Shown piece after piece: positions 1 through 64,000 of a DNA stretch of 64,000 nucleotides; the first letter of the stretch is position 1; every line of letters begins with the position of its first letter. The notes under the pieces were generated by a model that saw nothing but the letters and a program-made list of their open reading frames with translations, did no database searches and had not been told where the DNA came from. The stretch spans positions 3,073,501 to 3,137,500 of the forward strand of contig NZ_CP137624.1 of the NCBI RefSeq assembly GCF_033880585.1, in the 5' to 3' direction. The translations under genes were made by a program, and so were the position numbers. The stretch is from Lysinibacillus louembei. GTDB lineage: Bacteria > Bacillota > Bacilli > Bacillales_A > Planococcaceae.

Positions 1-246
1 TGCCACCGCTCATTTCGATTGGACGTACTCCCTTTGATTCCATACGAATCGCATTCATTACACGTACCTCATCGATAATCCAAATAATGGATGGCTTCCA
101 GTAAATCGACTCTGTAATTCCTTTCAACGCGCTGTAAGTAGGGATTTGTGTCGTCATTTTTTCTCCGCCAAGCTTCATCAGCGGGTCTGTAAATAACGCA
201 TACTCACCGCTTACTTGATACTCAATTTGATTGCGAATTTTCGTCA
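1..246 (-). CDS. cas5c: Type I-C Cas5 (Cas5c/Cas5d), N-terminal part
   Basis: Only the first 82 codons are present; the gene continues past the left edge. In type I-C, Cas5 is both a Cascade backbone subunit and the endonuclease that cuts the pre-crRNA repeat hairpin, replacing Cas6. The visible sequence has the family's hallmark opening: a short basic start, then [38 protein letters not shown] and IDEVRVMN. The ATG at 246 is preceded by a perfect AGGAGGTGA. The 15 bp between the cas3 stop and this start indicate one operon, normally cas3-cas5-cas8c-cas7-cas4-cas1-cas2; everything after cas5 is outside the window. It is the probable processing enzyme for the five I-C arrays found further right. 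Confidence 0.93.
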
Positions 247-261
247 TCTTGTCACCTCCTT

Positions 262-2655
262 TTAAAAATTCAAATTATCGAGAGCTGCCTCTCCTTCCAC
301 GCTTAAACCATAGGACAAATCATAGGCAGTTTGCTTTGCTACATACACTTTCGTCACACCAAAATCCACTGCCTCCACCAAGCCATTTGTGCATAGCCAA
401 TCAAACTCATAAGGATACACATTGACACTATATTGCTGTAAATGTTTTAAAAACTGCGACAAATCTGCAATGCGCTCACCATCAATTAATTGATTAATAT
501 ACATTTCTCCTTCTTTATAAGGCACAACAATGGCTCTTGTATTCGCCTCAATCACCTCAAAATTTTGTGCTGCCGTGCGAAAGCTAGCACTTGACCAAAA
601 TGGATATGTACCTTTAAATTCTTGCTTAAAGGTGCTGTTACTTGTAAATAAAATATCGTACATTGAAAGCGATATTTTTTTCATTGGATAATCCAAAAAA
701 TGCGTTAATTGATTATAAAATACTTCGAAATAATATGTGAGCGCCTTTGTTGATAATAAATAGCCATCGTAAAGCGTTGAATCCTTCTGCATATCACGCA
801 GTATCAAATCAGTACAACCTCGTCCTTTGTCAATAGTGATTAATTTTTTTAATGACTCCTCTGCATGATTGATGACATAGACTTCTCGTATCGCCACTTC
901 CCCATTGCGATTGCAACGCCCTGCAGCTTGGGCAATGGAGTCCAGTCCAGCTAACGAGCGAACAACGCATTGAAAGCTCACATCTACGCCTGCTTCTATC
1001 AGTTGGGTACTAATACAAATCACAAGCTCATTATCGTCTAACTTTTCTCGTATTTCTTGTAAAATTGCTTTGCGGTGCGCCACACACATGCCTGTACTGA
1101 GATGATAAACATGCGCATCATCATCTTTTAATTCCTCATATAATGCTTTTACTACACGTCTGTTATTAAGAATAATCAAAATACTTTGCACAGACTCTAA
1201 TTTTTCTCGTATAAACTCAGCAATATCGTTTGTATACCAGCCTTCTGGTTTAATTAGGGGGACAATTTCCGTTCGTTTAAATGCCTTGATGACAATAGGT
1301 AAATTCTCAATTAATTCTCCATCCACTTGAATACCTCGTTTTACGGAATCCAGTGCTGGCTGTGTTGCTGTACAAAGGAGTATCGTTGTTCCACAACTTT
1401 TGCTTAAAAAATTAAGTGTTTCGTTAAATAATGAGATACAAGAAATAGGCACAGATTGCACTTCATCAAAAATCACAACCGCATTGCTTAGATTATGTAA
1501 CCGACGTTCGTTTCGAGATTTCCCACTATAAAATGTATCTAAATATTGCACCATCGTTGTAAAAACAATAGGAATATCCCAATTATCCTTAGCATTTACT
1601 AGCTTTCTTCGTGCTTCCAGTTCGTCATAAGATATAGATTTACCCTCCTCAAAGGTAGGTTCATCCATGACATTGCTATGATGTTCCAATACGTCATCTG
1701 TCGTTTGCAATAGCTCTCTAACAGTCTTGGCATTTTGTTCAATAATTGTTGTGTAAGGAACAATATAAATAATGCGGTCTTTGTTGTGTTCTAAGGCGTG
1801 TTGTAGGGCAAAACGTAAACTAGCTAATGTTTTTCCACCACCTGTTGGGATGGAGAGTGTGTAAATACCTGTTGGTAACTTGGCTTTTTCAAAACATGTA
1901 TCGGACATTTGCTGGCGTAGCTTTGTAATTTCGTTGGGTGGGGCTTTTTTCTGCATCTCAATCAATCGTTCTTCTAATTGTTGCAAAAATTGCGTAAAAG
2001 GAGGTTCTGTGCTTTGTGCCTCTATGTCTTCATCGAATAAACGAGAATTTGTTCTGTCTGCATCCAGTAAGGCACTAAAAATAAATTTTGTTAATAACGC
2101 AACAGCAGCCTGAACCGCTTGCTTTGTCGTCTTCTTATACGTCTCAAAAAACGCCATAAACTCTTTTCTAGCTTGCGCAACATAAGCATCTAGCTCTTCA
2201 CGTGTACACACTTCGCTAAAAAAGCGCTCTTCAATCACATCAAAATCAATCGGCTTCTTCGGCGTTTTGCGCTTATCAAAAGGAGACTCTCCTTCTGGGT
2301 TAAGCATATCCACTAATTGACCATGATGACTATATATTGCATTTGCTACACATTCAATCATTGGCTTTGCTGTTGCATGATAATGCTGCATTAAAAAACG
2401 TGCACCTGCTGTCGAATGGTTGACACTTCCTCTTTTTGGTCGCTGAGAGGGGTTATTAAATGCCTCTTGTATGTACACTTGAAAATCATCATTGTATTTT
2501 CCCATATCATGTAACCAAGCGGCTAGACCTGTAATGTGTGGAATACCGATTTTGCGACCAATGCTTTCAGCGATTTCCCTTGATTCATTGAGATGGACAG
2601 GTAACGGCTGGATTTTCCCGTCCTTTTGACGGATGTGGGCGATGTAGGGTGTCAT
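262..2655 (-). CDS. cas3: Type I-C Cas3 helicase-nuclease
   Basis: Cas3 is recruited by target-bound Cascade, unwinds DNA 3'-5' and degrades one strand. The 797-residue protein has an N-terminal HD nuclease domain (H49-D50 in [10 protein letters not shown]80 in VNHSTAG, H110-H111, D198/D200) and a superfamily-2 helicase core: Walker A PTGGGKT at 270-276, DEVQ box at 397-400, motif III-like CTATQ near 428, and the later motif [10 protein letters not shown]. Length and HD-then-helicase order fit a full-length Cas3. The start is preceded by TAGGAGGAAACCT. It opens the I-C operon, and the leader-distal end of the II-A array lies only 111 bp upstream with the same transcription direction. Confidence 0.95.
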
Positions 2656-2766
2656 AGGTTTCCTCCTATACGTTAATTTTCAATAGAGATTGAAGCTACT
2701 TAAATGTAGGGAGAGTTCTGTTGTTCCCTAACAAATCTGTTATCTATCAAATTTACTCTTAGCTAC

Positions 2767-5505
2767 GTTTTAACTACTCTCTAAAGTTACATTGGTCTAA
2801 AACCCACAATTCAAACCGAAGCATCATTCTATCGTTTTACTACTCTCTAAAATTACATTGGTCTAAAACACAAACACACAACAAGTGGATGGACTAAAAG
2901 TTTTACTACTCTCTAAAATTACATTGGTCTAAAACCGTAACTTTAACTTACACCAACTTCAAAAAGTTTTACTACTCTCTAAAATTACATTGGTCTAAAA
3001 CAAAGGGCGATGAAATCTATCATTCCAAGTCGTTTTACTACTCTCTAAAATTACATTGGTCTAAAACATTGAGTTAAAGCTACTTAAACAGCTTAAAGTT
3101 TTACTACTCTCTAAAATTACATTGGTCTAAAACCAAAGCCTTTATTGATGTCAATTTCATTATGTTTTACTACTCTCTAAAATTACATTGGTCTAAAACG
3201 AGTTATTAAATACAATGCCAATTACAGGAGTTTTACTACTCTCTAAAATTACATTGGTCTAAAACTGCTACTAAAACTGGTGTTACTGCTAAAGAGTTTT
3301 ACTACTCTCTAAAATTACATTGGTCTAAAACAGGTGGCTGAGGCGATACATAAAAGTCGCTGTTTTACTACTCTCTAAAATTACATTGGTCTAAAACTAA
3401 CATTTACAGTAATCATAAAGCTTCTTAGTTTTACTACTCTCTAAAATTACATTGGTCTAAAACCGCAGCCGATGTTGATGTTTCTGCATCTGAGTTTTAC
3501 TACTCTCTAAAATTACATTGGTCTAAAACATATTCTTCTTTTGGAATGAAATTTGCTCTGTTTTACTACTCTCTAAAATTACATTGGTCTAAAACTTGGG
3601 TCTTAGTTATTTTGAACTTGATACTGTTTTACTACTCTCTAAAATTACATTGGTCTAAAACACCACATCAGCAACACTATTTACAAAGCAGTTTTACTAC
3701 TCTCTAAAATTACATTGGTCTAAAACACATCTTAGAGGAGCAAGTACCCGAAAAATGTTTTACTACTCTCTAAAATTACATTGGTCTAAAACTACGAGGG
3801 CGCAAGCTACTCACGACTAGCGGTTTTACTACTCTCTAAAATTACATTGGTCTAAAACTCCATGATGTACCTTTTTTGTTTTCAGACCGTTTTACTACTC
3901 TCTAAAATTACATTGGTCTAAAACACATTTGGCGCTGTCAATGTGACAAATATAGTTTTACTACTCTCTAAAATTACATTGGTCTAAAACATGGGGCAAA
4001 GATGACCGGTTTAGGTTGTTGTTTTACTACTCTCTAAAATTACATTGGTCTAAAACCTAGTATCGACTGTACTTTATTAGCATTTTGTTTTACTACTCTC
4101 TAAAATTACATTGGTCTAAAACGCAAATCATAATTGCTAAACAATGCAACATGTTTTACTACTCTCTAAAATTACATTGGTCTAAAACGTGAAATTGTTT
4201 CTTCTGATTGTTTAGCGTGTTTTACTACTCTCTAAAATTACATTGGTCTAAAACCATCTGCGCCCGGTGGACTACCACCTCCGCGTTTTACTACTCTCTA
4301 AAATTACATTGGTCTAAAACAAGGAGCTGTATACGATGTATAACTTTTTTGTTTTACTACTCTCTAAAATTACATTGGTCTAAAACCTATTGAAGAGGTG
4401 GCTGGAGGGGTTAGAAGTTTTACTACTCTCTAAAATTACATTGGTCTAAAACCAACAAAGGAGTTAAACTACTTACATCTGCGTTTTACTACTCTCTAAA
4501 ATTACATTGGTCTAAAACTTGTGATATAATGTGTTTGTATTGTCGTTGTTTTACTACTCTCTAAAATTACATTGGTCTAAAACAATCCCCTCCACCTCTT
4601 TTGCATAATCAACGTTTTACTACTCTCTAAAATTACATTGGTCTAAAACTCTCTGTCAATACTGTGATTGCACCAGCTCGTTTTACTACTCTCTAAAATT
4701 ACATTGGTCTAAAACACCTTGTAGTTCCGATGACCATATTATTAGTTTTACTACTCTCTAAAATTACATTGGTCTAAAACCCTTAATTGGTAGGTTTTTT
4801 ATTCTATTTTGTTTTACTACTCTCTAAAATTACATTGGTCTAAAACACATAAAGCAAGTCATAGAGATTATGACAGGTTTTACTACTCTCTAAAATTACA
4901 TTGGTCTAAAACATAGAAGTCGATTAGCTACTAGGCATATCAGTTTTACTACTCTCTAAAATTACATTGGTCTAAAACCTATCTTTAGAGAGGATAATTT
5001 TTGATTAAGTTTTACTACTCTCTAAAATTACATTGGTCTAAAACACCTATATTGTATCACTTTGCTAATTTTTAGTTTTACTACTCTCTAAAATTACATT
5101 GGTCTAAAACTGGTACTTTATATCCTCTATCATCATACAAGTTTTACTACTCTCTAAAATTACATTGGTCTAAAACAGAACATTTAGGATTTATGCTATT
5201 AACCTAGTTTTACTACTCTCTAAAATTACATTGGTCTAAAACTGTTGTCACCTCATTATATTATTTTAGAATGTTTTACTACTCTCTAAAATTACATTGG
5301 TCTAAAACATACACTTGAAATATTACACGATTTAATTTGTTTTACTACTCTCTAAAATTACATTGGTCTAAAACCTAGAGGCTTTTCAGGAACGAGTTCT
5401 TTAGTTTTACTACTCTCTAAAATTACATTGGTCTAAAACAAATGACGTTAAGGTAGACGTTGAATATTTGTTTTACTACTCTCTAAAATTACATTGGTCT
5501 AAAAC
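2767..5505 (-). CRISPR. Type II-A CRISPR array A, 42 repeats / 41 spacers
   Basis: 42 repeats of 36 bp, reading on the plus strand GTTTTACTACTCTC...TTGGTCTAAAAC, with 30-bp spacers (29 bp at four or five positions). Repeats are identical except the leftmost (2767-2803), which is 37 bp with an inserted A and an A-to-G change. The crRNA strand is minus, because the tracrRNA anti-repeat resembles the plus strand. The right end abuts ATTTGAG, the leader-anchoring sequence known for II-A, so new spacers enter at the right, next to csn2; the degenerate left repeat is the old leader-distal end. No two spacers are identical. Spacers at 3068-3097 and 4453-4482 share a related core. Confidence 0.98.
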
Positions 5506-5570
5506 CTCAAATTCCAACGCAATGTATTTGATTTAGAGAGAAAAATACTAAAAATGCATTGGTTTCAAAT
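5506..5570 (-). promoter_or_regulatory. II-A array leader with csn2-terminal hairpin
   Basis: On the minus strand the segment ends in GGAATTTGAG directly against the first repeat; ATTTGAG is the conserved leader-anchoring sequence used by II-A Cas1-Cas2-Csn2 for integration. Just upstream an inverted repeat AAATACTAAA...TTTAGTATTT with a T-rich 3' arm starts within the last codons of csn2 and could act as terminator or attenuator. The leader is short, so array transcription may rely partly on read-through from the cas operon. Confidence 0.7.
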
Positions 5571-6425
5571 TTAGTATTTTTGACTTTTGATAAACTGAAC
5601 CCATCTGTCATCCATTAAACACAACTCATTTCGAAAATCTCGGTACGCTATCAGTGCGGTTAATTGCTCGATAGATAAATCTTCTTGTTGTAAATTGAAG
5701 TGTAACAACTCTCGCTGTAAATCCTCTAGTTCATAACGTGCCCGATTTTCTTGAATTAAGTGAATTTGATTTAGTGATAATTCTTTTATCAATACTTCAC
5801 TTGATGTAAAACAAATGATTGTAATCGGCAAATCATTTGTAAACTCCAACCACTTCTTCCACTCGACTTTTGAAAAATCACTTTCTGGATAATGATACAC
5901 AAGTATTTTGTGCTTACCATTATTTTTTAATTGTAACCAAATTTTGATTAACAATTTTCTATAATCCAACACAGTTAAAAAATTGGCATCGTTCATAATA
6001 GTAATATCCATGTTTTTTAACAATGAATCAAAAATTTGATCATACACATCAAATTCTATTTTTATATCATCTATGGATAATACTGTACCATGAAATGTAT
6101 TATCAATAGTAGTTTTTAAATTCCTATACAATTCAACTAATTCTTCATTATTCTCAAACATATAACGAATCCATTGATGAAGACTTTTCGTGTCTAATAA
6201 ATCAAGACAACCACCAAAAATTTCAAGAAAATCTACCTCTTTATTCGTCACATCACATTCTATAATAGAGAGTATACAAAAACCCTCTTCGACTTCTTTT
6301 TTACTGCTCCATTCCTTTAACTGTTTACGAAAAAGCAGTTGATGTGCATCACGTTGAAAGCTAATAACATTCAATTGATTATACACAATTGGTAATGAAT
6401 CAAATAAATTTGTATATATTCTCAT
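5571..6425 (-). CDS. csn2: Csn2-type adaptation protein (II-A), 284-residue variant
   Basis: Called Csn2 from position and from the overall pattern; sequence similarity to well-known Csn2 is weak by eye. Csn2 forms tetrameric rings that slide on DNA ends and act with Cas1-Cas2 in spacer acquisition. The protein is acidic with alternating short beta strands and helices and has no catalytic motif, as expected. At 284 residues it is longer than the ~220-residue S. pyogenes form and shorter than the ~350-residue S. thermophilus form. Its ATG overlaps the cas2 stop by four bases (ATGA), showing translational coupling. It is the last gene before the array leader, the normal place of csn2. Confidence 0.75.
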   Translation of the reverse strand: MRIYTNLFDSLPIVYNQLNVISFQRDAHQLLFRKQLKEWSSKKEVEEGFCILSIIECDVTNKEVDFLEIFGGCLDLLDTKSLHQWIRYMFENNEELVELYRNLKTTIDNTFHGTVLSIDDIKIEFDVYDQIFDSLLKNMDITIMNDANFLTVLDYRKLLIKIWLQLKNNGKHKILVYHYPESDFSKVEWKKWLEFTNDLPITIICFTSSEVLIKELSLNQIHLIQENRARYELEDLQRELLHFNLQQEDLSIEQLTALIAYRDFRNELCLMDDRWVQFIKSQKY

Positions 6426-6757
6426 AATTCAATGACTCGCTTCATTGAGTTAGTTTCCGTTTTTTCTATTTTCGGTTTACTGAAATGCTCCATATCCGCA
6501 AATTGCTTTTCTGTTACTAGCAATGTTTCAACATGTCCTTTCGGTGGCAAATGTTGCTGTATTTTCACTTTTTGTAATTGCAAGGCGGAATGGTTTAAAA
6601 TAATCTTTGCATAAATGGAATATTGAATCATCAAATAACCATTTTCAATTAAAAATTTCCGAAACCTTCTATAATTCTTTCGTTCAATAGAGGTTTGAAC
6701 AGGCAAATCAAACATAACAAACAATCTCATAACCCGATGCACATCCTCACTCCTCAA
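6422..6757 (-). CDS. cas2: Cas2 (type II-A)
   Basis: Small ferredoxin-fold subunit of the Cas1-Cas2 integrase. The 111-residue protein has MRLFVMFDLPVQT near the N-terminus with the family's conserved Asp (D17), then RKNYRRFRKFLIENGY and IQYSIYAKI, the II-A Cas2 pattern. It overlaps the cas1 3' end by 11 bases and the csn2 start by four, so cas1-cas2-csn2 are translationally coupled. An alternative ATG at codon 10 (MRLFVMFD) would give the canonical length, and the true start could be there. Confidence 0.93.
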   Translation of the reverse strand: MRSEDVHRVMRLFVMFDLPVQTSIERKNYRRFRKFLIENGYLMIQYSIYAKIILNHSALQLQKVKIQQHLPPKGHVETLLVTEKQFADMEHFSKPKIEKTETNSMKRVIEL

Positions 6758-7640
6758 GAATAAATTTATTTAATTGTAAATCAGGAAAATAGAGCTTCTT
6801 TTCATCGCCCGTATTTAAAAAATTGAAACAACCATCAATAAAAATTTGAATTGCTTGTGGTAAATAATGCGCACCATTACGAATGAAAACTTTCTGTTCA
6901 AACATGCCAATAATTTTCCTTTTTTCAACTTTTCCTAAATATCCATCTACGTAATGAAAAACAAGATAATCAACTATTGGGCGAAATATTTCAATGAAAT
7001 CGCTCGCTAAGTTAAATTGGTTGTATTCGTTTTTATGATGAATACCGATTTCCGAAAGATAGCCTTTACTGACAATTTGGCGTGTAATAAGTGCATGTAA
7101 AATCGCATAACCATAATTTAAACCCCAATTAATCGTTTCTTCGTCGCCCCGAGTAAAATCTGCCCCAAATAATCGGTGGAAATATACTTTGGCTGCATGT
7201 CCCTCACGATTTGTTATATCATGAAGTTCCACACCAGCAATCAGTTCACGCAGTTCATCTACACCTTCTTTTTCTAAGTGGAATAACACACGCCCTTGAT
7301 TATAAATTTTTTGCTTCGTTATCTCTTGCCAAAGCCTTCCTTTATACATTTCATTCCAATTAAATTGTGCTTGCAAATGTTTGCTTTGGCGATGATGCCC
7401 ATAAATGGTGTGTAAAAAGGTACTCGGATTATGTTTTTGGTCACATAAAATCGTTGTAATTTTATTGTCAGACAGGGCATTTAGAATATGTCCTGTCATT
7501 ACAATATTTGGATTTTCAATGATAACAATGCCAACTTCCCCAATTGGTATACTCGTTACCTCCTCATTTGTCACGACTAACTGATTCATCCGCAAACTGA
7601 TTTTAGAGTTTTTTGATAAAATAATCGTTCTCCATGACAT
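6747..7640 (-). CDS. cas1: Cas1 integrase (type II-A)
   Basis: Metal-dependent integrase that inserts new spacers at the leader-repeat junction. The 297-residue sequence has the Cas1 two-domain layout: N-terminal beta domain (IGEVGIVIIENPNIVMTG) and helical C-terminal domain with the metal ligands E146 (in NREGHAAK), H201/H202 (IGIHHKNEYNQFNLASD) and E217. The start SWRTIIL is typical of II-A Cas1. The gene begins four bases after the cas9 stop, in the conserved order cas9-cas1-cas2-csn2, and is expected to serve the II-A array only. Confidence 0.96.
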   Translation of the reverse strand: MSWRTIILSKNSKISLRMNQLVVTNEEVTSIPIGEVGIVIIENPNIVMTGHILNALSDNKITTILCDQKHNPSTFLHTIYGHHRQSKHLQAQFNWNEMYKGRLWQEITKQKIYNQGRVLFHLEKEGVDELRELIAGVELHDITNREGHAAKVYFHRLFGADFTRGDEETINWGLNYGYAILHALITRQIVSKGYLSEIGIHHKNEYNQFNLASDFIEIFRPIVDYLVFHYVDGYLGKVEKRKIIGMFEQKVFIRNGAHYLPQAIQIFIDGCFNFLNTGDEKKLYFPDLQLNKFILEE

Positions 7641-7644
7641 CTAA

Positions 7645-10600
7645 TCAGCTCCTACTGTATAATAATGGCTTAGGTTTTCTGTATTTTAGCCCTGTAATGG
7701 ATTCATTAATAATTTCAATGGTAGTTGCATCTATACTTAAATTGTATAAGCGGCTCGTCCCAAACAGGCTTGGGCTTTCTGCATTGGCGGCTGCAAGTCC
7801 ATGCAGTGCATCTACACCTATTTTAAATGAATTAAAATCAACTATCCTGTCCATAAATGCATACACATTATTGCTAAAACCTTTATATTTAGTAGGTATA
7901 CGGCCATTATAAATCGTGTAATTTTCTAGGAAATCCGCTGCAAGACTCGAAAAAAGTTGCTTCAACTCTTCAGCTGGTTGATTTTGCAAATTTTTTGACT
8001 GTAATTGTTCAAATAATAATGGTTTCATACACCACTGTTTAGCATTACGTAACTCTACTGTCGAAATAAAGTAGTATGGATGACCTGCCCACATTATTTT
8101 CTGATACTTAGGAAATCTCTTCACCAACTTAGCAGAGAGCACAAATTTTTTTCCTTCTCTCTCCACCAATATTTTAGCTACTTCATCAAGGCTAAGATTT
8201 TGATATTTACTTTGATCAATTACTTTAAAATCGAATAGCTCCAATTTTTTCTCTGTGCCTTTCTTTTTTTGCATAGTATACTCAATTGCCCAAATCCCTT
8301 CTTTTGTCATCCCGTCAACAACAAATACGGAGGCATTCGATAACTTCTCTTTATTCAAATTGGCTTTGGGCGATAATGGTGTTTCTTTATGAAAAGCTCC
8401 TTCTATATTCCCCGTCATCTTCGTTGTCTGCCAAGGTAATTCATAAAATATTTCTTTCATAAATAACATCGCTGGGATTGATTTTCCCGTCAATATACTA
8501 TTAAATGATGCTTTTTTAAAATGCTCAAATACAAAGAAATCTCGGGAATTTTGTACTACTCTTCCCCATTTTTTAGCCCGTTCCTTCGCTTTAAAGCTAA
8601 ACTCTAAAAAATTATCCCCATATTGTTGCTTCGTGAACTGCACTAGTAAAGTTGCGAGTAAAGCATCCATTGCATGATGCTTGTTGTTATACTCTCGAAT
8701 TTTAGGAATCTCTAAGGTTTGTCTAAATTTTGATACCATCCCTGCTTTTACTGAATGAATATTGGTATGTTCAAATCTTTCTGTCAGTAAATCTTTCACA
8801 TGTTGAATAATTTGACGTGTTTCTACCAATTGGCGTTGAATAAATTTCTCTTTATCTGCATCTTCAAACTTAGGTTTTAGTAAACGCTCTAATTTTCTTG
8901 AAGATATTAATTTTCTATCACGTAATCGCTGCCATTCATTTTTCATTTTAAATTTCTCACTATCAGAGATAATCTCTAATGGCATCTTTGTACTTCTTTT
9001 CTCCTGATTCACCTCTGTTTTAACTAATGCCAAGTTGTCCAAACTATCATCTTTTACATAACTTCTTGGGTAGATATGGTCTACTTCATATTTCTTGGAA
9101 TATAACTCATTAATATCAATGGCTTCACCTGTATACAAACATTTACCCAACTGCGTTGCATATAACCAAAATCGTTTATCTTTGAATTTATCTTCTGGAT
9201 AACTGCTTATTTTTGCACAAAATGCTTGATGCTCTATCCACCCTTTCACTGATTCTTCCCATATGTCTTTTCGTGATTTTGATTTACTTGATTTTTGGTC
9301 TTCTCTTGCTACTTCTAAAATAATTTCAGTTGGTTCACCAAAAATAGATGTTAATTCCTCAATAATTTTTAGCGCTCGCCATATGCCACGCTTCAGCGCA
9401 GGTGAGCCTGCTAACTCTTCAATATCTTTATAGACAATCTTATGAATAGTTTTTTTCGTATTTACCTGTTCAATACCTTTTTTTAATGATGTTTTGGACA
9501 GTAATTCCATAAAGTTCTCTGAATAGGCATCCATATAATCAATGACATTATCTGTATCATTCACTTGAATATCCATTAATACTTTCCGTGACAATCTACC
9601 CCAACCCGACATTTTAATTCCGCAGAGTTTTTGAATTTGTTCCTCTGTAATATGCGGAAATACCTTCTGTATACGAGAATGAATAATGTCTTTTTCATTA
9701 TAAACAGTCAACCATTTAATAATTTCTTCAATAATATCTTCAGGTTCATTAGGTAAGATGTCTGAAAGTTTTTTATAAGATGATAGAGTAGATGCAAATT
9801 TATCTGATTTTTGCGTGCCAAAAATAGCATGTGTAGCTAAATCTGCCCAATCACTCTTCTTCAACTCTTGTAAAAGTATTTTATGTGTCACTTGTTGATA
9901 CTTTTGAAACACATTTTCAATCAACCATTGTTTGCATTCAGTATCTAATCGGTATTTTTTATTTGATTCCTCGTTTAAAGGGCGTATTTGTATACTATTT
10001 AATTCATTCAATAGTTCAAACTTTTGATAGAGTAACGAATTTTTTGGTAGTACATCTTCCTTTTTTAAATATGTACATTTATTCGTCATTTTTGTAATAA
10101 AGGCTTCTGCCGTAACTTCCTTATTAACGCTTTCATCAAAAGTCCATGGTGTAATATTTTGTTCGTTATTTCGTGTAAGCCAAGCAAATTCAGATTTACC
10201 TGATTTATCTAATGGACCAATATAATAAGGGATTCTAAAGGAAATAATTTGTTTGACCTTTTCAATTACTTCATCTGTTATAAATGGGTGATGTATCTGT
10301 TGATTCTTCAAAATCTTTTCCGCTTCATAAACGTTATTTTGATAAGGAATCGCTGCATTTTGACTATCTCGCTGTCTTCTTAACAACGTACCATCCTCTG
10401 CTGTCACAATTAATTTCTTAATCAATCCATGGTCTTGTTGTTCGACTTGCTTCTCGGCATCTTTTAATAACTTTTTTACTTCGCTTTGAAATTTCTCTCC
10501 TTCTTTTTTAGAATTCAAATACTGGTCAAACAAAGATAGCACCGATAGATTATGTTTCTGTTTATACACTGTTTGTGCTCTTTTAGATGTAATAAACAGT

Positions 10601-11622
10601 TTCCGATATGTCTTTTCCCCTGCATATTTATCAACAATGTATTTTAAATCTTTCAATTCCTGTGCAAATTTTTGATAGTCTGCCACTTTTGCCTCTGCTA
10701 CACAAGTATAATCACCCAGCAAATCGGATAAGACAAATTGCTGATATACAGCTACGGCAGCTTCAATAAATTCATTTTCCTCTTCTGTTAGTTTCGCAAC
10801 TTCCTCCTCAAATCTTTCAGAAATAATCGAGAATTTTAGCTTGTCTTTTATATAAACATCTATATTATCTGACAGAGGAAATAATTTACTACATGCACTT
10901 TCTAAACCTGCTAACAACTTAAATAATTGCTCATACTTTTTATTTGTTTTAGCCACTAAGAATTTCACTTTATCGTTCTTTGTTTTTGTGTTATCTAATA
11001 AAATATTTTTCATTTCTGATAGTTCGATTTTATCAAGTAAATAAGAATCCTCATCTTGAACAAAACGCTCATAGCTATCTACTAGCTCATAAAGAGTTTC
11101 CGTATCTTCGCCTTTTGCAACATTGCCCGATTCTGCCCAACGTAATCCTTCTTGTAAAAAGTGCCCTCGATATTTGACTAGATGATGGAGAGCTAAATAA
11201 ACTAACCGTATATCCATTTTTTCCTTCGTTTGCATTAGGTCATAACGCAAATGATACATTGTTGGATACATTCGAGTATTCACGCTTAACTCTCTTAAAG
11301 TTCCTGACAATGTACGCTCTTCAAATTGATTGTTATTACGCCAAAAATGTTTCGAAAAATCCTTTGTAAAGAATGTTGAATTAATTTTTGAAACAGGCTC
11401 CTCAAACAATTGTTGTAATAATTGTATCCGTTTTTTCCTTCTGTTGTACCGTCTTCGAGTCCCTCGTTTCAACCTTCTTCCCGAGGCTGGCTGTGCCTCT
11501 TCAAACTCGTGTACACCAAAAGCATAGCGATTGTTATGTTGTAATACTTGATAATCATCTGATAAACATACCCACCCAATGCTCGTAGTACCAATATCCA
11601 AACCAATTGCATAATTCTTCAT
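7645..11622 (-). CDS. cas9: Cas9 RNA-guided endonuclease (type II-A)
   Basis: Cas9 cleaves DNA using a crRNA-tracrRNA duplex. With the ATG at 11622 the protein has 1325 residues. RuvC-I is YAIGLDIGTTSIGW (D9), followed by the Arg-rich bridge helix RRLKRGTRRRYNRRKKR. RuvC-II is EIILEVARE (E near 770), the HNH site is YEVDHIYPRS (H near 849) and RuvC-III is NKHHAMDALLAT (H983, D986), so both nuclease sites look intact. This start is chosen because AGAGGTGGAGAGCTAT precedes it; an in-frame ATG at 11670 would lie inside the tracrRNA promoter. The large size, csn2 and gene order all indicate II-A. The C-terminal PAM-interacting region gives no obvious PAM prediction by eye. Confidence 0.97.
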   Translation of the reverse strand: MKNYAIGLDIGTTSIGWVCLSDDYQVLQHNNRYAFGVHEFEEAQPASGRRLKRGTRRRYNRRKKRIQLLQQLFEEPVSKINSTFFTKDFSKHFWRNNNQFEERTLSGTLRELSVNTRMYPTMYHLRYDLMQTKEKMDIRLVYLALHHLVKYRGHFLQEGLRWAESGNVAKGEDTETLYELVDSYERFVQDEDSYLLDKIELSEMKNILLDNTKTKNDKVKFLVAKTNKKYEQLFKLLAGLESACSKLFPLSDNIDVYIKDKLKFSIISERFEEEVAKLTEEENEFIEAAVAVYQQFVLSDLLGDYTCVAEAKVADYQKFAQELKDLKYIVDKYAGEKTYRKLFITSKRAQTVYKQKHNLSVLSLFDQYLNSKKEGEKFQSEVKKLLKDAEKQVEQQDHGLIKKLIVTAEDGTLLRRQRDSQNAAIPYQNNVYEAEKILKNQQIHHPFITDEVIEKVKQIISFRIPYYIGPLDKSGKSEFAWLTRNNEQNITPWTFDESVNKEVTAEAFITKMTNKCTYLKKEDVLPKNSLLYQKFELLNELNSIQIRPLNEESNKKYRLDTECKQWLIENVFQKYQQVTHKILLQELKKSDWADLATHAIFGTQKSDKFASTLSSYKKLSDILPNEPEDIIEEIIKWLTVYNEKDIIHSRIQKVFPHITEEQIQKLCGIKMSGWGRLSRKVLMDIQVNDTDNVIDYMDAYSENFMELLSKTSLKKGIEQVNTKKTIHKIVYKDIEELAGSPALKRGIWRALKIIEELTSIFGEPTEIILEVAREDQKSSKSKSRKDIWEESVKGWIEHQAFCAKISSYPEDKFKDKRFWLYATQLGKCLYTGEAIDINELYSKKYEVDHIYPRSYVKDDSLDNLALVKTEVNQEKRSTKMPLEIISDSEKFKMKNEWQRLRDRKLISSRKLERLLKPKFEDADKEKFIQRQLVETRQIIQHVKDLLTERFEHTNIHSVKAGMVSKFRQTLEIPKIREYNNKHHAMDALLATLLVQFTKQQYGDNFLEFSFKAKERAKKWGRVVQNSRDFFVFEHFKKASFNSILTGKSIPAMLFMKEIFYELPWQTTKMTGNIEGAFHKETPLSPKANLNKEKLSNASVFVVDGMTKEGIWAIEYTMQKKKGTEKKLELFDFKVIDQSKYQNLSLDEVAKILVEREGKKFVLSAKLVKRFPKYQKIMWAGHPYYFISTVELRNAKQWCMKPLLFEQLQSKNLQNQPAEELKQLFSSLAADFLENYTIYNGRIPTKYKGFSNNVYAFMDRIVDFNSFKIGVDALHGLAAANAESPSLFGTSRLYNLSIDATTIEIINESITGLKYRKPKPLLYSRS

Positions 11623-11641
11623 ATAGCTCTCCACCTCTTTC

Positions 11642-11670
11642 TTGACAGATTTGATTTTATAGATTACCAT
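11642..11670 (+). promoter_or_regulatory. tracrRNA promoter
   Basis: A consensus -35 TTGACA (11642-11647) is followed after 17 bp by TACCAT (11665-11670), placing the start near 11677, just before the anti-repeat. The promoter lies directly upstream of and antisense to the cas9 ribosome binding site, so cas9 and tracrRNA are divergently transcribed with overlapping control regions. Confidence 0.65.
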
Positions 11671-11675
11671 ATGAG

Positions 11676-11786
11676 GTGTTACTACTCTGTAACATTACAT
11701 TGGTAAGTTAAAATAAGCTTAAAGCGTAAATGTTGGCTCTTGGAAGCCTCCGCCACTTTAGATATATTTCTGAAGTGGTTTTTTAT
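11676..11786 (+). ncRNA. tracrRNA: tracrRNA
   Basis: Trans-activating RNA that pairs with each crRNA repeat and binds Cas9. The anti-repeat begins GTTACTACTCTGTAACATT and continues ACATTGGT, matching the plus strand of the array repeat with a few mismatches and bulges. It is followed by AAGTTAAAATAAG, the same junction as in S. pyogenes tracrRNA, then a nexus-like GCTTAAAGC, the hairpin GGCT-cttgga-AGCC, and the terminator CCACTT...AAGTGG plus T-run (11753-11785). The predicted RNA is about 110 nt. Position and strand (divergent from cas9) match many II-A loci. Confidence 0.92.
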
Positions 11787-11972
11787 TTATATTTTTCACC
11801 TCCACATTTACCTGAAAATTCAATTACTTTCTATCATTTCATTAAAATTACCATATTTTTTAATGTATTTCAACATATTTTATCTAAATCAGAAAGAAAA
11901 ATTAATTAGCTACCATCTGCATACACTTTGTATGTACATTTTTAAGTTTTTATCATATTATTAGTAAGATAT

Positions 11973-11999
11973 GTCGTAATTTATTACGTGGATTGAAAT
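11973..11999 (+). repeat. Solitary type I-C-like CRISPR repeat
   Basis: Starts GTC, has the small inverted repeat CGTAA-TTTA-TTACG and ends GTGGATTGAAAT. The last 12 bases are identical to the 3' end of the array F repeat (40169-40605), and the GTC start also matches it. No second copy is found nearby, and the stem sequence differs from arrays B to F. Confidence 0.65.
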
Positions 12000-12030
12000 T
12001 GATTAAGGTATTATATCTTTTAAGGCCAAC

Positions 12031-12064
12031 AAGGGCTGATTGGAATTGATTCCAATCAGCCCTT
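12031..12064. terminator. Bidirectional terminator
   Basis: Near-perfect inverted repeat AAGGGCTGATTGGAAT-tg-ATTCCAATCAGCCCTT. It separates the plus-strand solitary-repeat RNA from the convergent yoaT gene that ends at 12072. Confidence 0.8.
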
Positions 12065-12071
12065 GTCTTGT

Positions 12072-12833
12072 CTATCTCCCCTTCACCCTCTTCAACTCCG
12101 CAACAATCAAAAAACTCACAATAACCAACAACAACCACGAACTAATTTTCCCAACATGCACCAAGCTCCATGCTTGCGTTTGATTCGGGTATTGCCATGC
12201 GCCGAAGAAAGTCGCGATGTTTTCAGCGACCCAAATAAAGAAGCCAATCAAAACAAAGCTCAAAACAATCGGCATGCGATAAGGAATGCCGTTCACCTCA
12301 TACTTAACAGAGGCTCGCCAAAAGACGATGATTACCAATAAGCCTAGCCACCAGCGTACATCAATCCAAAAATGATGCCAGAAGAAATTAAAATAAATGG
12401 CGGCAGCTAGTGGGACAACTAGGAAAAATGATGGCCAGTTGACAAGATCAACATGCAGGCGACGCCATGCTTGGCATAGGTAGCTAGCGACGCTTGCATA
12501 CATAAAGCCGCTATATAATGGAACGCCGAAAATTTTGAAAAAGCCTTCCTCAGGATATGCCCATGAACCCATATGTACCTTGAAAATTTCGAGTGCGAGC
12601 CCAATTAAGTGGAATAATGTAATCACTTTGAGTTCGTCCTTTGTTTCAAGGCCTGCGCGCAGCATCCACCATTGCATGGCGAGACAGATGATAAAGAGCC
12701 AGTCGTAGCGTGCTAGGAATGGCAGTGGTATGAATTTTGTTATGGCGAGCGAGGCGAAGATGACAACTGGGAAGAGGCAGGATAGTGCCTGTTCCCGTCC
12801 GAAATAGAGCAGCTGTGTTAGTTTATGCTTCAT
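12072..12833 (-). CDS. yoaT: DUF817 membrane protein, YoaT-like
   Basis: Integral membrane protein of unknown function with about eight hydrophobic segments and many Trp residues (for example HHFWIDVRWWLG, WVAENIATFFGAWQYPNQ). The last of these is the DUF817 signature region seen in B. subtilis YoaT. The start at 12833 is chosen because its ATGA-type overlap lies inside the last codons of the upstream HTH gene, implying translational coupling; the longer reading frame has no ribosome binding site. The set yoaS-HTH-yoaT is conserved in Bacilli, which supports all three names. Confidence 0.8.
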   Translation of the reverse strand: MKHKLTQLLYFGREQALSCLFPVVIFASLAITKFIPLPFLARYDWLFIICLAMQWWMLRAGLETKDELKVITLFHLIGLALEIFKVHMGSWAYPEEGFFKIFGVPLYSGFMYASVASYLCQAWRRLHVDLVNWPSFFLVVPLAAAIYFNFFWHHFWIDVRWWLGLLVIIVFWRASVKYEVNGIPYRMPIVLSFVLIGFFIWVAENIATFFGAWQYPNQTQAWSLVHVGKISSWLLLVIVSFLIVAELKRVKGR

Positions 12834-13044
12834 CACCCGCATCCTTTTCGTAGCGTAAAATATCGCCTGGTTGGCAGTCAAGTACCTTGCAGATGGCTTC
12901 TAGTGTGGAGAAGCGGATCGCTTTTGCTTTGCCTGTTTTTAAAATGGAAATATTGGCCATGGTGATGCCAACTTTCTCGGATAGTTCTGTGACGGTCATT
13001 TTGCGTTTGGCTAGCATGACATCGAGTTCAATAATAATGGTCAT
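12823..13044 (-). CDS. Small XRE-family HTH regulator (YozG-like)
   Basis: A 73-residue protein that is almost only a Cro/C1 helix-turn-helix: LAKRKMTVTELSEKVGIT, then a recognition helix around NISILKTGKAKAIRFSTLEAI. This compact XRE type, the size of B. subtilis YozG, is usually paired with a DUF2975 membrane protein, and one lies just upstream (13056-13529). It probably represses its own operon. Its 3' end overlaps the yoaT start. Ribosome binding site: GAGGTGAAGTACT before the ATG. Confidence 0.85.
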   Translation of the reverse strand: MTIIIELDVMLAKRKMTVTELSEKVGITMANISILKTGKAKAIRFSTLEAICKVLDCQPGDILRYEKDAGDEA

Positions 13045-13055
13045 AGTACTTCACC

Positions 13056-13529
13056 TCATATCGTTAAGTCGTTTTCGTTTTTCATAGCGATCGCATTTGT
13101 TAGGAGCTGTTGCAGGACAGTGGCGAAAATGCTGACAACAAGTGCTGCGCCACCTAGTACAAGGCCGATGATAATCACACCAGGTGCGTCATCGTGTTCT
13201 GCAATAATGTAGAGCAATGGCATACTGATGGCGTATAAGCCTGCGATGACTAAGCCGCTCCATTTGATTTTTTTCAGCGCTGTGACAGAGTCATAGGAGA
13301 ATGCACTGTTGTCGTCGATGAGGTTTAATAGCTTTAAGGCTTGGTATAGTGCCATAAAATAAGCGGCAGCTGTGCTGTAAAGGAGAGCACCAATACCATA
13401 CAAGGTCCAAGCAAGTGCCCATTCTGTGGTGTGCATCACAAGAAATGGGAAACCGACAAGGCATATTGCCAATATAGGCAATGCAAGAAGGATTAAAGTT
13501 GCTTTCAAGAAAAGCGTTTGTTTTTTCAT
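13056..13529 (-). CDS. yoaS: DUF2975 membrane protein, YoaS-like
   Basis: A 157-residue membrane protein with four hydrophobic segments, around residues 8-30, 42-65, 95-115 and 120-145. The central stretch LLNLIDDNSAFSYDSVTALKKIKW is the hallmark of DUF2975. Function is unknown; members sit next to small XRE regulators such as the one 11 bp downstream and may sense membrane state. The ATG at 13529 has AAAGGAG eight bases upstream; a GTG three codons earlier is too close to that site. Confidence 0.82.
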   Translation of the reverse strand: MKKQTLFLKATLILLALPILAICLVGFPFLVMHTTEWALAWTLYGIGALLYSTAAAYFMALYQALKLLNLIDDNSAFSYDSVTALKKIKWSGLVIAGLYAISMPLLYIIAEHDDAPGVIIIGLVLGGAALVVSIFATVLQQLLTNAIAMKNENDLTI

Positions 13530-13628
13530 TATAGACACTCCTTTTTATCGTTTATCAATAAATATATATTGAAAAACAAAAATTTCATAGTATAAGACTG
13601 TCTTATTTTTATTTGGTTCCCAAAATAA

Positions 13629-13666
13629 AAAGCTGTTTGAAAGTGATTACCTTTCAAACAGCTTTT
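13629..13666 (-). terminator. Terminator overlapping the Nudix gene end
   Basis: Stem AAAGCTGTTTGAAAG / CTTTCAAACAGCTTTT. The 5' arm contains the last codons and stop of the Nudix gene (stop at 13647). Confidence 0.8.
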
Positions 13667-14036
13667 CTATTAACTCTATTGGTCTAACATCGTGTTTTGT
13701 TAGCTCATTTTTGGCAAGCCAAACGGGTTCAAATGTGCCGCTGTACAGCTCTGGCTGACTATATTCTGGACCTGTGCCCGTGCCGATTTTGCCCCCAATG
13801 ATCTTAGCACGATAATATACTTGTTGTCCATTGAATGAAAGCTCAAAAAATAGCCCTTCTAGTTCAACGATGACACCAACTTCCTCTAATGCCTCACGAA
13901 TAGCAGCCTGCTCAAGCGTTTCGCCTTGCTCGACTTGTCCTCCTGGGAAAACGAAATAGGTTTGTCCTTCTTTCACACGTTTAATCAGTAATATTTTATC
14001 ATTTTCTTCTATAATAACTGCACTGCGAATTCGCAT
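13647..14036 (-). CDS. Nudix hydrolase
   Basis: Hydrolyses a nucleoside diphosphate linked to another moiety; the substrate cannot be told from sequence. The full Nudix box is present: GGQVEQGETLEQAAIREALE followed by EVGV, giving the G-x5-E-x7-R-E-x-x-E-E-x-G signature at residues 32-54. At 129 residues it is a single-domain member, similar to MutT/ADP-ribose pyrophosphatase-like proteins. A GAGGTGAGTGG site precedes the ATG. It stands alone, divergent from crcB1. Confidence 0.88.
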   Translation of the reverse strand: MRIRSAVIIEENDKILLIKRVKEGQTYFVFPGGQVEQGETLEQAAIREALEEVGVIVELEGLFFELSFNGQQVYYRAKIIGGKIGTGTGPEYSQPELYSGTFEPVWLAKNELTKHDVRPIELIEKLFER

Positions 14037-14133
14037 CCACTCACCTCTCTCTTTACTTCTTAGTATATTTGTCCATTCTGACTATTTCAACGACCGATTA
14101 TGCTAAAATATAGCTACAGAAGGAAGTGATTGA

Positions 14134-14502
14134 ATGCAATATCTATTTGTTGGGCTTGCAGGGGCACTTGGCGCTTCTTTGCGCTATGCACTGGGCTTTC
14201 TTTATATTGGGATGTTTCCTATGATTACCTTACTTATTAATTTAATTGGTTCATTATTGTTTGGCTGGCTGACAAGCTTTTTGCCGCGTGTTCCGAAAGT
14301 GAGTGCGAATTTGGCAACTGCAATGACGACAGGCTTTCTCGGTGCCTTTACGACTTTTTCAACCTTTAGTGTGGACAATGTGACGTTATGGCGTGATGGG
14401 CATATGCTGGTGGCCGCTAGCTATATCATGGTTAGCTTAGTTGGGGGCTTTATATGTGCACTCGTTGGCTTACGTCTCGGTGCGAAGGGGGCGAGCGTAT
14501 GA
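14134..14502 (+). CDS. crcB1: Fluoride channel subunit CrcB/FluC (first of pair)
   Basis: Fluc-family fluoride exporter; four transmembrane helices, 122 residues. It has GLAGALGASLRYALG at the N-terminus and the pore motif TTGFLGAFTTFSTFSVD with the Phe/Ser residues that line the fluoride path. Gram-positive bacteria often use two different subunits encoded in tandem, and a second crcB overlaps this stop by four bases. A promoter-like TAAAAT lies at about 14102-14107. I looked for the fluoride riboswitch (crcB motif) upstream and did not find one. Confidence 0.93.
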   Translation: MQYLFVGLAGALGASLRYALGFLYIGMFPMITLLINLIGSLLFGWLTSFLPRVPKVSANLATAMTTGFLGAFTTFSTFSVDNVTLWRDGHMLVAASYIMVSLVGGFICALVGLRLGAKGASV

Positions 14503-14852
14503 TATTCGTTGCCATCGGGGGCTTTTTTGGGGCAATTTGTCGCTTCGCCATTAGCAATTGGGTGAAGGCCCATGTGAACACAGTCTTACCATTAGCTACA
14601 TTTGGCATTAATTTACTTGGCTCATTTTTATTAGGCATTTGTGTCGGTGTGGGACCTAGCTCCTCCATACAATTGCTGGCAGGCACAGGATTTTTAGGTG
14701 CCTTTACGACCTTCTCCACCTTTTCTGTTGAGAGTGTGAGGCTTTATGATAGCCGCGGATTGCTGGCGGCAGCTAGTTATTTATGCATAAGCTGCTTGTG
14801 CGGAGGAATACTGGCATTTACAGGCTGGTGGCTGGCGGAGCTATTATTTTAG
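14499..14852 (+). CDS. crcB2: Fluoride channel subunit CrcB/FluC (second of pair)
   Basis: Partner subunit of the crcB1 channel, 117 residues and four helices. It begins MIFVAIGGFFGAICRFAISN (conserved G-x-x-G-A-x-x-R) and has TGFLGAFTTFSTFSVES. The ATG at 14499 overlaps the crcB1 TGA (ATGA), so both subunits are made in a coupled way, suiting an antiparallel dual-topology heterodimer. Its last nine bases overlap the end of the convergent acetyltransferase gene. Confidence 0.93.
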   Translation: MIFVAIGGFFGAICRFAISNWVKAHVNTVLPLATFGINLLGSFLLGICVGVGPSSSIQLLAGTGFLGAFTTFSTFSVESVRLYDSRGLLAAASYLCISCLCGGILAFTGWWLAELLF

Positions 14853-15284
14853 CTCCGTCTCCAGCTTTTTCGTAAAACAGATAATGCGGTTCGCCTCAGT
14901 AAAGCCTAATCGCAAATGCATATTGAGGCTATCTTCATTCGTTAGCTCGCAATCGCTGGCGAATTCTGTGCAGCCTTGCTGACGTGTCCATTCCTCACAT
15001 GCAGCCACAAGCTTTTTCGCAATTCCTTGTAGACGCACTTGGGGCTCTACATATAAACCTTCCAAATAACCGACAGGGCTCGTTTCCGTCCCCTCTACAT
15101 AATCATAGCGCACTTGGCATTGAGCAAAGCCGATTGCTTGCTCAGCACTGTAGGCAAGCACAATAAAGACATCCTGTTGCTGTAAAAGCTGCTCCATTTC
15201 CCCTTGTAAATCGCTATTTGGCCAAAGCTTTTGAGCTAATGCTGCAGCCTGTGGCGCATCTTCTAGCATCGCTTGTTTAAGCAT
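14844..15284 (-). CDS. GNAT acetyltransferase, AAC(6')-like
   Basis: Acetyl-CoA-dependent N-acetyltransferase of 146 residues. The acetyl-CoA loop is VEPQVRLQGIAKKLV (R/Q-x-x-G-x-A/G). The stretches GFAQCQVRYDYVEGTETSPV, TEFASDCEL and LGFTEANRIICFTKKL are those of the chromosomal aminoglycoside 6'-N-acetyltransferase family. Whether it modifies aminoglycosides or another amine cannot be decided from sequence. The gene ends head-on against crcB2 with a nine-base overlap and follows the lipoprotein gene by two bases. Confidence 0.82.
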   Translation of the reverse strand: MLKQAMLEDAPQAAALAQKLWPNSDLQGEMEQLLQQQDVFIVLAYSAEQAIGFAQCQVRYDYVEGTETSPVGYLEGLYVEPQVRLQGIAKKLVAACEEWTRQQGCTEFASDCELTNEDSLNMHLRLGFTEANRIICFTKKLETELK

Positions 15285-15286
15285 TG

Positions 15287-15880
15287 TTACTCACTCTCCG
15301 TCACTTTGATTTTCAATAATAGGACGTTCGTGTCATCATGAAGGAGCTGTTGCACCTCTTCCTCATTCGACAAATCATAGCCACTTCGCATCGCATCCTT
15401 TAATGAATGGCGGAACGTGCCGATTATGTACTCTGTATTTAACTGCAATGCTTGCTTTTCTTGAAAAGCATATTCCCATGTATACATGCCTGTATCGAGG
15501 TTCAAATTTTCTATCGCTTGTGGCTTTGCTTTGACACTTGGTGCGTAAAGAAATAAAGAAAACGCTTCGCCATCCATTAAACCAGCCCCTATATGCCCTT
15601 CTTCAAAATCTGATGGGCTCATTCCATATTGTAGGCTCGCCTCAAAATTCTCATCCCTTTGACCATCGCTATATTTCTCCACCCAGAGCTGAACTGTTCG
15701 TTGATCTGCTTGCGGTAAGGCAAAATTGAAATCCCATATATAGCCTAGATGTAGCTCTTGAAATGTGCGTGTATACTCTGAGTCTTCAAGCGGCTTAATG
15801 GTAATCTCTTCATTCGTAGTAGCTGTACAGGCTGTCAGTATTGCTACTACAGCAATAATTAAAAATAGCCATTTTTTCAC
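15287..15880 (-). CDS. Uncharacterised lipoprotein
   Basis: 197 residues with a lipoprotein signal: basic KKW, a hydrophobic core and the lipobox LTAC at about residues 15-18, so it should be anchored to the outer face of the membrane. The mature part has no motif I recognise; it is acidic and looks beta-rich. The start codon is GTG, followed at once by AAAAAATGG. The gene is immediately upstream of the acetyltransferase and probably co-transcribed with it. Confidence 0.75.
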   Translation of the reverse strand: MKKWLFLIIAVVAILTACTATTNEEITIKPLEDSEYTRTFQELHLGYIWDFNFALPQADQRTVQLWVEKYSDGQRDENFEASLQYGMSPSDFEEGHIGAGLMDGEAFSLFLYAPSVKAKPQAIENLNLDTGMYTWEYAFQEKQALQLNTEYIIGTFRHSLKDAMRSGYDLSNEEEVQQLLHDDTNVLLLKIKVTESE

Positions 15881-15914
15881 TTCTCAACATCTCCCTTTTC
15901 CTAATCATACAAAA

Positions 15915-15943
15915 ACTGAGCACAAATTGCATGCTCAGTTTCA
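15915..15943. terminator. Terminator after thiE
   Basis: Stem AAACTGAGC...GCTCAGTTT, placed between the thi operon end (15952) and the lipoprotein start (15880). Confidence 0.75.
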
Positions 15944-15951
15944 AAAATCTA

Positions 15952-16572
15952 CTATTTTTTAAAATCATTTACCGTTTGCGCAATATTGTCGCTTTGGCAA
16001 ATCGCTGAAATAACAGCGACGCCATCTGCACCTGCTGCCAGCACCTGTGCTGTACGCTCTGGTGTAATACCACCAATTGCAACAATTGGGAAATCAGGAT
16101 AGCTTGCACGTGCCTTTTGTAAAAACGTCACACCTGCTGGCTCATTGGCATCCGCCTTTGAATTGGTCGCAAAAATAGGTCCGATGCCAACATAGTCTGC
16201 ACCACCCGCAACGGCTGTCTGCATTTCCTCATTGTTATGAACAGAGACACCGATAATTTTATCCGCAAATTGTGAGCGAATTTTAGCCAGCTCACTATCA
16301 TCCTGCCCTACATGCACACCATCTGCATCAATAGCTAAGGCAAGTGCCACATCATCATTGATGATAAAAGGAACGCCGTACGTGCGACAAAGCTGTTGGC
16401 AGCGTTTAGCAAAGTTTAACAACGCCTCACCTTGTAGCGCCCCCTCACCTTTTTCACGCAATTGGAAAATAGTCACACCTGCCTGCAACGCTTCCCCTAA
16501 AATAACGAGTGGGTCACGCTGACAGTTAGTAGTTCCCATAATAAAATATACAGCTAACGACGCACGTTTCAA
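15952..16572 (-). CDS. thiE: Thiamine-phosphate synthase ThiE
   Basis: Joins the pyrimidine and thiazole phosphates to give thiamine phosphate. The 206-residue TIM-barrel protein shows FQLREKG, FIINDDVALALAIDADGVHV and GQDDSELAKIR, GVSVHNNEEM, DYVGIGPIFATNSKADA and VAIGGITPE, all typical ThiE phosphate- and diphosphate-binding loops. Its start overlaps the thiD stop by four bases. It is the last gene of thiM-thiD-thiE, a salvage set controlled by the TPP riboswitch at 18217-18294. Confidence 0.96.
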   Translation of the reverse strand: MKRASLAVYFIMGTTNCQRDPLVILGEALQAGVTIFQLREKGEGALQGEALLNFAKRCQQLCRTYGVPFIINDDVALALAIDADGVHVGQDDSELAKIRSQFADKIIGVSVHNNEEMQTAVAGGADYVGIGPIFATNSKADANEPAGVTFLQKARASYPDFPIVAIGGITPERTAQVLAAGADGVAVISAICQSDNIAQTVNDFKK

Positions 16573-17390
16573 TGTAGCTTCACCTGCCCTTTCATTTGCG
16601 CTTTACGGTAGGCAAAATGATTTGTCGGTCCATGCCCATTGCCAATATTTAACGGATGCGCAATCGCTGCCTGAATGAAATGCTTCGCCTCAATAATGGC
16701 GTCGCGCAGTGCATAGCCCTTTCCTAAAAAGGCTGTTAAAGCAGCTGAGAAGGTACAGCCTGTGCCATGCGTATGCTTCGTATCGATGCGTTCACTGCTC
16801 ATTGCGAAGAAGGAGCCATCTGCAAAAAATACCATATCGACCGCTTCCTCGCCTTCTAAGTGTCCGCCCTTCATCACAACACATTGCACGCCAAGTGCTA
16901 ATATTTTTTTCGCAGCCGCTTCAATGTCTTGCACGCTTTCAATTTGAATGCCTGTAATTTCCTCTGCCTCTGGAATATTCGGCGTTAACACTGTTGCGAT
17001 TGGCAGTAGCTTTGTTTTTAATGCCTGCACCGCCTCTTGCTGCAATAAGCTAGCACCACCCTTGGCAATCATTACAGGGTCAACTACGAGCTGTACGCTA
17101 TGCTGCTGTAGCTCCATTGCCACAGCCTCAATAATATCTGCTGAAAAAAGCATGCCTGTTTTCACAGCCTTCACTTGTAAATCCTCAAATACCGCCTTGA
17201 TTTGTGCCACCGTAAATTCAGGCGAGACAGCTAAAATATCTGAAACACCGAGCGTGTTTTGAGCCGTTAAGGCCGTAATAGCTGATGTGCCATAAACCCC
17301 TAGCTCCTGAAATGTTTTTAAATCCGCTTGGATACCAGCTCCGCCACCGCTATCCGAGCCTGCAATTGTCATTACAATGTCCATTCTCAT
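16569..17390 (-). CDS. thiD: Hydroxymethylpyrimidine (phosphate) kinase ThiD
   Basis: Ribokinase-fold enzyme that phosphorylates HMP to HMP-PP. It opens with TIAGSDSGGGAGIQADLKTF, the HMP-binding signature, and has GVYGTSAITALTAQNT, KTGMLFS, LVVDPVMIAKGGASLL and the anion-hole motif HTHGTGCTFSAALTA. The ATG at 17390 shares one base with the thiM stop (TGATG). Length (273 residues) is normal. It sits in the riboswitch-controlled operon. Confidence 0.95.
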   Translation of the reverse strand: MRMDIVMTIAGSDSGGGAGIQADLKTFQELGVYGTSAITALTAQNTLGVSDILAVSPEFTVAQIKAVFEDLQVKAVKTGMLFSADIIEAVAMELQQHSVQLVVDPVMIAKGGASLLQQEAVQALKTKLLPIATVLTPNIPEAEEITGIQIESVQDIEAAAKKILALGVQCVVMKGGHLEGEEAVDMVFFADGSFFAMSSERIDTKHTHGTGCTFSAALTAFLGKGYALRDAIIEAKHFIQAAIAHPLNIGNGHGPTNHFAYRKAQMKGQVKLH

Positions 17391-18139
17391 CAACCTTTCG
17401 AATACTTTTCTAAGCCATTCAATATTTCTATTTGGAACGAGCCAATATACGCTGTGTTGCGCTCCGCATCCTCTGCAATTTGCTTATATGTTTGTAAAAG
17501 CTCCGCTAAATTTGCGACAGGCTCACCTTCCACTGTCAACGCAGCAGTACAAAGTGCACTTAATAGACAGCCTGAGCCTGTCACCAATGTCATACGCTCA
17601 TGTCCACCTGCTACTTTTTTCACAATTGTTCCATCTGTGACAATATCGACCGCACCTGTTACAACTACAATTGTATCATATTTTTTTGCCACTTCCTGTG
17701 CAACTGCGATTGTATCAATATTACCTTGTCCACTATCGACGCCTTTTGCTCGCCATTCCACACCTGCGATTGTAGCAAGTTCGCCCTCATTGCAACGAAT
17801 TAATGTAAACTTCACTTGCTGTAGCAATTGCTGAATCACTTCTTGACGGTAGCTCGTTGCGCCAACACCAACTGGATCTAACACAGCTGGCACCCCTTGC
17901 TTGTTCGCCGCTTTTCCGGCTGCCAGCATTGCAGGCACCTTCGATTGATTTAATGTACCAATATTGATGAGTAGCCCACTTGCAATCGATGTCATTTGTT
18001 CAACTTCGCTTACTTCATCAGCCATCACAGGAGATGCCCCGATAGCTAGTAGTCCATTTGCCGTGAAATTTGCGACAACATAGTTGGTAATGCAATGAAT
18101 TAACGGTTGCTGCTGTCTAATTTTATAGATGGTCATCAT
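17390..18139 (-). CDS. thiM: Hydroxyethylthiazole kinase ThiM
   Basis: Phosphorylates the thiazole alcohol THZ for thiamine salvage. Family motifs: PLIHCITNYVVANFTANGLL, GASPVMADEVSEVEQM, GLLINIGTL, LDPVGVGATSYR, and the phosphate-binding VTGSGCLLSALCTA. The ATG at 18139 is used because AAAGAGGCTACATA precedes it; an upstream TTG would add seven residues without a proper site. First gene of the operon behind the riboswitch and terminator. Confidence 0.95.
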   Translation of the reverse strand: MMTIYKIRQQQPLIHCITNYVVANFTANGLLAIGASPVMADEVSEVEQMTSIASGLLINIGTLNQSKVPAMLAAGKAANKQGVPAVLDPVGVGATSYRQEVIQQLLQQVKFTLIRCNEGELATIAGVEWRAKGVDSGQGNIDTIAVAQEVAKKYDTIVVVTGAVDIVTDGTIVKKVAGGHERMTLVTGSGCLLSALCTAALTVEGEPVANLAELLQTYKQIAEDAERNTAYIGSFQIEILNGLEKYSKG

Positions 18140-18167
18140 TATGTAGCCTCTTTCTTTCAATTTTCGA

Positions 18168-18198
18168 CAAAAAAAGCCCTCTAAAAAATAGAGAGCCT
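18168..18198 (-). terminator. Riboswitch expression platform (terminator)
   Basis: Minus-strand stem GGCTCTCTA...TAGAGGGC followed by seven T residues, between the TPP aptamer and thiM. It fits TPP-dependent premature termination. Confidence 0.88.
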
Positions 18199-18216
18199 CA
18201 CATACAAGGTTTGGTT

Positions 18217-18294
18217 GCTCCCTACGCCAGTGTTAACTGAACAGGTTCAAAGGGTCAGGTTTTAACCTTCTCAACGCTGAACGCGTCCCCCTGC
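18217..18294 (-). promoter_or_regulatory. TPP (THI-box) riboswitch
   Basis: The minus strand carries the thi-box landmarks in order: GGGGGACGCG, the GTTGAGA element (usual CTGAGA), ACCCTTTGAACCTG, and GGCGTAGGGA at the 3' side. Binding of thiamine diphosphate is expected to favour the downstream terminator and shut off thiMDE. Confidence 0.95.
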
Positions 18295-18396
18295 AAATCG
18301 TCGTTATTTCTTATCGTAGCACTATTTATCATATTTTCCAATACATTCGAATCTTTTTTCTCATCTATTCGTTATAGTAAGGAAAGAGGTGATGTT

Positions 18397-18969
18397 ATGA
18401 AAAAATGGATTTCAATTGTTACTGCCGTTGCTGTTGTATGCGGTGTAGGCTATTATTTCTTAGGCAAGGAAATAAACAAAGGCACCTCACCACAAGCAGA
18501 TGGCACAAATGACTATATGGTTATTTTAGGCGCAAAAGTTCGACATACTGGGGAACCGTCTCTCTCCTTGCAAACAAGACTTGACACGGCTGCTGCTTAT
18601 TTGCAGGACTATCCACATGTCAAGGCGATTGTGTCAGGTGGGCAAGGGCGCGATGAGCCTGCAAGCGAGGCGTCCATTATGGCGGCTTACTTAATGAATA
18701 AAGGCATCGCAGCAGATCGCATTATACTAGAGGAAGCGTCTACTTCTACATATGAAAATTTACTGTTTTCAAAGGAGCTATTACCAGTGGATATTTCTAA
18801 AATCACGATTGTGTCCAACGATTTTCACCTACAACGGGCAAAATTTTTAGCGGGGAAGGTAGGGCTAGAGGCAGATGTGCTTGCAGCAGAAACACCATCA
18901 TCTGTGGAGAAAAGAGCTAACCAGCGCGAGCGACTTGCGTTGTTGAAGGCGTATTTGTTTGGAAAATAA
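18397..18969 (+). CDS. YdcF/SanA-family DUF218 protein
   Basis: 190-residue secreted or membrane-anchored DUF218 protein: one N-terminal hydrophobic segment (residues 5-22), then DYMVILGAKV, IVSGGQGRDEPASEASIMA, IILEEASTSTYENLLFS and ITIVSNDFHLQRAKFLA. These are the conserved loops of the family, which includes E. coli SanA and YdcF and is linked loosely to envelope functions; the reaction is not established. Site GAAAGAGGTGATGTT precedes the ATG. A hairpin terminator follows directly. Confidence 0.85.
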   Translation: MKKWISIVTAVAVVCGVGYYFLGKEINKGTSPQADGTNDYMVILGAKVRHTGEPSLSLQTRLDTAAAYLQDYPHVKAIVSGGQGRDEPASEASIMAAYLMNKGIAADRIILEEASTSTYENLLFSKELLPVDISKITIVSNDFHLQRAKFLAGKVGLEADVLAAETPSSVEKRANQRERLALLKAYLFGK

Positions 18970-18971
18970 AC

Positions 18972-19003
18972 AAGCGGCTAAGAAATACTTCCCTTAGCCG
19001 CTT
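18972..19003. terminator. Bidirectional terminator
   Basis: Stem AAGCGGCTAAG...CTTAGCCGCTT between two convergent genes. Confidence 0.8.
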
Positions 19004-19009
19004 TGTATG

Positions 19010-19543
19010 CTACTTCACCCAAGCGACAAAATTGTCAATTACTTGGTCTAAAAATTTAACTGTTGCTTCGTCTGTTAAGTTGCCTGCCTCGTCAAACTTT
19101 GTATGTGCTGCACCGATATATACTTCGTTGCCTTGTAAAACTGGCGAACCAAGACCTTGTGCGAATAAAATATCGCGCAAATGCATTTGTGCTTTAACCG
19201 TTCCTAAATTGCCCATTGATGCGCCCATCACGATAGAAGGCTTGCCAATCATCACTTTATCAACGCGTGATAACCAGTCAATTACATTGCCTAGTACACC
19301 TGGAATGGATGCATTGTATTCAGGTGTTACCCAAAGTACCGCATCTGCTGCCTTCACTTTTGCCTTAAAATCAATCACTGACTGCGGCGGATTATTTTCC
19401 TCGTCTTGGTTATACATCGGAATATCATGTAATGATAAAATCTCGACCGTTATTTTTTCCGCATAACGTTTTTGAATAAATTCAGCTAACATCATATTGT
19501 ATGATGCTTTACGTAAACTGCCTACGATTGCTACAACGTTCAT
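19010..19543 (-). CDS. NADPH-dependent FMN reductase family protein
   Basis: Flavodoxin-fold flavoprotein that reduces FMN or quinone/azo compounds with NAD(P)H. Motifs: VAIVGSLRKASYN (phosphate loop for FMN), WVTPEYNASIPGVLGNVIDW (the P-x-Y-N-x-S-x-x-x-x-L-K/G-N family motif), and MGASMGNLGTVKAQ. The start at 19543 has GGAGGCAATAGT upstream. It is monocistronic. The substrate cannot be told. Confidence 0.85.
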   Translation of the reverse strand: MNVVAIVGSLRKASYNMMLAEFIQKRYAEKITVEILSLHDIPMYNQDEENNPPQSVIDFKAKVKAADAVLWVTPEYNASIPGVLGNVIDWLSRVDKVMIGKPSIVMGASMGNLGTVKAQMHLRDILFAQGLGSPVLQGNEVYIGAAHTKFDEAGNLTDEATVKFLDQVIDNFVAWVK

Positions 19544-19773
19544 ACTATTGCCTCCATCCAATTGCTTTCTTCGTCAAATATGCCCGAAAATTATCTACTT
19601 CAAACATATTCTTATATAGCTTACTCGACAAACAAGATGTCTGACAATTTTTTTGCTCATGCTACTAACCTCCTTCATGACCCGCACTTACCTTCTTCTC
19701 TTCCAAAGTTATATTGCTGTGCATTAGAGAAGAAAAAATACTAGATAAGTGTAGCTAAAAGAATTTTTTAAAT

Positions 19774-19933
19774 GGTGCGAATGTGAAGCAAACATGATTT
19801 CCTAGGGGGATTCGCACCAAAAAGCAGTAACGTTTTCCATTTACATGGGAAAATAATTGAGTTAATATTACCTTATAAATTTATTTTCAAGTGAAAAACC
19901 ATGATAAATAATATTTTTATGTGCTTTTTCACA
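19774..19933 (+). promoter_or_regulatory. Leader of I-C array B
   Basis: Begins with a 45-bp inverted-repeat element (19774-19818; GGTGCGAATGTGAAGC...GGGGGATTCGCACC), then 115 bp of AT-rich leader with CCATTTACATGGGAAAATAA and TTTATTTTCAAGTG, ending at the first repeat. It is about 90% identical by eye to the array C leader (25892-26051), and the same element occurs at D, E and F. Confidence 0.85.
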
Positions 19934-20285
19934 GTTTCTCTTTGTATAGAGGGAATGGATTGAAATTTTTTGCTCCACTTGCTCTTGTGCTACTTCTTTG
20001 GTTTCTCTTTGTATAGAGGGAATGGATTGAAATAGATATCGTCAAAAACGATCAAGGAAATGGTATCGTTTCTCTTTGTATAGAGGGAATGGATTGAAAT
20101 TACGAACTATGGGCGGCATTGCAGATGGTGTACTGTTTCTCTCTGTATAGAGGGAATGGATTGAAATAAAGTTTCCCAAGTTTTTTGTGTATGTGTAGCC
20201 AACGTTTCTCTCTGTGTAGAGGGCATGGATTGAAATACTCGGATAGAAGCATCTATAAAATCGTGGATTTAGTTTCTCTCCGTAC
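19934..20285 (+). CRISPR. Type I-C CRISPR array B, 5 repeats plus a remnant
   Basis: 33-bp repeats GTTTCTCTTTGTATAG...GGATTGAAAT at 19934, 20001, 20068, 20135 and 20204, with five 34-36 bp spacers. Later copies drift (CTCTGTGTAGAGGGCATGG at 20204) and only GTTTCTCTCCGTAC remains at 20272. The hairpin stem and the 3' end GGATTGAAAT are of type I-C. Degeneration increases away from the leader, as expected for the old end. An IS3-family element sits 28 bp beyond it. Confidence 0.93.
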
Positions 20286-20353
20286 AAAAAATAAACCCCA
20301 TGCAACAAAGCCGGCACTGAATACTATTTTTGAGACAGTATGAAAACACCTTA

Positions 20354-21193
20354 TTATACAGCCAGTTGACGGTATTGAACCGGCGACTGGTTGTTTAATT
20401 TCGTTTTAATCCGAATATTGTTATAATAGTAAATGTATTCTTCGACAATATTTATGACACACGCATTTGTTGTGCGATAAATATCATCGAGGTAGAACGT
20501 TTCAGACTTTAGCGAGGAGTGAAACGTTTCAATTGGGGAATTATCAGCGGGCGTGCCTTTACGAGACATGCTCATGGTCATTCCTTTTTCTTTGACTGCC
20601 TTCTGATATGCATAAGATGTGTAAACAGAACCCTGATCGCTATGCAGGATACAGCCTTCTGGTAGATCGGGTAATTGATTTAGCGTATCTAAGACAAAGT
20701 CGGTATCTTGTGTAAAACCAATTGTAAACGCAATAACCTCGCCATTAAATAGGTCTAAGATACTTGAAAGGTACATCATAGATTGTCCAAAAGGCAAGTA
20801 AGTAATATCTGTTACGAGCCTTTCTAGCGGTTTTAATGCCGTAAAATCACGTGCTAATAAGTTAGGAACAATGTGAGCTGGTTGTCCCGTACGTTTACGT
20901 TTCTTTACCTTTACACGACATTGCCAACCGTATTTTTGCATCACACGTTGCACCGTTTTCTCACTAATGTCAGTAAGTAATTCTGTGATTTTTCGATAGC
21001 CGTATCTGAATTTGTGTAACTTGCACAAGTCGCCAATTTGTTGGTCTCGAAGATCCTTTTGAGTGAATTTATTTCCATTGACCTTCCAGCGATAATACGA
21101 CGAACGAGCTACACCTAAATGACGGCAGATTTCACCAATCGGCATCCTTTCTTTTAACTCCTCTACTAGCTCTACTACAACTTTTGGGACCAC
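20354..21193 (-). CDS. IS3-family transposase OrfB (DDE integrase)
   Basis: 279 residues with HTH_21-like N-terminal part (MPIGEICRHLGVARSSYYRW) and an rve integrase core: the DDE residues are D in VTDITYLPFG, D in ILHSDQGSVYTS and E in NSPIETFHSSLKSE. It lacks its own good start and overlaps orfA by 19 bp in the -1 frame, so it is expected to be made as an OrfAB fusion. All three catalytic residues are present, so the element may be active. Confidence 0.93.
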   Translation of the reverse strand: MVPKVVVELVEELKERMPIGEICRHLGVARSSYYRWKVNGNKFTQKDLRDQQIGDLCKLHKFRYGYRKITELLTDISEKTVQRVMQKYGWQCRVKVKKRKRTGQPAHIVPNLLARDFTALKPLERLVTDITYLPFGQSMMYLSSILDLFNGEVIAFTIGFTQDTDFVLDTLNQLPDLPEGCILHSDQGSVYTSYAYQKAVKEKGMTMSMSRKGTPADNSPIETFHSSLKSETFYLDDIYRTTNACVINIVEEYIYYYNNIRIKTKLNNQSPVQYRQLAV

Positions 21194-21495
21194 TTCCTCT
21201 CCAACTCTGCGTACTTTTTTAACACTTCAATTTGTTGCTTTAAATAACGATTCTCTGCTTGTAACTTAGCGGTTTCACTTTCATATTCAGGCCCTTTGCC
21301 AAATGTATATTGTTTTCCTACTGGCTGTTCAAGACGATGTAATTCGCCGTTCTTGTACCATTTCATCCATGTTTTTAACTGAGAATGGTTACGAATATTT
21401 AGCTCCTCTAGTACTTGTTTTACAGGAATGCCTGCTAATCTCATTTCAATTGCTTTCATTTTCACTTCTACTGGGTAACTCACTCTTGTCCCCAT
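21175..21495 (-). CDS. IS3-family OrfA (HTH DNA-binding)
   Basis: 106-residue DNA-binding subunit. N-terminal HTH (VKMKAIEMRLAGIPVKQVLE, KTWMKWYKNGE) and a C-terminal leucine-zipper-like helix (TAKLQAENRYLKQQIEVLKK) that mediates multimerisation. The ATG at 21495 follows GGAGGTGTTTTTCT; the longer frame starts in the IS end and is unlikely. Confidence 0.9.
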   Translation of the reverse strand: MGTRVSYPVEVKMKAIEMRLAGIPVKQVLEELNIRNHSQLKTWMKWYKNGELHRLEQPVGKQYTFGKGPEYESETAKLQAENRYLKQQIEVLKKYAELERKWSQKL

Positions 21496-21679
21496 AGAAA
21501 AACACCTCCACATTGATTTGATAAGGTACAATACCCGTTTTTCAACGAAAGGTGTTTTTATTTGTCTCATTTTTTTAGGTCAGTGCCGCCATCAATGCTC
21601 CTTGTTGCATGGGGTTTATTTTCCTTCAAACTCTCCCTTGCTAATTGAAGTTATTTTTATTCAAGTATTTCTCATAGGT

Positions 21680-21954
21680 CTAAATTTCTAAATGGCGCTT
21701 AACTGCAATGAATATGGATATTATCAACATTGCAATAAACAACCAAGAGATTAATACATATGGAATTCCAGAAAACCCTTTACTCAAAACATATATTTGT
21801 AAGACTGAAAATATTAAACCATAAGATAAAAGAATACTTGGAATATAGACCCTTATTATTTTATTTTTAATAAATATAATAAAACTGCTAAAAATCCTAA
21901 GGAAATAATAAGTAGTGGTAAAGAAGTCGAGAATTCAAATATTCTTAAATTCAT
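21680..21954 (-). pseudogene. Frameshifted small membrane protein (YesK-like)
   Basis: From the ATG at 21954 (site GGGGTGATTTTATATAA) the frame reads NLRIFEFSTSLPLLIISLGF then stops at a TAA in an A-rich run. A +1/-1 shift there continues as NKIIRVYIPSILLSYGLIF and then SGIPYVLISWLFIAMLIISI to a natural stop at 21680. Together they give a ~90-residue protein with three transmembrane helices resembling YesK-type proteins. The A/T run could also hide a sequencing error. Confidence 0.55.
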
Positions 21955-22021
21955 TTATATAAAATCACCCCATCTTTTTATTGAGTGACGAAAAGAAATT
22001 AAAAGAAAAGTCAAGCTATTC

Positions 22022-22412
22022 CTATTTTGTATCTATATTTTTATAAAAATTATCCACTATTGGATAAATGTCAGGATTGGTATTATAATAAGTATCCCTC
22101 AACTTGATGTAATGTAAATTTAAATACTTTATTCTTATCGTAGAAAGTAATTTGATACATCCATCCTTCGCGATCTCGCTGGTTTTTTCGAGGAGAGAAT
22201 TCAATATTATTAACCATTTCAAGAAATTTATCAACATCTTCTTCTTTTGTAATTGTTTTAATATCACCTGTAGTTCCATCTTTTAAAATAATTTTATCAA
22301 CTTTTTCAATACCTCCATCCGTATATAACATTTGTAAAGTTTGAGAATTATCACCACAAGATAGTAAGAGTGAGACACACAGAATAACAAAAATAAATAT
22401 CCATTTTTTCAC
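22022..22412 (-). pseudogene. Frameshifted lipoprotein gene
   Basis: The frame from 22412 encodes a lipoprotein signal (MKKWIFIFVILCVSLLLSCG, lipobox LLSC) and a 109-residue protein ending in an unnatural tail VEGYLL at 22083. The next frame, overlapping it, ends with IKLRDTYYNTNPDIYPIVDN and FYKNIDTK (stop 22022), which looks like the true C-terminus. A single-base shift near 22105 would restore a ~129-residue protein. The family is unknown; the mature part has DKIILKDGTTG and YQITFYDKN. Site GAGGTGGAGCATCC lies before the ATG. Confidence 0.6.
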
Positions 22413-22445
22413 GGATGCTCCACCTCTTCTCTAAATTATAACTAA

Positions 22446-22476
22446 AAAAGAGTAGCATATTAACTAGCTACTCTTT
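22446..22476. terminator. Hairpin terminator
   Basis: AAAGAGTAGC...GCTACTCTTT upstream of the lipoprotein gene and downstream of the SLH gene stop (22678), on which strand it probably acts. Confidence 0.6.
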
Positions 22477-22677
22477 CTATTCTATAAAATTTACACAACA
22501 ATACCCAATAATTTTGAGGTGTGTTTGCCCATGTATCATGAACTATAACCAGTTTACTACAAATACACAGCTATGGGTAATTGGAATATACTTAAATACA
22601 ACCTAATTAATTTAGTTTGATAGATTTATCGTTGCATAAATTGCTATATTTCGTTATATATACTCTCACTCTGCACT

Positions 22678-25629
22678 CTACTTTTGCATAATGCGATATA
22701 AAAATGCCACAAACTGTGCTCTTGTGACGGGCTCGTTCGGGTTAAATTTGCCTGCATCCCCAAGTGCAATGCCTTCACGCTCTAACACGGCAATATAGCC
22801 TGTACTCCAATGTTTGCTATCTACATCCTTGAATGAGCTTGTGCCTTGTGGTGTTAGCCCAAGCACCCCGACAAGCACTTTGGCTAATTGTGCCCTTGTC
22901 ATATTTTCTGTTGGATGGAATGCACCATTTGCCCCGTCTATAATGCCCGCTTGTTGTAGTACCTTAATCGCTTCATAGTAACGGTGATTTTTCAGCACAT
23001 CTGAGAAATCCTCTGCGTTCCTTACAGTTTCGAGTGAAAAGGCTCTCGTTAATAACACTGCCACATGCATACGACTAATCAGGGCATTGGGACGGAAAGT
23101 TCCATCTTCATAGCCTTGGATAATACCTTGTGCTGCTAATTCCTCAATCATCTCTTTAGCCCAACTATTTGCAGTATCTGTGAACGACACTTGCTTGTCA
23201 GGCTGCTTCGGTTCCTCTGGTGTTGGAGCTGGTACAGAAGACTTTGGTAGCACTGTCACTTTGACAGAAACAGTTTTACTGCCATCCATCGTTGTCACAT
23301 GAATCATCGCTTCTCCAGCGGCTATTGGTGTCATAAAGCCATTTTGGTCTACTGTCACTATTTTTTCATCACTGCTATGCCATTTTAATTGTTGATTGGT
23401 TGCGTTGCTTGGTGTAATTGTCGCTTTTAACAAAATGCCTGCATCCGATTCCTTAAAAGTGTAAGAGCTGAAATTGAGCTCGATTTCTTTTACAGGGATG
23501 GATGGTGACGCACCACCCGAAACAAAGCTAGGTGTATTTCTTTTAACAATGATTTTTGCTAAAGCGGTTTTATGGCCTTCTACCGTTGTTGCCTGAATCA
23601 TTGCTTCCCCTGCCGCTATCGGTGTCACAAAGCCATTTTCATTTACTTTAGCTACTCGCTCATTACTACTGCCCCATGTTATTTGTTGGTTGGTCGCATT
23701 CGCTGGCGTAATGGTTGCTTGTAACGCAAAGCCTTTATCGCCTTCTTGCAAAGTGTGTTCAGTGCTATTTAAACGAATGCTCTCTACAGCAATTGGTGCA
23801 GGAGAAGCTGTTTGGAATGTAAGGCTTGCAACATTTTGTGAAAGATTGCCTTTGCTATCTTCCGTGACCATGTAAAGGGTATATGCTGTTGCCTCTTTTA
23901 ACCCTGTTAAGTGAATCTTTTCTTCTGTGTTTGCTGCAACAGTGATATGAGCTGATGCCTTCACTTGTGCAACATCTGGTACAGTTTTATCATTCGTCAA
24001 AAGATAATAAACTTTTCCTGCTTCATCAAACTTCACAAGTATTTCAGCGGACTCTCTTTGGATCGCCCCTTTTTTAGGGTAATCCATTACAAAATTCGGT
24101 GCAGATTGGTCGATATCCACCTGTATGCTTTGCGCTTGCTCCACATTGCCTGCCATATCCTCGCTCCATACTTTCAATGAATAGGAGCCATCTTTTTGGA
24201 AATCTACAGTGTTGCCTATTGTTATAGGTTCATTATCAATTTGATAAAAGGTGTTTTTTACCCCTGATAGTGTATCAGTCGCTGTTAGTGTGATGCTTGT
24301 TGTGCCATCTGCTGTAGCAATTGCTGTCACAGGTGCTGTACGGTCGATTTTGATGCCATCGACTGTGGCACTTGCCTGATTATCTGCCCTATCATTGACG
24401 GTTGCAGTTGCAGATAAATTATCCCCTTCACCTGTAATGACGCTATCGTTTGGTTGTACAACAATACCTGACAACGCATCATTAGCAAGCCATTTTATCG
24501 TAACATCGTCCTTATACCAACCATCTGCATTTGGTTGACTTGTTGCTGTACCACTAATGGTTGGCACTGTACGGTCAATTTTAATTATCACAGTGTTTGA
24601 AGCACTGTTGCCAGCCTTGTCTTTTACTGTTCTGGTTATTGAGTGTTCTCCTTCAGCCTTAATTATTTGCGAGCTAGGAATTGTTGTCGGGTTAATCCCT
24701 GAGGCGCTATCTGCTACTATCCATTGCAAGTTCACATCACCATTGTTCCAGCCATTCGCATTTGGTTGTGGAGAGACCGTGCCTGTAATTGTTGGTGGTG
24801 TTGTATCCTTGATGACATCTACTGTATAAGATTGGGATCCTGAGCAATCTCCTTTTGTCACCGTAAAGACAATGGATTGTACACCTTCATCTACAGTGCG
24901 TGTATAAGGTGTACCGCTTTGCCATGTCACCCCATCTACCGTCAAAAACGAGTCGGCAGGTGTTTCCAAGTTGGGTGTTAGTGTAAGACTTGTGGCTGTA
25001 GGTAGGACGATGACTTGGTATTTTCGGTTGATTGAATCAGTTTCTATGCTGCGCACAGAGTCAGCCACTAAAAGCTCACTTAAATTAGCAGTAGCTCTAC
25101 TAGGGTCTCCTTTCTGCATATATAGTTTCAATCTCATTTCCTCACGAGCTAAAAAATCCCCATTTCCCGTAAAGAAGATTCCTGCCATATAGGACTTTGG
25201 AGAAATCCCTAACATTGTCACATCTGATAAATCATTATAAACTTTTATGGCATATGTTTTGCCAGCTTCGAGTGAAACAGGCGGTGAAAAATTTATGGTT
25301 TCCCAGCCCCTCCCAGAGGACGATATCAGTTTGCTTGTTTGGGCGATTGTTGTTCCAGATGATAGATCATTTACATCTACAAAGACTGTAATTGCTGAAC
25401 TATTGTAATAAAGAAAATTAAGCTCAAGTTTAGTCAACTCTGTAGTAGAGGGTGCTATAAAGGTTTGTGTCAAACTTTTAAAAAAGGTGATATTAAGATG
25501 ATTATCACCGCCATTTGATTGGTTGCCAATGCCAAAAACACATGGATTGGACGTGGCGGATGCTGTTAAAGCTGGCATTGACATGAGCAATAAAATCAAG
25601 CCCCATGTGATAAGTAATGTCTTCTTCAT
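22678..25629 (-). CDS. Large SLH-anchored surface protein with Ig-like repeats
   Basis: 983-residue exported protein. Order: signal peptide (KKTLLITWGLILLLM...ASA); a ~150-residue beta-sandwich region; a cadherin-like domain ending SQSYTVDVIKD; two near-copies of an Ig-like repeat (PTITGTVSPQPNANGW and PTISGTATSQPNADGW); an OmpL47-type repeat (YQIDNEPITIG); a fibronectin-like part; two Big2 domains (ITPANATNQQITW, ITPSNATNQQLKW); and three C-terminal SLH domains (GYEDGTFRPN, GAFHPTENMTRAQ, GKFNPNEPVTRAQ) that bind pyruvylated cell-wall polymer. It is probably a cell-surface adhesin or S-layer-associated protein. AGGAGAATTCAAT precedes the ATG. It lies between arrays B and C. Confidence 0.88.
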   Translation of the reverse strand: MKKTLLITWGLILLLMSMPALTASATSNPCVFGIGNQSNGGDNHLNITFFKSLTQTFIAPSTTELTKLELNFLYYNSSAITVFVDVNDLSSGTTIAQTSKLISSSGRGWETINFSPPVSLEAGKTYAIKVYNDLSDVTMLGISPKSYMAGIFFTGNGDFLAREEMRLKLYMQKGDPSRATANLSELLVADSVRSIETDSINRKYQVIVLPTATSLTLTPNLETPADSFLTVDGVTWQSGTPYTRTVDEGVQSIVFTVTKGDCSGSQSYTVDVIKDTTPPTITGTVSPQPNANGWNNGDVNLQWIVADSASGINPTTIPSSQIIKAEGEHSITRTVKDKAGNSASNTVIIKIDRTVPTISGTATSQPNADGWYKDDVTIKWLANDALSGIVVQPNDSVITGEGDNLSATATVNDRADNQASATVDGIKIDRTAPVTAIATADGTTSITLTATDTLSGVKNTFYQIDNEPITIGNTVDFQKDGSYSLKVWSEDMAGNVEQAQSIQVDIDQSAPNFVMDYPKKGAIQRESAEILVKFDEAGKVYYLLTNDKTVPDVAQVKASAHITVAANTEEKIHLTGLKEATAYTLYMVTEDSKGNLSQNVASLTFQTASPAPIAVESIRLNSTEHTLQEGDKGFALQATITPANATNQQITWGSSNERVAKVNENGFVTPIAAGEAMIQATTVEGHKTALAKIIVKRNTPSFVSGGASPSIPVKEIELNFSSYTFKESDAGILLKATITPSNATNQQLKWHSSDEKIVTVDQNGFMTPIAAGEAMIHVTTMDGSKTVSVKVTVLPKSSVPAPTPEEPKQPDKQVSFTDTANSWAKEMIEELAAQGIIQGYEDGTFRPNALISRMHVAVLLTRAFSLETVRNAEDFSDVLKNHRYYEAIKVLQQAGIIDGANGAFHPTENMTRAQLAKVLVGVLGLTPQGTSSFKDVDSKHWSTGYIAVLEREGIALGDAGKFNPNEPVTRAQFVAFLYRIMQK

Positions 25630-25891
25630 ATTGAATTCTCCTTTCTGCATCCATTCTAAAGAGCAAAGGTTAAATTTAGGTTAAAAAATAAAGAAATTAT
25701 TGAAAGAAAGTCAAATTCTTTTGATATGTTGGAAAAAACATTATAGTTATTCCTTTTTCATATACACTTGACGCGTTCTCTGACAAATGTAGCTTTGCAT
25801 TATCGTATTTCTCTCTAAACAAAATGTTCAAATATGAAAACGTAGCGAAGAAAAAATACTAGATATGTATAGCTAAAAGGATTTTTTAAAT

Positions 25892-26051
25892 GGTGCGAAT
25901 GTGAAGCGAACATGATTTTACAGGGGGATTCGCACCAAAAAACAGCTGCATTTTCCATTTACATGGGAAAATAATTGAGTTAATATTACTTTATAAATTT
26001 ATTTTCAAGTGAAAAACCATAATAAATAATATTTTTATGTGCTTTTTCACA
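25892..26051 (+). promoter_or_regulatory. Leader of I-C array C
   Basis: 45-bp inverted-repeat element at 25892-25936 (GGTGCGAATGTGAAGCGAAC...GGGGGATTCGCACC), then exactly 115 bp to the first repeat. Nearly the same sequence as leader B, including TTTTCCATTTACATGGGAAA. Confidence 0.85.
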
Positions 26052-26417
26052 GTTTCTCTCTGTATGGAGGGAATGGATTGAAATTTGAATAAATACGTTA
26101 GTTCCAACCTTTTTAGCGTTTCTCTCTGTATGGAGGGAATGGATTGAAATTTTAGCAAAAAATGCTTCTAAATCAACGAATGCGTTTCTCTCTGTATGGA
26201 GGGAATGGATTGAAATATTTCAGCATCCAGGTATTGAGAAAGCATTGCAAGTTTCTCTCTGTATGGAGAGAATGGATTGAAATCAATTAGTGAATTAACC
26301 AACAATGCCTATCATTAGTTTCTCTCTGTATGGAGAGAATGGATTGAAATGAGGCAGCTCCAACCATCATCCAAAGTATTGCTGGTTTCTCTCTGCACAG
26401 AGAGAATACATATGGAT
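26052..26417 (+). CRISPR. Type I-C CRISPR array C, 6 repeats / 5 spacers
   Basis: 33-bp repeats GTTTCTCTCTGTATGG...GGATTGAAAT at 26052, 26118, 26184, 26251 and 26318, and a degenerate last copy at 26385 (GTTTCTCTCTGCACAGAGAG then ATACATATGGAT). Spacers are 33-35 bp. A further relic, CTTTCTCTTCGTAC, lies at 26434. The array is followed by an intact terminator homologous to the one broken by the IS at array B. Confidence 0.93.
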
Positions 26418-26451
26418 TTCCATCTACGTATATCTTTCTCTTCGTACCAAA

Positions 26452-26503
26452 AATAAAAGCCATGCAACAAAGACATCAATGTCCCTTGTTACATGGCTTT
26501 TAT
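26452..26503 (+). terminator. Terminator of array C
   Basis: ATAAAAGCCATGCAACAA...TTGTTACATGGCTTTTAT; a long stem with a T-rich end. Same design as the split hairpin flanking the IS at array B. Confidence 0.8.
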
Positions 26504-26519
26504 GTTCCCTCAAATAAGG

Positions 26520-26957
26520 TTATTTAATTTTCTCTGCTAGCTCTAAAATAATTCCCTCTGGACCGCGGACGTAGCATAGCTTATAGCTTTCTTCATATTG
26601 CTGTATCTCACTAAAAATTTCCGTACCCTTCAGTTTCAGCTTTGCTATAATTGCTTCGATATCTTCAACAGCAAAGCAAATATGTCGAATACCTAGTGTA
26701 TTGGCAGAAGATTGTTGAATGCCTTGTTCGTCTGATGGTGAATGAAATTTAACTAGCTCTACCCATACTTGACCATCTGGCATCCCTAGCCCCACACATG
26801 CGGTTTTCACGTTAGGAAGTCCCACGATTGTGTCTAATTGTTCGCCTTGTAATTCCCATTCTGCTTTTACTTCAAGCCCTAAATCAACAAAAAAGGCTTT
26901 CGCCTCAGAAAGATTATGGACGTTTATGCTTACATGATCTATTCTGTTAATTTTCAT
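26520..26957 (-). CDS. VOC-family (glyoxalase-like) protein
   Basis: 145 residues forming two beta-alpha-beta-beta-beta modules of the vicinal oxygen chelate fold: INRIDHVSINVHNLSEAKAF with metal-binding His, and GIRHICFAVEDIEAIIAKLK with a second His, ending GPEGIILELAEK with the Glu ligand. The pattern is close to lactoylglutathione lyase/methylmalonyl-CoA epimerase-like proteins, but the substrate is unknown. Site GGAGGCATGGAAT precedes the ATG. Monocistronic. Confidence 0.82.
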   Translation of the reverse strand: MKINRIDHVSINVHNLSEAKAFFVDLGLEVKAEWELQGEQLDTIVGLPNVKTACVGLGMPDGQVWVELVKFHSPSDEQGIQQSSANTLGIRHICFAVEDIEAIIAKLKLKGTEIFSEIQQYEESYKLCYVRGPEGIILELAEKIK

Positions 26958-27021
26958 ATTCCATGCCTCCTATTGTGTCATTCTAATTCGCTGAAAACTA
27001 GAAAATATCCTTCTAACAGAA

Positions 27022-27051
27022 AAATGTTAGACTAAAAGCCTAACATTTTCA
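27022..27051. terminator. Terminator after the ABC operon
   Basis: AAATGTTAG...CTAACATTT between the operon end (27063) and the VOC gene. Confidence 0.75.
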
Positions 27052-27062
27052 CAATCATTAAA

Positions 27063-27971
27063 TTACGCCGTCACATCACGCTTCATAAACGACCAGTAGC
27101 TCGCCACGATGAAAAGTATCGCGTAGACTGCTAATACTGCAAGTGAAAATGACATCGTCACACCAGGCAGTATATGCTGACCGCCCTGTGCATATTGCGT
27201 TAAGCCTGTATGCGCAAGCCATATATATTTTGTAAACCAATATTGGCTAAGCAGCATGACGACCATGCTACCTGTAAATGATAAAAACATCGTTAACCCA
27301 ATCGCCAATGCACTTGAACGGAACACTGAGCCAATTAAAAAGGCAAAAAGAATCGACATCGCAAAATCTCCTAATGATAATGCTGCGAATTCTATTAAAT
27401 TCCCCCATACATCAGCTTCTTGCACCTGCCCATTGACAACCTCTAACACCGTTCCATTACTACTTGAGAATAAAATAAGTCCAACGATTCCTGCTAACGC
27501 AAAATTCACAGCTAGCATAAAAAAGCCGTAGAGGAAGGTCGTAACAAGCTTCGATGTTAAAATTTTCGCGCGCGAAGCTGGACGTGTCAGCAGCATTTTA
27601 ATTGTGCCTGTTGAAAATTCACTCGATACGATGCTTGCTCCAACAATGACTGCAAACAGTGTCACAAACATTATAAGCTGTGCACTGAAATCTAGAAAGC
27701 TCACAGCAGTCATGCCATTTGGTGGAGCAATATCATGTACTAATCGGTGTTCAGCAATCATCACTTGCTCCTGTGAATATGCATCCTCTTCCTTAGAAAG
27801 CTGTTCGATTTTTTCTTTTTCTACAACATGCCAATCGCGCGGGTCGGTTTCTTCATAATATTTATTCAGCCCTCCAACACCAACGATCGCTACAACTAAA
27901 ATACCTAGCATCACCCATGTTGCTTTTTGATGCCATAATTTCATCCATTCATTTTGTATGAGCTTCAGCAA
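27063..27971 (-). CDS. ABC-2 type transporter permease
   Basis: 302-residue membrane protein with six hydrophobic segments, starting LKLIQNEWMKLWHQKATWVM, the typical opening of ABC-2 permeases of the YtrC/NatB/BcrB kind. It has the EFSTGTIKMLLTRPASRAKILTSK motif region (first part EFSTGTIKMLLTRP) that couples to the ATPase. Its start overlaps the ATPase gene by 23 bp. Last gene of the five-gene GntR-controlled operon; a role in antibiotic or envelope stress is inferred from the ytr/bcr families. Confidence 0.88.
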   Translation of the reverse strand: MLKLIQNEWMKLWHQKATWVMLGILVVAIVGVGGLNKYYEETDPRDWHVVEKEKIEQLSKEEDAYSQEQVMIAEHRLVHDIAPPNGMTAVSFLDFSAQLIMFVTLFAVIVGASIVSSEFSTGTIKMLLTRPASRAKILTSKLVTTFLYGFFMLAVNFALAGIVGLILFSSSNGTVLEVVNGQVQEADVWGNLIEFAALSLGDFAMSILFAFLIGSVFRSSALAIGLTMFLSFTGSMVVMLLSQYWFTKYIWLAHTGLTQYAQGGQHILPGVTMSFSLAVLAVYAILFIVASYWSFMKRDVTA

Positions 27972-28872
27972 TTTGCCCGCCTCCTGTCATTTCTAGGAAT
28001 TGTTCTTCCAATGTTTTTTGCTGTGGCTGTATCGCAAAAATTTGAACTTCTTGCGCCACAAGTGCGGTAACAAGCTGCGGCACTTGCTCTTTTGTTATAT
28101 GCAGCTCCAAGCCCTTTTCTTTCGCACTGTAGTCGATAGCTAATGCTTTTGCTACCTCCTGTACTTTCGTTAAAGGCTCAGCTTCCACATAATAAACTGT
28201 TTGTGCTTCATTTTGTACCTCACGTATGTCGATGAGCTGTCCATTTTGAATAATGGCGATGCGGTCACACATTAGCTCCATTTCTGACAGTAAGTGACTC
28301 GATACGAACACCGACACACCTTCCTCTGCGGCAATTTTACGTAAATATGTGCGGAATTCGCGAATCCCAGCAGGGTCTAAGCCATTCGTTGGTTCATCCA
28401 AAATTAAAAATTTCGGACGATGTAAAAGTGCCTGTGCTAGCCCTAAACGCTGGCGCATGCCTAGCGAATACGTCGATACCTTTTCATGAATGCGATTTTC
28501 CAGCCCGACCTGCTGCACAACCTCTTGAATACGTGCTTTGTCAACATTTTGGTGCATGCGTGCAAAATGCAGTAAATTTTTATAGCCTGACATATATTTA
28601 TACATTTCAGGATTTTCTACGATAACGCCTACTTTGCTGATTGCTTCCTCATAATGCTCTTTTAAAGACTGCCCTTCAATTAAAATCTCACCTTCTGTTG
28701 GGTGCATTAACCCCGTCATCATACGGATTGTTGTCGTTTTACCCGCACCATTTGGTCCTAAAAAGCCTGTAATTTGCCCTGGATATAAGTCTAATTGAAG
28801 ATTATCAATTAGCTTTTTCCCGCGAATCACTTTCGTCAAATTGCGTAGCTGTACAATTGGCTGTTGTGCCAT
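27949..28872 (-). CDS. ABC transporter ATP-binding protein
   Basis: 307 residues: Walker A GPNGAGKTTTIRMM, signature YSLGMRQRLGLAQ, Walker B FLILDEPTNGLDP and H-loop VSSHLL, followed by a ~85-residue C-terminal domain as in BcrA/drug-export ATPases. It is the likely partner of the permease encoded downstream with a 23-bp overlap. Just one base separates it from the upstream second ATPase gene. Confidence 0.92.
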   Translation of the reverse strand: MAQQPIVQLRNLTKVIRGKKLIDNLQLDLYPGQITGFLGPNGAGKTTTIRMMTGLMHPTEGEILIEGQSLKEHYEEAISKVGVIVENPEMYKYMSGYKNLLHFARMHQNVDKARIQEVVQQVGLENRIHEKVSTYSLGMRQRLGLAQALLHRPKFLILDEPTNGLDPAGIREFRTYLRKIAAEEGVSVFVSSHLLSEMELMCDRIAIIQNGQLIDIREVQNEAQTVYYVEAEPLTKVQEVAKALAIDYSAKEKGLELHITKEQVPQLVTALVAQEVQIFAIQPQQKTLEEQFLEMTGGGQIAEAHTK

Positions 28873-28873
28873 G

Positions 28874-29563
28874 TTATTTCATCCTCTCTTTCATCCACTC
28901 GACTGCATTTTGGTTGTGCTCATCTCGTATCATTTCAAGCTGCCCTTGTGCTGCGATATGCCCATCGCGCAGCAGTAATACCTCATCTAAAATTGGCTCG
29001 ACCTCGTACAATTCATGTGTTGATAATAAAATTGTTTGCGTTTCCATGTCCGTAAATTGAATTAGCCCTTTCAGCAATGACTCTTTCACGAGTGGGTCTA
29101 AGCCTGCAAATGGTTCATCCATGACATAGAGGGGTACTTCACGCCCTAAGGTGGCCGCCATCTTCACACGCCCACGCTGTCCCTTCGATAGCTGACGCAA
29201 TTTTCGTCCACGTTCAATTTCTAAAAACTCGCCAATGATATTCGCCTTGTCATAGGAAAAATCCGCAAACTGCGTTTCATAAAAACGGAATAACTGCTCT
29301 GCTGTATAAAAATCATAAAATAAATCGGTATCAGGTAAAAAGGCAATTTGGCTCGCACTTCTCCGTGTTACAGGTGCCCCGTTAAGCAAAATCTGCCCTT
29401 CTGTCGGTTGTAAAATACCTGTTATTAATTGCAATAACGTCGATTTCCCGCTGCCATTTTCCCCGACAAGTCCAATCATTTGCCCTTGAGCAATATTCAG
29501 TGAAAGCTGCTGTAAAACGGGCTTACGCACATAGGAAAACGTCACATTTTGTAGCTGTAGCAT
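28874..29563 (-). CDS. ABC transporter ATP-binding protein (YtrB-like)
   Basis: 229 residues with Walker A GENGSGKSTLLQL, a somewhat divergent signature RQLSKGQRGRVKMAATL, Walker B VPLYVMDEPFAGLDP and H-loop LSTHEL. This compact ATPase, next to a short GntR regulator, is the arrangement of ytrA-ytrB. It may pair with the permease at 29919-30695. Its ATG shares a base with the regulator's stop. Confidence 0.9.
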   Translation of the reverse strand: MLQLQNVTFSYVRKPVLQQLSLNIAQGQMIGLVGENGSGKSTLLQLITGILQPTEGQILLNGAPVTRRSASQIAFLPDTDLFYDFYTAEQLFRFYETQFADFSYDKANIIGEFLEIERGRKLRQLSKGQRGRVKMAATLGREVPLYVMDEPFAGLDPLVKESLLKGLIQFTDMETQTILLSTHELYEVEPILDEVLLLRDGHIAAQGQLEMIRDEHNQNAVEWMKERMK

Positions 29564-29922
29564 CAGGCTTTCCCCCTTTGCTGTAACACTTGAAGCATTT
29601 CCTCTTGCGAAAAGCCGAGCGCCTCAATCGATGACAAAAAATGATCTGCAAGCTGCGCCTTCATTTCATCACGTAGCTGATGAATGCGCGCTTCATCCAT
29701 CGTAATAAATGTCCCTTGTCCTCTTTTCGTTTCCGTTAATTGCATCAGCTCCAGCTCCTTATAGACACGTTGTACCGTATTGACATTCACACCACTCTCG
29801 ACAGCGTACTCCCGCACGGAAGGTAACTTATCACCTAAACGCAAATGCCCCTTAATAATTTCCCCACAAATTCGATCCACCAGCTGACTATAAATCGGTT
29901 TATCGCGCGTAAAATCTGTCAT
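29563..29922 (-). CDS. GntR-family regulator, YtrA type
   Basis: 119 residues: winged HTH (PIYSQLVDRICGEIIKGHLR, DKLPSVREYAVESGVNVNTV, QRVYKELELMQLTETKRGQG) and a short C-terminal helix region instead of a full effector domain, which defines the YtrA subfamily. These repress ABC exporter operons and are often relieved by cell-wall antibiotics. The start at 29922 overlaps the upstream permease stop (ATGA). The probable operator is the palindrome at 30715-30736 in front of the operon. Confidence 0.9.
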   Translation of the reverse strand: MTDFTRDKPIYSQLVDRICGEIIKGHLRLGDKLPSVREYAVESGVNVNTVQRVYKELELMQLTETKRGQGTFITMDEARIHQLRDEMKAQLADHFLSSIEALGFSQEEMLQVLQQRGKA

Positions 29923-30695
29923 GATCGCGATACCACCTTTTCCAGCCATTTGGCACTAACAAGAAAGCATGCTATCAGCAGACAGATATAAAACAGCTCC
30001 TGCACGATATACATCGACCCGATCAATATAAACATCGAATCATCTGTCGGCTGCAAGTATCGCTCCAACGGCTCTAATGAAACATAGCCATGATGGAAAA
30101 GTACCTGAAACAAGGCGCTCTCCTCAAACTTCGCCATGATAAAAAGCATCAATGCCACTAGTGGAACGGTCACAGCAATAGCAAATCTCCCGATATAACA
30201 CTGCATCTGCAAATATAAGCTATAAAATATTTGAATAAAAACTAACAGAAAGATTTGCCACCCCAATACAATTACGCTCATCGCTATACTTGCTACAACA
30301 ACCTGTGCCATTGACCAGCCAAAATACGTAGAAACGAGGCTCAACCCAATCAACAAAACAGTCAACGTAAAGACAGCAGACACACACCAATTAAACAGCA
30401 TTTTAGCGCCAACAAGCTGATAAATCGATTGTGGTGAATGTAACCACATCTCCTTGCGCCTTACATCGGCCTTCAAGCTCATCATCAACTGCATCACTAC
30501 ACCCATTGTTGCTAACACAAGCCCTAACAACATAAGGGAAAAAACTACCTGCTCAGGTGGTATCGTCATCTCCATGTTTTTATCAATCAAATAGGGTACA
30601 ACAAACATCAATAACAGACTTAGCACAAACATCACAAAAATCTGCACCCGATAAACAGTCCATTCTTTCTGCATCAAAGCGAAAAAACTTTTCAT
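29919..30695 (-). CDS. ABC-2-type membrane protein, first gene of the operon
   Basis: 258 residues with six to seven transmembrane segments. It starts FFALMQKEWTVYRVQIFVMF, typical of ABC-2 permease-like proteins, and has a cytoplasmic loop KADVRRKEMWLHSPQSIYQL. The family is not named with certainty. It is unusual that the permease gene precedes the regulator. GAGGTGATGGA lies before the ATG. Confidence 0.8.
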   Translation of the reverse strand: MKSFFALMQKEWTVYRVQIFVMFVLSLLLMFVVPYLIDKNMEMTIPPEQVVFSLMLLGLVLATMGVVMQLMMSLKADVRRKEMWLHSPQSIYQLVGAKMLFNWCVSAVFTLTVLLIGLSLVSTYFGWSMAQVVVASIAMSVIVLGWQIFLLVFIQIFYSLYLQMQCYIGRFAIAVTVPLVALMLFIMAKFEESALFQVLFHHGYVSLEPLERYLQPTDDSMFILIGSMYIVQELFYICLLIACFLVSAKWLEKVVSRS

Positions 30696-30714
30696 TCCAT
30701 CACCTCGCGTTCTA

Positions 30715-30736
30715 GTGTAATAGTTAAATAGTACAC
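30715..30736. promoter_or_regulatory. Probable GntR/YtrA operator
   Basis: Palindrome GTGTAATAGTTAAATAGTAC plus AC; arms GTGTA-n-TA and TA-n-TACAC are symmetric about the centre. Located 20 bp upstream of the operon's first ATG, where a YtrA-type repressor would bind. Binding by the GntR protein at 29563-29922 is inferred. Confidence 0.65.
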
Positions 30737-30800
30737 AGAGATTATAAAAAATGCAACCTTTATTTGGTTAATCATTAAAATTAATGATGCGCAGGCTTGA

Positions 30801-30875
30801 CTATTTGAGCGATTTTGCTAGCTATTTGATCACTTTTCTCTTTTATTTGATCACTTTCCCCTCTTATTTTTCTCC
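30801..30875 (+). repeat. 21-bp tandem repeat, about 3.5 units
   Basis: Units start at exactly 30801, 30822, 30843 and 30864: CTATTTGAGCGATTTTGC, CTATTTGATCACTTTTCT, TTATTTGATCACTTTCCC and a partial TTATTTTTCTCC. The conserved core is TATTTGATCACTTT. No gene covers it. The rest of the 30737-31042 gap holds a hairpin at 30889-30925 and nothing else I recognise. Confidence 0.6.
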
Positions 30876-30888
30876 GACATGTAAAAAA

Positions 30889-30925
30889 CAAGGTAAATGC
30901 ACCTTCAATCGCACAGTTACCTTGC
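30889..30925 (+). terminator. Hairpin, possible terminator
   Basis: CAAGGTAA...TTACCTTG with an inner TGC/GCA pair, followed by CCCTTTT. Confidence 0.5.
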
Positions 30926-31007
30926 CCTTTTATCCTTGATTCAAAGCGATATAAAAATGCGCTCTTATAACAGTTATTTCCTATTCATTCGTTTTTCAAA
31001 AGGAAAA

Positions 31008-31037
31008 AGAGTAACAGGTACATTCCCCTGCTACTCT
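31008..31037 (-). terminator. Terminator of the 40-residue gene
   Basis: AGAGTAACAGG...CCTGCTACTCT just downstream of the stop at 31043. Confidence 0.75.
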
Positions 31038-31042
31038 TTTAC

Positions 31043-31165
31043 TTATTTCATGTATGATAATACTGCGTTTTTGCTGAAGCGTTGTAATGCTTGCATTGCC
31101 TCGTCTTTGTTAGTGTACTCAAAAATACGAACGTTCTGTTGCTCAAATACTGTAATTACCCACAT
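31043..31165 (-). CDS. Small 40-residue protein
   Basis: Encoded protein starts MWVITVFEQQNVRIFEYTNK and continues DEAMQALQRFSKNAVLSYMK. The ATG at 31165 has GGAGGCTTTTCAT directly upstream and a terminator follows, so this is very probably a real gene. The pattern (short beta strands followed by an amphipathic helix, with E-A-x-x-A-L) resembles small conserved Bacillales proteins of unknown function. Confidence 0.75.
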   Translation of the reverse strand: MWVITVFEQQNVRIFEYTNKDEAMQALQRFSKNAVLSYMK

Positions 31166-31309
31166 ATGAAAAGCCTCCATTCAGTTCATTTTAGTATTAT
31201 AACAGATAAATAAAATATAATCTGTTTTATAACAATTTCTTAATTCATATTCTACACCTTTTTCAAAAAAAGAAAAGCCTCTTTTTTTAATTTCACAAAT
31301 TGTTCAAAA

Positions 31310-31342
31310 AAATAGCTGCAGGAAAGCGCTCCTACAGCTACT
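31310..31342 (-). terminator. Terminator after dfrA
   Basis: AGCTGCAGGA...TCCTACAGCT four bases after the stop of dfrA. Confidence 0.6.
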
Positions 31343-31345
31343 CGA

Positions 31346-31816
31346 TTATTTTTCATAAATACAATACTTGAAGAAATAACCTTCCTTCGCTTGTACTGGC
31401 TCACGTTCACTCACAAGCTGCCAGCCCTCATATGCAGGGAAATATGTATCACCCTCAAATGCATAATCAATCTCAGTAATGTATAAACGATCCGCTAGCG
31501 CTAATGCCAGCTTAAAAATTTGTTCGCCACCAATTACCATAATTTCAGGCTCGTCCTGAACCAATGCTAATGCCTCCTCTAAGCTTCCCACTACTTCAAT
31601 ATTGTCTGCCACATATGCCGCATTGCGTGTAATCACAATATTGCGTCTTCCTGGTAGTGCTTTGCCAATGGATTCAAATGTTTTGCGTCCCATAATGACA
31701 GGTTTGCCCATTGTCATTTCCTTAAAATACTTTAAATCTCCTGGTAAATGCCAAGGCATCTCGTTTTTATAGCCAATTACTCGATTTTTATCATGTGCTA
31801 CGATTAATGAAATCAT
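31346..31816 (-). CDS. dfrA: Dihydrofolate reductase
   Basis: Reduces dihydrofolate to tetrahydrofolate with NADPH, supplying one-carbon units and closing the cycle with thymidylate synthase. 156 residues: IVAHDKNRVIGYKNEMPWHL (substrate and Met20 loop), FKEMTMGKPVIMGRKTFESI, LPGRRNIVITRN and VIGGEQIFKLAL. Normally thyA lies next to dfrA; here 6 kb of spore-surface genes and array D separate them. AGGAGGGGTCTAA precedes the ATG. Confidence 0.96.
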   Translation of the reverse strand: MISLIVAHDKNRVIGYKNEMPWHLPGDLKYFKEMTMGKPVIMGRKTFESIGKALPGRRNIVITRNAAYVADNIEVVGSLEEALALVQDEPEIMVIGGEQIFKLALALADRLYITEIDYAFEGDTYFPAYEGWQLVSEREPVQAKEGYFFKYCIYEK

Positions 31817-32054
31817 TTAGACCCCTCCTATTTATAAGCATATACTGAAAAAATGCAGACAGCAATAATAGCCATGCAGAAAGTGGCTCATTTGCCTACT
31901 TTCCACACAGCTTTGCCAAACTTATCTCGTATTAACGGACAGTAGGTTTAGGAGCAAATCTTTTCTGCGACGAGTAACCGCAGGAGCAAGATGCCTATTT
32001 CAAGACTTGAGAAAATGAAAAGGATAGACGATCACTGTCCATTAGTGAAAGCTA

Positions 32055-32093
32055 GCAATCAGTAGGGGATGAGGATTCTCCCCTACTGATTGC
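32055..32093. terminator. Strong terminator
   Basis: GCAATCAGTAGGGG...CCCCTACTGATTGC, a 14-bp perfect stem, downstream of the spore-surface gene stop at 32103. The rest of the 31817-32054 gap shows no gene. Confidence 0.85.
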
Positions 32094-32102
32094 AGTTTCA
32101 TT

Positions 32103-32780
32103 TTATGCGATATTTAAACCAGCACTTGCTGTACCTGTAATAATAGCCGCATCTAATAATGCACCAGTGCCTGATGCTGTAAATACCATAATTAATGTGT
32201 CACCTGCTGCTACTGGAATTGACGGTAATGTTGCAGTTCCTTGTACTGTTTGTGCTAATGCAATAGGACCTGTTAAATCTGGGCTCAAATCAACCGTTGC
32301 ACCAACTAATTCTGTATACGTTGTGCTACCTGCTGGTGCGCGATACACTTGTGCATTCACTGTGTAGCTACCTAACGCAACTAAAACCGTTGCTGTAAAC
32401 GATGCAGAAATCGCTGTTAATGTACCTGCGCGTGGTACTGAGAATGCCTCTGTTACAGGTAATGCAAGTGTTCCAAGTGGTAAGGTAATCGCACCACCTA
32501 ATATAGAAACACCTGGCACAGACGTACCAAAGCCTACCAAGCTTCCTGTTCCAACTAAACCACCTACAAGTGTAGTTAAAACTGCTGGTATTGTACCAGA
32601 AGAAAATGGAATAATTGATCCACCTGTCACACCGTTACCTGGTGGCGTTACGATACAAGCCTGATCAATCGCTTGGAACGGTCCGCTAGATGTACAATTC
32701 GCAGAACCTGAACGTCCGCATGAACCGCCACCTCCCGAACAACCGCACCCGCTATGCTGTCTGAAATATTTATTTGTCAT
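32103..32780 (-). CDS. Putative exosporium/spore-surface protein (BclA-C-like domain)
   Basis: 225 residues. A short N-terminal part with Gly/Cys/Ser-rich sequence (HSGCGCSGGGGSCGRSG) precedes a ~150-residue hydrophobic beta domain (IPFSSGTIPAVLTTLVGGLV, GAITLPLGTLALPVTEAFSV, GTATLPSIPVAAGDTLIMVF). That domain resembles the C-terminal exosporium glycoprotein domain of BclA/BclB proteins but without a collagen-like GXT region. The start at 32780 has AAAGGAGGTGGAACA. It is probably a spore outer-layer protein; the role is inferred from sequence style and from the neighbouring genes. Confidence 0.7.
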   Translation of the reverse strand: MTNKYFRQHSGCGCSGGGGSCGRSGSANCTSSGPFQAIDQACIVTPPGNGVTGGSIIPFSSGTIPAVLTTLVGGLVGTGSLVGFGTSVPGVSILGGAITLPLGTLALPVTEAFSVPRAGTLTAISASFTATVLVALGSYTVNAQVYRAPAGSTTYTELVGATVDLSPDLTGPIALAQTVQGTATLPSIPVAAGDTLIMVFTASGTGALLDAAIITGTASAGLNIA

Positions 32781-32863
32781 TGTTCCACCTCCTTTCGTCT
32801 TTATCCTATTCACGGATAGAAAGGAGTGAAGGGCTAACAACTAAACGAGCAAGATGTTTTCTT

Positions 32864-34219
32864 TTATCTTTTTCGTCTAAAGAAATTCCAAAACGACGCA
32901 TACTTCTCCTTTTTAGGTGCTTCATCATCGTTTTGTGCTTCTTGGATGTTAGGTGTTTCTAGCTGTTCCACTATGCTCGGTTCAAGCTGATGTATAGGAG
33001 ATTCGAGTTGTACTGAAATAAAGGCTGGCTCTTCCCTTTGTGTAGGTTCTTCTTGGATTGGGAATTGTTGCTCTATTTGTTGAGGTTCTTCGTGTGTTGT
33101 AAGCTGCTGTTCGACTTGTTGCAATTCTTCCTCTGTTGGAGGTTGCTGTTCTACCTGTTGCGATTCTCCTTCGATTACAGGCTGCTGTTCGGTTTCTTTC
33201 GGCTCTTCCTCTATTGAATTTTGCCGCTCTATTTGGTGTGGTTCTTCTACAATTGAAAGCTGTTGTTCTATTTGCTTTGGCTCTTCTTCAATTGAAGGCT
33301 GCTGTTCTGTTTGTTGTGGCTCTTCTTCGATTGCAGGCTGTTGCTCTGTTGAAAACTGCTCCTCTATTTGCTGTGCCTCTTCTTCAATTGAAAGCTGCTG
33401 TTCTATTTGCTGCGATTCTTCTTCGATTACAGACTGCTGTTCTATTTCCTTAGACTCTTGCACTGTTGAAAGCTGCTCCTCTATTTGCTTTGGTTCTTCT
33501 TCAATTGAAGACTGCTGTTCTATTGACCTCGGTTCTTCCACGATTACTGGCTGTTCCTCTAGTTGTTCCAGTGCTGTATTATATGAAGTTTGTTGTTCCA
33601 TTTTTTGAGGTGCTTGTTGCTCCATATTTGTCGTTATTGGTGCTATAGTATTTTGCTTCACTACTTCATTTACTAGTGCGTTTGGGGTAACCATAGATGG
33701 CTGAACAAGCACTTGTGCATTCGTCTTTTCCGTTAGTAGCATATTGGCATAGGTGTTTGTATGAATTTTATGGTATGACCCACTATGCAAGGTGTTTGAC
33801 TGCTCATGGATTGATTGGAAGTAGCTTTCGTTAAAATGCTTTGTGCCAAATGCATTGCCCTCTTCATATTGGATGAGTGGTTCTTCTATTTTATTTTCTT
33901 CTGCAGCTTGTATCGGCTGCAGGATTTTTTGCAATTGGCTGAAAGAAAGCTCCTGTGAAGCATCTATCACTTGGCATGGTGGCGCTTCCTGCTCCGCTTT
34001 CGTTAATTCCATAAAGCTCGATACTTTTCTTTCTACAGGCGGTTGTTTTTTGTCTATTTGTGGTAACTGATTTTTCAAACGCTCGATGCGTTGTTTCATT
34101 TCTAAAATCTCTTCCTTTGTATTGCTATTTTGCACTTTCGTTAGCTTTTCCTTGCATTCGGCAATTTGCGAATGTAATGTCTCAAATTGCCGTTTTGAAT
34201 GGCGATTCGTATCGCTCAT
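32864..34219 (-). CDS. Glu/Gln-rich tandem-repeat protein
   Basis: 451-residue, strongly acidic, low-complexity protein of unknown function. Residues 1-65 are a predicted coiled coil (LHSQIAECKEKLTKVQ, KQRIERLKNQL). About residues 220-405 hold some 13 copies of a 13-residue unit of the type IEEEPKQIEQQLS, and the C-terminus ends basic (FWNFFRRKR). There is no signal peptide. It lies between two spore-surface-like genes and is probably a spore coat or exosporium scaffold, by context. AAAGGAGGGATATTC precedes the ATG. The DNA repeats make copy-number changes likely. Confidence 0.72.
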   Translation of the reverse strand: MSDTNRHSKRQFETLHSQIAECKEKLTKVQNSNTKEEILEMKQRIERLKNQLPQIDKKQPPVERKVSSFMELTKAEQEAPPCQVIDASQELSFSQLQKILQPIQAAEENKIEEPLIQYEEGNAFGTKHFNESYFQSIHEQSNTLHSGSYHKIHTNTYANMLLTEKTNAQVLVQPSMVTPNALVNEVVKQNTIAPITTNMEQQAPQKMEQQTSYNTALEQLEEQPVIVEEPRSIEQQSSIEEEPKQIEEQLSTVQESKEIEQQSVIEEESQQIEQQLSIEEEAQQIEEQFSTEQQPAIEEEPQQTEQQPSIEEEPKQIEQQLSIVEEPHQIERQNSIEEEPKETEQQPVIEGESQQVEQQPPTEEELQQVEQQLTTHEEPQQIEQQFPIQEEPTQREEPAFISVQLESPIHQLEPSIVEQLETPNIQEAQNDDEAPKKEKYASFWNFFRRKR

Positions 34220-34412
34220 GAATATCCCTCCTTTCTATTCATAACATAGTTTATTTTGTTTCAGCGAGTGTGTCACAGATTTTGAAGAGGAGTTTTGGAG
34301 CGCAAGCGAAAAAATCTAACCAGCAATGTGCTGAATTGCAATATTTTTTAAACAGAATAGCGCAAAATTAGAGAGCCTATTCTCTCTGCCTATATACGTT
34401 TAGCGTCACGTC

Positions 34413-34421
34413 ATATGATAC
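34413..34421 (+). promoter_or_regulatory. Possible sigma-K type -10 box
   Basis: CATATGATA matches the CATAnnnTA -10 consensus of mother-cell sigma-K promoters, 39 bp upstream of the 34460 start. The AC of the -35 region is only 14 bp upstream, which is short, so this is tentative. Confidence 0.3.
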
Positions 34422-34459
34422 AAACGAAAGAAAAACTTTTATGGAGGTGTCAACAAAAC

Positions 34460-35113
34460 ATGCAAGAAAATAAGACATCGCAGGTACGCGAGTTAATATG
34501 CATTAATGTCGACAAGGTATATGATTGGATTATGAAGGAACTTACTTTTGAGCTTACGCCTCAAGGAGCTGTTTCGTTCCCAACATTGCCACCAACTGTC
34601 GATTTAACAAATGCATCTATTCAATGTAATGTCGTGCCAGCGCCAACGAATCCTGTTGTTATTTTGAATCGTGAAAATCGCTGCTTTACAATGGGTGGCA
34701 AAAACGTTACGATGCAGCAATTAACGATTCAGAAAAATTTTGTGGTAACAATTGCTGTAAGAACGGCAAACTGTGTTGTTTATGAAAGTGCGCCATTTAA
34801 CATTTCACGCTGTGAGCAAATTACATTATGTGCACCACAAGGGACAGATGTTTCTGTTACGTACACAGATTTAGATTGCTTCGTGTGTTCAACAGGCGCT
34901 ATTACACCTGATTTCCCACCAGGTGGTACGCCAACAATTACATTCTCAAACTTATCGATTACAGTAAGCGTGTGTCAAAGCATTCAATCGACATTCCCAG
35001 TGACGGTTGAATTTTTAGCAGAATACTGCGAGCCACGCGCAGATATCGTAACAGGCTGTTCACAAGCAGCACGTCCGCAAAAATGCGGAAATATTTTCCC
35101 AAGCAGCTGCTAA
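34460..35113 (+). CDS. Cys-containing spore-surface-type protein
   Basis: 217 residues, not named with certainty. It has an N-terminal SQVRELICINVDKVYDWIMK segment that recurs in Bacillales spore-coat-like proteins, a central beta-rich region (NREN, MGGKNVTMQQLTIQKNF) and Cys spaced through the chain, ending ARPQKCGNIFPSSC. No signal peptide. The ATG at 34460 is selected for GGAGGTGTCAACAAAAC; the earlier in-frame ATG has no site. It begins a plus-strand group of four genes. An outer spore-layer role is inferred from Cys pattern and context. Confidence 0.7.
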   Translation: MQENKTSQVRELICINVDKVYDWIMKELTFELTPQGAVSFPTLPPTVDLTNASIQCNVVPAPTNPVVILNRENRCFTMGGKNVTMQQLTIQKNFVVTIAVRTANCVVYESAPFNISRCEQITLCAPQGTDVSVTYTDLDCFVCSTGAITPDFPPGGTPTITFSNLSITVSVCQSIQSTFPVTVEFLAEYCEPRADIVTGCSQAARPQKCGNIFPSSC

Positions 35114-35185
35114 TCATAGAGATAACAGCATATTGTAAAGAGAGGCTCGCCCTCTCTTTCTTTCTTTTTTAAAGGAGGCACACCG

Positions 35186-35731
35186 ATGCACATTATGGAA
35201 AAAATCAAACAGTTGGAAGAGCAAACGACAAGCTACATCGCCCAAATTCAAGAGCGACTAGCGCGACCACAGCTCGTCAGCTATTTCACCAGCTCCATGA
35301 CGATTGCCCATCAAGCAGAGGAAGAAAACTTCTGCCTAGGCTCTTACCATATTTGGAATGTTGGCACGCAACCTATTACAAACCCTTCTATTTATTTAAA
35401 GCTACATAAACAGACACCCTTTTTCTTTTCGGGTAAATATATGACAAGCCGCATCACACAATCCTTTCAAGACCAGCTCGTTTGGCAGCGTTTTAATGAT
35501 GAAAAAAGCAAGGAGGAATTTTGGTTCAAGCCTGTCAATGAAACCGTCATCGCACCAAATGAAATGATTATCTTCCCTCACTTTCAGCTTACATGGTCAC
35601 ACCAAAAACCGTATTCTGGCTTAATAGAAGGCTGGACATACTGCGACGAAATACCAGAGGGGCTTATGGTCATTAACCCATTGCATATTGCTAGTGTAGG
35701 ATATGCAGCGGACGAGGTGGAGGGAACTTAA
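35186..35731 (+). CDS. Uncharacterised protein of the spore-surface locus
   Basis: 181 residues; an N-terminal helix (MEKIKQLEEQTTSYIAQIQE) and a beta-rich body with many aromatic residues (FCLGSYHIWNVGTQPI, FWFKPVNETVIAPNEMIIF, SGLIEGWTYCDEIPEG). No recognised domain or signal peptide. AAAGGAGGCACACCG precedes the ATG, 73 bp after the previous gene, and the next gene begins two bases after its stop, so the set is an operon. Confidence 0.7.
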   Translation: MHIMEKIKQLEEQTTSYIAQIQERLARPQLVSYFTSSMTIAHQAEEENFCLGSYHIWNVGTQPITNPSIYLKLHKQTPFFFSGKYMTSRITQSFQDQLVWQRFNDEKSKEEFWFKPVNETVIAPNEMIIFPHFQLTWSHQKPYSGLIEGWTYCDEIPEGLMVINPLHIASVGYAADEVEGT

Positions 35732-35732
35732 T

Positions 35733-35924
35733 ATGAAAAAATTGATAACGGAGCGCGGCGATACAAGCTTTATGTATTTAGAAAAGGAAACATTACAGCT
35801 CGTGCTTCGGTGCTTATTGCAAAATGCCCCTTCATCTGATGATACAGAGGCCATCGCTGCGCTTGATGCCCTCATTCAAAAGCAACAGCAGCAGTTTGAA
35901 CAATTGCTTGAACAACTCCCCTAG
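35733..35924 (+). CDS. Small uncharacterised helical protein
   Basis: 63 residues: KKLITERGDTSFMYLEKETL followed by two amphipathic helices ending EQLLEQLP. Start chosen at 35733 because GGAGGGAACTTAAT precedes it. It lies in the operon with the genes on either side, 15 bp before the coiled-coil gene. No family recognised. Confidence 0.65.
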   Translation: MKKLITERGDTSFMYLEKETLQLVLRCLLQNAPSSDDTEAIAALDALIQKQQQQFEQLLEQLP

Positions 35925-35939
35925 AAAGGAGGCATACGT

Positions 35940-36518
35940 TTGACAAACGAAGAGCTCAAACAGATTATTGCACATTTAGAGGAAAAGCTCGCCCAATACG
36001 AAAAATATAAGCATTACACCACTATTCTCGAATTAGAACAGGACAAGAAAAACCTTGCCGCACAGCTCAGACAAAAAGAAAAGGACTGGCAGCAGCAAGC
36101 ATTGCACTACAAGCAAACAATTCAAGCTTTAAAAATCGAACGCCGCAAAAAAATCGCTCAAATCGCCTCACTACTCGACGAAAAAAACAAGCTCCGTGCA
36201 CAAAACAAACAGCTTACTACAGCCAAAAATCAATTGCAGCAAGCTTCCACTGCCAAGCAAAGCGTTAGTGAGCAAAAGCTAATTGCATTTTTCGAGCAAA
36301 TATCGCAGCAACTAACATCCGCAACCAAACAATTAGAGCAAGCGGCCAACTCACTCCAACAACAAGCTCCCCTACCCTCTCTTAGCGATTTAGAGGCACA
36401 TACACAGGACCTGTTTAGACAATCGGTGATTGTGGAAAAGCAGTTGCAAGCAAAACTCTCTATGCTGCAGGAGCTAGAGCAGCAGCTGCAATGGATGTCG
36501 GAGAATTTAGAGGAATAG
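35940..36518 (+). CDS. Coiled-coil protein
   Basis: 192 residues, start codon TTG behind AGAAAGGAGGCATACG. Nearly all predicted coiled coil: LEEKLAQYEKYKHYTTILEL, LRAQNKQLTTAKNQLQQAST, LEQQLQWMSENLEE, rich in Gln, Lys and Glu. No enzymatic motif. Last gene of the operon; a structural role in spore-surface assembly is plausible from context only. Confidence 0.68.
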   Translation: MTNEELKQIIAHLEEKLAQYEKYKHYTTILELEQDKKNLAAQLRQKEKDWQQQALHYKQTIQALKIERRKKIAQIASLLDEKNKLRAQNKQLTTAKNQLQQASTAKQSVSEQKLIAFFEQISQQLTSATKQLEQAANSLQQQAPLPSLSDLEAHTQDLFRQSVIVEKQLQAKLSMLQELEQQLQWMSENLEE

Positions 36519-36562
36519 CTAACTCAGTTCATGTTTCACATGTATAAATGATTATAATGAAA

Positions 36563-36601
36563 AAGCTATCTGACAGAGTATGATGACTTTGTCAGATAGC
36601 T
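36563..36601. terminator. Terminator between coiled-coil gene and array D
   Basis: AAGCTATCTGAC...GTCAGATAGCTT followed by CTTTTT; it can serve the plus-strand operon and the minus-strand array. Confidence 0.8.
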
Positions 36602-36646
36602 TCTTTTTGTGCAGAGTGGGACATCATAAGGATTACCAGCGTAGGG

Positions 36647-37012
36647 ATTTCAAGCTGTGCTCTTTATGCAGGGAGAAACACACAAGCAAGCGTTGTTATT
36701 TGAAAGCAAATTCAATCTATTCTCTCTATACAGAGAGAAACTGACATCATTTATTATTTCCCTGATGGATCGTGCATTTCAATCCATTCTCTCTATACAG
36801 AGAGAAACGAGCAACCAGATGAAATGGGTGCGTATGATCGATATATTTCAATCCATTCTCTCTATACAGAGAGAAACCCATTTGCACCAGCCGAATTACC
36901 CGGTCCACGGTTATTTCAATCCATTCTCTCTATACAGAGAGAAACCTCGTATTGGAAACAAACGATTACAAAAGGCAGCATTTCAATCCATTCTCTCTAT
37001 ACAGAGAGAAAC
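36647..37012 (-). CRISPR. Type I-C CRISPR array D, 6 repeats / 5 spacers
   Basis: Repeats on the plus strand ATTTCAATCCATTCTC...GAGAGAAAC (33 bp) at 36776, 36845, 36913 and 36980, with a 32-bp copy at 36710 and a degenerate one at 36647. The crRNA strand is minus and the leader is on the right. Degeneration at the left marks the old end. The repeat is the same as in array E. Confidence 0.94.
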
Positions 37013-37171
37013 GTGAAAAAACGCATAAAAATATTATTTATCATGGTTTTTCACTTAAAAATAAATTTATAAGGTAATATTAACCCAATTATTTTCCCAT
37101 GTAAATGGGAAACGCCCCTTCTTTTTGGTGCGAATCCCCCTGTGAAATCATGTTCACTTCACATTCGCACT
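37013..37171 (-). promoter_or_regulatory. Leader of I-C array D
   Basis: 114 bp from the first repeat lies the 45-bp element (37127-37171; GGTGCGAATCCCCC...TTCACATTCGCAC), the reverse-complement of those at B and C, with its final base changed. TTTCCCATGTAAATGGGAAA is conserved with leaders B and C. Confidence 0.85.
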
Positions 37172-37236
37172 TCACTTTAATTCTTTTGATTTTTCATCTT
37201 TCTAAAATATATTGCTTTTGAAAATAGCAATAAAAA

Positions 37237-37716
37237 TTATTTATGTTTATTCCAAATGAGTGCTTGACTATTTTGTTGAATCATTGTTTCTTCAACATAA
37301 AGCCTTAGAGATTCTGGTTCAACTTTTGTAAATGACACCCCTATTTGTCCGCCATTTAAAATAATATCCTTTACTTCTAATAATTTAGATCCTGTTGATT
37401 TATTTTTCTTGACCAAATGTTGAATCATTCTTTCACGTATATTCTTCGATTTCCTTTGACCTATGTAAACTACCTGCCAACTTGAATTCTTCTCTTTAAC
37501 ATGAATTGCATAAATATTGGCATTATGTTTTAAGCGTCTAAGTAAATCGGCATTTAACAGCTTTATTCTATTGGTATAATTATCCCAGTCTACATCTTTT
37601 CCAACAAGTGTATCTGGATAGTGAAATAAAATAGGCTCACTCACAAGTAACTCTGCTTGGCAACTTGTTACTAACTGTTCAAGATGTTTTTTATCAATTG
37701 TATGAACTTTTGACAT
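37237..37716 (-). CDS. GIY-YIG-like nuclease-fold protein
   Basis: 159 residues. NIYAIHVKEKNSSWQVVYIG is followed by QRKSKNIRERMIQHL: the two short strands (IYA/YIG), then the catalytic-type Arg and a His, with a later Glu (LRLYVEETMIQ) and Asn (NSQALIWNKHK). This is the GIY-YIG catalytic layout with the first motif written as IYA. Its N-terminal 60 residues are unassigned. It lies between thyA, whose stop is 22 bp upstream, and the leader of array D. GGGAGAAAGTTTA precedes the ATG. Substrate is unknown; similar small proteins occur as stand-alone genes in Firmicutes. Confidence 0.62.
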   Translation of the reverse strand: MSKVHTIDKKHLEQLVTSCQAELLVSEPILFHYPDTLVGKDVDWDNYTNRIKLLNADLLRRLKHNANIYAIHVKEKNSSWQVVYIGQRKSKNIRERMIQHLVKKNKSTGSKLLEVKDIILNGGQIGVSFTKVEPESLRLYVEETMIQQNSQALIWNKHK

Positions 37717-37738
37717 TAAACTTTCTCCCTCGAAGCTA

Positions 37739-38683
37739 TCAAACCGCAATCGGTGCCTTAATTGATGGATGTGGGTCATAGCCTTCTAGCGTAATATCTG
37801 CAATCGTCATATCAAAAATTGATTTTCCTTCTGTGATATGCAGTTTAGGTAATGCCCTTGGCTCACGCATCAATTGCTCATTCACCTGTTCCAAATGGTT
37901 ACTGTAAATATGGGCATCCCCTAAAGTATGAACAAACTCACCAACCTGTAATCCACATTCGTTGGCGATCAGATGTGTTAATAATGCGTATGATGCAATG
38001 TTGAACGGCACACCTAAAAAGACGTCCGCACTGCGCTGATACAGCTGACATGATAATTTGCCATCTGCCACATAAAATTGGAAAAACGCATGGCATGGTG
38101 GCAATGCCATATCATCAACCTCAGCGGGATTCCATGCCGTCACAATTAAGCGACGCGAATCAGGGTTATTTTTAATTTGTTCAATCACATTGGCAATTTG
38201 GTCAATCGTTTCACCATTTGAGGTAGGCCACGAACGCCATTGCTTCCCATAAACAGGACCTAAATCCCCATATTTTTCTGCAAAGGCATCATCGGCTAGC
38301 ATACGCTCATTAAAAATTTGCATTTGCTGATCTAACACTTTAGCAAATGCTTCATCCTGTGCAGCACGCAACCCGAAATTTGTCATATCAGGCCCTATGT
38401 ACTCTGGTGACTTCACCCATTTCTCAAACGCCCATTCATTCCAAATATAATTGCGCTCTGCAATCAATGTGCGCACATTCGTATCGCCTTTTAAAAACCA
38501 AAGAAGCTCAGACGCAATCAATGTTCGAAATGCGAGTCGCTTTGTTGTTACAATAGGAAACCCTTCCTGCAAATTAAAACGCATTTGATAGCCAAATACA
38601 CTAATTGTGCCTGTCCCTGTACGATCCTCTTTTCGATTACCATGTTCTAAAATGTGTTGACATAGCTGTAAATATTGTCGCAT
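37739..38683 (-). CDS. thyA: Thymidylate synthase
   Basis: Methylates dUMP to dTMP with methylenetetrahydrofolate. 314 residues, the longer Gram-positive type with an insertion after GPDMTNFG. Motifs: [37 protein letters not shown], the active-site loop [20 protein letters not shown] with catalytic C197, [19 protein letters not shown] and HTLGDAHIY. It produces dihydrofolate recycled by dfrA at 31346-31816. GGAGGCTGTATA precedes the ATG. Confidence 0.96.
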
Positions 38684-38892
38684 TATACAGCCTCCTTTAT
38701 TTTCTTTTCACTTATGAAGCAAATAAATAAGCTTGCATGAAAATGCAAACTCGTATTATCTCAAACGAGAAATTTTATTAATGTTAGTATATCACATTCC
38801 TATATAGAACAAATGTAGGAATTGTGTTGATTTGTACTGATATAAAGACAGGAGAATTATTCTACTGTAAAGAAAGATTGTTATGGTACATG

Positions 38893-39866
38893 TTTTGACC
38901 TGGTTTCTCTATGTAGAGAGAAACCAGCTCTGGTAGATGCAACCAACAGAAAATACAAATTTCAATCCATTCTCTCTATACAGAGAGAAACCTCCACATA
39001 AAGAACATTCGTTTGCATTCATTATAATTTCAATCCATTCTCTCTATACAGAGAGAAACCTTTCCAACCAATCCACATCATTTTTATGCATTGCAATTTC
39101 AATCCATTCTCTCTATACAGAGAGAAACTTTAAAGGAGGAAAATAAAATGAATATCACCAAAATTTCAATCCATTCTCTCTATACAGAGAGAAACTCACT
39201 TCAATTTCATTTACTTTTAATTGATAATTATTTCAATCCATTCTCTCTATACAGAGAGAAACTGTACTTTTTCGTCCTGTACCTACTACAGATTGTGATT
39301 TCAATCCATTCTCTCTATACAGAGAGAAACCGTACCTGTTGCGTATCAAATATACACAGGTACAATTTCAATCCATTCTCTCTATACAGAGAGAAACTTC
39401 ACTAGCTGAAAATTCGAATATTTGCAAAGGTATTTCAATCCATTCTCTCTATACAGAGAGAAACGCAGCTTGCTTTTAGCATAATTTAACAATGCTTGTA
39501 TTTCAATCCATTCTCTCTATACAGAGAGAAACGCCAGGAGCAGTTGAGAGCGATTATTCTGCTACAAATTTCAATCCATTCTCTCTATACAGAGAGAAAC
39601 ACACTGGTATTTTAATAAAACACCTCAAAACACATTTCAATCCATTCTCTCTATACAGAGAGAAACAAATGGGAAAACCCACAAACCGGAAAAATTATGG
39701 TATTTCAATCCATTCTCTCTATACAGAGAGAAACATTGTATTAACTGACGTGAGGGATGCAGTCTCAATTTCAATCCATTCTCTCTATACAGAGAGAAAC
39801 GCAAAATATCCTGGTGGTGGCAGCAGCAATAATATTTCAATCCATTCTCTCTATACAGAGAGAAAC
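38893..39866 (-). CRISPR. Type I-C CRISPR array E, 15 repeats / 14 spacers
   Basis: Fourteen identical 33-bp repeats (plus strand ATTTCAATCCATTCTC...GAGAGAAAC) between 38959 and 39866, and a degenerate leader-distal copy GGTTTCTCTATGTAGAGAGA at about 38901-38920. Spacers are 33-36 bp. The repeat is identical to array D, so crRNAs from both should be processed by the same Cas5. One spacer (39129-39162) contains AAAGGAGGAAAATAAAATG, a ribosome binding site and start codon, presumably of a phage or plasmid gene. Confidence 0.96.
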
Positions 39867-40026
39867 TGTAAAAAATCATATAAAAATAATATTTATCATG
39901 ATTTTTCATCACAAAATATATTTATAAGTGTATATTAACCTACTCTATTCTCCAATTCAATGGAAAATCATCTACTTAATTGGTGCGAATCCTCCTAGTA
40001 AATCATGTTTGCTTCACATTCGCACC
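39867..40026 (-). promoter_or_regulatory. Leader of I-C array E
   Basis: 115 bp of leader, then the 45-bp inverted-repeat element at 39982-40026 (GGTGCGAATCCTCC...GCTTCACATTCGCACC). Internal TCCAATTCAATGGAAAATCA is shared with leader F. Confidence 0.85.
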
Positions 40027-40168
40027 AACAATTCTATAGAGGTGTACTTTCGACTATCTTTCTTAATTTCCTTATTTCCTAAAATCAAATTTGATACATG
40101 TTCAAATTCACCTTTTCAATTTTAAAAATTTTTCTATGAAAAGGTTTAGTAATTGGAAAAAACATTGT

Positions 40169-40605
40169 TGAAATGGCACTTCTCTTCATACGGAGAGAGA
40201 CTTTAAAGCATCAAATGATAAAGTGAGCCCCATTATTTCAATCCACTCTCTTCATACGAAGAGAGACGCCGCAGACCATTTCGACACAATTATTATCGAT
40301 ATTTCAATCCACTCTCTTCATACGAAGAGAGACATGAAGATGTTATACAATTAGTAGAAAGTATTTATATTTCAATCCACTCTCTTCATACGAAGAGAGA
40401 CATAAACCTCACCCTTCAATTTTTGATTTCGCAAAAATTTCAATCCACTCTCTTCATACGAAGAGAGACATGATTTTGAAGGTTATGACTTCCCAGAGTT
40501 AAATATTTCAATCCACTCTCTTCATACGAAGAGAGACGAAAGCAATGAGGCATTTAGTGCTTATCTCGAAGCATTTCAATCCACTCTCTTCATACGAAGA
40601 GAGAC
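40169..40605 (-). CRISPR. Type I-C CRISPR array F, 7 repeats / 6 spacers
   Basis: Plus-strand repeats ATTTCAATCCACTCTC...CGAAGAGAGAC (33 bp) at 40235, 40301, 40369, 40437, 40505 and 40573, plus a degenerate copy at 40169. The repeat differs from D/E by paired changes in the hairpin stem, so the stem is kept while the sequence moves. Orientation and leader position are as in D and E. Confidence 0.95.
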
Positions 40606-40765
40606 AGTGAAAATTCACAAAAAATCATTATTTCTCATAAATTCTCACTATAATATATATTTCTATAATCAGTTTAACCTACTACCCTTCCCATTTCAAT
40701 GGAAAATCATCTGCTTAACTGGTGCGAATCCCCCTAGTAAATCATGTTCGCTTCACATTCGCACC
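40606..40765 (-). promoter_or_regulatory. Leader of I-C array F
   Basis: 115 bp of AT-rich leader and the 45-bp element at 40721-40765 (GGTGCGAATCCCCC...GCTTCACATTCGCACC). Confidence 0.85.
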
Positions 40766-40796
40766 TATCTTTAATCGTGAGTATCCGTTAGCATTT

Positions 40797-41624
40797 TTAT
40801 TTCATCTCCCGAAACTCCTTAAGCAATCGTTGCATTTCCGCATCCAAATCCCTTTCGATATCCTCGTTTTCTATGCTTGGCTTGATTTCTTTAGATGGTG
40901 GCTCTTTATAAAACCATTTTGGTACCGTCTCAACATATTTTCCATATCGACTTTGTGTTTTTTTAGCAGCAAGGCGTTGTTTTGCTGCTTCTGCTTGTGC
41001 GATTGTTTTCACTTGTTGTTGGAGCCAGTTTTGCAAAGTTGTTTCAACATAACTCCATCGAAACACATTATTTTCAATTGCTCGCTTCATCGCATGAATT
41101 ACAAGCTCCTGCCCTATTTGATTGATCCATTTTTCTATTTTGTTCTTGATGTATGTGGTTAGCTTGCCAAAGCCATTTACTTGATAAAAGGTAAAGGCAT
41201 CCTGCTCATCATCATTATTTAGTAAATCAGTATTTACTAAATTAGTACTTACTAAATTAGTATTTAGTAGTTGCGGGTTTTCCATAGATGGATTAGCCAT
41301 ACACGGATTTTCCATAGATGGGTTGCCCATACACGGTATTTCATAGACGGTTGTCAGCCATTCAAATTCCCCGCGCTCATTGCGACGCCGCACTTTTTTC
41401 ACATAGCCGAATTGCTGTAATTCCTTCAATCCTGAATTGAAGGCATCTCGACCATCCTTTGCCCATTGCGTCAATTCTGTACTACGAAATACCCAATTAT
41501 CGGGTCTCGATAACATAAAAAGATGAATTGCTTTCGCCTTCCAGCTAAGCCGTTCATCGTGTAAAGATGTGTTATTCACGACTGTATAATTTTTATTTTT
41601 CTCTACTCTAACGATTGTTTTCAT
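40797..41624 (-). CDS. DnaD-domain-like replication protein
   Basis: 275 residues. The N-terminal ~90 residues form a winged-HTH seen in phage and plasmid replication initiators (LSWKAKAIHLFMLSRPDNWV, FNSGLKELQQFGYVKKVRRR). A linker contains repeated GNPSMENPCMANPSMENP and LNTNLVSTNLVNTDLLN. Then a DnaD-like helical domain (YQVNGFGKLTTYIKNKIEKW, WSYVETTLQNWLQQQVKTI) and a basic tail. DnaD proteins help load the helicase at origins. It is a single gene behind AAAGGGGAACTTGT, next to array F, and could be a chromosomal relic of a phage or plasmid. The link to replication is inferred. Confidence 0.72.
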   Translation of the reverse strand: MKTIVRVEKNKNYTVVNNTSLHDERLSWKAKAIHLFMLSRPDNWVFRSTELTQWAKDGRDAFNSGLKELQQFGYVKKVRRRNERGEFEWLTTVYEIPCMGNPSMENPCMANPSMENPQLLNTNLVSTNLVNTDLLNNDDEQDAFTFYQVNGFGKLTTYIKNKIEKWINQIGQELVIHAMKRAIENNVFRWSYVETTLQNWLQQQVKTIAQAEAAKQRLAAKKTQSRYGKYVETVPKWFYKEPPSKEIKPSIENEDIERDLDAEMQRLLKEFREMK

Positions 41625-41708
41625 ACAAGTTCCCCTTTGTTAAAAAATTGAAGTCGGTTGTCCCTTGTATGTTATATTTGAATTTCAGATGGGAATAGGG
41701 ACAAAAAA

Positions 41709-41735
41709 AACACCCGCTTTTCAACGAGTGTTTTA
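41709..41735 (-). terminator. Terminator overlapping the ypjP stop
   Basis: Minus-strand ACACTCGTTGAAAAGCGGGT plus GT followed by seven T residues. Confidence 0.8.
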
Positions 41736-42320
41736 CGCCATCCATTTTGGCGGCATGTTTTTAGACCAGTAAATTTCGCCCAAATTATAGTGTGTGACGA
41801 AGTTGTCCTCTTTTGTGTGGTAGTGGAAGTTGTAGTAAAAGCCTTCATTTGGGCGGTTTTCTGTGCGCACATGGAAGCGAAGCAAGTCCACTTTGCTGCC
41901 TTGCTCACGAATATTAAAAATTCGTTCAGCATAGTCGCCGCTTGGATTTTCAGTAATTGTTAAGTATTGAATTTTGTCATCCTCTAAACGTGCTAATGTC
42001 ATGTCAATTGCTTCTTCCATTTTCGGAAAAATGCGCGTATCGAATTCACCGCTAATTTTTTCAGCAATACGTGGACCAAATTTTATGTAAGATTGTGTTT
42101 TTGCAGCGCCTTTTAATGATTCGGCAATGGATGTATTTTCTTCATAAAGCATCGTATCGAGCTGGATAGCAGAAGAAATATCGTTAGCGCTCGGCTCCTG
42201 CAAACGATTTGGCTTGAAATCGTCCTCTAAATTATGCCAAATTTCATGATTCGGGTTAATTACCCCGAACGTTAAAAATGCGACAGATACAACTAAAAAC
42301 CTTTGCATCCATTTTTTCAT
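41733..42320 (-). CDS. ypjP: YpjP-like protein
   Basis: 195-residue exported protein of unknown function with an N-terminal hydrophobic segment (FLVVSVAFLTFGVI). The body has RIAEKISGEFDTRIFPKMEE and TITENPSGDYAERIFNI, then FHVRTENRPNEGFYYNFHYH, typical of the YpjP family, which in B. subtilis sits beside thyB and dfrA. That neighbourhood is recognisable here but opened by arrays E and F and the DnaD-like gene. Three ATG codons in a row follow GAGGGTG; the third has the best spacing and is used. Confidence 0.8.
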   Translation of the reverse strand: MKKWMQRFLVVSVAFLTFGVINPNHEIWHNLEDDFKPNRLQEPSANDISSAIQLDTMLYEENTSIAESLKGAAKTQSYIKFGPRIAEKISGEFDTRIFPKMEEAIDMTLARLEDDKIQYLTITENPSGDYAERIFNIREQGSKVDLLRFHVRTENRPNEGFYYNFHYHTKEDNFVTHYNLGEIYWSKNMPPKWMA

Positions 42321-42466
42321 CATCATCACCCTCAATTTATGTATAAATCGTGTTTTCATCCTTACTTATCTGTACGTTTTATCGTTAAAAAGGTTCCATC
42401 TTTTTGTTATTCATTGTACAATACATAGTGTAAATATGTATTGCAAGTTAAAGGAGGCACATTTTT

Positions 42467-42541
42467 ATGGGCACAATTGCTATGGGTATCGGTTTATTAT
42501 TACTTTTAGGTTACTTAGCATCTCTTTGTATTACGGACTAA
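42467..42541 (+). CDS. 24-residue membrane peptide
   Basis: MGTIAMGIGLLLLLGYLASL then CITD: one transmembrane helix with a short polar tail. A perfect AAAGGAGG seven to eight bases upstream and a terminator ten bases after the stop make it a convincing gene despite its size. Function unknown; divergent from ypjP. Confidence 0.75.
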   Translation: MGTIAMGIGLLLLLGYLASLCITD

Positions 42542-42549
42542 TTCTTTCG

Positions 42550-42579
42550 AAAGCTGCGCACAGGTTGCGTAGCTTTTTT
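42550..42579 (+). terminator. Terminator of the 24-residue gene
   Basis: AAGCTGCGCA...TGCGTAGCTT followed by TTTTT. Confidence 0.85.
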
Positions 42580-42623
42580 CCGTTCAATTAGACAAGGGAC
42601 GCCCTCATATAGAAGACGCCCCT

Positions 42624-42840
42624 TTAGTATTTAATAGGTAACTTGTAAAATAAATATGTCTCGACCCAATCATCTGGGGAATCTTATATAAATGTAGAAG
42701 CTATTTCTTCTATCTCCAACCGCGGTAAAATTCCACTAAAACCTTCTAACCTAAGCAATGTAGTCCCAACCTGCTACTACATCCTTGCAGCCCTTTAGCG
42801 TGCGCCAGTGTGAATAAGTATCTTCAAAAATCACTAGCAG
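42624..42840 (-). pseudogene. Decayed gene remnant
   Basis: On the minus strand one frame reads IFEDTYSHWRTLKGCKDVVA and GWDYIA, then a frameshift leads into LRLEGFSGILPRLEIEEIAS and TFI, a TAA, and DSPDDWVETYLFYKLPIKY with a final stop at 42624. The joined text is protein-like but I do not recognise the family. This fills most of the 42542-42975 gap; the remainder shows nothing. Confidence 0.45.
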
Positions 42841-42974
42841 AATGCCAATTTATTTAACATGCTACCTAAAATAGCACAAAATCATTGTAGCATACTATTC
42901 TTTAAAAGTAAAATTAATGATTTACAGGTATTCCTAATTTTTTATCTTTGTATAGCTGTCCCTCCATATACCAC

Positions 42975-43544
42975 TCATTCGTAGGCTACTGCATGTCCTT
43001 TCCTACTTGTAACAAGACTTGTAGTTATGCCAATAAATAGCAATGTTATAATCGAGAGATAAAATGTCTCTGAGGATAGTAGTAAACCACCTAAAATGAT
43101 AACAATTGAATCAATCAATAAGATATAAATGCCTACATTTATACCTGTCTTCTCACATAAAAATTGGGCAATAAAATCCGAGCCTCCCGTACTTGTTTGA
43201 AAATGCAACATCAAGCCAATCCCAATTCCTACAAGAATACCACCTAGAATAGAGCTGTATATCGCTTCAATTTCGATTAAATTGCTAACAGGTGATAGAA
43301 AATCAATAAAAAAGGCAGAAAGCATCATTCCATGTAAACTATTATAGAAGTAGTTTCTATAATGAAACCACGCAAATATAAATATTGGTACACTTAATAT
43401 AATAACGATTAAGCCTGTATTAAAGCCCCACAAGTAATTTGCTATTAATCCAATGCCTACTGTTCCTCCATCTAATATTTCATGTGGCACCAAAAACAAA
43501 TTGATACCTAAAGATAGAAGAATACTGCCTATAATTAGTGCCAA
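42975..43544 (-). CDS. YitT-family membrane protein, short form
   Basis: 189 residues with five transmembrane helices. DUF161 features: GINLFLVPHEILDGGTVGIG and LHFQTSTGGSDFIAQFL. Usual YitT proteins are ~280 residues with a C-terminal DUF2179 domain, which is missing here; it ends SRKGHAVAYE. The apparent start is TTG without a good site; AAGAGGTGGTCTC lies further upstream in front of an in-frame CTG at about 43565, which may be the true start. Function unknown. Confidence 0.68.
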   Translation of the reverse strand: MALIIGSILLSLGINLFLVPHEILDGGTVGIGLIANYLWGFNTGLIVIILSVPIFIFAWFHYRNYFYNSLHGMMLSAFFIDFLSPVSNLIEIEAIYSSILGGILVGIGIGLMLHFQTSTGGSDFIAQFLCEKTGINVGIYILLIDSIVIILGGLLLSSETFYLSIITLLFIGITTSLVTSRKGHAVAYE

Positions 43545-43676
43545 AGCTTTTGTTAAAAAGTACAGGAGACCACCTCTTAATATAAACTTTTTTAAACCTA
43601 TACATATACAGAATATGTTCTTTATTCAGTTTAAAGAAGCAGCTCAAATACAATTTTTTTATTGACTTACCTGAAG

Positions 43677-44294
43677 CTATACTGGCCGTTCGATTGCAAA
43701 AATCTCACCAATCTTTGCATAGCTTGAGCCAGCAAGCCTACTAACTGCGTTTAATTTGCTTGGATTAATGCGTCCTTCATGATAAATAGCCTCATCAATA
43801 TGGAATTGCACCACTTCGCCAATAAATAAATCACCCGTCTGTTCTTCACCATTCATTAAAGGGATTGCTTGCACTAGGCGACATTCCATACGTACCTTCG
43901 CTTCTTGAATGCCAGGAACTTCAATTTGTTGACTGGCGATTAATGTAAAATCAACACGCTCAATTTCACTTTCTGTAACAGGTAAAGAAGCGGCTGTTTC
44001 ATTGACCTGCTCTACATTATCCTCATCTACAATATGCACAACAAATTGCCCGAGGCGATGGATATGTCGCGCTGTATCTTTTAATTGCCCATTCGGTCTT
44101 TGAATCGCTAAAGAAATCATCGGTGGATTGGAGGAGACAATATTAAAGTAACTAAATGGCGCTCCATTGACAATTCCTTGCTCCGATTGTGTGGTGACAA
44201 ATGCAATTGGTCTAGGTATAATGCTACCAATCAATAGCTTATAGTTGTCACGCTCTGAATTATTTTTAGGGTTAATGGAAATCAAAGGGCTCAC
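43677..44294 (-). CDS. Flavin reductase-like, FMN-binding split-barrel protein
   Basis: 205 residues. The fold signature is DNYKLLIGSIIPRPIAFVTT, then GAPFSYFNIVSSNPPMISLA, FVVHIVD and GDLFIGEVVQFHIDE, the flavin reductase/FMN-binding split-barrel family. It probably binds FMN. Its start overlaps the dioxygenase gene stop by four bases, so it belongs to the same operon dealing with quinones or aromatic compounds. Confidence 0.85.
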   Translation of the reverse strand: MSPLISINPKNNSERDNYKLLIGSIIPRPIAFVTTQSEQGIVNGAPFSYFNIVSSNPPMISLAIQRPNGQLKDTARHIHRLGQFVVHIVDEDNVEQVNETAASLPVTESEIERVDFTLIASQQIEVPGIQEAKVRMECRLVQAIPLMNGEEQTGDLFIGEVVQFHIDEAIYHEGRINPSKLNAVSRLAGSSYAKIGEIFAIERPV

Positions 44295-45238
44295 TCCTCC
44301 GATTCAAGCTCACGCACTTCAATTGGAATTAAGGTTCCTTCCAGTTGCTCGCGATGCTGCTCGTATTGCGATGGTAGCATCAATTGGCTTCCCATTGTTT
44401 CAGCCGTTTCATCATGCGCAAATCCTGGTGGGTCTGTCGCAATTTCAAACAAAATCCCACCTGGCTCACGGAAATAAATGGCATTAAAATAGTTGCGATC
44501 CTTCACTTCTGTCACATGCTGACCATGAGCCATCACATGCTGTTGCCATTGTATATGATCCGTATCATCCTGCGCTCTCCAAGCAATATGATGCACGGTT
44601 CCTACACCCATTTGTCCATGTACGCCTGCAACCATTTTGACATCTACAGTGTTTCCAATAGCTGCATTTGATTTAAAACGAGTATAGTCACCTTCTGTCG
44701 CTACTTGCTCAAGTCCCATAACCTCTGTTAAAACCTTCGCTGTTTCTTCAGGCTGGCTTGAATAAAGTGTAGCACCACCAAAACCTTTAATCGCAACCTC
44801 TGGCGTTACCTCACCAAATGTCCATTCATTTATCTCGCCCTCAGCACGCGCAACAAGCTCAATATGCAGACCGTGTGGGTCATCAAATTGAATCACCTGC
44901 TCACCGAAGCGCTCCGCTTTTTGGAATGGAATTGAAAATTTTGCTAAACGGTTAACCCAAAAAGAAAGTGCCCCTTCTGGTACAACATATGTTGTCACGC
45001 CAACTTGCCCATCTCCAATTCTCCCTTGATAAGCATTAGCCCACGGGAAGAAGGTAATAATTGTGCCTGGGCTTCCACCTTTATCTCCAAAATATAAATG
45101 ATATGTGCTCGGGTCATCAAAATTGACTGTCTGTTTAACTAAGCGTAAGCCTAACACACCCGCATAAAAATCAATATTCTCTTGTGGATGCCCTACAATT
45201 GCTGTGATATGGTGAATACCTGCTGTCTGTTTTTTCAT
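44291..45238 (-). CDS. Ring-cleaving dioxygenase (MhqO/MhqA-like, VOC)
   Basis: 315-residue tandem VOC protein with metal ligands in GIHHITAIVG (His), TVHHIAWRAQ (His) and GGILFEIATDPPGF (Glu). It is the extradiol-type dioxygenase family of B. subtilis MhqA, MhqE and MhqO, whose genes respond to methylhydroquinone and catechol through MhqR. 27 bp separate it from the FMN reductase gene upstream, and an MhqR-type box precedes that gene. Confidence 0.87.
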   Translation of the reverse strand: MKKQTAGIHHITAIVGHPQENIDFYAGVLGLRLVKQTVNFDDPSTYHLYFGDKGGSPGTIITFFPWANAYQGRIGDGQVGVTTYVVPEGALSFWVNRLAKFSIPFQKAERFGEQVIQFDDPHGLHIELVARAEGEINEWTFGEVTPEVAIKGFGGATLYSSQPEETAKVLTEVMGLEQVATEGDYTRFKSNAAIGNTVDVKMVAGVHGQMGVGTVHHIAWRAQDDTDHIQWQQHVMAHGQHVTEVKDRNYFNAIYFREPGGILFEIATDPPGFAHDETAETMGSQLMLPSQYEQHREQLEGTLIPIEVRELESEE

Positions 45239-45265
45239 AGTACCATGCCCCTTTTGCTTGTTACT

Positions 45266-45859
45266 TTAGCGAATTGTGTATAATGCTTTAGACCATGGAA
45301 TTAATTGATCAAGCATTTGATTTACTGAATCTGCTTGAACAGCTTTTGGTTTAAAGTCTGTTCCATTTTCAAAATCTGTGAATAACGATAGTGCTGGATG
45401 AACACGTACATCCGCAATTAAAAGCTCACCCATGATGCCGCGTAAATGCTCTGCTGCACGAGCACCGCCTACAGAACCATACGAGACGATACCTGCTGCT
45501 TTGTTGTTCCATTCTTCACGTAAATAATCCAGAGCATTTTTTAAAGCGCCTGTAATAGAATGATTGTATTCTTGTACGATAAATACAAAGCCGTCTTGCT
45601 TTGCAATAATTTCTGACCAGCCTTTTGCACCTGACGCATCTTGCCCTGGCTCCCCTAATAACGGTAGCTTATAATCTGCAATATCAATAACTGTATAATT
45701 TGCGTCTCCACGTTGATCCGCGATTTCCTTTACCCATTGCGCAACTTGTGGACTTACACGCCCCTCACGTGTTGATCCTATAATAATTCCGATGTTTAAT
45801 TGTGCCATTGTATGCTCCTCCCCTGTTTTTGTACCAAATAATTTATCTAAAAATCCCAT
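45266..45859 (-). CDS. NADPH-dependent FMN reductase
   Basis: 197 residues; flavodoxin-like: IGIIIGSTREGRVSPQVAQW (phosphate loop), FVFIVQEYNHSITGALKNAL (P/Q-x-Y-N-x-S family motif) and VSYGSVGGARAAEHLR. Probably reduces quinones or azo compounds, protecting against electrophiles. First gene of the operon; AAGGAGGTATTTTTC precedes the ATG at 45859. The longer in-frame ATGs upstream lack sites. Control by the box at 45936-45953 is inferred. Confidence 0.86.
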   Translation of the reverse strand: MGFLDKLFGTKTGEEHTMAQLNIGIIIGSTREGRVSPQVAQWVKEIADQRGDANYTVIDIADYKLPLLGEPGQDASGAKGWSEIIAKQDGFVFIVQEYNHSITGALKNALDYLREEWNNKAAGIVSYGSVGGARAAEHLRGIMGELLIADVRVHPALSLFTDFENGTDFKPKAVQADSVNQMLDQLIPWSKALYTIR

Positions 45860-45935
45860 GAAAAATACCTCCTTCATGTCAAAAGGAAACAAAATTTCAA
45901 AGTCGTTTTGCACCTTTTACATAACTAAATGATTT

Positions 45936-45953
45936 TATCTCAAATTCAAGATA
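45936..45953. promoter_or_regulatory. MhqR/YodB-type operator-like box
   Basis: TATCTCAAATTCAAGATA is an interrupted palindrome close to the MhqR box known upstream of B. subtilis mhq genes (ATCTCgaATtCgAGAT). A second half-site ATTTGAGATA follows at 45959-45968. It lies about 80 bp upstream of a quinone-type reductase/dioxygenase operon. No mhqR gene is in the window. Confidence 0.65.
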
Positions 45954-46031
45954 ATTTAATTTGAGATAACTTTATCATCTAATTTAAATTTCGTCCACCT
46001 TTTAAAATTTATACTTATTTTTCAAACAAAA

Positions 46032-46062
46032 ATAGGACAGGCTCCTAATGAACCTGCCCTAA
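46032..46062 (-). terminator. Terminator after the methyltransferase gene
   Basis: AGGACAGG...CCTGCCCT, 20 bp beyond the stop at 46082. Confidence 0.6.
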
Positions 46063-46081
46063 GCTACAGAATAGATAAAAT

Positions 46082-46870
46082 CTATATTTTCTCCATAACA
46101 CCATAATGAAATTTCGCCGTCTGACGTGCAAAGCGCTGAAAGCCATAGCGCTCAAAATAGTCAGACTGATAATGCGCCTTCAACACGACACGCTTTTTCG
46201 CCACGCGTAGTGCTTCCTGCATCCACTCAGCTGTCAAAGCTAAATGGCTCCCCGCCTGTCTTAGTGCCTCAAAATTATTCGCTTCCTCAATCGTTTCCTC
46301 AAACATCGGGTCCATATACACAACATCAAAGGCATTAGCTGGCTGCTGACGTAAAAATTCAACTGCCTCTGCATGGACAACCTCAATTTGCCGCATGCAA
46401 GTTGTCAAAGGCAATTTGGTCGTATCATATGTTTGCATCCCATGCTTTACAATAAAGGCAATATTGCGATTTGCCTCAAGCCCAACTACTTTACCTTGCT
46501 CACCTACTGCAAATGCTGCTAGCATGCTATCTGCTCCCATGCCAAGCGTGCAATCTAAAAAGGAATCCCCTTCTTCGAGCTGGCAAGCCTCAAGCAGTGG
46601 CTCCATTTCACCACGTGCCACTCGCTTTAAGCGAAATGCCGCAGAATTTGGATGAAAAAAGAAAGGCGCAGTTGCACCTTTCGCATAATATTCATAACGA
46701 TTTTTCCCCGCAACAATAACATTCGCCTGTAACTGACGACCAAGTGCCGCAACGGAGCGCTTTTGACGTGGAACAAATTCAATTTTTAGCGTTTCACAGA
46801 CAAACTGTGCTAACTTCTCCGACAATTCATCTGGTCGCCCAGCTGTCGTAACAACTGTTACTCCGCACAT
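46082..46870 (-). CDS. RsmJ-like SAM-dependent methyltransferase
   Basis: 262 residues with a class I methyltransferase fold: motif I FLDCTLGMGADSMLAAF, motif II VVGLEANRNI, the motif IV-like VVYMDPMFEET and a final FERYGFQRFARQTAKFHYG. The DPMF motif and layout fit the RsmJ group that methylates small-subunit rRNA; the RNA target is inferred from the family. An N-terminal beta region (VTVVTTAGRPDELSEKLAQF) is present. Its start overlaps the bacilliredoxin 3' end by 13 bp, so the two are co-translated. Confidence 0.82.
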   Translation of the reverse strand: MCGVTVVTTAGRPDELSEKLAQFVCETLKIEFVPRQKRSVAALGRQLQANVIVAGKNRYEYYAKGATAPFFFHPNSAAFRLKRVARGEMEPLLEACQLEEGDSFLDCTLGMGADSMLAAFAVGEQGKVVGLEANRNIAFIVKHGMQTYDTTKLPLTTCMRQIEVVHAEAVEFLRQQPANAFDVVYMDPMFEETIEEANNFEALRQAGSHLALTAEWMQEALRVAKKRVVLKAHYQSDYFERYGFQRFARQTAKFHYGVMEKI

Positions 46871-47289
46871 ACTTGCTTCAATACGTCTGTTAAATGGTCA
46901 CGCACCTGCTCCATCGGGAAGCCTTCAATATTTTCACGTGGGATGAAATAAGCAAGCTGCCCATCCTTTAAAATTGCCATTGATGGTGAACTTGGTGGTA
47001 CCTCATCAAAAAACGCACGCATCGTCGCAGTCGCCTCTGGGTCTTGCCCTGCAAATACCGTCACTAATTGATCTGGCTTCACCTCCGCAATTGCTTGGCT
47101 CGCCGCTGGACGTGCTAAGCCTGCTGCACAGCCACACACAGAGTTAATGACAACTAGAGCTGTCCCTTTTTGCTCTGCCATAAACTCATTCACTTCATCT
47201 GCTGTTGTTAATTGTGTAAAACCTGCATCCACTAATTCTTGACGCATTGGCTGTGTTACTTGTCTCATATATTCATCGTACGCATTCAT
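46858..47289 (-). CDS. Bacilliredoxin (BrxA/BrxB family)
   Basis: De-bacillithiolating thioredoxin-like protein of 143 residues with the CGC active site in VVINSVCGCAAGLARPA, the defining motif of the YphP/YqiW family. It opens NAYDEYMRQVTQPMRQELVD and ends PREN-IEGFPMEQVRDHLTD, also typical. The ATG at 47289 has AAAGAAGGCGAAAAC. It indicates a bacillithiol-producing Bacillales host. Confidence 0.93.
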   Translation of the reverse strand: MNAYDEYMRQVTQPMRQELVDAGFTQLTTADEVNEFMAEQKGTALVVINSVCGCAAGLARPAASQAIAEVKPDQLVTVFAGQDPEATATMRAFFDEVPPSSPSMAILKDGQLAYFIPRENIEGFPMEQVRDHLTDVLKQVCAE

Positions 47290-47622
47290 GTTTTCGCCTT
47301 CTTTCATATTTATTCGCAAAGCTTATTATATCAATGTTTTATAGTAGTGTAAAAGAGTTTGATTGACGCTGAATCTCAGCGAAGCTCGGAGTTTTTGTTT
47401 TCATGAATAGATTTTGAGAAAGTACAATTATTTACAATAGATCCTACAAAGCTAACCAATAGAGTTGTGAAAATATAACCTTAGGAGTGCTATTCTTTTG
47501 TAAAGAGAGGTTTCATTTTACAAGCTCAGTGATACTTACATACTTCTCTTTGATGAACCTCTTGAAATAGGTTATCAAAAGATTATTGTTTTTGCTATTT
47601 CCTCGTTATATAGGAAAACCTA
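47290..47622. other. AT-rich gap without a recognisable gene
   Basis: Stops in all frames. There is a hairpin-like GTAAAGAGAGGTTTCAT...GATGAACCTCTT at about 47500-47566, but no coding signal. Confidence 0.5.
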
Positions 47623-47917
47623 TTATTTAGAATATACTAAATTTTCTATGTCATTCTCCCATATAAAATCAGCTTCTGTTAAATGATTATCGAAAAAGTT
47701 TGTTGATTCTAGTATTTCCTTGACCCTTCTCCTTTCTTTGAGTAACACACATTGTAGAATAACATTAATACCTTGTAGGAGATAACTGCGATCTTAAGAT
47801 TCCCTTGTAAGCCCTTTTATTTGACCATATAATTATACATGGAATAACGATTGCTAATACTACAATGAAAATGCCGACTATGATTAATATATTTTCTCTT
47901 TTAAAATAGGACTTCAT
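47623..47917 (-). pseudogene. Frameshifted membrane-anchored protein remnant
   Basis: From an ATG at 47917 the frame reads KSYFKRENILIIVGIFIVVL and AIVIPCIIIWSNKRAYKGIL, then stops at 47765. A neighbouring frame continues INVILQCVLLKERRRVKEIL and FDNHLTEADFIWENDIENLV to a stop at 47623. Joined, this is a ~95-residue protein with one transmembrane helix and a cytoplasmic tail. No ribosome binding site is obvious; family unknown. Confidence 0.4.
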
Positions 47918-48481
47918 TTGGTTTTTATTATATCTTTTTGTTTAGCAACTAAAAGTGTGAGCCTATAATAGATAAATCCAAAATAATCAGCAATGCCCTA
48001 ATAAATGTTTGATAAAAAATAGATTTACTATTCAAAATTTCCTTACCTCATCCCGTTTCCCATGTTCATTCTTAATTAAAGTGCAATATTCTTCTCTATT
48101 CATAATAATAAAATTATCATATACAATTAATTGATTTTATTATACATTAAACTATTAATAGCATTCACTATTTAATTTCCCAAAAAGGATATTATAACCT
48201 TTTATCTTTTCAACACCAGTTGTTTTCCCATATTAATAAGTGATAAAATAATAATAGGTGATGAGAAGTACAAATATTGAAATTACTAGGAATATATTTT
48301 AAAAATTAGCTTCTCAGATAATGAATCTTTTATTTGTAAGTCTAAAATTCAGTATCCTATAATTAAATAGGACCTTTCCAAAATCAATATTGATTTTACT
48401 TCTCCATCCATACTTAAATCATAAAAATGCTAAAATCTTTAATCAGGTTTTAAAAAATAATTAACACAGGGAGATGCTCAT
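47918..48481. other. AT-rich gap upstream of the ABC-3C locus
   Basis: About 70-75% A+T. It holds a 23-codon minus-strand frame at 48032-48103 (starts NREEYCTLIKNEHGKRDEV) without a ribosome binding site, probably a relic. The promoter of the following four genes should lie near 48400-48460 but no clear -35/-10 pair is seen. Confidence 0.4.
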
Positions 48482-48718
48482 ATGTCTTTAGATATCATTA
48501 CTTCTATTTTTACAATTATCGCAGCAATCGCTACTATCACTGCAACTATTATTAGCTTTATAGCCTTGCGTAGGAGTTCAAACGCAACTCAAACTGCACA
48601 TAAAGCTCTCGAAAAAATATCGAATATTACAAATTTTGGAGACAAAAACATTAATGTTAATGACCAAAAAATAGGGGATAATAGCCATGTTATAAACGGG
48701 AATAACAACACTATGTAA
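48482..48718 (+). CDS. Small TM protein of an ABC-3C-type locus
   Basis: 78 residues: a hydrophobic segment at residues 5-27 (IITSIFTIIAAIATITATII), a helical linker and the C-terminal motif KIGDNSHVINGNNNTM. The same motif opens the next protein. CAGGGAGATGCTCAT precedes the ATG; the next gene starts 15 bp after the stop. In ABC three-component systems a membrane or nuclease effector works with an ABC ATPase and a middle component, so this could be the membrane-acting part. Effector role is inferred. Confidence 0.65.
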   Translation: MSLDIITSIFTIIAAIATITATIISFIALRRSSNATQTAHKALEKISNITNFGDKNINVNDQKIGDNSHVINGNNNTM

Positions 48719-48732
48719 AGTAGGTATAAAAA

Positions 48733-49281
48733 GTGAAAATTAATTCGGATAATATAGATGCACATAATCAATCTATAGGAAATAATAGCCATGTTATAAA
48801 TGGAAATAACAGTACAATAGAAATTAGTTACTCGCTAAAAACTGTGACCCCCAGTGATATTTACAAAGTATGCGAAATATTAGATGGTAATTTAAATGAA
48901 AATAATGATTTTATTTTCGATTTAAATCCAGATTGGTTAGAGAAAATGGAGTATAATTTTTTGGATCATTACAAGGATATCTTCGAAGAATACTGTATAT
49001 TTTACGAAGCAGTAGAGGAGGTATTTCGTTCAACTAACATAAATGGCACTAGACTTTTAAGAAGAATTAACATTATTTATAAAGACATTTTAATCGAAAA
49101 TGCTCATTTAAATAGCGATAAAATTATAAAAAATGTAATCAATACTTTAAAAAAGGTTGTTGAAGATAGCTATGAAGAAACTACCTTGACAACCGAACAT
49201 ATTGAAGATGTCATCTTAAGTGTCGTTTTCTTCGCATTTACAAGATGTAAAGTTCTAGAAAAACCACCATTTCAAAAATAA
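48733..49281 (+). CDS. ABC-3C-type protein with G-N-N motif and C-terminal helical domain
   Basis: 182 residues, start GTG. The N-terminus carries SIGNNSHVINGNNSTIEIS, nearly identical to the end of the preceding protein at protein and DNA level. The rest is helical and acidic (LLRRINIIYKDILIENAHLN, TLTTEHIEDVILSVVFFAFT), the style of the C-terminal domains that define ABC-3C effector components. Ends CKVLEKPPFQK, nine bases before the next start. The precise CTD subfamily cannot be named by eye. Confidence 0.62.
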   Translation: MKINSDNIDAHNQSIGNNSHVINGNNSTIEISYSLKTVTPSDIYKVCEILDGNLNENNDFIFDLNPDWLEKMEYNFLDHYKDIFEEYCIFYEAVEEVFRSTNINGTRLLRRINIIYKDILIENAHLNSDKIIKNVINTLKKVVEDSYEETTLTTEHIEDVILSVVFFAFTRCKVLEKPPFQK

Positions 49282-49289
49282 ATTGAGAG

Positions 49290-49547
49290 TTGAAAATTGA
49301 AACAATGTTAATCATTAATGATTTAAAAAAACCACAAAACACCATTATTTATTGTGCAGCATGCATAATTTTTATTCTAAAAAAATTAGATAAATCAATG
49401 CATATTGACACACTTTTCAACACAATCAAAGTCGAATACAGCAAAAATATGGAATATACTGATTTTATATTAGCCTTAGACTTTTTATTTCTAATAGAAA
49501 AGATTAAATTTGATAAAGAGGGGAAAATATGTTTATTAGAAGATTAA
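49290..49547 (+). CDS. ABC-3C middle component (MC6-like)
   Basis: 85 residues, start TTG behind TTGAGAG. Small all-helical/wing protein: NTIIYCAACIIFILKKLDKS, then FILALDFLFLIEKIKFDKEG and KICLL. The pattern of a YxxA helix followed by F-x-L-A-L-D-F/W-L-y-L-l-x-x-I and a short beta wing is that of ABC-three-component middle component 6. It overlaps the ATPase gene by 19 bp, typical for these systems. Confidence 0.68.
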   Translation: MKIETMLIINDLKKPQNTIIYCAACIIFILKKLDKSMHIDTLFNTIKVEYSKNMEYTDFILALDFLFLIEKIKFDKEGKICLLED

Positions 49548-51244
49548 TCCTTCAGGAAACCTATCCAAAAATCAAGCCAATTAGGGTTATATCATTTAAA
49601 TTAGGACTTAATTTAATTATAGATGATAGCGAAAAGTCTGGTAATAACGTAGGAAAAACAACTGTATTAAAAATAATTGGTATTTGTTTAGGTGATAAAG
49701 ACAAAAGTGCTATTTATACTGATCAAGAAACTAATTTAGTAAATCAAGAATTGAAGAACTATATCCATACTAATAAAATTGAAGCCATTCTTGAATTGTC
49801 TAAAGATACCTATAACTTAAACAATACAAAACAAGAGGCAGATGTTTATTTATCTGTTGAATTATTTAGTCATGGTAAAAGAAAAATTAATAGTACAATT
49901 GAAAATATGGATGATTATTATTTTTTATTACTAAAACAAATAATGTTCGATGATAATAATATGTATCCGTTGTATCTAGATATAATAAAAAAATTTATAA
50001 GAGTGGAAGTAGATTCTGGTGCTTATAAACTTTTACGATTTTCTTCAAACAAAGTATTATCTAATCTGACATATCGGTTAATATATAATTTTTTATTTAA
50101 TTTGATTAGCGTTGAGAATAATATAAAACTTGCTGAAAACCGAATAAATTTAAAAAAGAACGATGAGAATCTAAATAACTTCAACAAATTTCTTCACAAA
50201 AAAGAAATCTCTGATTTAGATTTAGAAATACATAATCAGAATATTTTATTAAAAAATTTAAAGAAACAGATTAAAAATGATGTATCTGACGAAAATTTTA
50301 TCTATAAAATGGACAAATCAAGAGAATTAAAAGCTAAATTAAGTCTATTAAATCAATCATTAGGAACATTAGAATTTCAAATAAATATGCTAAAACAAAA
50401 CTTAGACTATACTTTTCAAAGTGAGAAAGACTTAAGCCATGAAGTATTACAAAATTTATATGACGAAACCAAAGAATTAAAAATTAATATACAAAAAACC
50501 TTTAATGATTTAGTAGAATTCAATGACTCTTTAGTAAAAAATAAAATCAAATATTATCAACATGTGTTAGAAACTAAAATGGATGATTTAAAAGAATTAA
50601 AAAAATCTAAAAGATTGTTAACTAGGGAGTATAAAAATCTAATTTCAAGTATTAATGAATTTGATTTTGATAAAACAAGTACACTCTATCAAAATCTAAT
50701 CACAGAACAAGCCAAATTACTAGAATTGCAATCTTTTCAATCAGAAAGGAATAGTTTAAATATCCTAAAAAACACGAATTTAGATATCATAAATAATTTA
50801 GAATTGGAGATTAAATTTAATCCCGAAGAAGCTGATAAAAATATCAGTATATTTAATCAATATTTTGAAATTAATACACATCAAGTACTAAACAATGTAT
50901 ATAAATTAAATTATGACCCTGACATTAGTAACTTTCCCTTACACCTTTTAGCATCGGATGAAAGCATCAGCAATGGTTTAAAGAAAGGGCTTATAAGCAT
51001 CTTTGACTTATCTTATATAGAATTTGCTGAAAAAATCAACAAAAAAATCCCAAAGTTTATTATTTATGATGTTATTGAAACTATTGAAAATGATATCCTC
51101 ACTAAATTATTTAGCTTAGCAAATACAATAAATTGCCAATATATTGTTGCAGTTCTTAATGAAAAAATCAAAGGCTTAGATAGTGTTTCAAAAGAAGATA
51201 CGATTCTATCTCTATCCAAAACTAATAAATTATTTAAGCTTTAA
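49529..51244 (+). CDS. DUF2326-type ABC/SMC-like ATPase of an ABC-3C system
   Basis: 571 residues. Walker A SGNNVGKTTVLKIIG at about 36-50; a long coiled-coil insertion around residues 200-430 (ISDLDLEIHNQNILLKNLKK, LKINIQKTFNDLVEFNDSLV); a signature-like SNGLKKGLISIFDLSYIEFA; Walker B KFIIYDVIETIEND; and a D-loop/H-loop region (CQYIVAVLNEKI). This SMC-like ATPase with DUF2326-type C-terminus is the core of ABC three-component conflict systems. AAAGAGGGGAAAAT precedes the ATG. It is expected to sense DNA ends or phage structures, by analogy with Rad50/SMC proteins. Confidence 0.78.
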   Translation: MFIRRLILQETYPKIKPIRVISFKLGLNLIIDDSEKSGNNVGKTTVLKIIGICLGDKDKSAIYTDQETNLVNQELKNYIHTNKIEAILELSKDTYNLNNTKQEADVYLSVELFSHGKRKINSTIENMDDYYFLLLKQIMFDDNNMYPLYLDIIKKFIRVEVDSGAYKLLRFSSNKVLSNLTYRLIYNFLFNLISVENNIKLAENRINLKKNDENLNNFNKFLHKKEISDLDLEIHNQNILLKNLKKQIKNDVSDENFIYKMDKSRELKAKLSLLNQSLGTLEFQINMLKQNLDYTFQSEKDLSHEVLQNLYDETKELKINIQKTFNDLVEFNDSLVKNKIKYYQHVLETKMDDLKELKKSKRLLTREYKNLISSINEFDFDKTSTLYQNLITEQAKLLELQSFQSERNSLNILKNTNLDIINNLELEIKFNPEEADKNISIFNQYFEINTHQVLNNVYKLNYDPDISNFPLHLLASDESISNGLKKGLISIFDLSYIEFAEKINKKIPKFIIYDVIETIENDILTKLFSLANTINCQYIVAVLNEKIKGLDSVSKEDTILSLSKTNKLFKL

Positions 51245-51708
51245 AACTCTTAATCACTATCTTTATTTCTATACTGTTTTCCAAAGTATATTAGGATTAT
51301 TACTTAATTTCTTTACTAAAATATTTCTATTCGAACAAAGGAATTTAAATAAAATATTATAACATTAGTAGTATGAGCCAAAACTTTGATTTATACTACT
51401 ATTTTTTATAGTAGATGTGAAGAAAATCAATCAATACCTATGACAATTTACGAATTAGCAAATAAAGCTGGTTCACTTCTCCATTTGAAGTAAATCAGTG
51501 TAATATGAGTTTTTCCTCTCTTTCTTTTGTCGTTACTTGATATGTATAATATCGTTGTAACTCATTCTCAAATGCCTTTTTATAAGAGTCGATTATATTG
51601 ACTTATTCCTATTATAGAATTGATTTTGGATAAACTAAATAGGGCAATAAAAGATGGCAGTGATTTGTTACTGTCAATTTTCGCCTTTTTAACAGCTACT
51701 ATAGTTAC
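51245..51708. other. Gap with a coding remnant
   Basis: At 51523-51600 on the minus strand DSYKKAFENELQRYYTYQVT and TKEREEKLILH ends in a stop, a protein-like C-terminus without an upstream gene. A hairpin GGCAGTGATTTGTTACTGTC at 51656-51675 may be the terminator of the membrane protein gene at 51709. Confidence 0.4.
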
Positions 51709-52347
51709 TTATTCAGATTCAATTAAATAATTAATATAAGGTACTACACAAGCTAGGAGAATACAAATTGAAACTCGCTCTATTACATCGGATACTTCTT
51801 CCATCAAAAGAATATTTGAACAAACTATGGGAATAAAACCAAAAACTACTATAGCAATTGTATATCTATTTAACATTTTTTTGCAATTAAAGCTCGAACT
51901 AAAACTTTTAAAGAAGACTTTATCGCCAAACCATCTCTCAATTAGACTTATAATGATTATTCTGGCATATTTAAATACATAATAAGTAATCCACAAATTA
52001 AGTATAACAATAAAGATTATAAAATTCGCCATTGAATCATCTAAATCATTGTATATAATACTTAAAAGATCTTCAAAGTATATACTTATAATATTAATAT
52101 TAAATGTAGCCAACAATACAAAAAAACAAAACAGAAATATAAATAAACTTAAAACACTTTCAAATAAGAGCAATAAATAAAATCTTATTGTATCCTCTTT
52201 AACCTTAAAAAGGACGATAATCCCTGCCCCTATAAAATATCCTCTTAGCACAACTATATATTTACCAAAGCCCAATATGCCTATTGAAAATTCAATTATT
52301 GTATATATAACTGCTACAAAAATAGCACTTGGTAAGTACTTCTTCAA
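51709..52347 (-). CDS. Multi-pass membrane protein, unknown
   Basis: 212 residues with about six hydrophobic segments (FVAVIYTIIEFSIGIL, LLLLFESVLSLFIFLFCFFV, NFIIFIVILNLWITYYVF, IAIVVFGFIPIVCSNILLM). No conserved motif recognised and no partner gene. A+T-rich codon use like the ABC-3C genes suggests the same acquired island. GAGGTGAGGAATTTTG precedes the frame. Confidence 0.55.
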   Translation of the reverse strand: MKKYLPSAIFVAVIYTIIEFSIGILGFGKYIVVLRGYFIGAGIIVLFKVKEDTIRFYLLLLFESVLSLFIFLFCFFVLLATFNINIISIYFEDLLSIIYNDLDDSMANFIIFIVILNLWITYYVFKYARIIIISLIERWFGDKVFFKSFSSSFNCKKMLNRYTIAIVVFGFIPIVCSNILLMEEVSDVIERVSICILLACVVPYINYLIESE

Positions 52348-52572
52348 AATTCCTCACCTTCATCTCTCTTCAACTGCTTTACCCAGCCTTGATATATCAT
52401 AACCTTTATCTCTATAAATACAGGAAGTTCTGCAAATTTGGCTTTTCTTCTGACAAAATCAGCACACAATTAGCGGGTAATTCCATTGTATCAATCATAG
52501 GCATTCCGTCAACTTTGTCATCATCTTTAATAAAAATCGTTAATATTTTTCCCTCATTATTTTGGTTTAATC
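52348..52572 (-). pseudogene. Degraded gene remnant
   Basis: The minus strand reads EGKILTIFIKDDDKVDGMPM, IDTMELPANCVLILSEEKP, then shifts frame into KFAELPVFIEIKVMIYQGWV and KQLKRDEG near 52360. No start and no known family. Adjacent to the membrane protein gene, for which it may once have been a partner. Confidence 0.35.
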
Positions 52573-52658
52573 AAACCATTCAATCTTGAAGGGGTTGAAC
52601 TATGCGCAGATGGCCATATTTTTTATTCAATTTATAAAAAATATTGGAGGTAAAAGTA

Positions 52659-53192
52659 TTATTAAAAGAATTAAACACCAAAAGATTGCATTTAAGAAGA
52701 ATGCAAGTGTCAGACTCACTTAGCTTATTTAAAATTTAGTCTGACCCAGATGTAACTAAATTTATGAACACTTCTAGCTTTACACACGAAACACAAGAAA
52801 AAGAAATGATCGAACTCCTAGAAAATTTAGCTCAAGCCAATAAAGCGATTCGCTTTAGTATGATTGAAATGAAATCTCATGAAATAATTGGTACTTGCGG
52901 ATTTAATTCAATCTACTTCGAAAACTTGAAAGCGGAAATTGGTTATGATATTGCTAAAGCCTATTGGGGCATGGGTTACGCTCCTGAAGGCATTAGAGCA
53001 CTACTTTATTATGCTTTCCAAAACTTAGGTTTAAATAGAATTGAAGCAAAAGTAGAGCCTGATAATGTCAATTCCATTAGAGTACTGCAAAAGCTTCATT
53101 TCACCTTTGAGGGCACGCTAAGGCAATACGAGAAATCTAAAGGGAATTTTATAGACATTAAATATTTATTCAATTTTAAAAATGGATTTTGA
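52659..53192 (+). pseudogene. RimJ/RimL-type GNAT acetyltransferase, amber-interrupted
   Basis: The intact part from the ATG at 52764 has FSMIEMKSHEIIGTCGFNSI, AEIGYDIAKAYWGMGYAPEG (acetyl-CoA loop), FQNLGLNRIEAKVEPDNVNS and LQKLHFTFEGTLRQYEKSKG. Upstream in the same frame, ELNTKRLHLRRMQVSDSLSL precedes FKI, a TAG at 52737-52739 (normally Trp) and SDPDVTKFMN: the missing N-terminus. GGAGG at 52646-52650 shows the original site, and no ATG follows it. So the gene is probably inactive unless the 142-residue part is made alone. Confidence 0.78.
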
Positions 53193-53858
53193 AGGTTAAT
53201 GAATGAATAGCTTCGCCCCACACGTTGCTACCTCAAAAATAATTTGTTACTAATAGTCAACAGTCTATCGGTCCAAATCATCGTTTTAGAAGATTCATCT
53301 TTGAGAATTCTGAAGGAAATAAGCTAGGAGTTACAAACCTTGTGCCTCTTGGTCAATAGTCACTCAATTAGCCCTTTTCTAGGGCTAATTGATATATCTC
53401 ATTTTAGTTGCTTTAATTTTATTAATTTCCTCATTCACTGTTACAGCAGTTTGTGAGGATTCTTTCTTCTGCACCAATGTACTCGCCCCTCTCATCAACT
53501 TAGCGTTGCTGCCGTCGTTACAAGGACTGACAATATTACCTTTTTAGCAACTTAAACTTAAAAAAAGATCATCGCTAAAATAGCTGATATTTTAGCGATA
53601 TCATCCGCTTAACCATTTTAAGGAATAAATAATCATTATTTTTATTGCATATGAATCGATTTATGTAACAAACTTCATCTAACTTTACAGCCTTATTATA
53701 ACCTAAAACCACGTAACTATAATGACGAATTTCAAGTAATAGTTACGCTTATTTTGTTTTAAACCTAAATTCGGCTGACAATACCATAATTTTCATCTTA
53801 AAAATTTACGCATAATAAAAATTTCTTTGAACAAAATAAATCTCAGGAGGTGAAATCC
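53193..53858. other. Gap with remnant and terminator
   Basis: A plus-strand scrap NSQQSIGPNHRFRRFIFENS then EGNKLGVTNLVPLGQ ends at 53359, without a start. The terminator TCAATTAGCCCT...AGGGCTAATTGA follows at 53364-53392. Nothing further was recognised up to the SASP gene. Confidence 0.4.
53364..53392. terminator. Terminator-like hairpin
   Basis: Perfect 12-bp stem TCAATTAGCCCT / AGGGCTAATTGA. Confidence 0.65.
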
Positions 53859-54035
53859 ATGCCAAAAAATAATAACCAAAACTTTAATCCAAAAACGCCA
53901 AACCCAATGAACGAGGAATTTGGTGCTGAGACTGATGTAAACGAAGTGAAGCAGCAAGTTCAAAAAGCCGAAACTAACAAGCAACAAGCTTCTGGTAAAT
54001 TCGCAAATAACCGTAACCAAAACGGTACAAAATAA
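53859..54035 (+). CDS. sspE: Gamma-type small acid-soluble spore protein
   Basis: 58 residues, rich in Asn, Gln and Lys with no Cys. It contains the gamma-SASP repeat core EEFGAETDVNEVKQQVQKAE followed by TNKQQASGKFANNRNQ. Gamma-SASPs are stored in the spore core and degraded on germination as an amino-acid source. B. subtilis SspE has two repeats; here only one copy is present. AGGAGGTGAAATCC precedes the ATG, and a terminator follows. Confidence 0.85.
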   Translation: MPKNNNQNFNPKTPNPMNEEFGAETDVNEVKQQVQKAETNKQQASGKFANNRNQNGTK

Positions 54036-54053
54036 GTCGATGCTTCCCCCCTA

Positions 54054-54080
54054 AACCGGCAATTCTTTGCCGGTTTTTTC
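54054..54080 (+). terminator. Terminator of the SASP gene
   Basis: AACCGGCA...TGCCGGTT followed by TTTT. Confidence 0.88.
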
Positions 54081-54102
54081 GTTTTCATCATCAGGCTTAC
54101 TA

Positions 54103-54690
54103 TTAACTCATTACCTCCCGAAAATATCGATGCACTCTTTCAAGCTTTTTCTGCTGTTTCCCCTTTTTACTTTCCATATTGCCAAATTCAAAAAATTTCA
54201 CGCGTTTGATGCCAACAAAATTGAACAGCGCCCTTTTCATCAATATTTTATGTGCATTGTGTAGCCATAATAGTGGATAGTTTGTTGGTCCCTTCATTGT
54301 AGAAATACAGACAACCGATTTGCCTTTTAGCAATCCTTCAGGCAATAAGCCTTTTTTATCTCGATAGGCAAAGTTTGCTGCGAAAAGCTGGTCGATATAG
54401 CCTAACAGCATCGCCGGTGGTCTGCCCCACCAAATAGGATAAATAAAAATAATTTTATCTGCCCATGTTAATTGCTCTCGGTATTTTTCCAGCTGAGGGT
54501 CGCGGTACATATCACGACGGCGCTTTTGCTCATGAAAGATTAATCTCGGATCAAATTGCTCCTCGTATAAATCAAGCACTTGAATTTCAGTTATGGCAGG
54601 GTTTTCCTGACAGCCTTGTACAACCTTCTGTAAAAAAGCATAGTTTAAGCTTTGATGATTTGGATATGTATAAATAATTAACGCATTCAT
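54103..54690 (-). CDS. Flavodoxin-fold NAD(P)H quinone oxidoreductase
   Basis: 195 residues of the NQO/MdaB/YwrO type: NALIIYTYPNHQSLNYAFLQ (FMN loop), YREQLTWADKIIFIYPIWWG, RPPAMLLGYIDQLF, and a later VCISTMKGPTNYPLLWLHN. It likely reduces quinones by two electrons. GGAGGCTTTAGC precedes the ATG at 54690. It is divergent from a MarR regulator gene, and an inverted repeat pair in the shared promoter region suggests direct control. Confidence 0.86.
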   Translation of the reverse strand: MNALIIYTYPNHQSLNYAFLQKVVQGCQENPAITEIQVLDLYEEQFDPRLIFHEQKRRRDMYRDPQLEKYREQLTWADKIIFIYPIWWGRPPAMLLGYIDQLFAANFAYRDKKGLLPEGLLKGKSVVCISTMKGPTNYPLLWLHNAHKILMKRALFNFVGIKRVKFFEFGNMESKKGKQQKKLERVHRYFREVMS

Positions 54691-54706
54691 GCTAAAGCCT
54701 CCATTA

Positions 54707-54762
54707 CTTATCATTTGATAACCAAATAATACAACATACCATAAATTATTGTCAAATGATAA
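54707..54762. promoter_or_regulatory. Divergent control region with 11-bp inverted repeat
   Basis: TTATCATTTGA at 54707-54717 and TCAAATGATAA at 54752-54762 are exact inverted copies 34 bp apart, in the space between the quinone oxidoreductase and marR-type genes. Likely operator half-sites for the MarR protein. Confidence 0.6.
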
Positions 54763-54813
54763 TTGTTTTTAGATAAGCTATTTGTTATCTTGATAAATAA
54801 GAGGTGAGAATAG

Positions 54814-55251
54814 TTGGACAAACATCATTTATTTCAGCAATTTGTAGCTTTTACTACGAACTTACATGAAGTAACACAGTCATTAACGCAAAATGTCAAG
54901 CTTGAAAATATTACAGCTCTTCAATATAAGATTTTGGAGTATATTAAAGTGAGTCAGGCTGTAACCGCAACGGAAATTAGCGATTGCTTGCACATGTCCT
55001 TGCCAAATACGAGCCGTGAACTACGGAAATTGCAGGAAAGAAAGCTTATTGAAAAAACAAATGACCAAACAGATCGCCGAAAGCAGGTAATTCGTCTTAC
55101 ATTAGAGGGAGAAAAAATGATGACAGAGGCTTTTAACAGCATTGAGGAGCAATTTTTGCTGCTGCTTGATGGCACCTCCTCACAGGATGTAGAGGCTATA
55201 TCTGGAGCTTTAGCTTTACTGGAGCAGAAAATTTTTCAACACAGCAAATAA
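54814..55251 (+). CDS. MarR-family regulator
   Basis: 145 residues, start TTG behind AGAGGTGAGAATAG. Winged HTH: ALQYKILEYIKVSQAVTATE, SDCLHMSLPNTSRELRKLQE and the wing RKLIEKTNDQTDRRKQVIRL, with dimerisation helices at both ends. MarR proteins generally repress a neighbouring gene and release it on ligand or oxidation; no Cys is present, so a ligand is more likely than thiol oxidation. The target is probably the divergent oxidoreductase gene. Confidence 0.88.
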   Translation: MDKHHLFQQFVAFTTNLHEVTQSLTQNVKLENITALQYKILEYIKVSQAVTATEISDCLHMSLPNTSRELRKLQERKLIEKTNDQTDRRKQVIRLTLEGEKMMTEAFNSIEEQFLLLLDGTSSQDVEAISGALALLEQKIFQHSK

Positions 55252-55341
55252 AATTGCTCTAACCCCTCTAGTGTCACTTTTCTTCTCTTGAATTCATAGG
55301 ATACAGGTGAGCTCACTATGCAATTCAAGGGGGATTTGGTC

Positions 55342-55584
55342 ATGAACAAAAATCAATCTTCGGATATAACGGATATTCAAATCGCTAGGCTCGCCTACAT
55401 CGGTGCTTCTATTGCCGCACTTGGTGACGGTCTAGCTGCTGTTGCAGCAGGCTTAGCGCTTAGATCATTAGAAAAAGCAAATAATCAAAATGCGCCATAT
55501 CAATCTACAGAGGTAGATGATTTACAAAAACAGATAGACTATATTATTAATGAATTAAAGCAAGTTAAAAAAACGATGCGCTAA
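55342..55584 (+). CDS. Small uncharacterised protein
   Basis: 80 residues: a hydrophobic Ala/Gly-rich stretch IGASIAALGDGLAAVAAGLA may insert in the membrane, and the C-terminus is a charged helix (DDLQKQIDYIINELKQVKKT). Start at 55342 has AAGGGGGATTTGGTC. Family not recognised. Confidence 0.65.
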   Translation: MNKNQSSDITDIQIARLAYIGASIAALGDGLAAVAAGLALRSLEKANNQNAPYQSTEVDDLQKQIDYIINELKQVKKTMR

Positions 55585-55668
55585 ATATGAGTTTTTCTAT
55601 CCTAACTAAGCTTCCCTAAGATGGCTGTTGGGAAAGCTACACTTCTCAACAGCCTACCTTTTCTAGCA

Positions 55669-56178
55669 TTATGCTACTTTTAAATCCTCATCCTTTAAAG
55701 CGAGCAAAATGGCAAAGCCAATCCAAACCTCCGTAATATCCATTGCGGTCTGCTTACCATTCCAAATAGCTGATTGCCACATCGCGAACCACTCGCTGCC
55801 GATGACAATAAAGCCTAAAAACCAAATTGAGAATCCCACTATAAATGCATAGAAGCCGAATTTTTTAGCGGCATTGAAAGCAGCACCAGAGGCTTTGCGA
55901 TTTTTAAACATTTGATATGCGCCGAAAATAGCAAGAAAGCTGAAAAGTGCTTCGGCAGCAATGAGCAGCCAATAGGCGATTGTATGCATAGTTGGATTTG
56001 TAATAGCTCGCCACATTAGCGCATTGCCCTCGAATGTCGTATCCATTGATAGTACATGCTTAACGAACTGCTCATTCGAGCCATAGTCCATTAAATTTCC
56101 AATTAATACAAATAACCCAAAGAGTCCTGCTAGCAATAAAACATACATCTTTAATATTCTTAATGCAAAAGAATTCAG
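55669..56178 (-). CDS. DUF2165 membrane protein, probable CTG start
   Basis: Small membrane protein with four helices. LMDYGSNEQFVKHVLSMDTT and VIGSEWFAMWQSAIWNG are DUF2165 hallmarks; function unknown. The first ATG (56148) has no site, while AAAGGAGGGAAAGATA stands eight bases before an in-frame CTG at 56178, adding NSFALRILK, which matches the usual N-terminal helix of the family. So a CTG start is proposed. Confidence 0.75.
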   Translation of the reverse strand: MNSFALRILKMYVLLLAGLFGLFVLIGNLMDYGSNEQFVKHVLSMDTTFEGNALMWRAITNPTMHTIAYWLLIAAEALFSFLAIFGAYQMFKNRKASGAAFNAAKKFGFYAFIVGFSIWFLGFIVIGSEWFAMWQSAIWNGKQTAMDITEVWIGFAILLALKDEDLKVA

Positions 56179-56447
56179 TATCTTTCCCTCCTTTCTATCA
56201 CTTTATTTCACTTACTGAACCTATATACATTCTTTGTCAGCCGACATTTCAATGTAGTCTATACTTTGTTGCCCTGTAATAGTTCTTCGTTGTAGGTCAT
56301 ATCTCCTTTTACATATGAGGGAAATTTTTTGCCATACGTGTTCAAAGCTAAAACATTTCTATCATTCTCCATACGATTTTTAGGCATTATCGCCTCGTAT
56401 AAAAAAATTGTATTACTACATACTAAAATCAAAACGATGGACACGGG

Positions 56448-56729
56448 GTGTACAAATGGCTCACTTTCCGATTATTCATACAAACTTTTGGGATGCTGTT
56501 ACAGACACAGCTTTGCAAGAAGCTCTTTCATATAAAGCCATTTTGGGTGCCAACCATTGCTTTAATTATCGGGTTGCTTATTTCTATTTTTATCAGTCAT
56601 AAGCACCACTTAGTGGCAGGCATATTTATGGGCTGGTTTTATGGCTATGCCGCGATTGGTAGCTATGCATCGTTAAAAACGACATGGATTTCCTATAAAA
56701 TAAAAAAGTACTTTAAAGCAATGCTTTAA
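56448..56729 (+). CDS. Small membrane protein, uncertain start
   Basis: 93 residues from a GTG at 56448, with two hydrophobic segments (PTIALIIGLLISIFI, AGIFMGWFYGYAAIGSYASL) and a basic tail (YKIKKYFKAML). The ribosome binding site is weak (CACGGG), so the start could be internal. It ends seven bases before the IS element, whose insertion may have removed a terminator. No family assigned. The 56179-56447 segment before it shows no convincing gene. Confidence 0.5.
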   Translation: MYKWLTFRLFIQTFGMLLQTQLCKKLFHIKPFWVPTIALIIGLLISIFISHKHHLVAGIFMGWFYGYAAIGSYASLKTTWISYKIKKYFKAML

Positions 56730-56736
56730 ATAATAT

Positions 56737-58191
56737 GGTCCCTTAGTCAAGGACAAATGTAAAAAAGGGTTTAGGCTGCCAAGAGATGGTTTCTGTATTG
56801 TACAGGAGCCATCTTTTTTAGGTTCCATTGATAGCGATAATTATTGTAGTAGACCATGTAGTGATCGATTTTAGCACGTACCTCGTCTAACGTTTTGGCC
56901 ATGCTGAAATCAACCTCGTCTTTTAAGTGTCCGAAGAAGGATTCTTGTGGGGCATTATCCCAACAGTTACCTCGACGTGACATCGATTGACCAAGTTTGT
57001 AGTGCTTTAAAAGCTTTTGGAATTTAGGGCTTGTATAATGAACACCTTGATCGGAGTGGATGAAAGCATCTGGCTGGAGCTTTACACGTTTATTACGGAA
57101 GAGTTTTTTCACCGTTGTTGTGGCGATACCTAGCGTAATACGGTCTGATACATGATACGCTAAAATTTCATTCGTTGAGCCGTCTTTTATGGTCGATAAA
57201 TAAGCCATCGTTCCGTTGTATGGAATATAGCTGATGTCTGTTAGTAATACTTTACCTGCCACACCTTGTTTGAATTCACGGTTTAATAAATTCGGCACCA
57301 CGCGATGTTCTTTCGTTGCTTTCGCCATTTGTTTATAGGGATTCGGTTTACGATGTGGGCAAACGACGCCATATTTACGCATAATACGCTGGATTTTCTT
57401 TCGGTTCATGACGAGATCAAAATCTTGTTCAAGCGTCATTTTAATCGAGCGTGAACCTTTCTTATAACCACGACGCTTAAAGGCTTTTAAGATCTGGTCG
57501 CGTGCTTCTTCATCTCGTTTTTCCTTTACAGCTCGTGCTTCTTCTGTCTCTAAAAAGCGATAATAGCCTGAACGAGAGACGTTTAAAAGCGTACAAAAAT
57601 ACGTCACCATGCGTTTAAATGGAAACTGCTTAAGCGTATCTGCAATGAGTTGAAATACTTTACGTGCGCTTTGTTTTTGACTGTCGCTGAGCAGCCTCCT
57701 TTCGGTCACTTCGAGCTTTTTTAGTAGCTCGATTTGTCCTTCTAATAATTCAATACGAGCCGCTTGTCTTTCTACCATTTCTGTCATGGTTAATTCACGC
57801 TGTAACGGTCTGCCTGAGCTCGTTTTTCGCGTATCTGTCAGACCAATTAATCCATTTTGATCATACGCTTTTCGCCAACGTGAAGAAGCTTGTTCAACAC
57901 GCTTCATCCCGAGCACTTCGATATCAAAGCCATATTCGCTAAAGATCTGTCTTGGTGTTTTACCAGCCAAATACTCATCGATAAATTGGCTTTTAAATGT
58001 ATCTGCGTACGTAATTGTTCGTTCGGTTACTTTGACTACATGTGGATTCTGTTGTAGTTGTTCCATCTGTTTTGGTGAAAATAATTGTTTACTCATCGTT
58101 GTTGTCCGTCCTTTAGTTGCTTGAGAATCAAGTATATAAAAAATACCTGTGAAGTGCACACTCTTTTTCAAGTGTCCACTCCACAGGTACC
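56737..58191 (-). mobile_element. IS3-family insertion sequence, 1455 bp
   Basis: Imperfect terminal inverted repeats: left GGTCCCTTAG...GGACAAATG, right (complement) GGTACCTGTG...GGACACTTG, each followed by a run of A. The flanks share ATAT (56733-56736 and 58192-58195), a 4-bp target duplication. One long transposase frame. It separates a small membrane protein gene from the aminopeptidase gene without damaging either. Confidence 0.88.
56771..58096 (-). CDS. IS3-family transposase, single frame
   Basis: 441 residues. N-terminal HTH region (GKTPRQIFSEYGFDIEVLGM), a coiled coil (QAARIELLEGQIELLKKLEV) normally in OrfA, then HTH_21 (KKGSRSIKMTLEQDFDLVMN) and the integrase core: D in VLLTDISYIPYNG, D in FIHSDQGVHYTS and E in DNAPQESFFGHLKDE. 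OrfA and OrfB are fused in one frame, so no frameshift is needed. The ATG at 58096 follows GGACGGACAACAACG. Catalytic residues are intact. Confidence 0.92.
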   Translation of the reverse strand: MSKQLFSPKQMEQLQQNPHVVKVTERTITYADTFKSQFIDEYLAGKTPRQIFSEYGFDIEVLGMKRVEQASSRWRKAYDQNGLIGLTDTRKTSSGRPLQRELTMTEMVERQAARIELLEGQIELLKKLEVTERRLLSDSQKQSARKVFQLIADTLKQFPFKRMVTYFCTLLNVSRSGYYRFLETEEARAVKEKRDEEARDQILKAFKRRGYKKGSRSIKMTLEQDFDLVMNRKKIQRIMRKYGVVCPHRKPNPYKQMAKATKEHRVVPNLLNREFKQGVAGKVLLTDISYIPYNGTMAYLSTIKDGSTNEILAYHVSDRITLGIATTTVKKLFRNKRVKLQPDAFIHSDQGVHYTSPKFQKLLKHYKLGQSMSRRGNCWDNAPQESFFGHLKDEVDFSMAKTLDEVRAKIDHYMVYYNNYRYQWNLKKMAPVQYRNHLLAA

Positions 58192-58221
58192 ATATTAAAA
58201 GTACAAATCTTCTTACTTTCA

Positions 58222-59148
58222 TTACATAATTAATTGTTCACCATCTAAATAAACAACTGGGTTTTTGACAACACAGTCGATATGCACATCTGCTTTATTG
58301 CTGCCTCCGAATGGTGCATTGCTACCAAAGGCAATATGAATTGTGCCATAAACCTTTTCATCCTCTAACACATTGCCACAAAGAATGGCGCTCTTGTTTG
58401 CACCAATGCCAAACTCAGCAATGATGCGTCCATTCCCTTCACCAAGTAGGGATAAGAGCTTTGGCCCATCTGGACCGATAGCATCCTCTAATCGCCCATC
58501 GCGAATTTTCAATAATAGTGGCTCCTGTAATATGCCAATATTGGCGATTGAGCCATCAATTAAAATTTCACCATTTGCCGATGTTTCATTTGGTGCAATA
58601 TAGGACTCGCCCGAAGGAATATTGCCATAATCTCCTGATTGGCGCACAATACCAGTGGATGGGATACCATTGCGATTAGCGATGCTAAACGTTAATTCAT
58701 ATCCATCCTTTACAATACGAACAACAGCCGCATCGTTCAGAAGCTGTACATAATGTGCGACAAGTGCTTCGATTTCCTCAGCATTTGCATGCAGCGCTCC
58801 CTGCTCTAGCATAGATAATGTAACGCCTGGCATTGTCGCTACTCGACCACCTTTTTCACAGGCATTTTTTCGCGCTGCTGTATGTGTTAAGGAATGGGAT
58901 GTCACGCAAAGCGTCACGTCCGCATTTGCCATTAAATCCGCTACTGCTGGATGTGGCTCCTGTCCTGATTTTTCTAATAGTGGCATGACAACAAATAAAG
59001 TATTTTTTGTTATTGTTAAGCCTGCTTCATAAAAGATTTTGGCAATCTCTTGCTGATGAATATCTGTTAAAATTAGCAACGTTTCTGTTGATTGGACTTG
59101 TAAATTACCCGTTAAAACATTTAATGCAATTTTATGTAAATGCTGCAT
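58222..59148 (-). CDS. M29-like aminopeptidase family protein
   Basis: 308 residues resembling the leucyl aminopeptidase/AmpS-like group: DVTLCVTSHSLTHTAARKNA, GYELTFSIANR, IPSGESYIAPNETSANGEIL (metal-site Glu), IAEFGIGANK and GTIHIAFGSNAPFGGSNKAD with VHIDCVV (His/Asp ligands). The same fold is used by 2,5-dihydroxypyridine dioxygenase, so a peptidase reaction is likely but unproven. It sits 13 bp downstream of the IclR gene in a catabolic cluster. AAGGAGAAGGACACT precedes the ATG. Confidence 0.75.
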   Translation of the reverse strand: MQHLHKIALNVLTGNLQVQSTETLLILTDIHQQEIAKIFYEAGLTITKNTLFVVMPLLEKSGQEPHPAVADLMANADVTLCVTSHSLTHTAARKNACEKGGRVATMPGVTLSMLEQGALHANAEEIEALVAHYVQLLNDAAVVRIVKDGYELTFSIANRNGIPSTGIVRQSGDYGNIPSGESYIAPNETSANGEILIDGSIANIGILQEPLLLKIRDGRLEDAIGPDGPKLLSLLGEGNGRIIAEFGIGANKSAILCGNVLEDEKVYGTIHIAFGSNAPFGGSNKADVHIDCVVKNPVVYLDGEQLIM

Positions 59149-59161
59149 AGTGTCCTTCTCC

Positions 59162-59923
59162 TTAATTGAAATTCAGATGATAGCGACCGATAATTGATTC
59201 AATTTCTTTTTTCGTACGCGCTAATGGCTCGATAACGTCACCAATTTTTTGCTCTGTAAAACGATATAAAGGGCCTGAAACCGTAACGGATGCGACAATT
59301 TGTTGATTGCTATTAAAAATAGGCATGGCAACTGCTAATACATCTACCGTGTATTCTCCTTGGCTCACTGCATAGCCATTTGTGCGAATATTTTCTAGCT
59401 CTTGTCGTATTTCCTTGGCATCTATCATCGTTCTCTCCGTATAAGCAATGAGCGGCTGATCGATTACCTGTGAAATTTGCTCCTCCGTTAAATAAGCAAG
59501 CATAGAGCGGTAGGATGCTCCCACATATAGCGGTGTTCTACTGCCACGCGATACAGAAAATTTCACTTTGTTTTCAGGCTCTACCTTTAACAGCGTTAAT
59601 GCCTCTAAGCCATTTAAAACGGTGAAAATCGCTGTTTCACCTGTTTCCTTTTGCAAATTTTCTAAAATAGGAATACATAATTGGTCGATGTTTAGAGAAT
59701 CGTACATATTCATTCCTAGCTCCCAAAGTGCAATGCCTAGCGAATATTTTTTCGTCACAGGGTCCTTTGTTATAAATCCATTCATCTCAAAGGTTTCTAA
59801 AATCCGATATAAATTTGTATGGTTTAAACCCATTGCAACAGCTAACTCTCGACCACCCCAAGTTGGCTTTTCCTTTGTGAACATTCTTAACACAGCAATT
59901 GATAAATTTAGAGTTTTTAACAT
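59162..59923 (-). CDS. IclR-family regulator
   Basis: 253 residues. N-terminal winged HTH (LNLSIAVLRMFTKEKPTWGG, RELAVAMGLNHTNLYRILET) and C-terminal effector domain (GETAIFTVLNGLEALTLLKV, VGASYRSMLAYLTEEQI, NIRTNGYAVSQGEYTVDVLA, ASVTVSGPLYRFTEQKI). IclR proteins control catabolic operons in response to a small acid. It lies between the aminopeptidase and M20/DUF1177 genes, all on the same strand, so it likely controls them. GGGTGAGAGAA precedes the ATG. Confidence 0.9.
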   Translation of the reverse strand: MLKTLNLSIAVLRMFTKEKPTWGGRELAVAMGLNHTNLYRILETFEMNGFITKDPVTKKYSLGIALWELGMNMYDSLNIDQLCIPILENLQKETGETAIFTVLNGLEALTLLKVEPENKVKFSVSRGSRTPLYVGASYRSMLAYLTEEQISQVIDQPLIAYTERTMIDAKEIRQELENIRTNGYAVSQGEYTVDVLAVAMPIFNSNQQIVASVTVSGPLYRFTEQKIGDVIEPLARTKKEIESIIGRYHLNFN

Positions 59924-59952
59924 TTCTCTCACCCTTTTATACGATTAATATT

Positions 59953-59981
59953 GGAGCTGCCCGAAAGTTTCAGACAGCTCC
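59953..59981. terminator. Terminator between M20 peptidase and iclR
   Basis: GGAGCTGCCCGAAAG...CAGACAGCTCC followed on the plus strand by TTTT; works after the minus-strand M20 gene (stop 60012). Confidence 0.7.
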
Positions 59982-60011
59982 TTTTGTATAAGTAAGAGAG
60001 AACGTTCTCTC

Positions 60012-61280
60012 TTACTTGTTGTACAAGAAATCAATTGCCGCAGCAATATACACTTTAGCACAGCGTATGATCGCATCAACCTGTACCTTTTCATTATAGC
60101 CATGAATGCTTGGCAAATACGCAGGTCCATATTGTAGGACAGGGATATTGTATTGTCTAAAATGACGTGCATCACTGCTTGCCCACTGCATGACACCGTA
60201 TGCCTCTTGACCTGTCACGAGCGAAATATTATCTACAATCGCTTTACATACTGGGTCCTCAGCAGAAGTATAGTTTGCGACACTTTTAAAGCCAAAGCGC
60301 TTTATCGAATAATCGATATTTAACGCATCTAGCTTCTCTGTCAAAATGGCTGTTACTTCTTCCTGTGTAATACCAAATGGTAAACGACAATCGACTTGTA
60401 CTTTACAATAATCAGGAATAACGTTAGATTTTGTTCCTCCTTCTATTGTACCAATATTCACAGTAATTTTCTCTAAAACTTCTTGATATTTCAAGCGGTC
60501 TTTTTCAACCTCTCGCATATACTTTTTGGAAACGTTAATTAAAGGCTGCACCTCTTCAGGTATTTGAATGTTCACATCCCATAATGTACGAATTTCCTCA
60601 ATTGCGCGAATCGCATCAACAATCGCATTTTTCCCAGCTAACGGTGATAAGCTACCATGCCCTGGCTCACCGCGTGTTTCAAGCTCAAACCAATAGGAGC
60701 CCTTTTGTCCTATTGTAGGGTTTAAGTAGGATGATGGCTCGGCAATTAAACAGCCATCTCCCGTTACTAAGCCTCGCTCTAAAAGCCATGGTACACCGTA
60801 CTCCCCACCTGTTTCTTCATCTGGCACGATAGCTAATGTCAGATGTCCAGGTAGCTCGATATTTAATTTTTTCAGTATTTTCACTGCAAAAATAATACCC
60901 GCAAGCCCTGTTTTCATATCGCTAGCGCCTCGACCTAGCATCCAGCCATCCTTTATTTCGCCTGAAAATGGGTCAAAATCCCATTTTGATAAATCGCCTA
61001 CTGGGACGACATCTGTGTGCCCGCAATAAACGAGCTCCTTGCCCTCACCATTGCCAATTTTCGCTACTAAATTAAACATTTTATCAGCAGATTCATATTT
61101 TTCATAGGCAATATTGACATCGCTTAAATACTTTTCAATAAGCGCTGTAATTTCCGTTGTATCACCAGGTGGGTTGACACTTGGAATTTGAATTAATTTT
61201 GAGCATAAATCCAGTAACTCTTCTTTATTATTTTCCACTTCATCAATTAATCGAAGCTTTAAATCATGTATATTTTCCAT
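60012..61280 (-). CDS. M20 family metallopeptidase (ArgE/DapE/ACY1 type)
   Basis: 422 residues. Di-zinc hydrolase of N-acyl amino acids or dipeptides. Metal and catalytic motifs: LVYCGHTDVVPVGDLSKWD (His, Asp), GRGASDMKTGLAGIIF (Asp), VPDEETGGEYGVPWLL (catalytic and metal Glu), LIAEPSS, and the last His in YLPSIHGYNEKV. A dimerisation domain follows GEPGHGSLSP. The substrate is not set by sequence. The ATG at 61280 has GAGGTATGAGGAT and is five bases past the DUF1177 stop. Confidence 0.9.
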   Translation of the reverse strand: MENIHDLKLRLIDEVENNKEELLDLCSKLIQIPSVNPPGDTTEITALIEKYLSDVNIAYEKYESADKMFNLVAKIGNGEGKELVYCGHTDVVPVGDLSKWDFDPFSGEIKDGWMLGRGASDMKTGLAGIIFAVKILKKLNIELPGHLTLAIVPDEETGGEYGVPWLLERGLVTGDGCLIAEPSSYLNPTIGQKGSYWFELETRGEPGHGSLSPLAGKNAIVDAIRAIEEIRTLWDVNIQIPEEVQPLINVSKKYMREVEKDRLKYQEVLEKITVNIGTIEGGTKSNVIPDYCKVQVDCRLPFGITQEEVTAILTEKLDALNIDYSIKRFGFKSVANYTSAEDPVCKAIVDNISLVTGQEAYGVMQWASSDARHFRQYNIPVLQYGPAYLPSIHGYNEKVQVDAIIRCAKVYIAAAIDFLYNK

Positions 61281-61284
61281 ATCC

Positions 61285-62226
61285 TCATACCTCGCTACCT
61301 TTCGTTTGTAAATGATGCATGCTGCCATATAGCTTTTCCATTAACTCAAATTGCTCTTTGTCATAGAAGCTACATTTATTCACACCGAAGACCTTCGCCA
61401 CCTCTAAAGAAAAGCGCACTGCCCCTTCTACATCCACGACATGTGTAGCACCTGTTGCACAGCCTGCAACCGCTGTCTCGGTTGTAATGGCTACCCCAAC
61501 TACAGGGCTCGTTGTTGCCACTGCTGGCTGTAAAATACTATTAATATGGAACAAACCATTTCCATAAGGGGTAATATCCTGTGTTGTAATCGGTAATACA
61601 ACAGGTGCAATACCAGTAGATTGCTTGTAAATATTCAGTAAATCATCACTAATTTTTAAAATATAGCCCTCTTTAACAGTTGGTGTAATCGCAAAGCCTT
61701 TATGGTTACAAACTTGATTTCCCTTCGTTGTATCAATCGATAAAATGGCATCCATATCTGGATCGATTTCGTGCTGGTTCATGACACCGATATTTACAGG
61801 TGAATCCATAAAAGGCACTGGGTCATGTGGTAAAGTTGGCGCTATCGGACAAATATGTGTCGTGAAAATAACATCGCCCTCTAATTGATCTCCCTTTAAA
61901 GCCATATCGATGGTCTTCGCTGCGCTTGCTATGCAGGCTAATGCGCCATCACCATCCGATACAAAGCCTGTCATCTCTGGTCTTGCACCGATACCTCCTA
62001 AACGTCCAATAATACCTAATGTTGGCGCATTGCCTCCTGAGGATTTACCGTTTTTCCCCTTTACTACAATTTTCACAAAATCCGTAGAGCCCTTTGCTCC
62101 TTCAATTGTTTGAACGGTTACCTCCACATCAGGGTTAATTGCATGTAAGTAGTCCTTCACTACTTCTCCACTTACATGAATACTATCCATTAACTCATAA
62201 ACTTCCATTACATATTTTAACGACAT
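61285..62226 (-). CDS. DUF1177 family protein
   Basis: 313 residues. DUF1177 hallmarks: TLGIIGRLGGIGARPEMTGF, SDGDGALACIASAAKTIDMA, THICPIAPTLPHDPVPFMDS and INSILQPAVATTSPVVGVAI. No function is established; the family is repeatedly found with peptidases and Opp-type transporters, as here. It is encoded between the M20 gene and oppF on the same strand, so a role in degradation of an imported peptide or amino-acid derivative is inferred. AGGAGAATGTAAT precedes the ATG. Confidence 0.87.
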   Translation of the reverse strand: MSLKYVMEVYELMDSIHVSGEVVKDYLHAINPDVEVTVQTIEGAKGSTDFVKIVVKGKNGKSSGGNAPTLGIIGRLGGIGARPEMTGFVSDGDGALACIASAAKTIDMALKGDQLEGDVIFTTHICPIAPTLPHDPVPFMDSPVNIGVMNQHEIDPDMDAILSIDTTKGNQVCNHKGFAITPTVKEGYILKISDDLLNIYKQSTGIAPVVLPITTQDITPYGNGLFHINSILQPAVATTSPVVGVAITTETAVAGCATGATHVVDVEGAVRFSLEVAKVFGVNKCSFYDKEQFELMEKLYGSMHHLQTKGSEV

Positions 62227-62253
62227 ATTACATTCTCCTTTATACGCTATTAG

Positions 62254-63246
62254 TTATTTTGTTTGTTCAAATAAATGGCAGGATACTTGATGATGTGTAT
62301 CTGTCAATGAATCTAGCTGTGGCTGAATTTGCGCACATTTTTCCATCGCAAAGCGGCAGCGTTTATGAAATGCGCAGCCACTCGGTGGATTCACAGGGCT
62401 AGGTACATCGCCAGATAAAATAATGCGATCCTTTGTATCAAATGGATTTTCCTTCGGTATTGCTGATAATAGTGCCTGTGTATATGGATGCTGTGGATTG
62501 CTATAAATCTCCTCATATGTGCCCATCTCAACAATTTTGCCTAAATACATCACGGCAATGCGGTCACACATATAGTTCACAACATTTAAATCATGTGAAA
62601 TAAAAATATATGTCAGTCCAAAATCTTTTTGTAAATCCTTTAGTAAATTAATCACTTGCGCTTGAACAGATACATCCAGTGCTGAAACCGGCTCATCACA
62701 TACGACAATATCTGGATTTAGGGCAAGCGCTCGTGCAATGTTAATACGCTGTCTTTGACCGCCTGAAAATTCGTGTGGGTAACGCTTTGCATGGTAATCG
62801 CTTAAGCCAACTGTTTCAAGTAGCTCTATTACGCGCTTTTTCCTTGCCGCCTCATCGCCAATTCCATGAATCACCATCGGCTCTGCAATTAAGTATTCAA
62901 TCGTTTTTCTTGGATCGAGCGATGCATATGGATTTTGAAAGACCATTTGAATCGATTTACGTGCTGAGCGAATGTCTGCCGTATTTAAACTAGCTAAATC
63001 GACGCCCTGAAACTCCACCGTTCCTTCCGTTGGGGCAATGAGTTGATTAATTAGGCGTGCAACCGTTGATTTGCCGCAGCCGGACTCCCCAACAATGCCT
63101 AATGTTTCTCCTTTATATAGCTCAAAGCTAACACCATCCACTGCCTTGACATGCTGTGTTACCTTTTTAAAAGGAATCGAATTTTTAATTGGAAAATGCT
63201 TTTTTAAATTGCTTACTTTTAATACGAGCTCTTTATTTTGCTGCAT
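62254..63246 (-). CDS. Oligopeptide/dipeptide ABC transporter ATPase OppF/DppF
   Basis: 330 residues: Walker A GIVGESGCGKSTVARL, signature FSGGQRQRINIARALAL, Walker B PDIVVCDEPVSALDVSVQAQ and H-loop FISHDL, ending with the oligo_HPY tail GDVPSPVNPPSGCAFHKRCR, whose Cys residues can bind an Fe-S cluster or metal. It overlaps the oppD stop by 14 bp. It energises uptake of peptides or nickel together with OppD; the permease and binding-protein genes should lie to the right. Confidence 0.93.
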   Translation of the reverse strand: MQQNKELVLKVSNLKKHFPIKNSIPFKKVTQHVKAVDGVSFELYKGETLGIVGESGCGKSTVARLINQLIAPTEGTVEFQGVDLASLNTADIRSARKSIQMVFQNPYASLDPRKTIEYLIAEPMVIHGIGDEAARKKRVIELLETVGLSDYHAKRYPHEFSGGQRQRINIARALALNPDIVVCDEPVSALDVSVQAQVINLLKDLQKDFGLTYIFISHDLNVVNYMCDRIAVMYLGKIVEMGTYEEIYSNPQHPYTQALLSAIPKENPFDTKDRIILSGDVPSPVNPPSGCAFHKRCRFAMEKCAQIQPQLDSLTDTHHQVSCHLFEQTK

Positions 63247-64000
63247 TAAAAATCCCCTCCTTACGCGGGATAATTTGCTCCTTCGATTGCAAATGACAGG
63301 CTACAAAATGCTGGTCCTTTACTTCCACTAATTCAGGTGCTGTTGTATGACAAAGCTCCGTTGCTAAAGGGCATCTTGCTGCAAAGGGACAGCCGCTAAT
63401 TGGCATCGTTAAATCTGGTGGACTTCCCGGTATGGCAGGCAATCGCTGCTGTCCATGTGTATCCATCGTAATTTGCGATTCAAGTAGCCCCCACGTATAT
63501 GGATGTAACGAGCCTTCATATAATTGCTTCGTCGTTGTGGATTCTACAGTGCGTCCAGCGTACATCACATTTACTTTGTCACATAATTCCCAGACGACGC
63601 CTAAATCATGGGTAATCATGATGATTGCTGTATCATGCTCCTGCTGTAATTTCTTCATTAAATCCAAAATTTGTGCTTGCACTGTAACATCCAGTGCTGT
63701 CGTTGGCTCATCTGCTATTAACAGCTTTGGATTACAGGCGAGTGCAATCGCAATCATGACACGCTGCCTCATCCCACCTGAAAATTCGTGAGGATACATT
63801 TTCAGTCGTTTTTCAGGCTCAGGAATGCCTACCATTTTCAGCATTTCTACAGCCTTGACATTCGCCTCTTTTTTAGAGAGCTTTTCATGTGCACGAATAA
63901 CCTCAACGATTTGATTTCCTACTGTCAGCACAGGGTTTAAGCTTGTAATGGGGTCTTGGAAAATCATTGATATCTCATTTCCCCGTATCTCGCGCATCCC
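63233..64000 (-). CDS. Oligopeptide/dipeptide ABC transporter ATPase OppD/DppD, C-terminal part
   Basis: 255 codons present; the N-terminus with Walker A continues past the right edge. Visible: Q-loop ISMIFQDPITSLNPVLTVGN, signature FSGGMRQRVMIAIALACNPK, Walker B LLIADEPTTALDVTVQAQIL, H-loop MITHDL and the oligo_HPY end GSPPDLTMPISGCPFAARCP. Partner of OppF immediately downstream. Confidence 0.93.
   Translation of the reverse strand, partial: GMREIRGNEISMIFQDPITSLNPVLTVGNQIVEVIRAHEKLSKKEANVKAVEMLKMVGIPEPEKRLKMYPHEFSGGMRQRVMIAIALACNPKLLIADEPTTALDVTVQAQILDLMKKLQQEHDTAIIMITHDLGVVWELCDKVNVMYAGRTVESTTTKQLYEGSLHPYTWGLLESQITMDTHGQQRLPAIPGSPPDLTMPISGCPFAARCPLATELCHTTAPELVEVKDQHFVACHLQSKEQIIPRKEGIFNAAK

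Follow-up and report, generated by a model that had tools for sequence, protein, structure and literature searches.

Background

The ABC three-component (ABC-3C) systems have been placed in the Lamassu superfamily, in which LmuB is the likely sensor and LmuA the effector, and in which variable C-terminal domains may dock LmuA (as stated in excerpts of PMC10586767). A second type of system signals through amyloid motifs, which, according to excerpts of two sources, act in sets of two or three, placed at the N-terminus of the receptor and the C-terminus of the effector, are typically encoded by collocated genes (PMC12261475; PMC7889193), and share a common beta-arch despite their high diversity (PMC12261475). 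In these excerpts the motif pairs of adjacent genes are described with NLR receptors (PMC12261475; PMC7889193), and the Bell-NLR effector is thought to act on membranes (PMC7889193).

The four genes described here, A to D, lie in a stretch of 64,000 nucleotides of Lysinibacillus louembei (the window) and constitute an ABC three-component (ABC-3C/Lamassu-type) locus. The first-pass annotation had suggested this type of locus, and the MC6 and CTD10 matches, the fold of D and the recurrence of the layout in other genomes support it. That annotation had also noted a G-N-N motif in the CTD protein, which is present in B; the occurrence of the same motif in A, which had gone unmentioned, is the main finding of this report.

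Gene organization of the locus

All four open reading frames are on the + strand: A (48482..48718, 78 aa, a membrane protein and the proposed effector), B (48733..49281, 182 aa, GTG start; a motif followed by CTD10, the effector-side subunit of ABC-3C), C (49290..49547 as listed, 85 aa, the middle component MC6) and D (49529..51244, 571 aa, an SMC/Rad50-like ABC ATPase). The coordinates reported earlier were confirmed for all of them, except that the listed start of C is a TTG, while the conserved start in the alignment of C relatives indicates the ATG at 49305 as the probable start. With the listed starts, A and B are separated by 14 bp and B and C by 8 bp, and C and D overlap by 19 bp, in agreement with the earlier claim of gaps of 15 bp or less or overlaps; when C starts at the ATG, the B-C gap becomes 23 bp. 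The G+C content of the locus is 25.1%, compared with 37.4% for the window, and the locus is embedded in a stretch of 27% G+C, which bears out its description as an AT-rich island.

Protein families and structure models

Both an ABC-3C CTD-family effector-side subunit and an MC-family middle component are present. The CTD10 region of B (residues 61-176, 48913..49260), which is helical in the structure model, matched the CTD10 profile with an E-value of 8.5e-6 and 26.8 bits (just below the cut-off of 28.1), and a profile-profile comparison with the CTD10 of fused-effector ABC-3C proteins yielded 98.7% (E 3.4e-16), so that the earlier assignment of B as a CTD protein is upheld. CTD10 was matched by eight of the 11 aligned B proteins (E up to 0.1), and the B protein of locus L083 belongs to CTD12 (E 1.3e-18). 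The effector domain usually found N-terminal to the CTD is absent from B of the window, its place being taken by about 40 residues with the G/N-rich motif. Residues 1-33 have a pLDDT below 50 in the monomer model, in which the motif region is unstructured, a low confidence that is neutral with respect to amyloid. For the B model, all PDB matches had E-values above 0.001, the best being YydB-YydD (PDB 9a6c, E 0.034, TM 0.51). Protein C, annotated earlier as an MC6-like middle component, matched MC6 (PF20293) well above the cut-off of 27.2 bits (E 1.5e-15, 57.3 bits) and, marginally, MC7.

The structure model of D (pLDDT 84) matched YydD best (9a6c, E 7e-21, TM 0.47), followed by Lamassu LmuB (9uxh, 9hqx and 9nyg, E 1e-12 to 1e-9), Smc and Rad50; over the length of D the TM-scores to the nine best structural matches listed were modest (0.36-0.47). 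A phage family of unknown function, phrog_5467, was also matched by D (E 4.7e-28). The description of D as a DUF2326-like SMC-type ATPase is thus backed by the YydD/LmuB fold match and by three of 10 aligned D proteins that match DUF2326, but D of the window itself had no match to the DUF2326 profile. We take GNNVGKTT (49640..49663) to be the Walker A motif and the region of SNGLKKG (50969..50989), where relatives have STGxRK, to be the putative ABC signature motif. Because D of the window departs from its relatives' consensus at the latter and shares a long branch with locus L060 in the ATPase tree, the window copy of the locus may be partly degenerate. Sequence searches of solved structures with D and B returned coiled-coil-type or marginal matches only.

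Protein A has a single hydrophobic stretch (residues 9-27, 48506..48562, mean hydropathy 2.38), a transmembrane helix predicted from hydropathy only. No Pfam family was found above the cut-off in A of the window, nor in 10 related A proteins. Proteins A to D had no match in PADLOC and none above the cut-off in NCBIfam.

The G/N-rich motif in A and B

The G-N-N motif is present twice in the window, at the C-terminus of A (final 23 residues, 48647..48715) and near the N-terminus of B (residues 7-29, 48751..48819), the two copies being QKIGDNSHVINGNNNT and QSIGNNSHVINGNNST. When the C-terminus of A was compared with the 494 ORFs of at least 30 aa in the window, leaving A itself aside, the best local match was to B (score 86), followed by a score of 34. 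None of 20,000 composition-preserving shuffles of B residues 1-50 reached 86; the likeness of the motifs in A and B exceeds chance. In sequence, the motifs resemble signals of the self-templating, amyloid type known from immune receptors of fungi and bacteria.

Split and fused layouts in other genomes

The layout with a separate membrane gene A and a short B was found in 21 non-redundant loci on chromosomes, plasmids and viral contigs, so that the four-gene synteny expected in the first-pass annotation is indeed conserved. Copies were removed before counting (L046-L048 of L039, L062 of L059, L073 of L053, L076 of L060, L069 of L068 and L019 of L016), as were broken or cut loci (L012, L045, L080, L086 and L065, the last of which stayed in the tree). 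A fused effector domain, which is not counted among the three components, is usual in ABC-3C, and in the fused relatives CTD10 is joined to a SMEK, HNH or nuclease-like domain in CTD proteins of 247-485 aa, compared with 182 aa for B of the window. The membrane part had been described earlier as separate rather than fused to the CTD; it is a separate 78-aa gene, but the part that is fused in relatives is one of these three domains and not a membrane segment.

In a check of 53 loci, an upstream membrane gene, A-like and with a conserved hydrophobic helix, was present in all 19 split loci in which B could be called; the split loci L041 and L049, which have no callable B of 120 aa, fall outside the 19. 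A matching upstream membrane gene was found in none of the 32 fused-effector loci, a zero that is partial for the seven with less than 300 bp upstream; upstream of the fused effector of L077 there is a hydrophobic ORF with no motif match (score 25). The ATPase tree comprises 17 of the 21 split loci together with 18 fused loci; its well-supported branches require at least two changes of layout, be they gains or losses.

This mutual exclusion of membrane gene and fused effectors bears on the reading that A is a small membrane gene with no relation to B and that the motifs are alike by chance, as low-complexity, N/G-rich sequences of an AT-rich island. The AT-richness of the locus does favor codons for N, K and I, but the exclusion and the shuffles, in the window and, with composition preserved, at 18 of the 21 loci (observed pair score reached in at most two of 2000), leave this reading hardly credible. 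The three weaker pairs were reached in 199 (L072), 57 (L041) and 11 (L049) of 2000 shuffles.

The A profile, which missed the window's own A, was run on 398 genomes of the window's class, and its sole convincing match was an already known locus (G508, E 1.5e-7). Among 14 weaker matches (E 4e-4 to 0.01), nine were inspected, and in none of them did the following gene carry a G/N motif that matched (the highest pair score was 33, at L126). No match was returned by tblastn from phage records (queries: D of the window and of L060, A of L046) or from plasmid records (queries: B of the window, A of L059), and single-protein scans of viral contigs with D of the window and of L078 likewise found none. 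D was absent from the four close genomes searched, one of the same species and three of the same genus; the contig of the same-species genome breaks off about 1 kb beyond the site, so that no clean empty site is readable there.

Locus-specific pairing of the motifs

The motif types vary between lineages (one type is common to five Bacillales loci), and A and B of the same locus match. Over the 21 loci the summed score of the own pairs was 1247, whereas permuted pairs had a mean of 665 (s.d. 49), with 0 of 200,000 permutations as high; in the same test, pairing was not significant for two control regions. The result was the same when the test was restricted to a clade of 10 rows, when a single locus was taken from each deep lineage, and when the three weakest loci were left out (0 of 200,000 in each case). 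The own partner ranked first for 15 of the 21 A proteins (one tie) and for 16 of the 21 B proteins, and in eight of 17 comparisons A was no less similar to the A of its closest relative than to the B of its own locus.

A different origin of the likeness would be a former single gene (membrane helix, motif, CTD) that was split with its linker duplicated, the motifs being its ends and reflecting ancestry and not function. The adjacency of A and B, which overlap in several loci, fits such a split, as does the 72% DNA identity of the window's own motif pair. Across the 21 loci, however, residues stay alike (54% identity, 230 of 425 aligned) while synonymous positions look randomised: at identical motif residues 125 of 229 codons differ, compared with 115 expected under random codon choice. 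Recent duplication is thereby disfavored as the origin of the likeness and, since the motif type also changes jointly in A and B between lineages, the split-gene reading is quite improbable.

A third reading, in which A and B make a stable docking contact and no amyloid is formed, carries more weight but is still rather doubtful; A would anchor B, C and D at the membrane for SMC-like sensing of DNA entry, or B would keep A inactive in the manner of an antitoxin. Locus-specific pairing is equally expected of any co-evolving contact, and A and B are adjacent in all 21 split loci. Against docking, the motifs are short, G/N-rich, proline-poor (7 of 1155 residues in the terminal stretches) and lack structure in the B model, and A and B have one sequence type in common, not two complementary ones, which suits homotypic templating.

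Proposed mechanism

The reading that we favor, with somewhat better than even confidence, is that of an ABC-3C (Lamassu-superfamily) conflict locus whose effector is a separate single-pass membrane protein, coupled to the sensor by matched G/N-rich amyloid-like motifs. It builds, at the level of sequence comparison, on gene order, protein families, the D fold match, the lack of an effector fused to the CTD, motifs that pair in a locus-specific way and a hydrophobic helix that is conserved in A. D, probably as a dimer, would form the sensor complex with C and the CTD of B; invading DNA, proposed as the trigger by analogy with Lamassu, would be detected by it, and B would become exposed, clustered or released. 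Once clustered, the N-terminal motifs of B could take on a cross-beta or beta-arch fold and act as templates for the similar C-terminal motif of A. Clustering of the A helices would then injure the cell membrane, and the infected cell would die or stop growing before phage release, which would amount to phage defense.

The wider proposal, for and against which we see about equal grounds, is that SMC/Rad50-type DNA sensors of ABC-3C in ordinary bacteria and prophages signal to a minimal membrane effector by prion-like templating, an NLR-free amyloid signalosome on at least two separate branches of the ATPase tree, whose motifs, being specific to lineages, could keep co-resident systems from acting on each other. 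A literature search did not find the combination of SMC-like sensing of foreign DNA with an amyloid-type signal relay in print. If true, amyloid signaling would extend beyond NLR receptors, and a death effector would need no more than a membrane protein of about 60 to 80 residues and a 20-residue motif. With 21 natural motif pairs, the specificity of templating becomes directly testable, and more such systems could be sought by a simple rule: neighboring genes in which the C-terminus of one and the N-terminus of the other are more alike than either is to those of other loci.

Comparison with described systems

The locus shares with ABC-3C systems that have CTD10, MC6 and a fused effector a CTD10 protein, an MC6 protein, an SMC-like ATPase and their order, but differs in a CTD protein with no effector domain, a separate membrane gene and the matched motifs. 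With Lamassu/DdmABC (LmuA-LmuC-LmuB) it has in common an LmuB-like sensor, D matching LmuB structures, whereas the effector LmuA, a nuclease according to the title of one matched PDB entry, has no such counterpart: neither a nuclease nor any other enzyme family was found above the cut-off in A or B of the window, nor was any in 10 related A proteins. YydB-YydD of B. subtilis, the best structural match of both B and D, is represented by a model that integrates crosslinking data with deep learning; the YydB chain has 481 residues, compared with 182 aa for B, so its effector side is presumably fused. In BASS (Bell-NLR gene pairs) and the fungal HET-S/NWD2 pair, as in this locus, like motifs occupy the effector C-terminus and the receptor N-terminus of adjacent genes. 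The receptor of BASS, however, is an NLR (NACHT or NB-ARC), while that of the window consists of CTD10, MC6 and an SMC-like ATPase, and the window's effector differs in being one short hydrophobic helix with a motif, in a layout many of whose hosts are Bacillota.

Organization of the locus and protein families

The four closely packed ORFs reported in the first-pass annotation were all found as described, and encode a 78-aa membrane protein (A, 48482-48718, the proposed effector), a 182-aa motif and CTD10 protein (B, 48733-49281), a middle component (C, 49290-49547) and an SMC/Rad50-like ABC ATPase (D, 49529-51244); the AT-rich island is likewise evident (25% G+C vs 37% G+C for the window). 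Putative ribosome-binding sites seen by eye are GGGAG before A and GAGGGG before D, and the genome holds a single match to D.

Regarding C, the earlier MC6-like assignment was confirmed (MC6, E 1.5e-15; also MC7, E 3.1e-6, marginally over the cut-off). The CTD10 match of B itself (E 8.5e-6) was just below the cut-off, and 8 of 11 aligned B proteins gave CTD10 matches at E up to 0.1, in agreement with its earlier designation as a CTD protein. In the other MC6/CTD10 loci examined, the CTD protein carries the effector domain, which resembles a restriction nuclease by eye or matches the HNH_2 or SMEK profile (fused layout, as opposed to the split layout with a separate gene A). A profile comparison of 13 B proteins with 11 fused-effector ABC-3C proteins yielded a probability of 98.7%, and the alignment starts at column 43 on the B side but only at column 166 on the fused side; the part missing from B is therefore the N-terminal effector part. 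The proposed DUF2326-like nature of the ATPase holds for some relatives (3 of 10 aligned D proteins match DUF2326), whereas D itself was without a match above the cut-off in Pfam, NCBIfam or PADLOC; its match to phrog_5467, a phage family of unknown function, had an E of 4.7e-28. Five of the seven relatives found in plasmid records are annotated DUF2326, two of them with MC6. No family match above the cut-off was obtained for A (Pfam, NCBIfam, PADLOC).

Structural matches of D, taken from its AlphaFold model (pLDDT 84), include YydD of B. subtilis (E 7e-21, TM 0.47), Smc, Rad50 and the Lamassu protein LmuB (E 1e-12 to 1e-9). In the B model (pLDDT 75) the CTD is helical, and residues 1-33, which hold the motif, are below pLDDT 50; its best match was YydB of the YydD-YydB model (E 0.034, not significant, TM 0.51).

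Occurrence of the split layout

Split loci were gathered by scanning plasmids, GTDB genomes, viral contigs and further genomes, and the four-gene synteny, which the first-pass annotation had suggested looking for elsewhere, was found in 21 loci after removal of copies, in the order hydrophobic 57- to 112-residue protein, immediately following 174- to 222-residue CTD protein (leaving out L049, in which B is interrupted), middle component and ATPase. Among the hosts named are Planococcus, Bacillus suaedae, Tenuibacillus, Aquibacillus, Domibacillus, Levilactobacillus, Schleiferilactobacillus, Lacticaseibacillus (7.9-kb plasmid), a Streptococcaceae MAG, Collinsella, Flavobacterium, Acinetobacter and Alteromonas. 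The layout is rare: among 261 genomes from the window's order, only 7 have a D match, and the split layout is present in five of the seven (the window's included). It also occurs outside the MC6 branch, since L083, from Alteromonas, encodes CTD12 and its ATPase clusters on the tree with those of plasmid loci that carry an MC8 annotation.

In an automatic check of 53 loci, all 19 split loci in which B could be called had an upstream membrane ORF, and none of the 32 fused loci had a matching one (25 of the 32 with at least 300 bp upstream). On the ATPase tree (35 rows; 17 split, 18 fused) the split/fused label requires three changes, at least two of them forced by well-supported branches, which may be gains or losses. 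Decayed-looking copies were seen in Acinetobacter (L041:2300-4882, ATPase in two ORFs, B without a standard start) and in L049:4198-4800 (B interrupted).

A 19-residue stretch with a mean hydropathy of at least 1.89 was found in 20 of 21 A proteins, that of L078 being weaker (1.46) and that of L083 having two hydrophobic stretches. The predicted helix is conserved in 12 aligned A proteins (consensus MExVxLILSIIASILSI), as are two invariant motif glycines. The Collinsella A (L046:3999-4193) matched phrog_29486, a family of unknown function, at E 8.8e-10 and had a weaker match to phrog_13404, a family called holin (E 1e-4), in line with a putative phage-carried, membrane-active small protein.

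Paired motifs of A and B

Split loci carry a short, mostly G/N-rich motif at the C-terminal end of A and the N-terminal start of B, alike within a locus and of varying type among lineages. Example pairs (A and B, respectively) are QKIGDNSHVINGNNNT and QSIGNNSHVINGNNST in the window, GKVATNVVGSNNS and GKVATNITGDSNS in L039, SVNNKGVIGGSISGGVSNN and SVNNKGIIAGKIEGDVTNN in L061, GNNSPIYNNKGSV and GPNSPIYNNSGDV in L078, and NNKLISKGNNNLQQVG and NNKLSAKGDSNVQQVG in L038. The own-pair score sum was 1247 vs 665 (s.d. 49) with permuted partners, a value reached by none of 200,000 permutations; the same result (0/200,000) was obtained within a 10-row clade only, with one locus per deep lineage, and without L041, L049 and L072. 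In two five-row groups the value was reached by the true pairing alone (1/120). The control regions gave no pairing signal (2238 of 20,000 permutations as high for the N-terminal part of A, 2694 of 20,000 for the CTD stretch of B). The own partner ranked top for A in 15 of 21 loci (one tie) and for B in 16 of 21.

When the first 50 residues of B were shuffled 2000 times, 18 of the 21 loci had no more than two shuffles that reached the observed score, the weaker loci being L049 (11/2000), L041 (57/2000) and L072 (199/2000). A two-rung pattern (G..N, few residues, G..N) was present in 17 of 21 A ends (shuffled mean 7.1, maximum 12, 500 shuffles) and 12 of 21 B starts (mean 4.4, maximum 10).

Of the 425 aligned A/B motif residues, 230 (54%) are identical. 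The codons speak against a copying artefact as the source of this likeness, since they differ at the random level (125 of 229 identical residues with a variable codon, vs 115 expected for random draws from those genes' codons); the likeness is thus maintained in the protein, and silent positions keep no memory of it. Full concerted evolution is disfavoured, since A resembled the B of its own locus more closely than the nearest relative's A in just 9 of 17 comparisons, and one motif type is common to five Bacillales loci. Upstream of an ABC-3C locus with a fused HNH-like domain, a short Xre-like regulator (by eye; L071:2540-2962) has a similar stretch, NGNSGVIMGNNNSNVNN, following its DNA-binding part; regulators may thus carry this motif type as well.

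Genomic context

The same bacilliredoxin-like and methyltransferase-like genes (46082-47319 and L053:2163-3376, named by eye) flank both the locus of the window and L053 of Planococcus, and in two same-genus genomes the locus side of the bacilliredoxin-like gene is filled by other genes, from which a shared insertion site or hotspot is probable. Downstream of D, the same AT-rich island encodes a hydrophobic-looking 212-aa protein (51709-52347, reverse strand; nothing above the cut-off in Pfam, NCBIfam or PADLOC), and an IS3-type transposase-like ORF (56771-58222, reverse strand, by eye) lies about 5.5 kb downstream of the locus.

L060, L061, L062, L063 and L072 are carried by IMG/VR viral contigs. 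L060, L051 and L054 have an Xre-type repressor-like gene upstream and metallopeptidase-like and integrase- or recombinase-like genes downstream (by eye); such surroundings are a usual site of prophage accessory genes. L039 adjoins a type II restriction-modification pair and a toxin-antitoxin pair, and L041 adjoins type I restriction genes.

Comparison with known systems

YydB-YydD (PDB 9a6c) was the best structural match of both B and D, and MC6 profile matches occur in the B. subtilis control genome. An ordinary ABC-3C system of the fused kind is the probable nature of yydBCD; a figure legend draws its region as Rok-repressed (PMC8894471). Among the matches listed in the literature on ABC-3C or DUF2326, and on amyloid signalling together with ABC ATPases, SMC-like proteins, Lamassu or phage defence, no paper visibly connected ABC-3C to amyloid-type motifs, and the word amyloid is absent from the main text of the ABC-3C papers examined for it. 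An earlier remark on such a link in the founding ABC-3C or BASS (bacterial amyloid signalling motif) paper is possible.

Amyloid signalling motifs are described as working in pairs or triplets, N-terminal in the receptor and C-terminal in the effector, with the genes typically located together, and as too diverse for homology to be noticeable (PMC12261475; PMC7889193). For Lamassu/ABC-3C, the likely sensor is described as the SMC-like protein, to which C-terminal domains of the effector LmuA may dock varied effector domains (PMC10586767). The split layout fits the sum of these two, in which the docking domain would remain with the sensor and the effector would be reached via a templating motif; DNA sensing, fibre formation, membrane damage by A and phage blocking are putative parts of this mechanism. 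As in amyloid signalling, the motifs lie at the end of the proposed effector (A) and the start of its partner (B), encoded by adjacent genes; the effector, whose domain may in Lamassu/ABC-3C be docked through the LmuA C-terminal domain, would in split loci be encoded by a separate gene.
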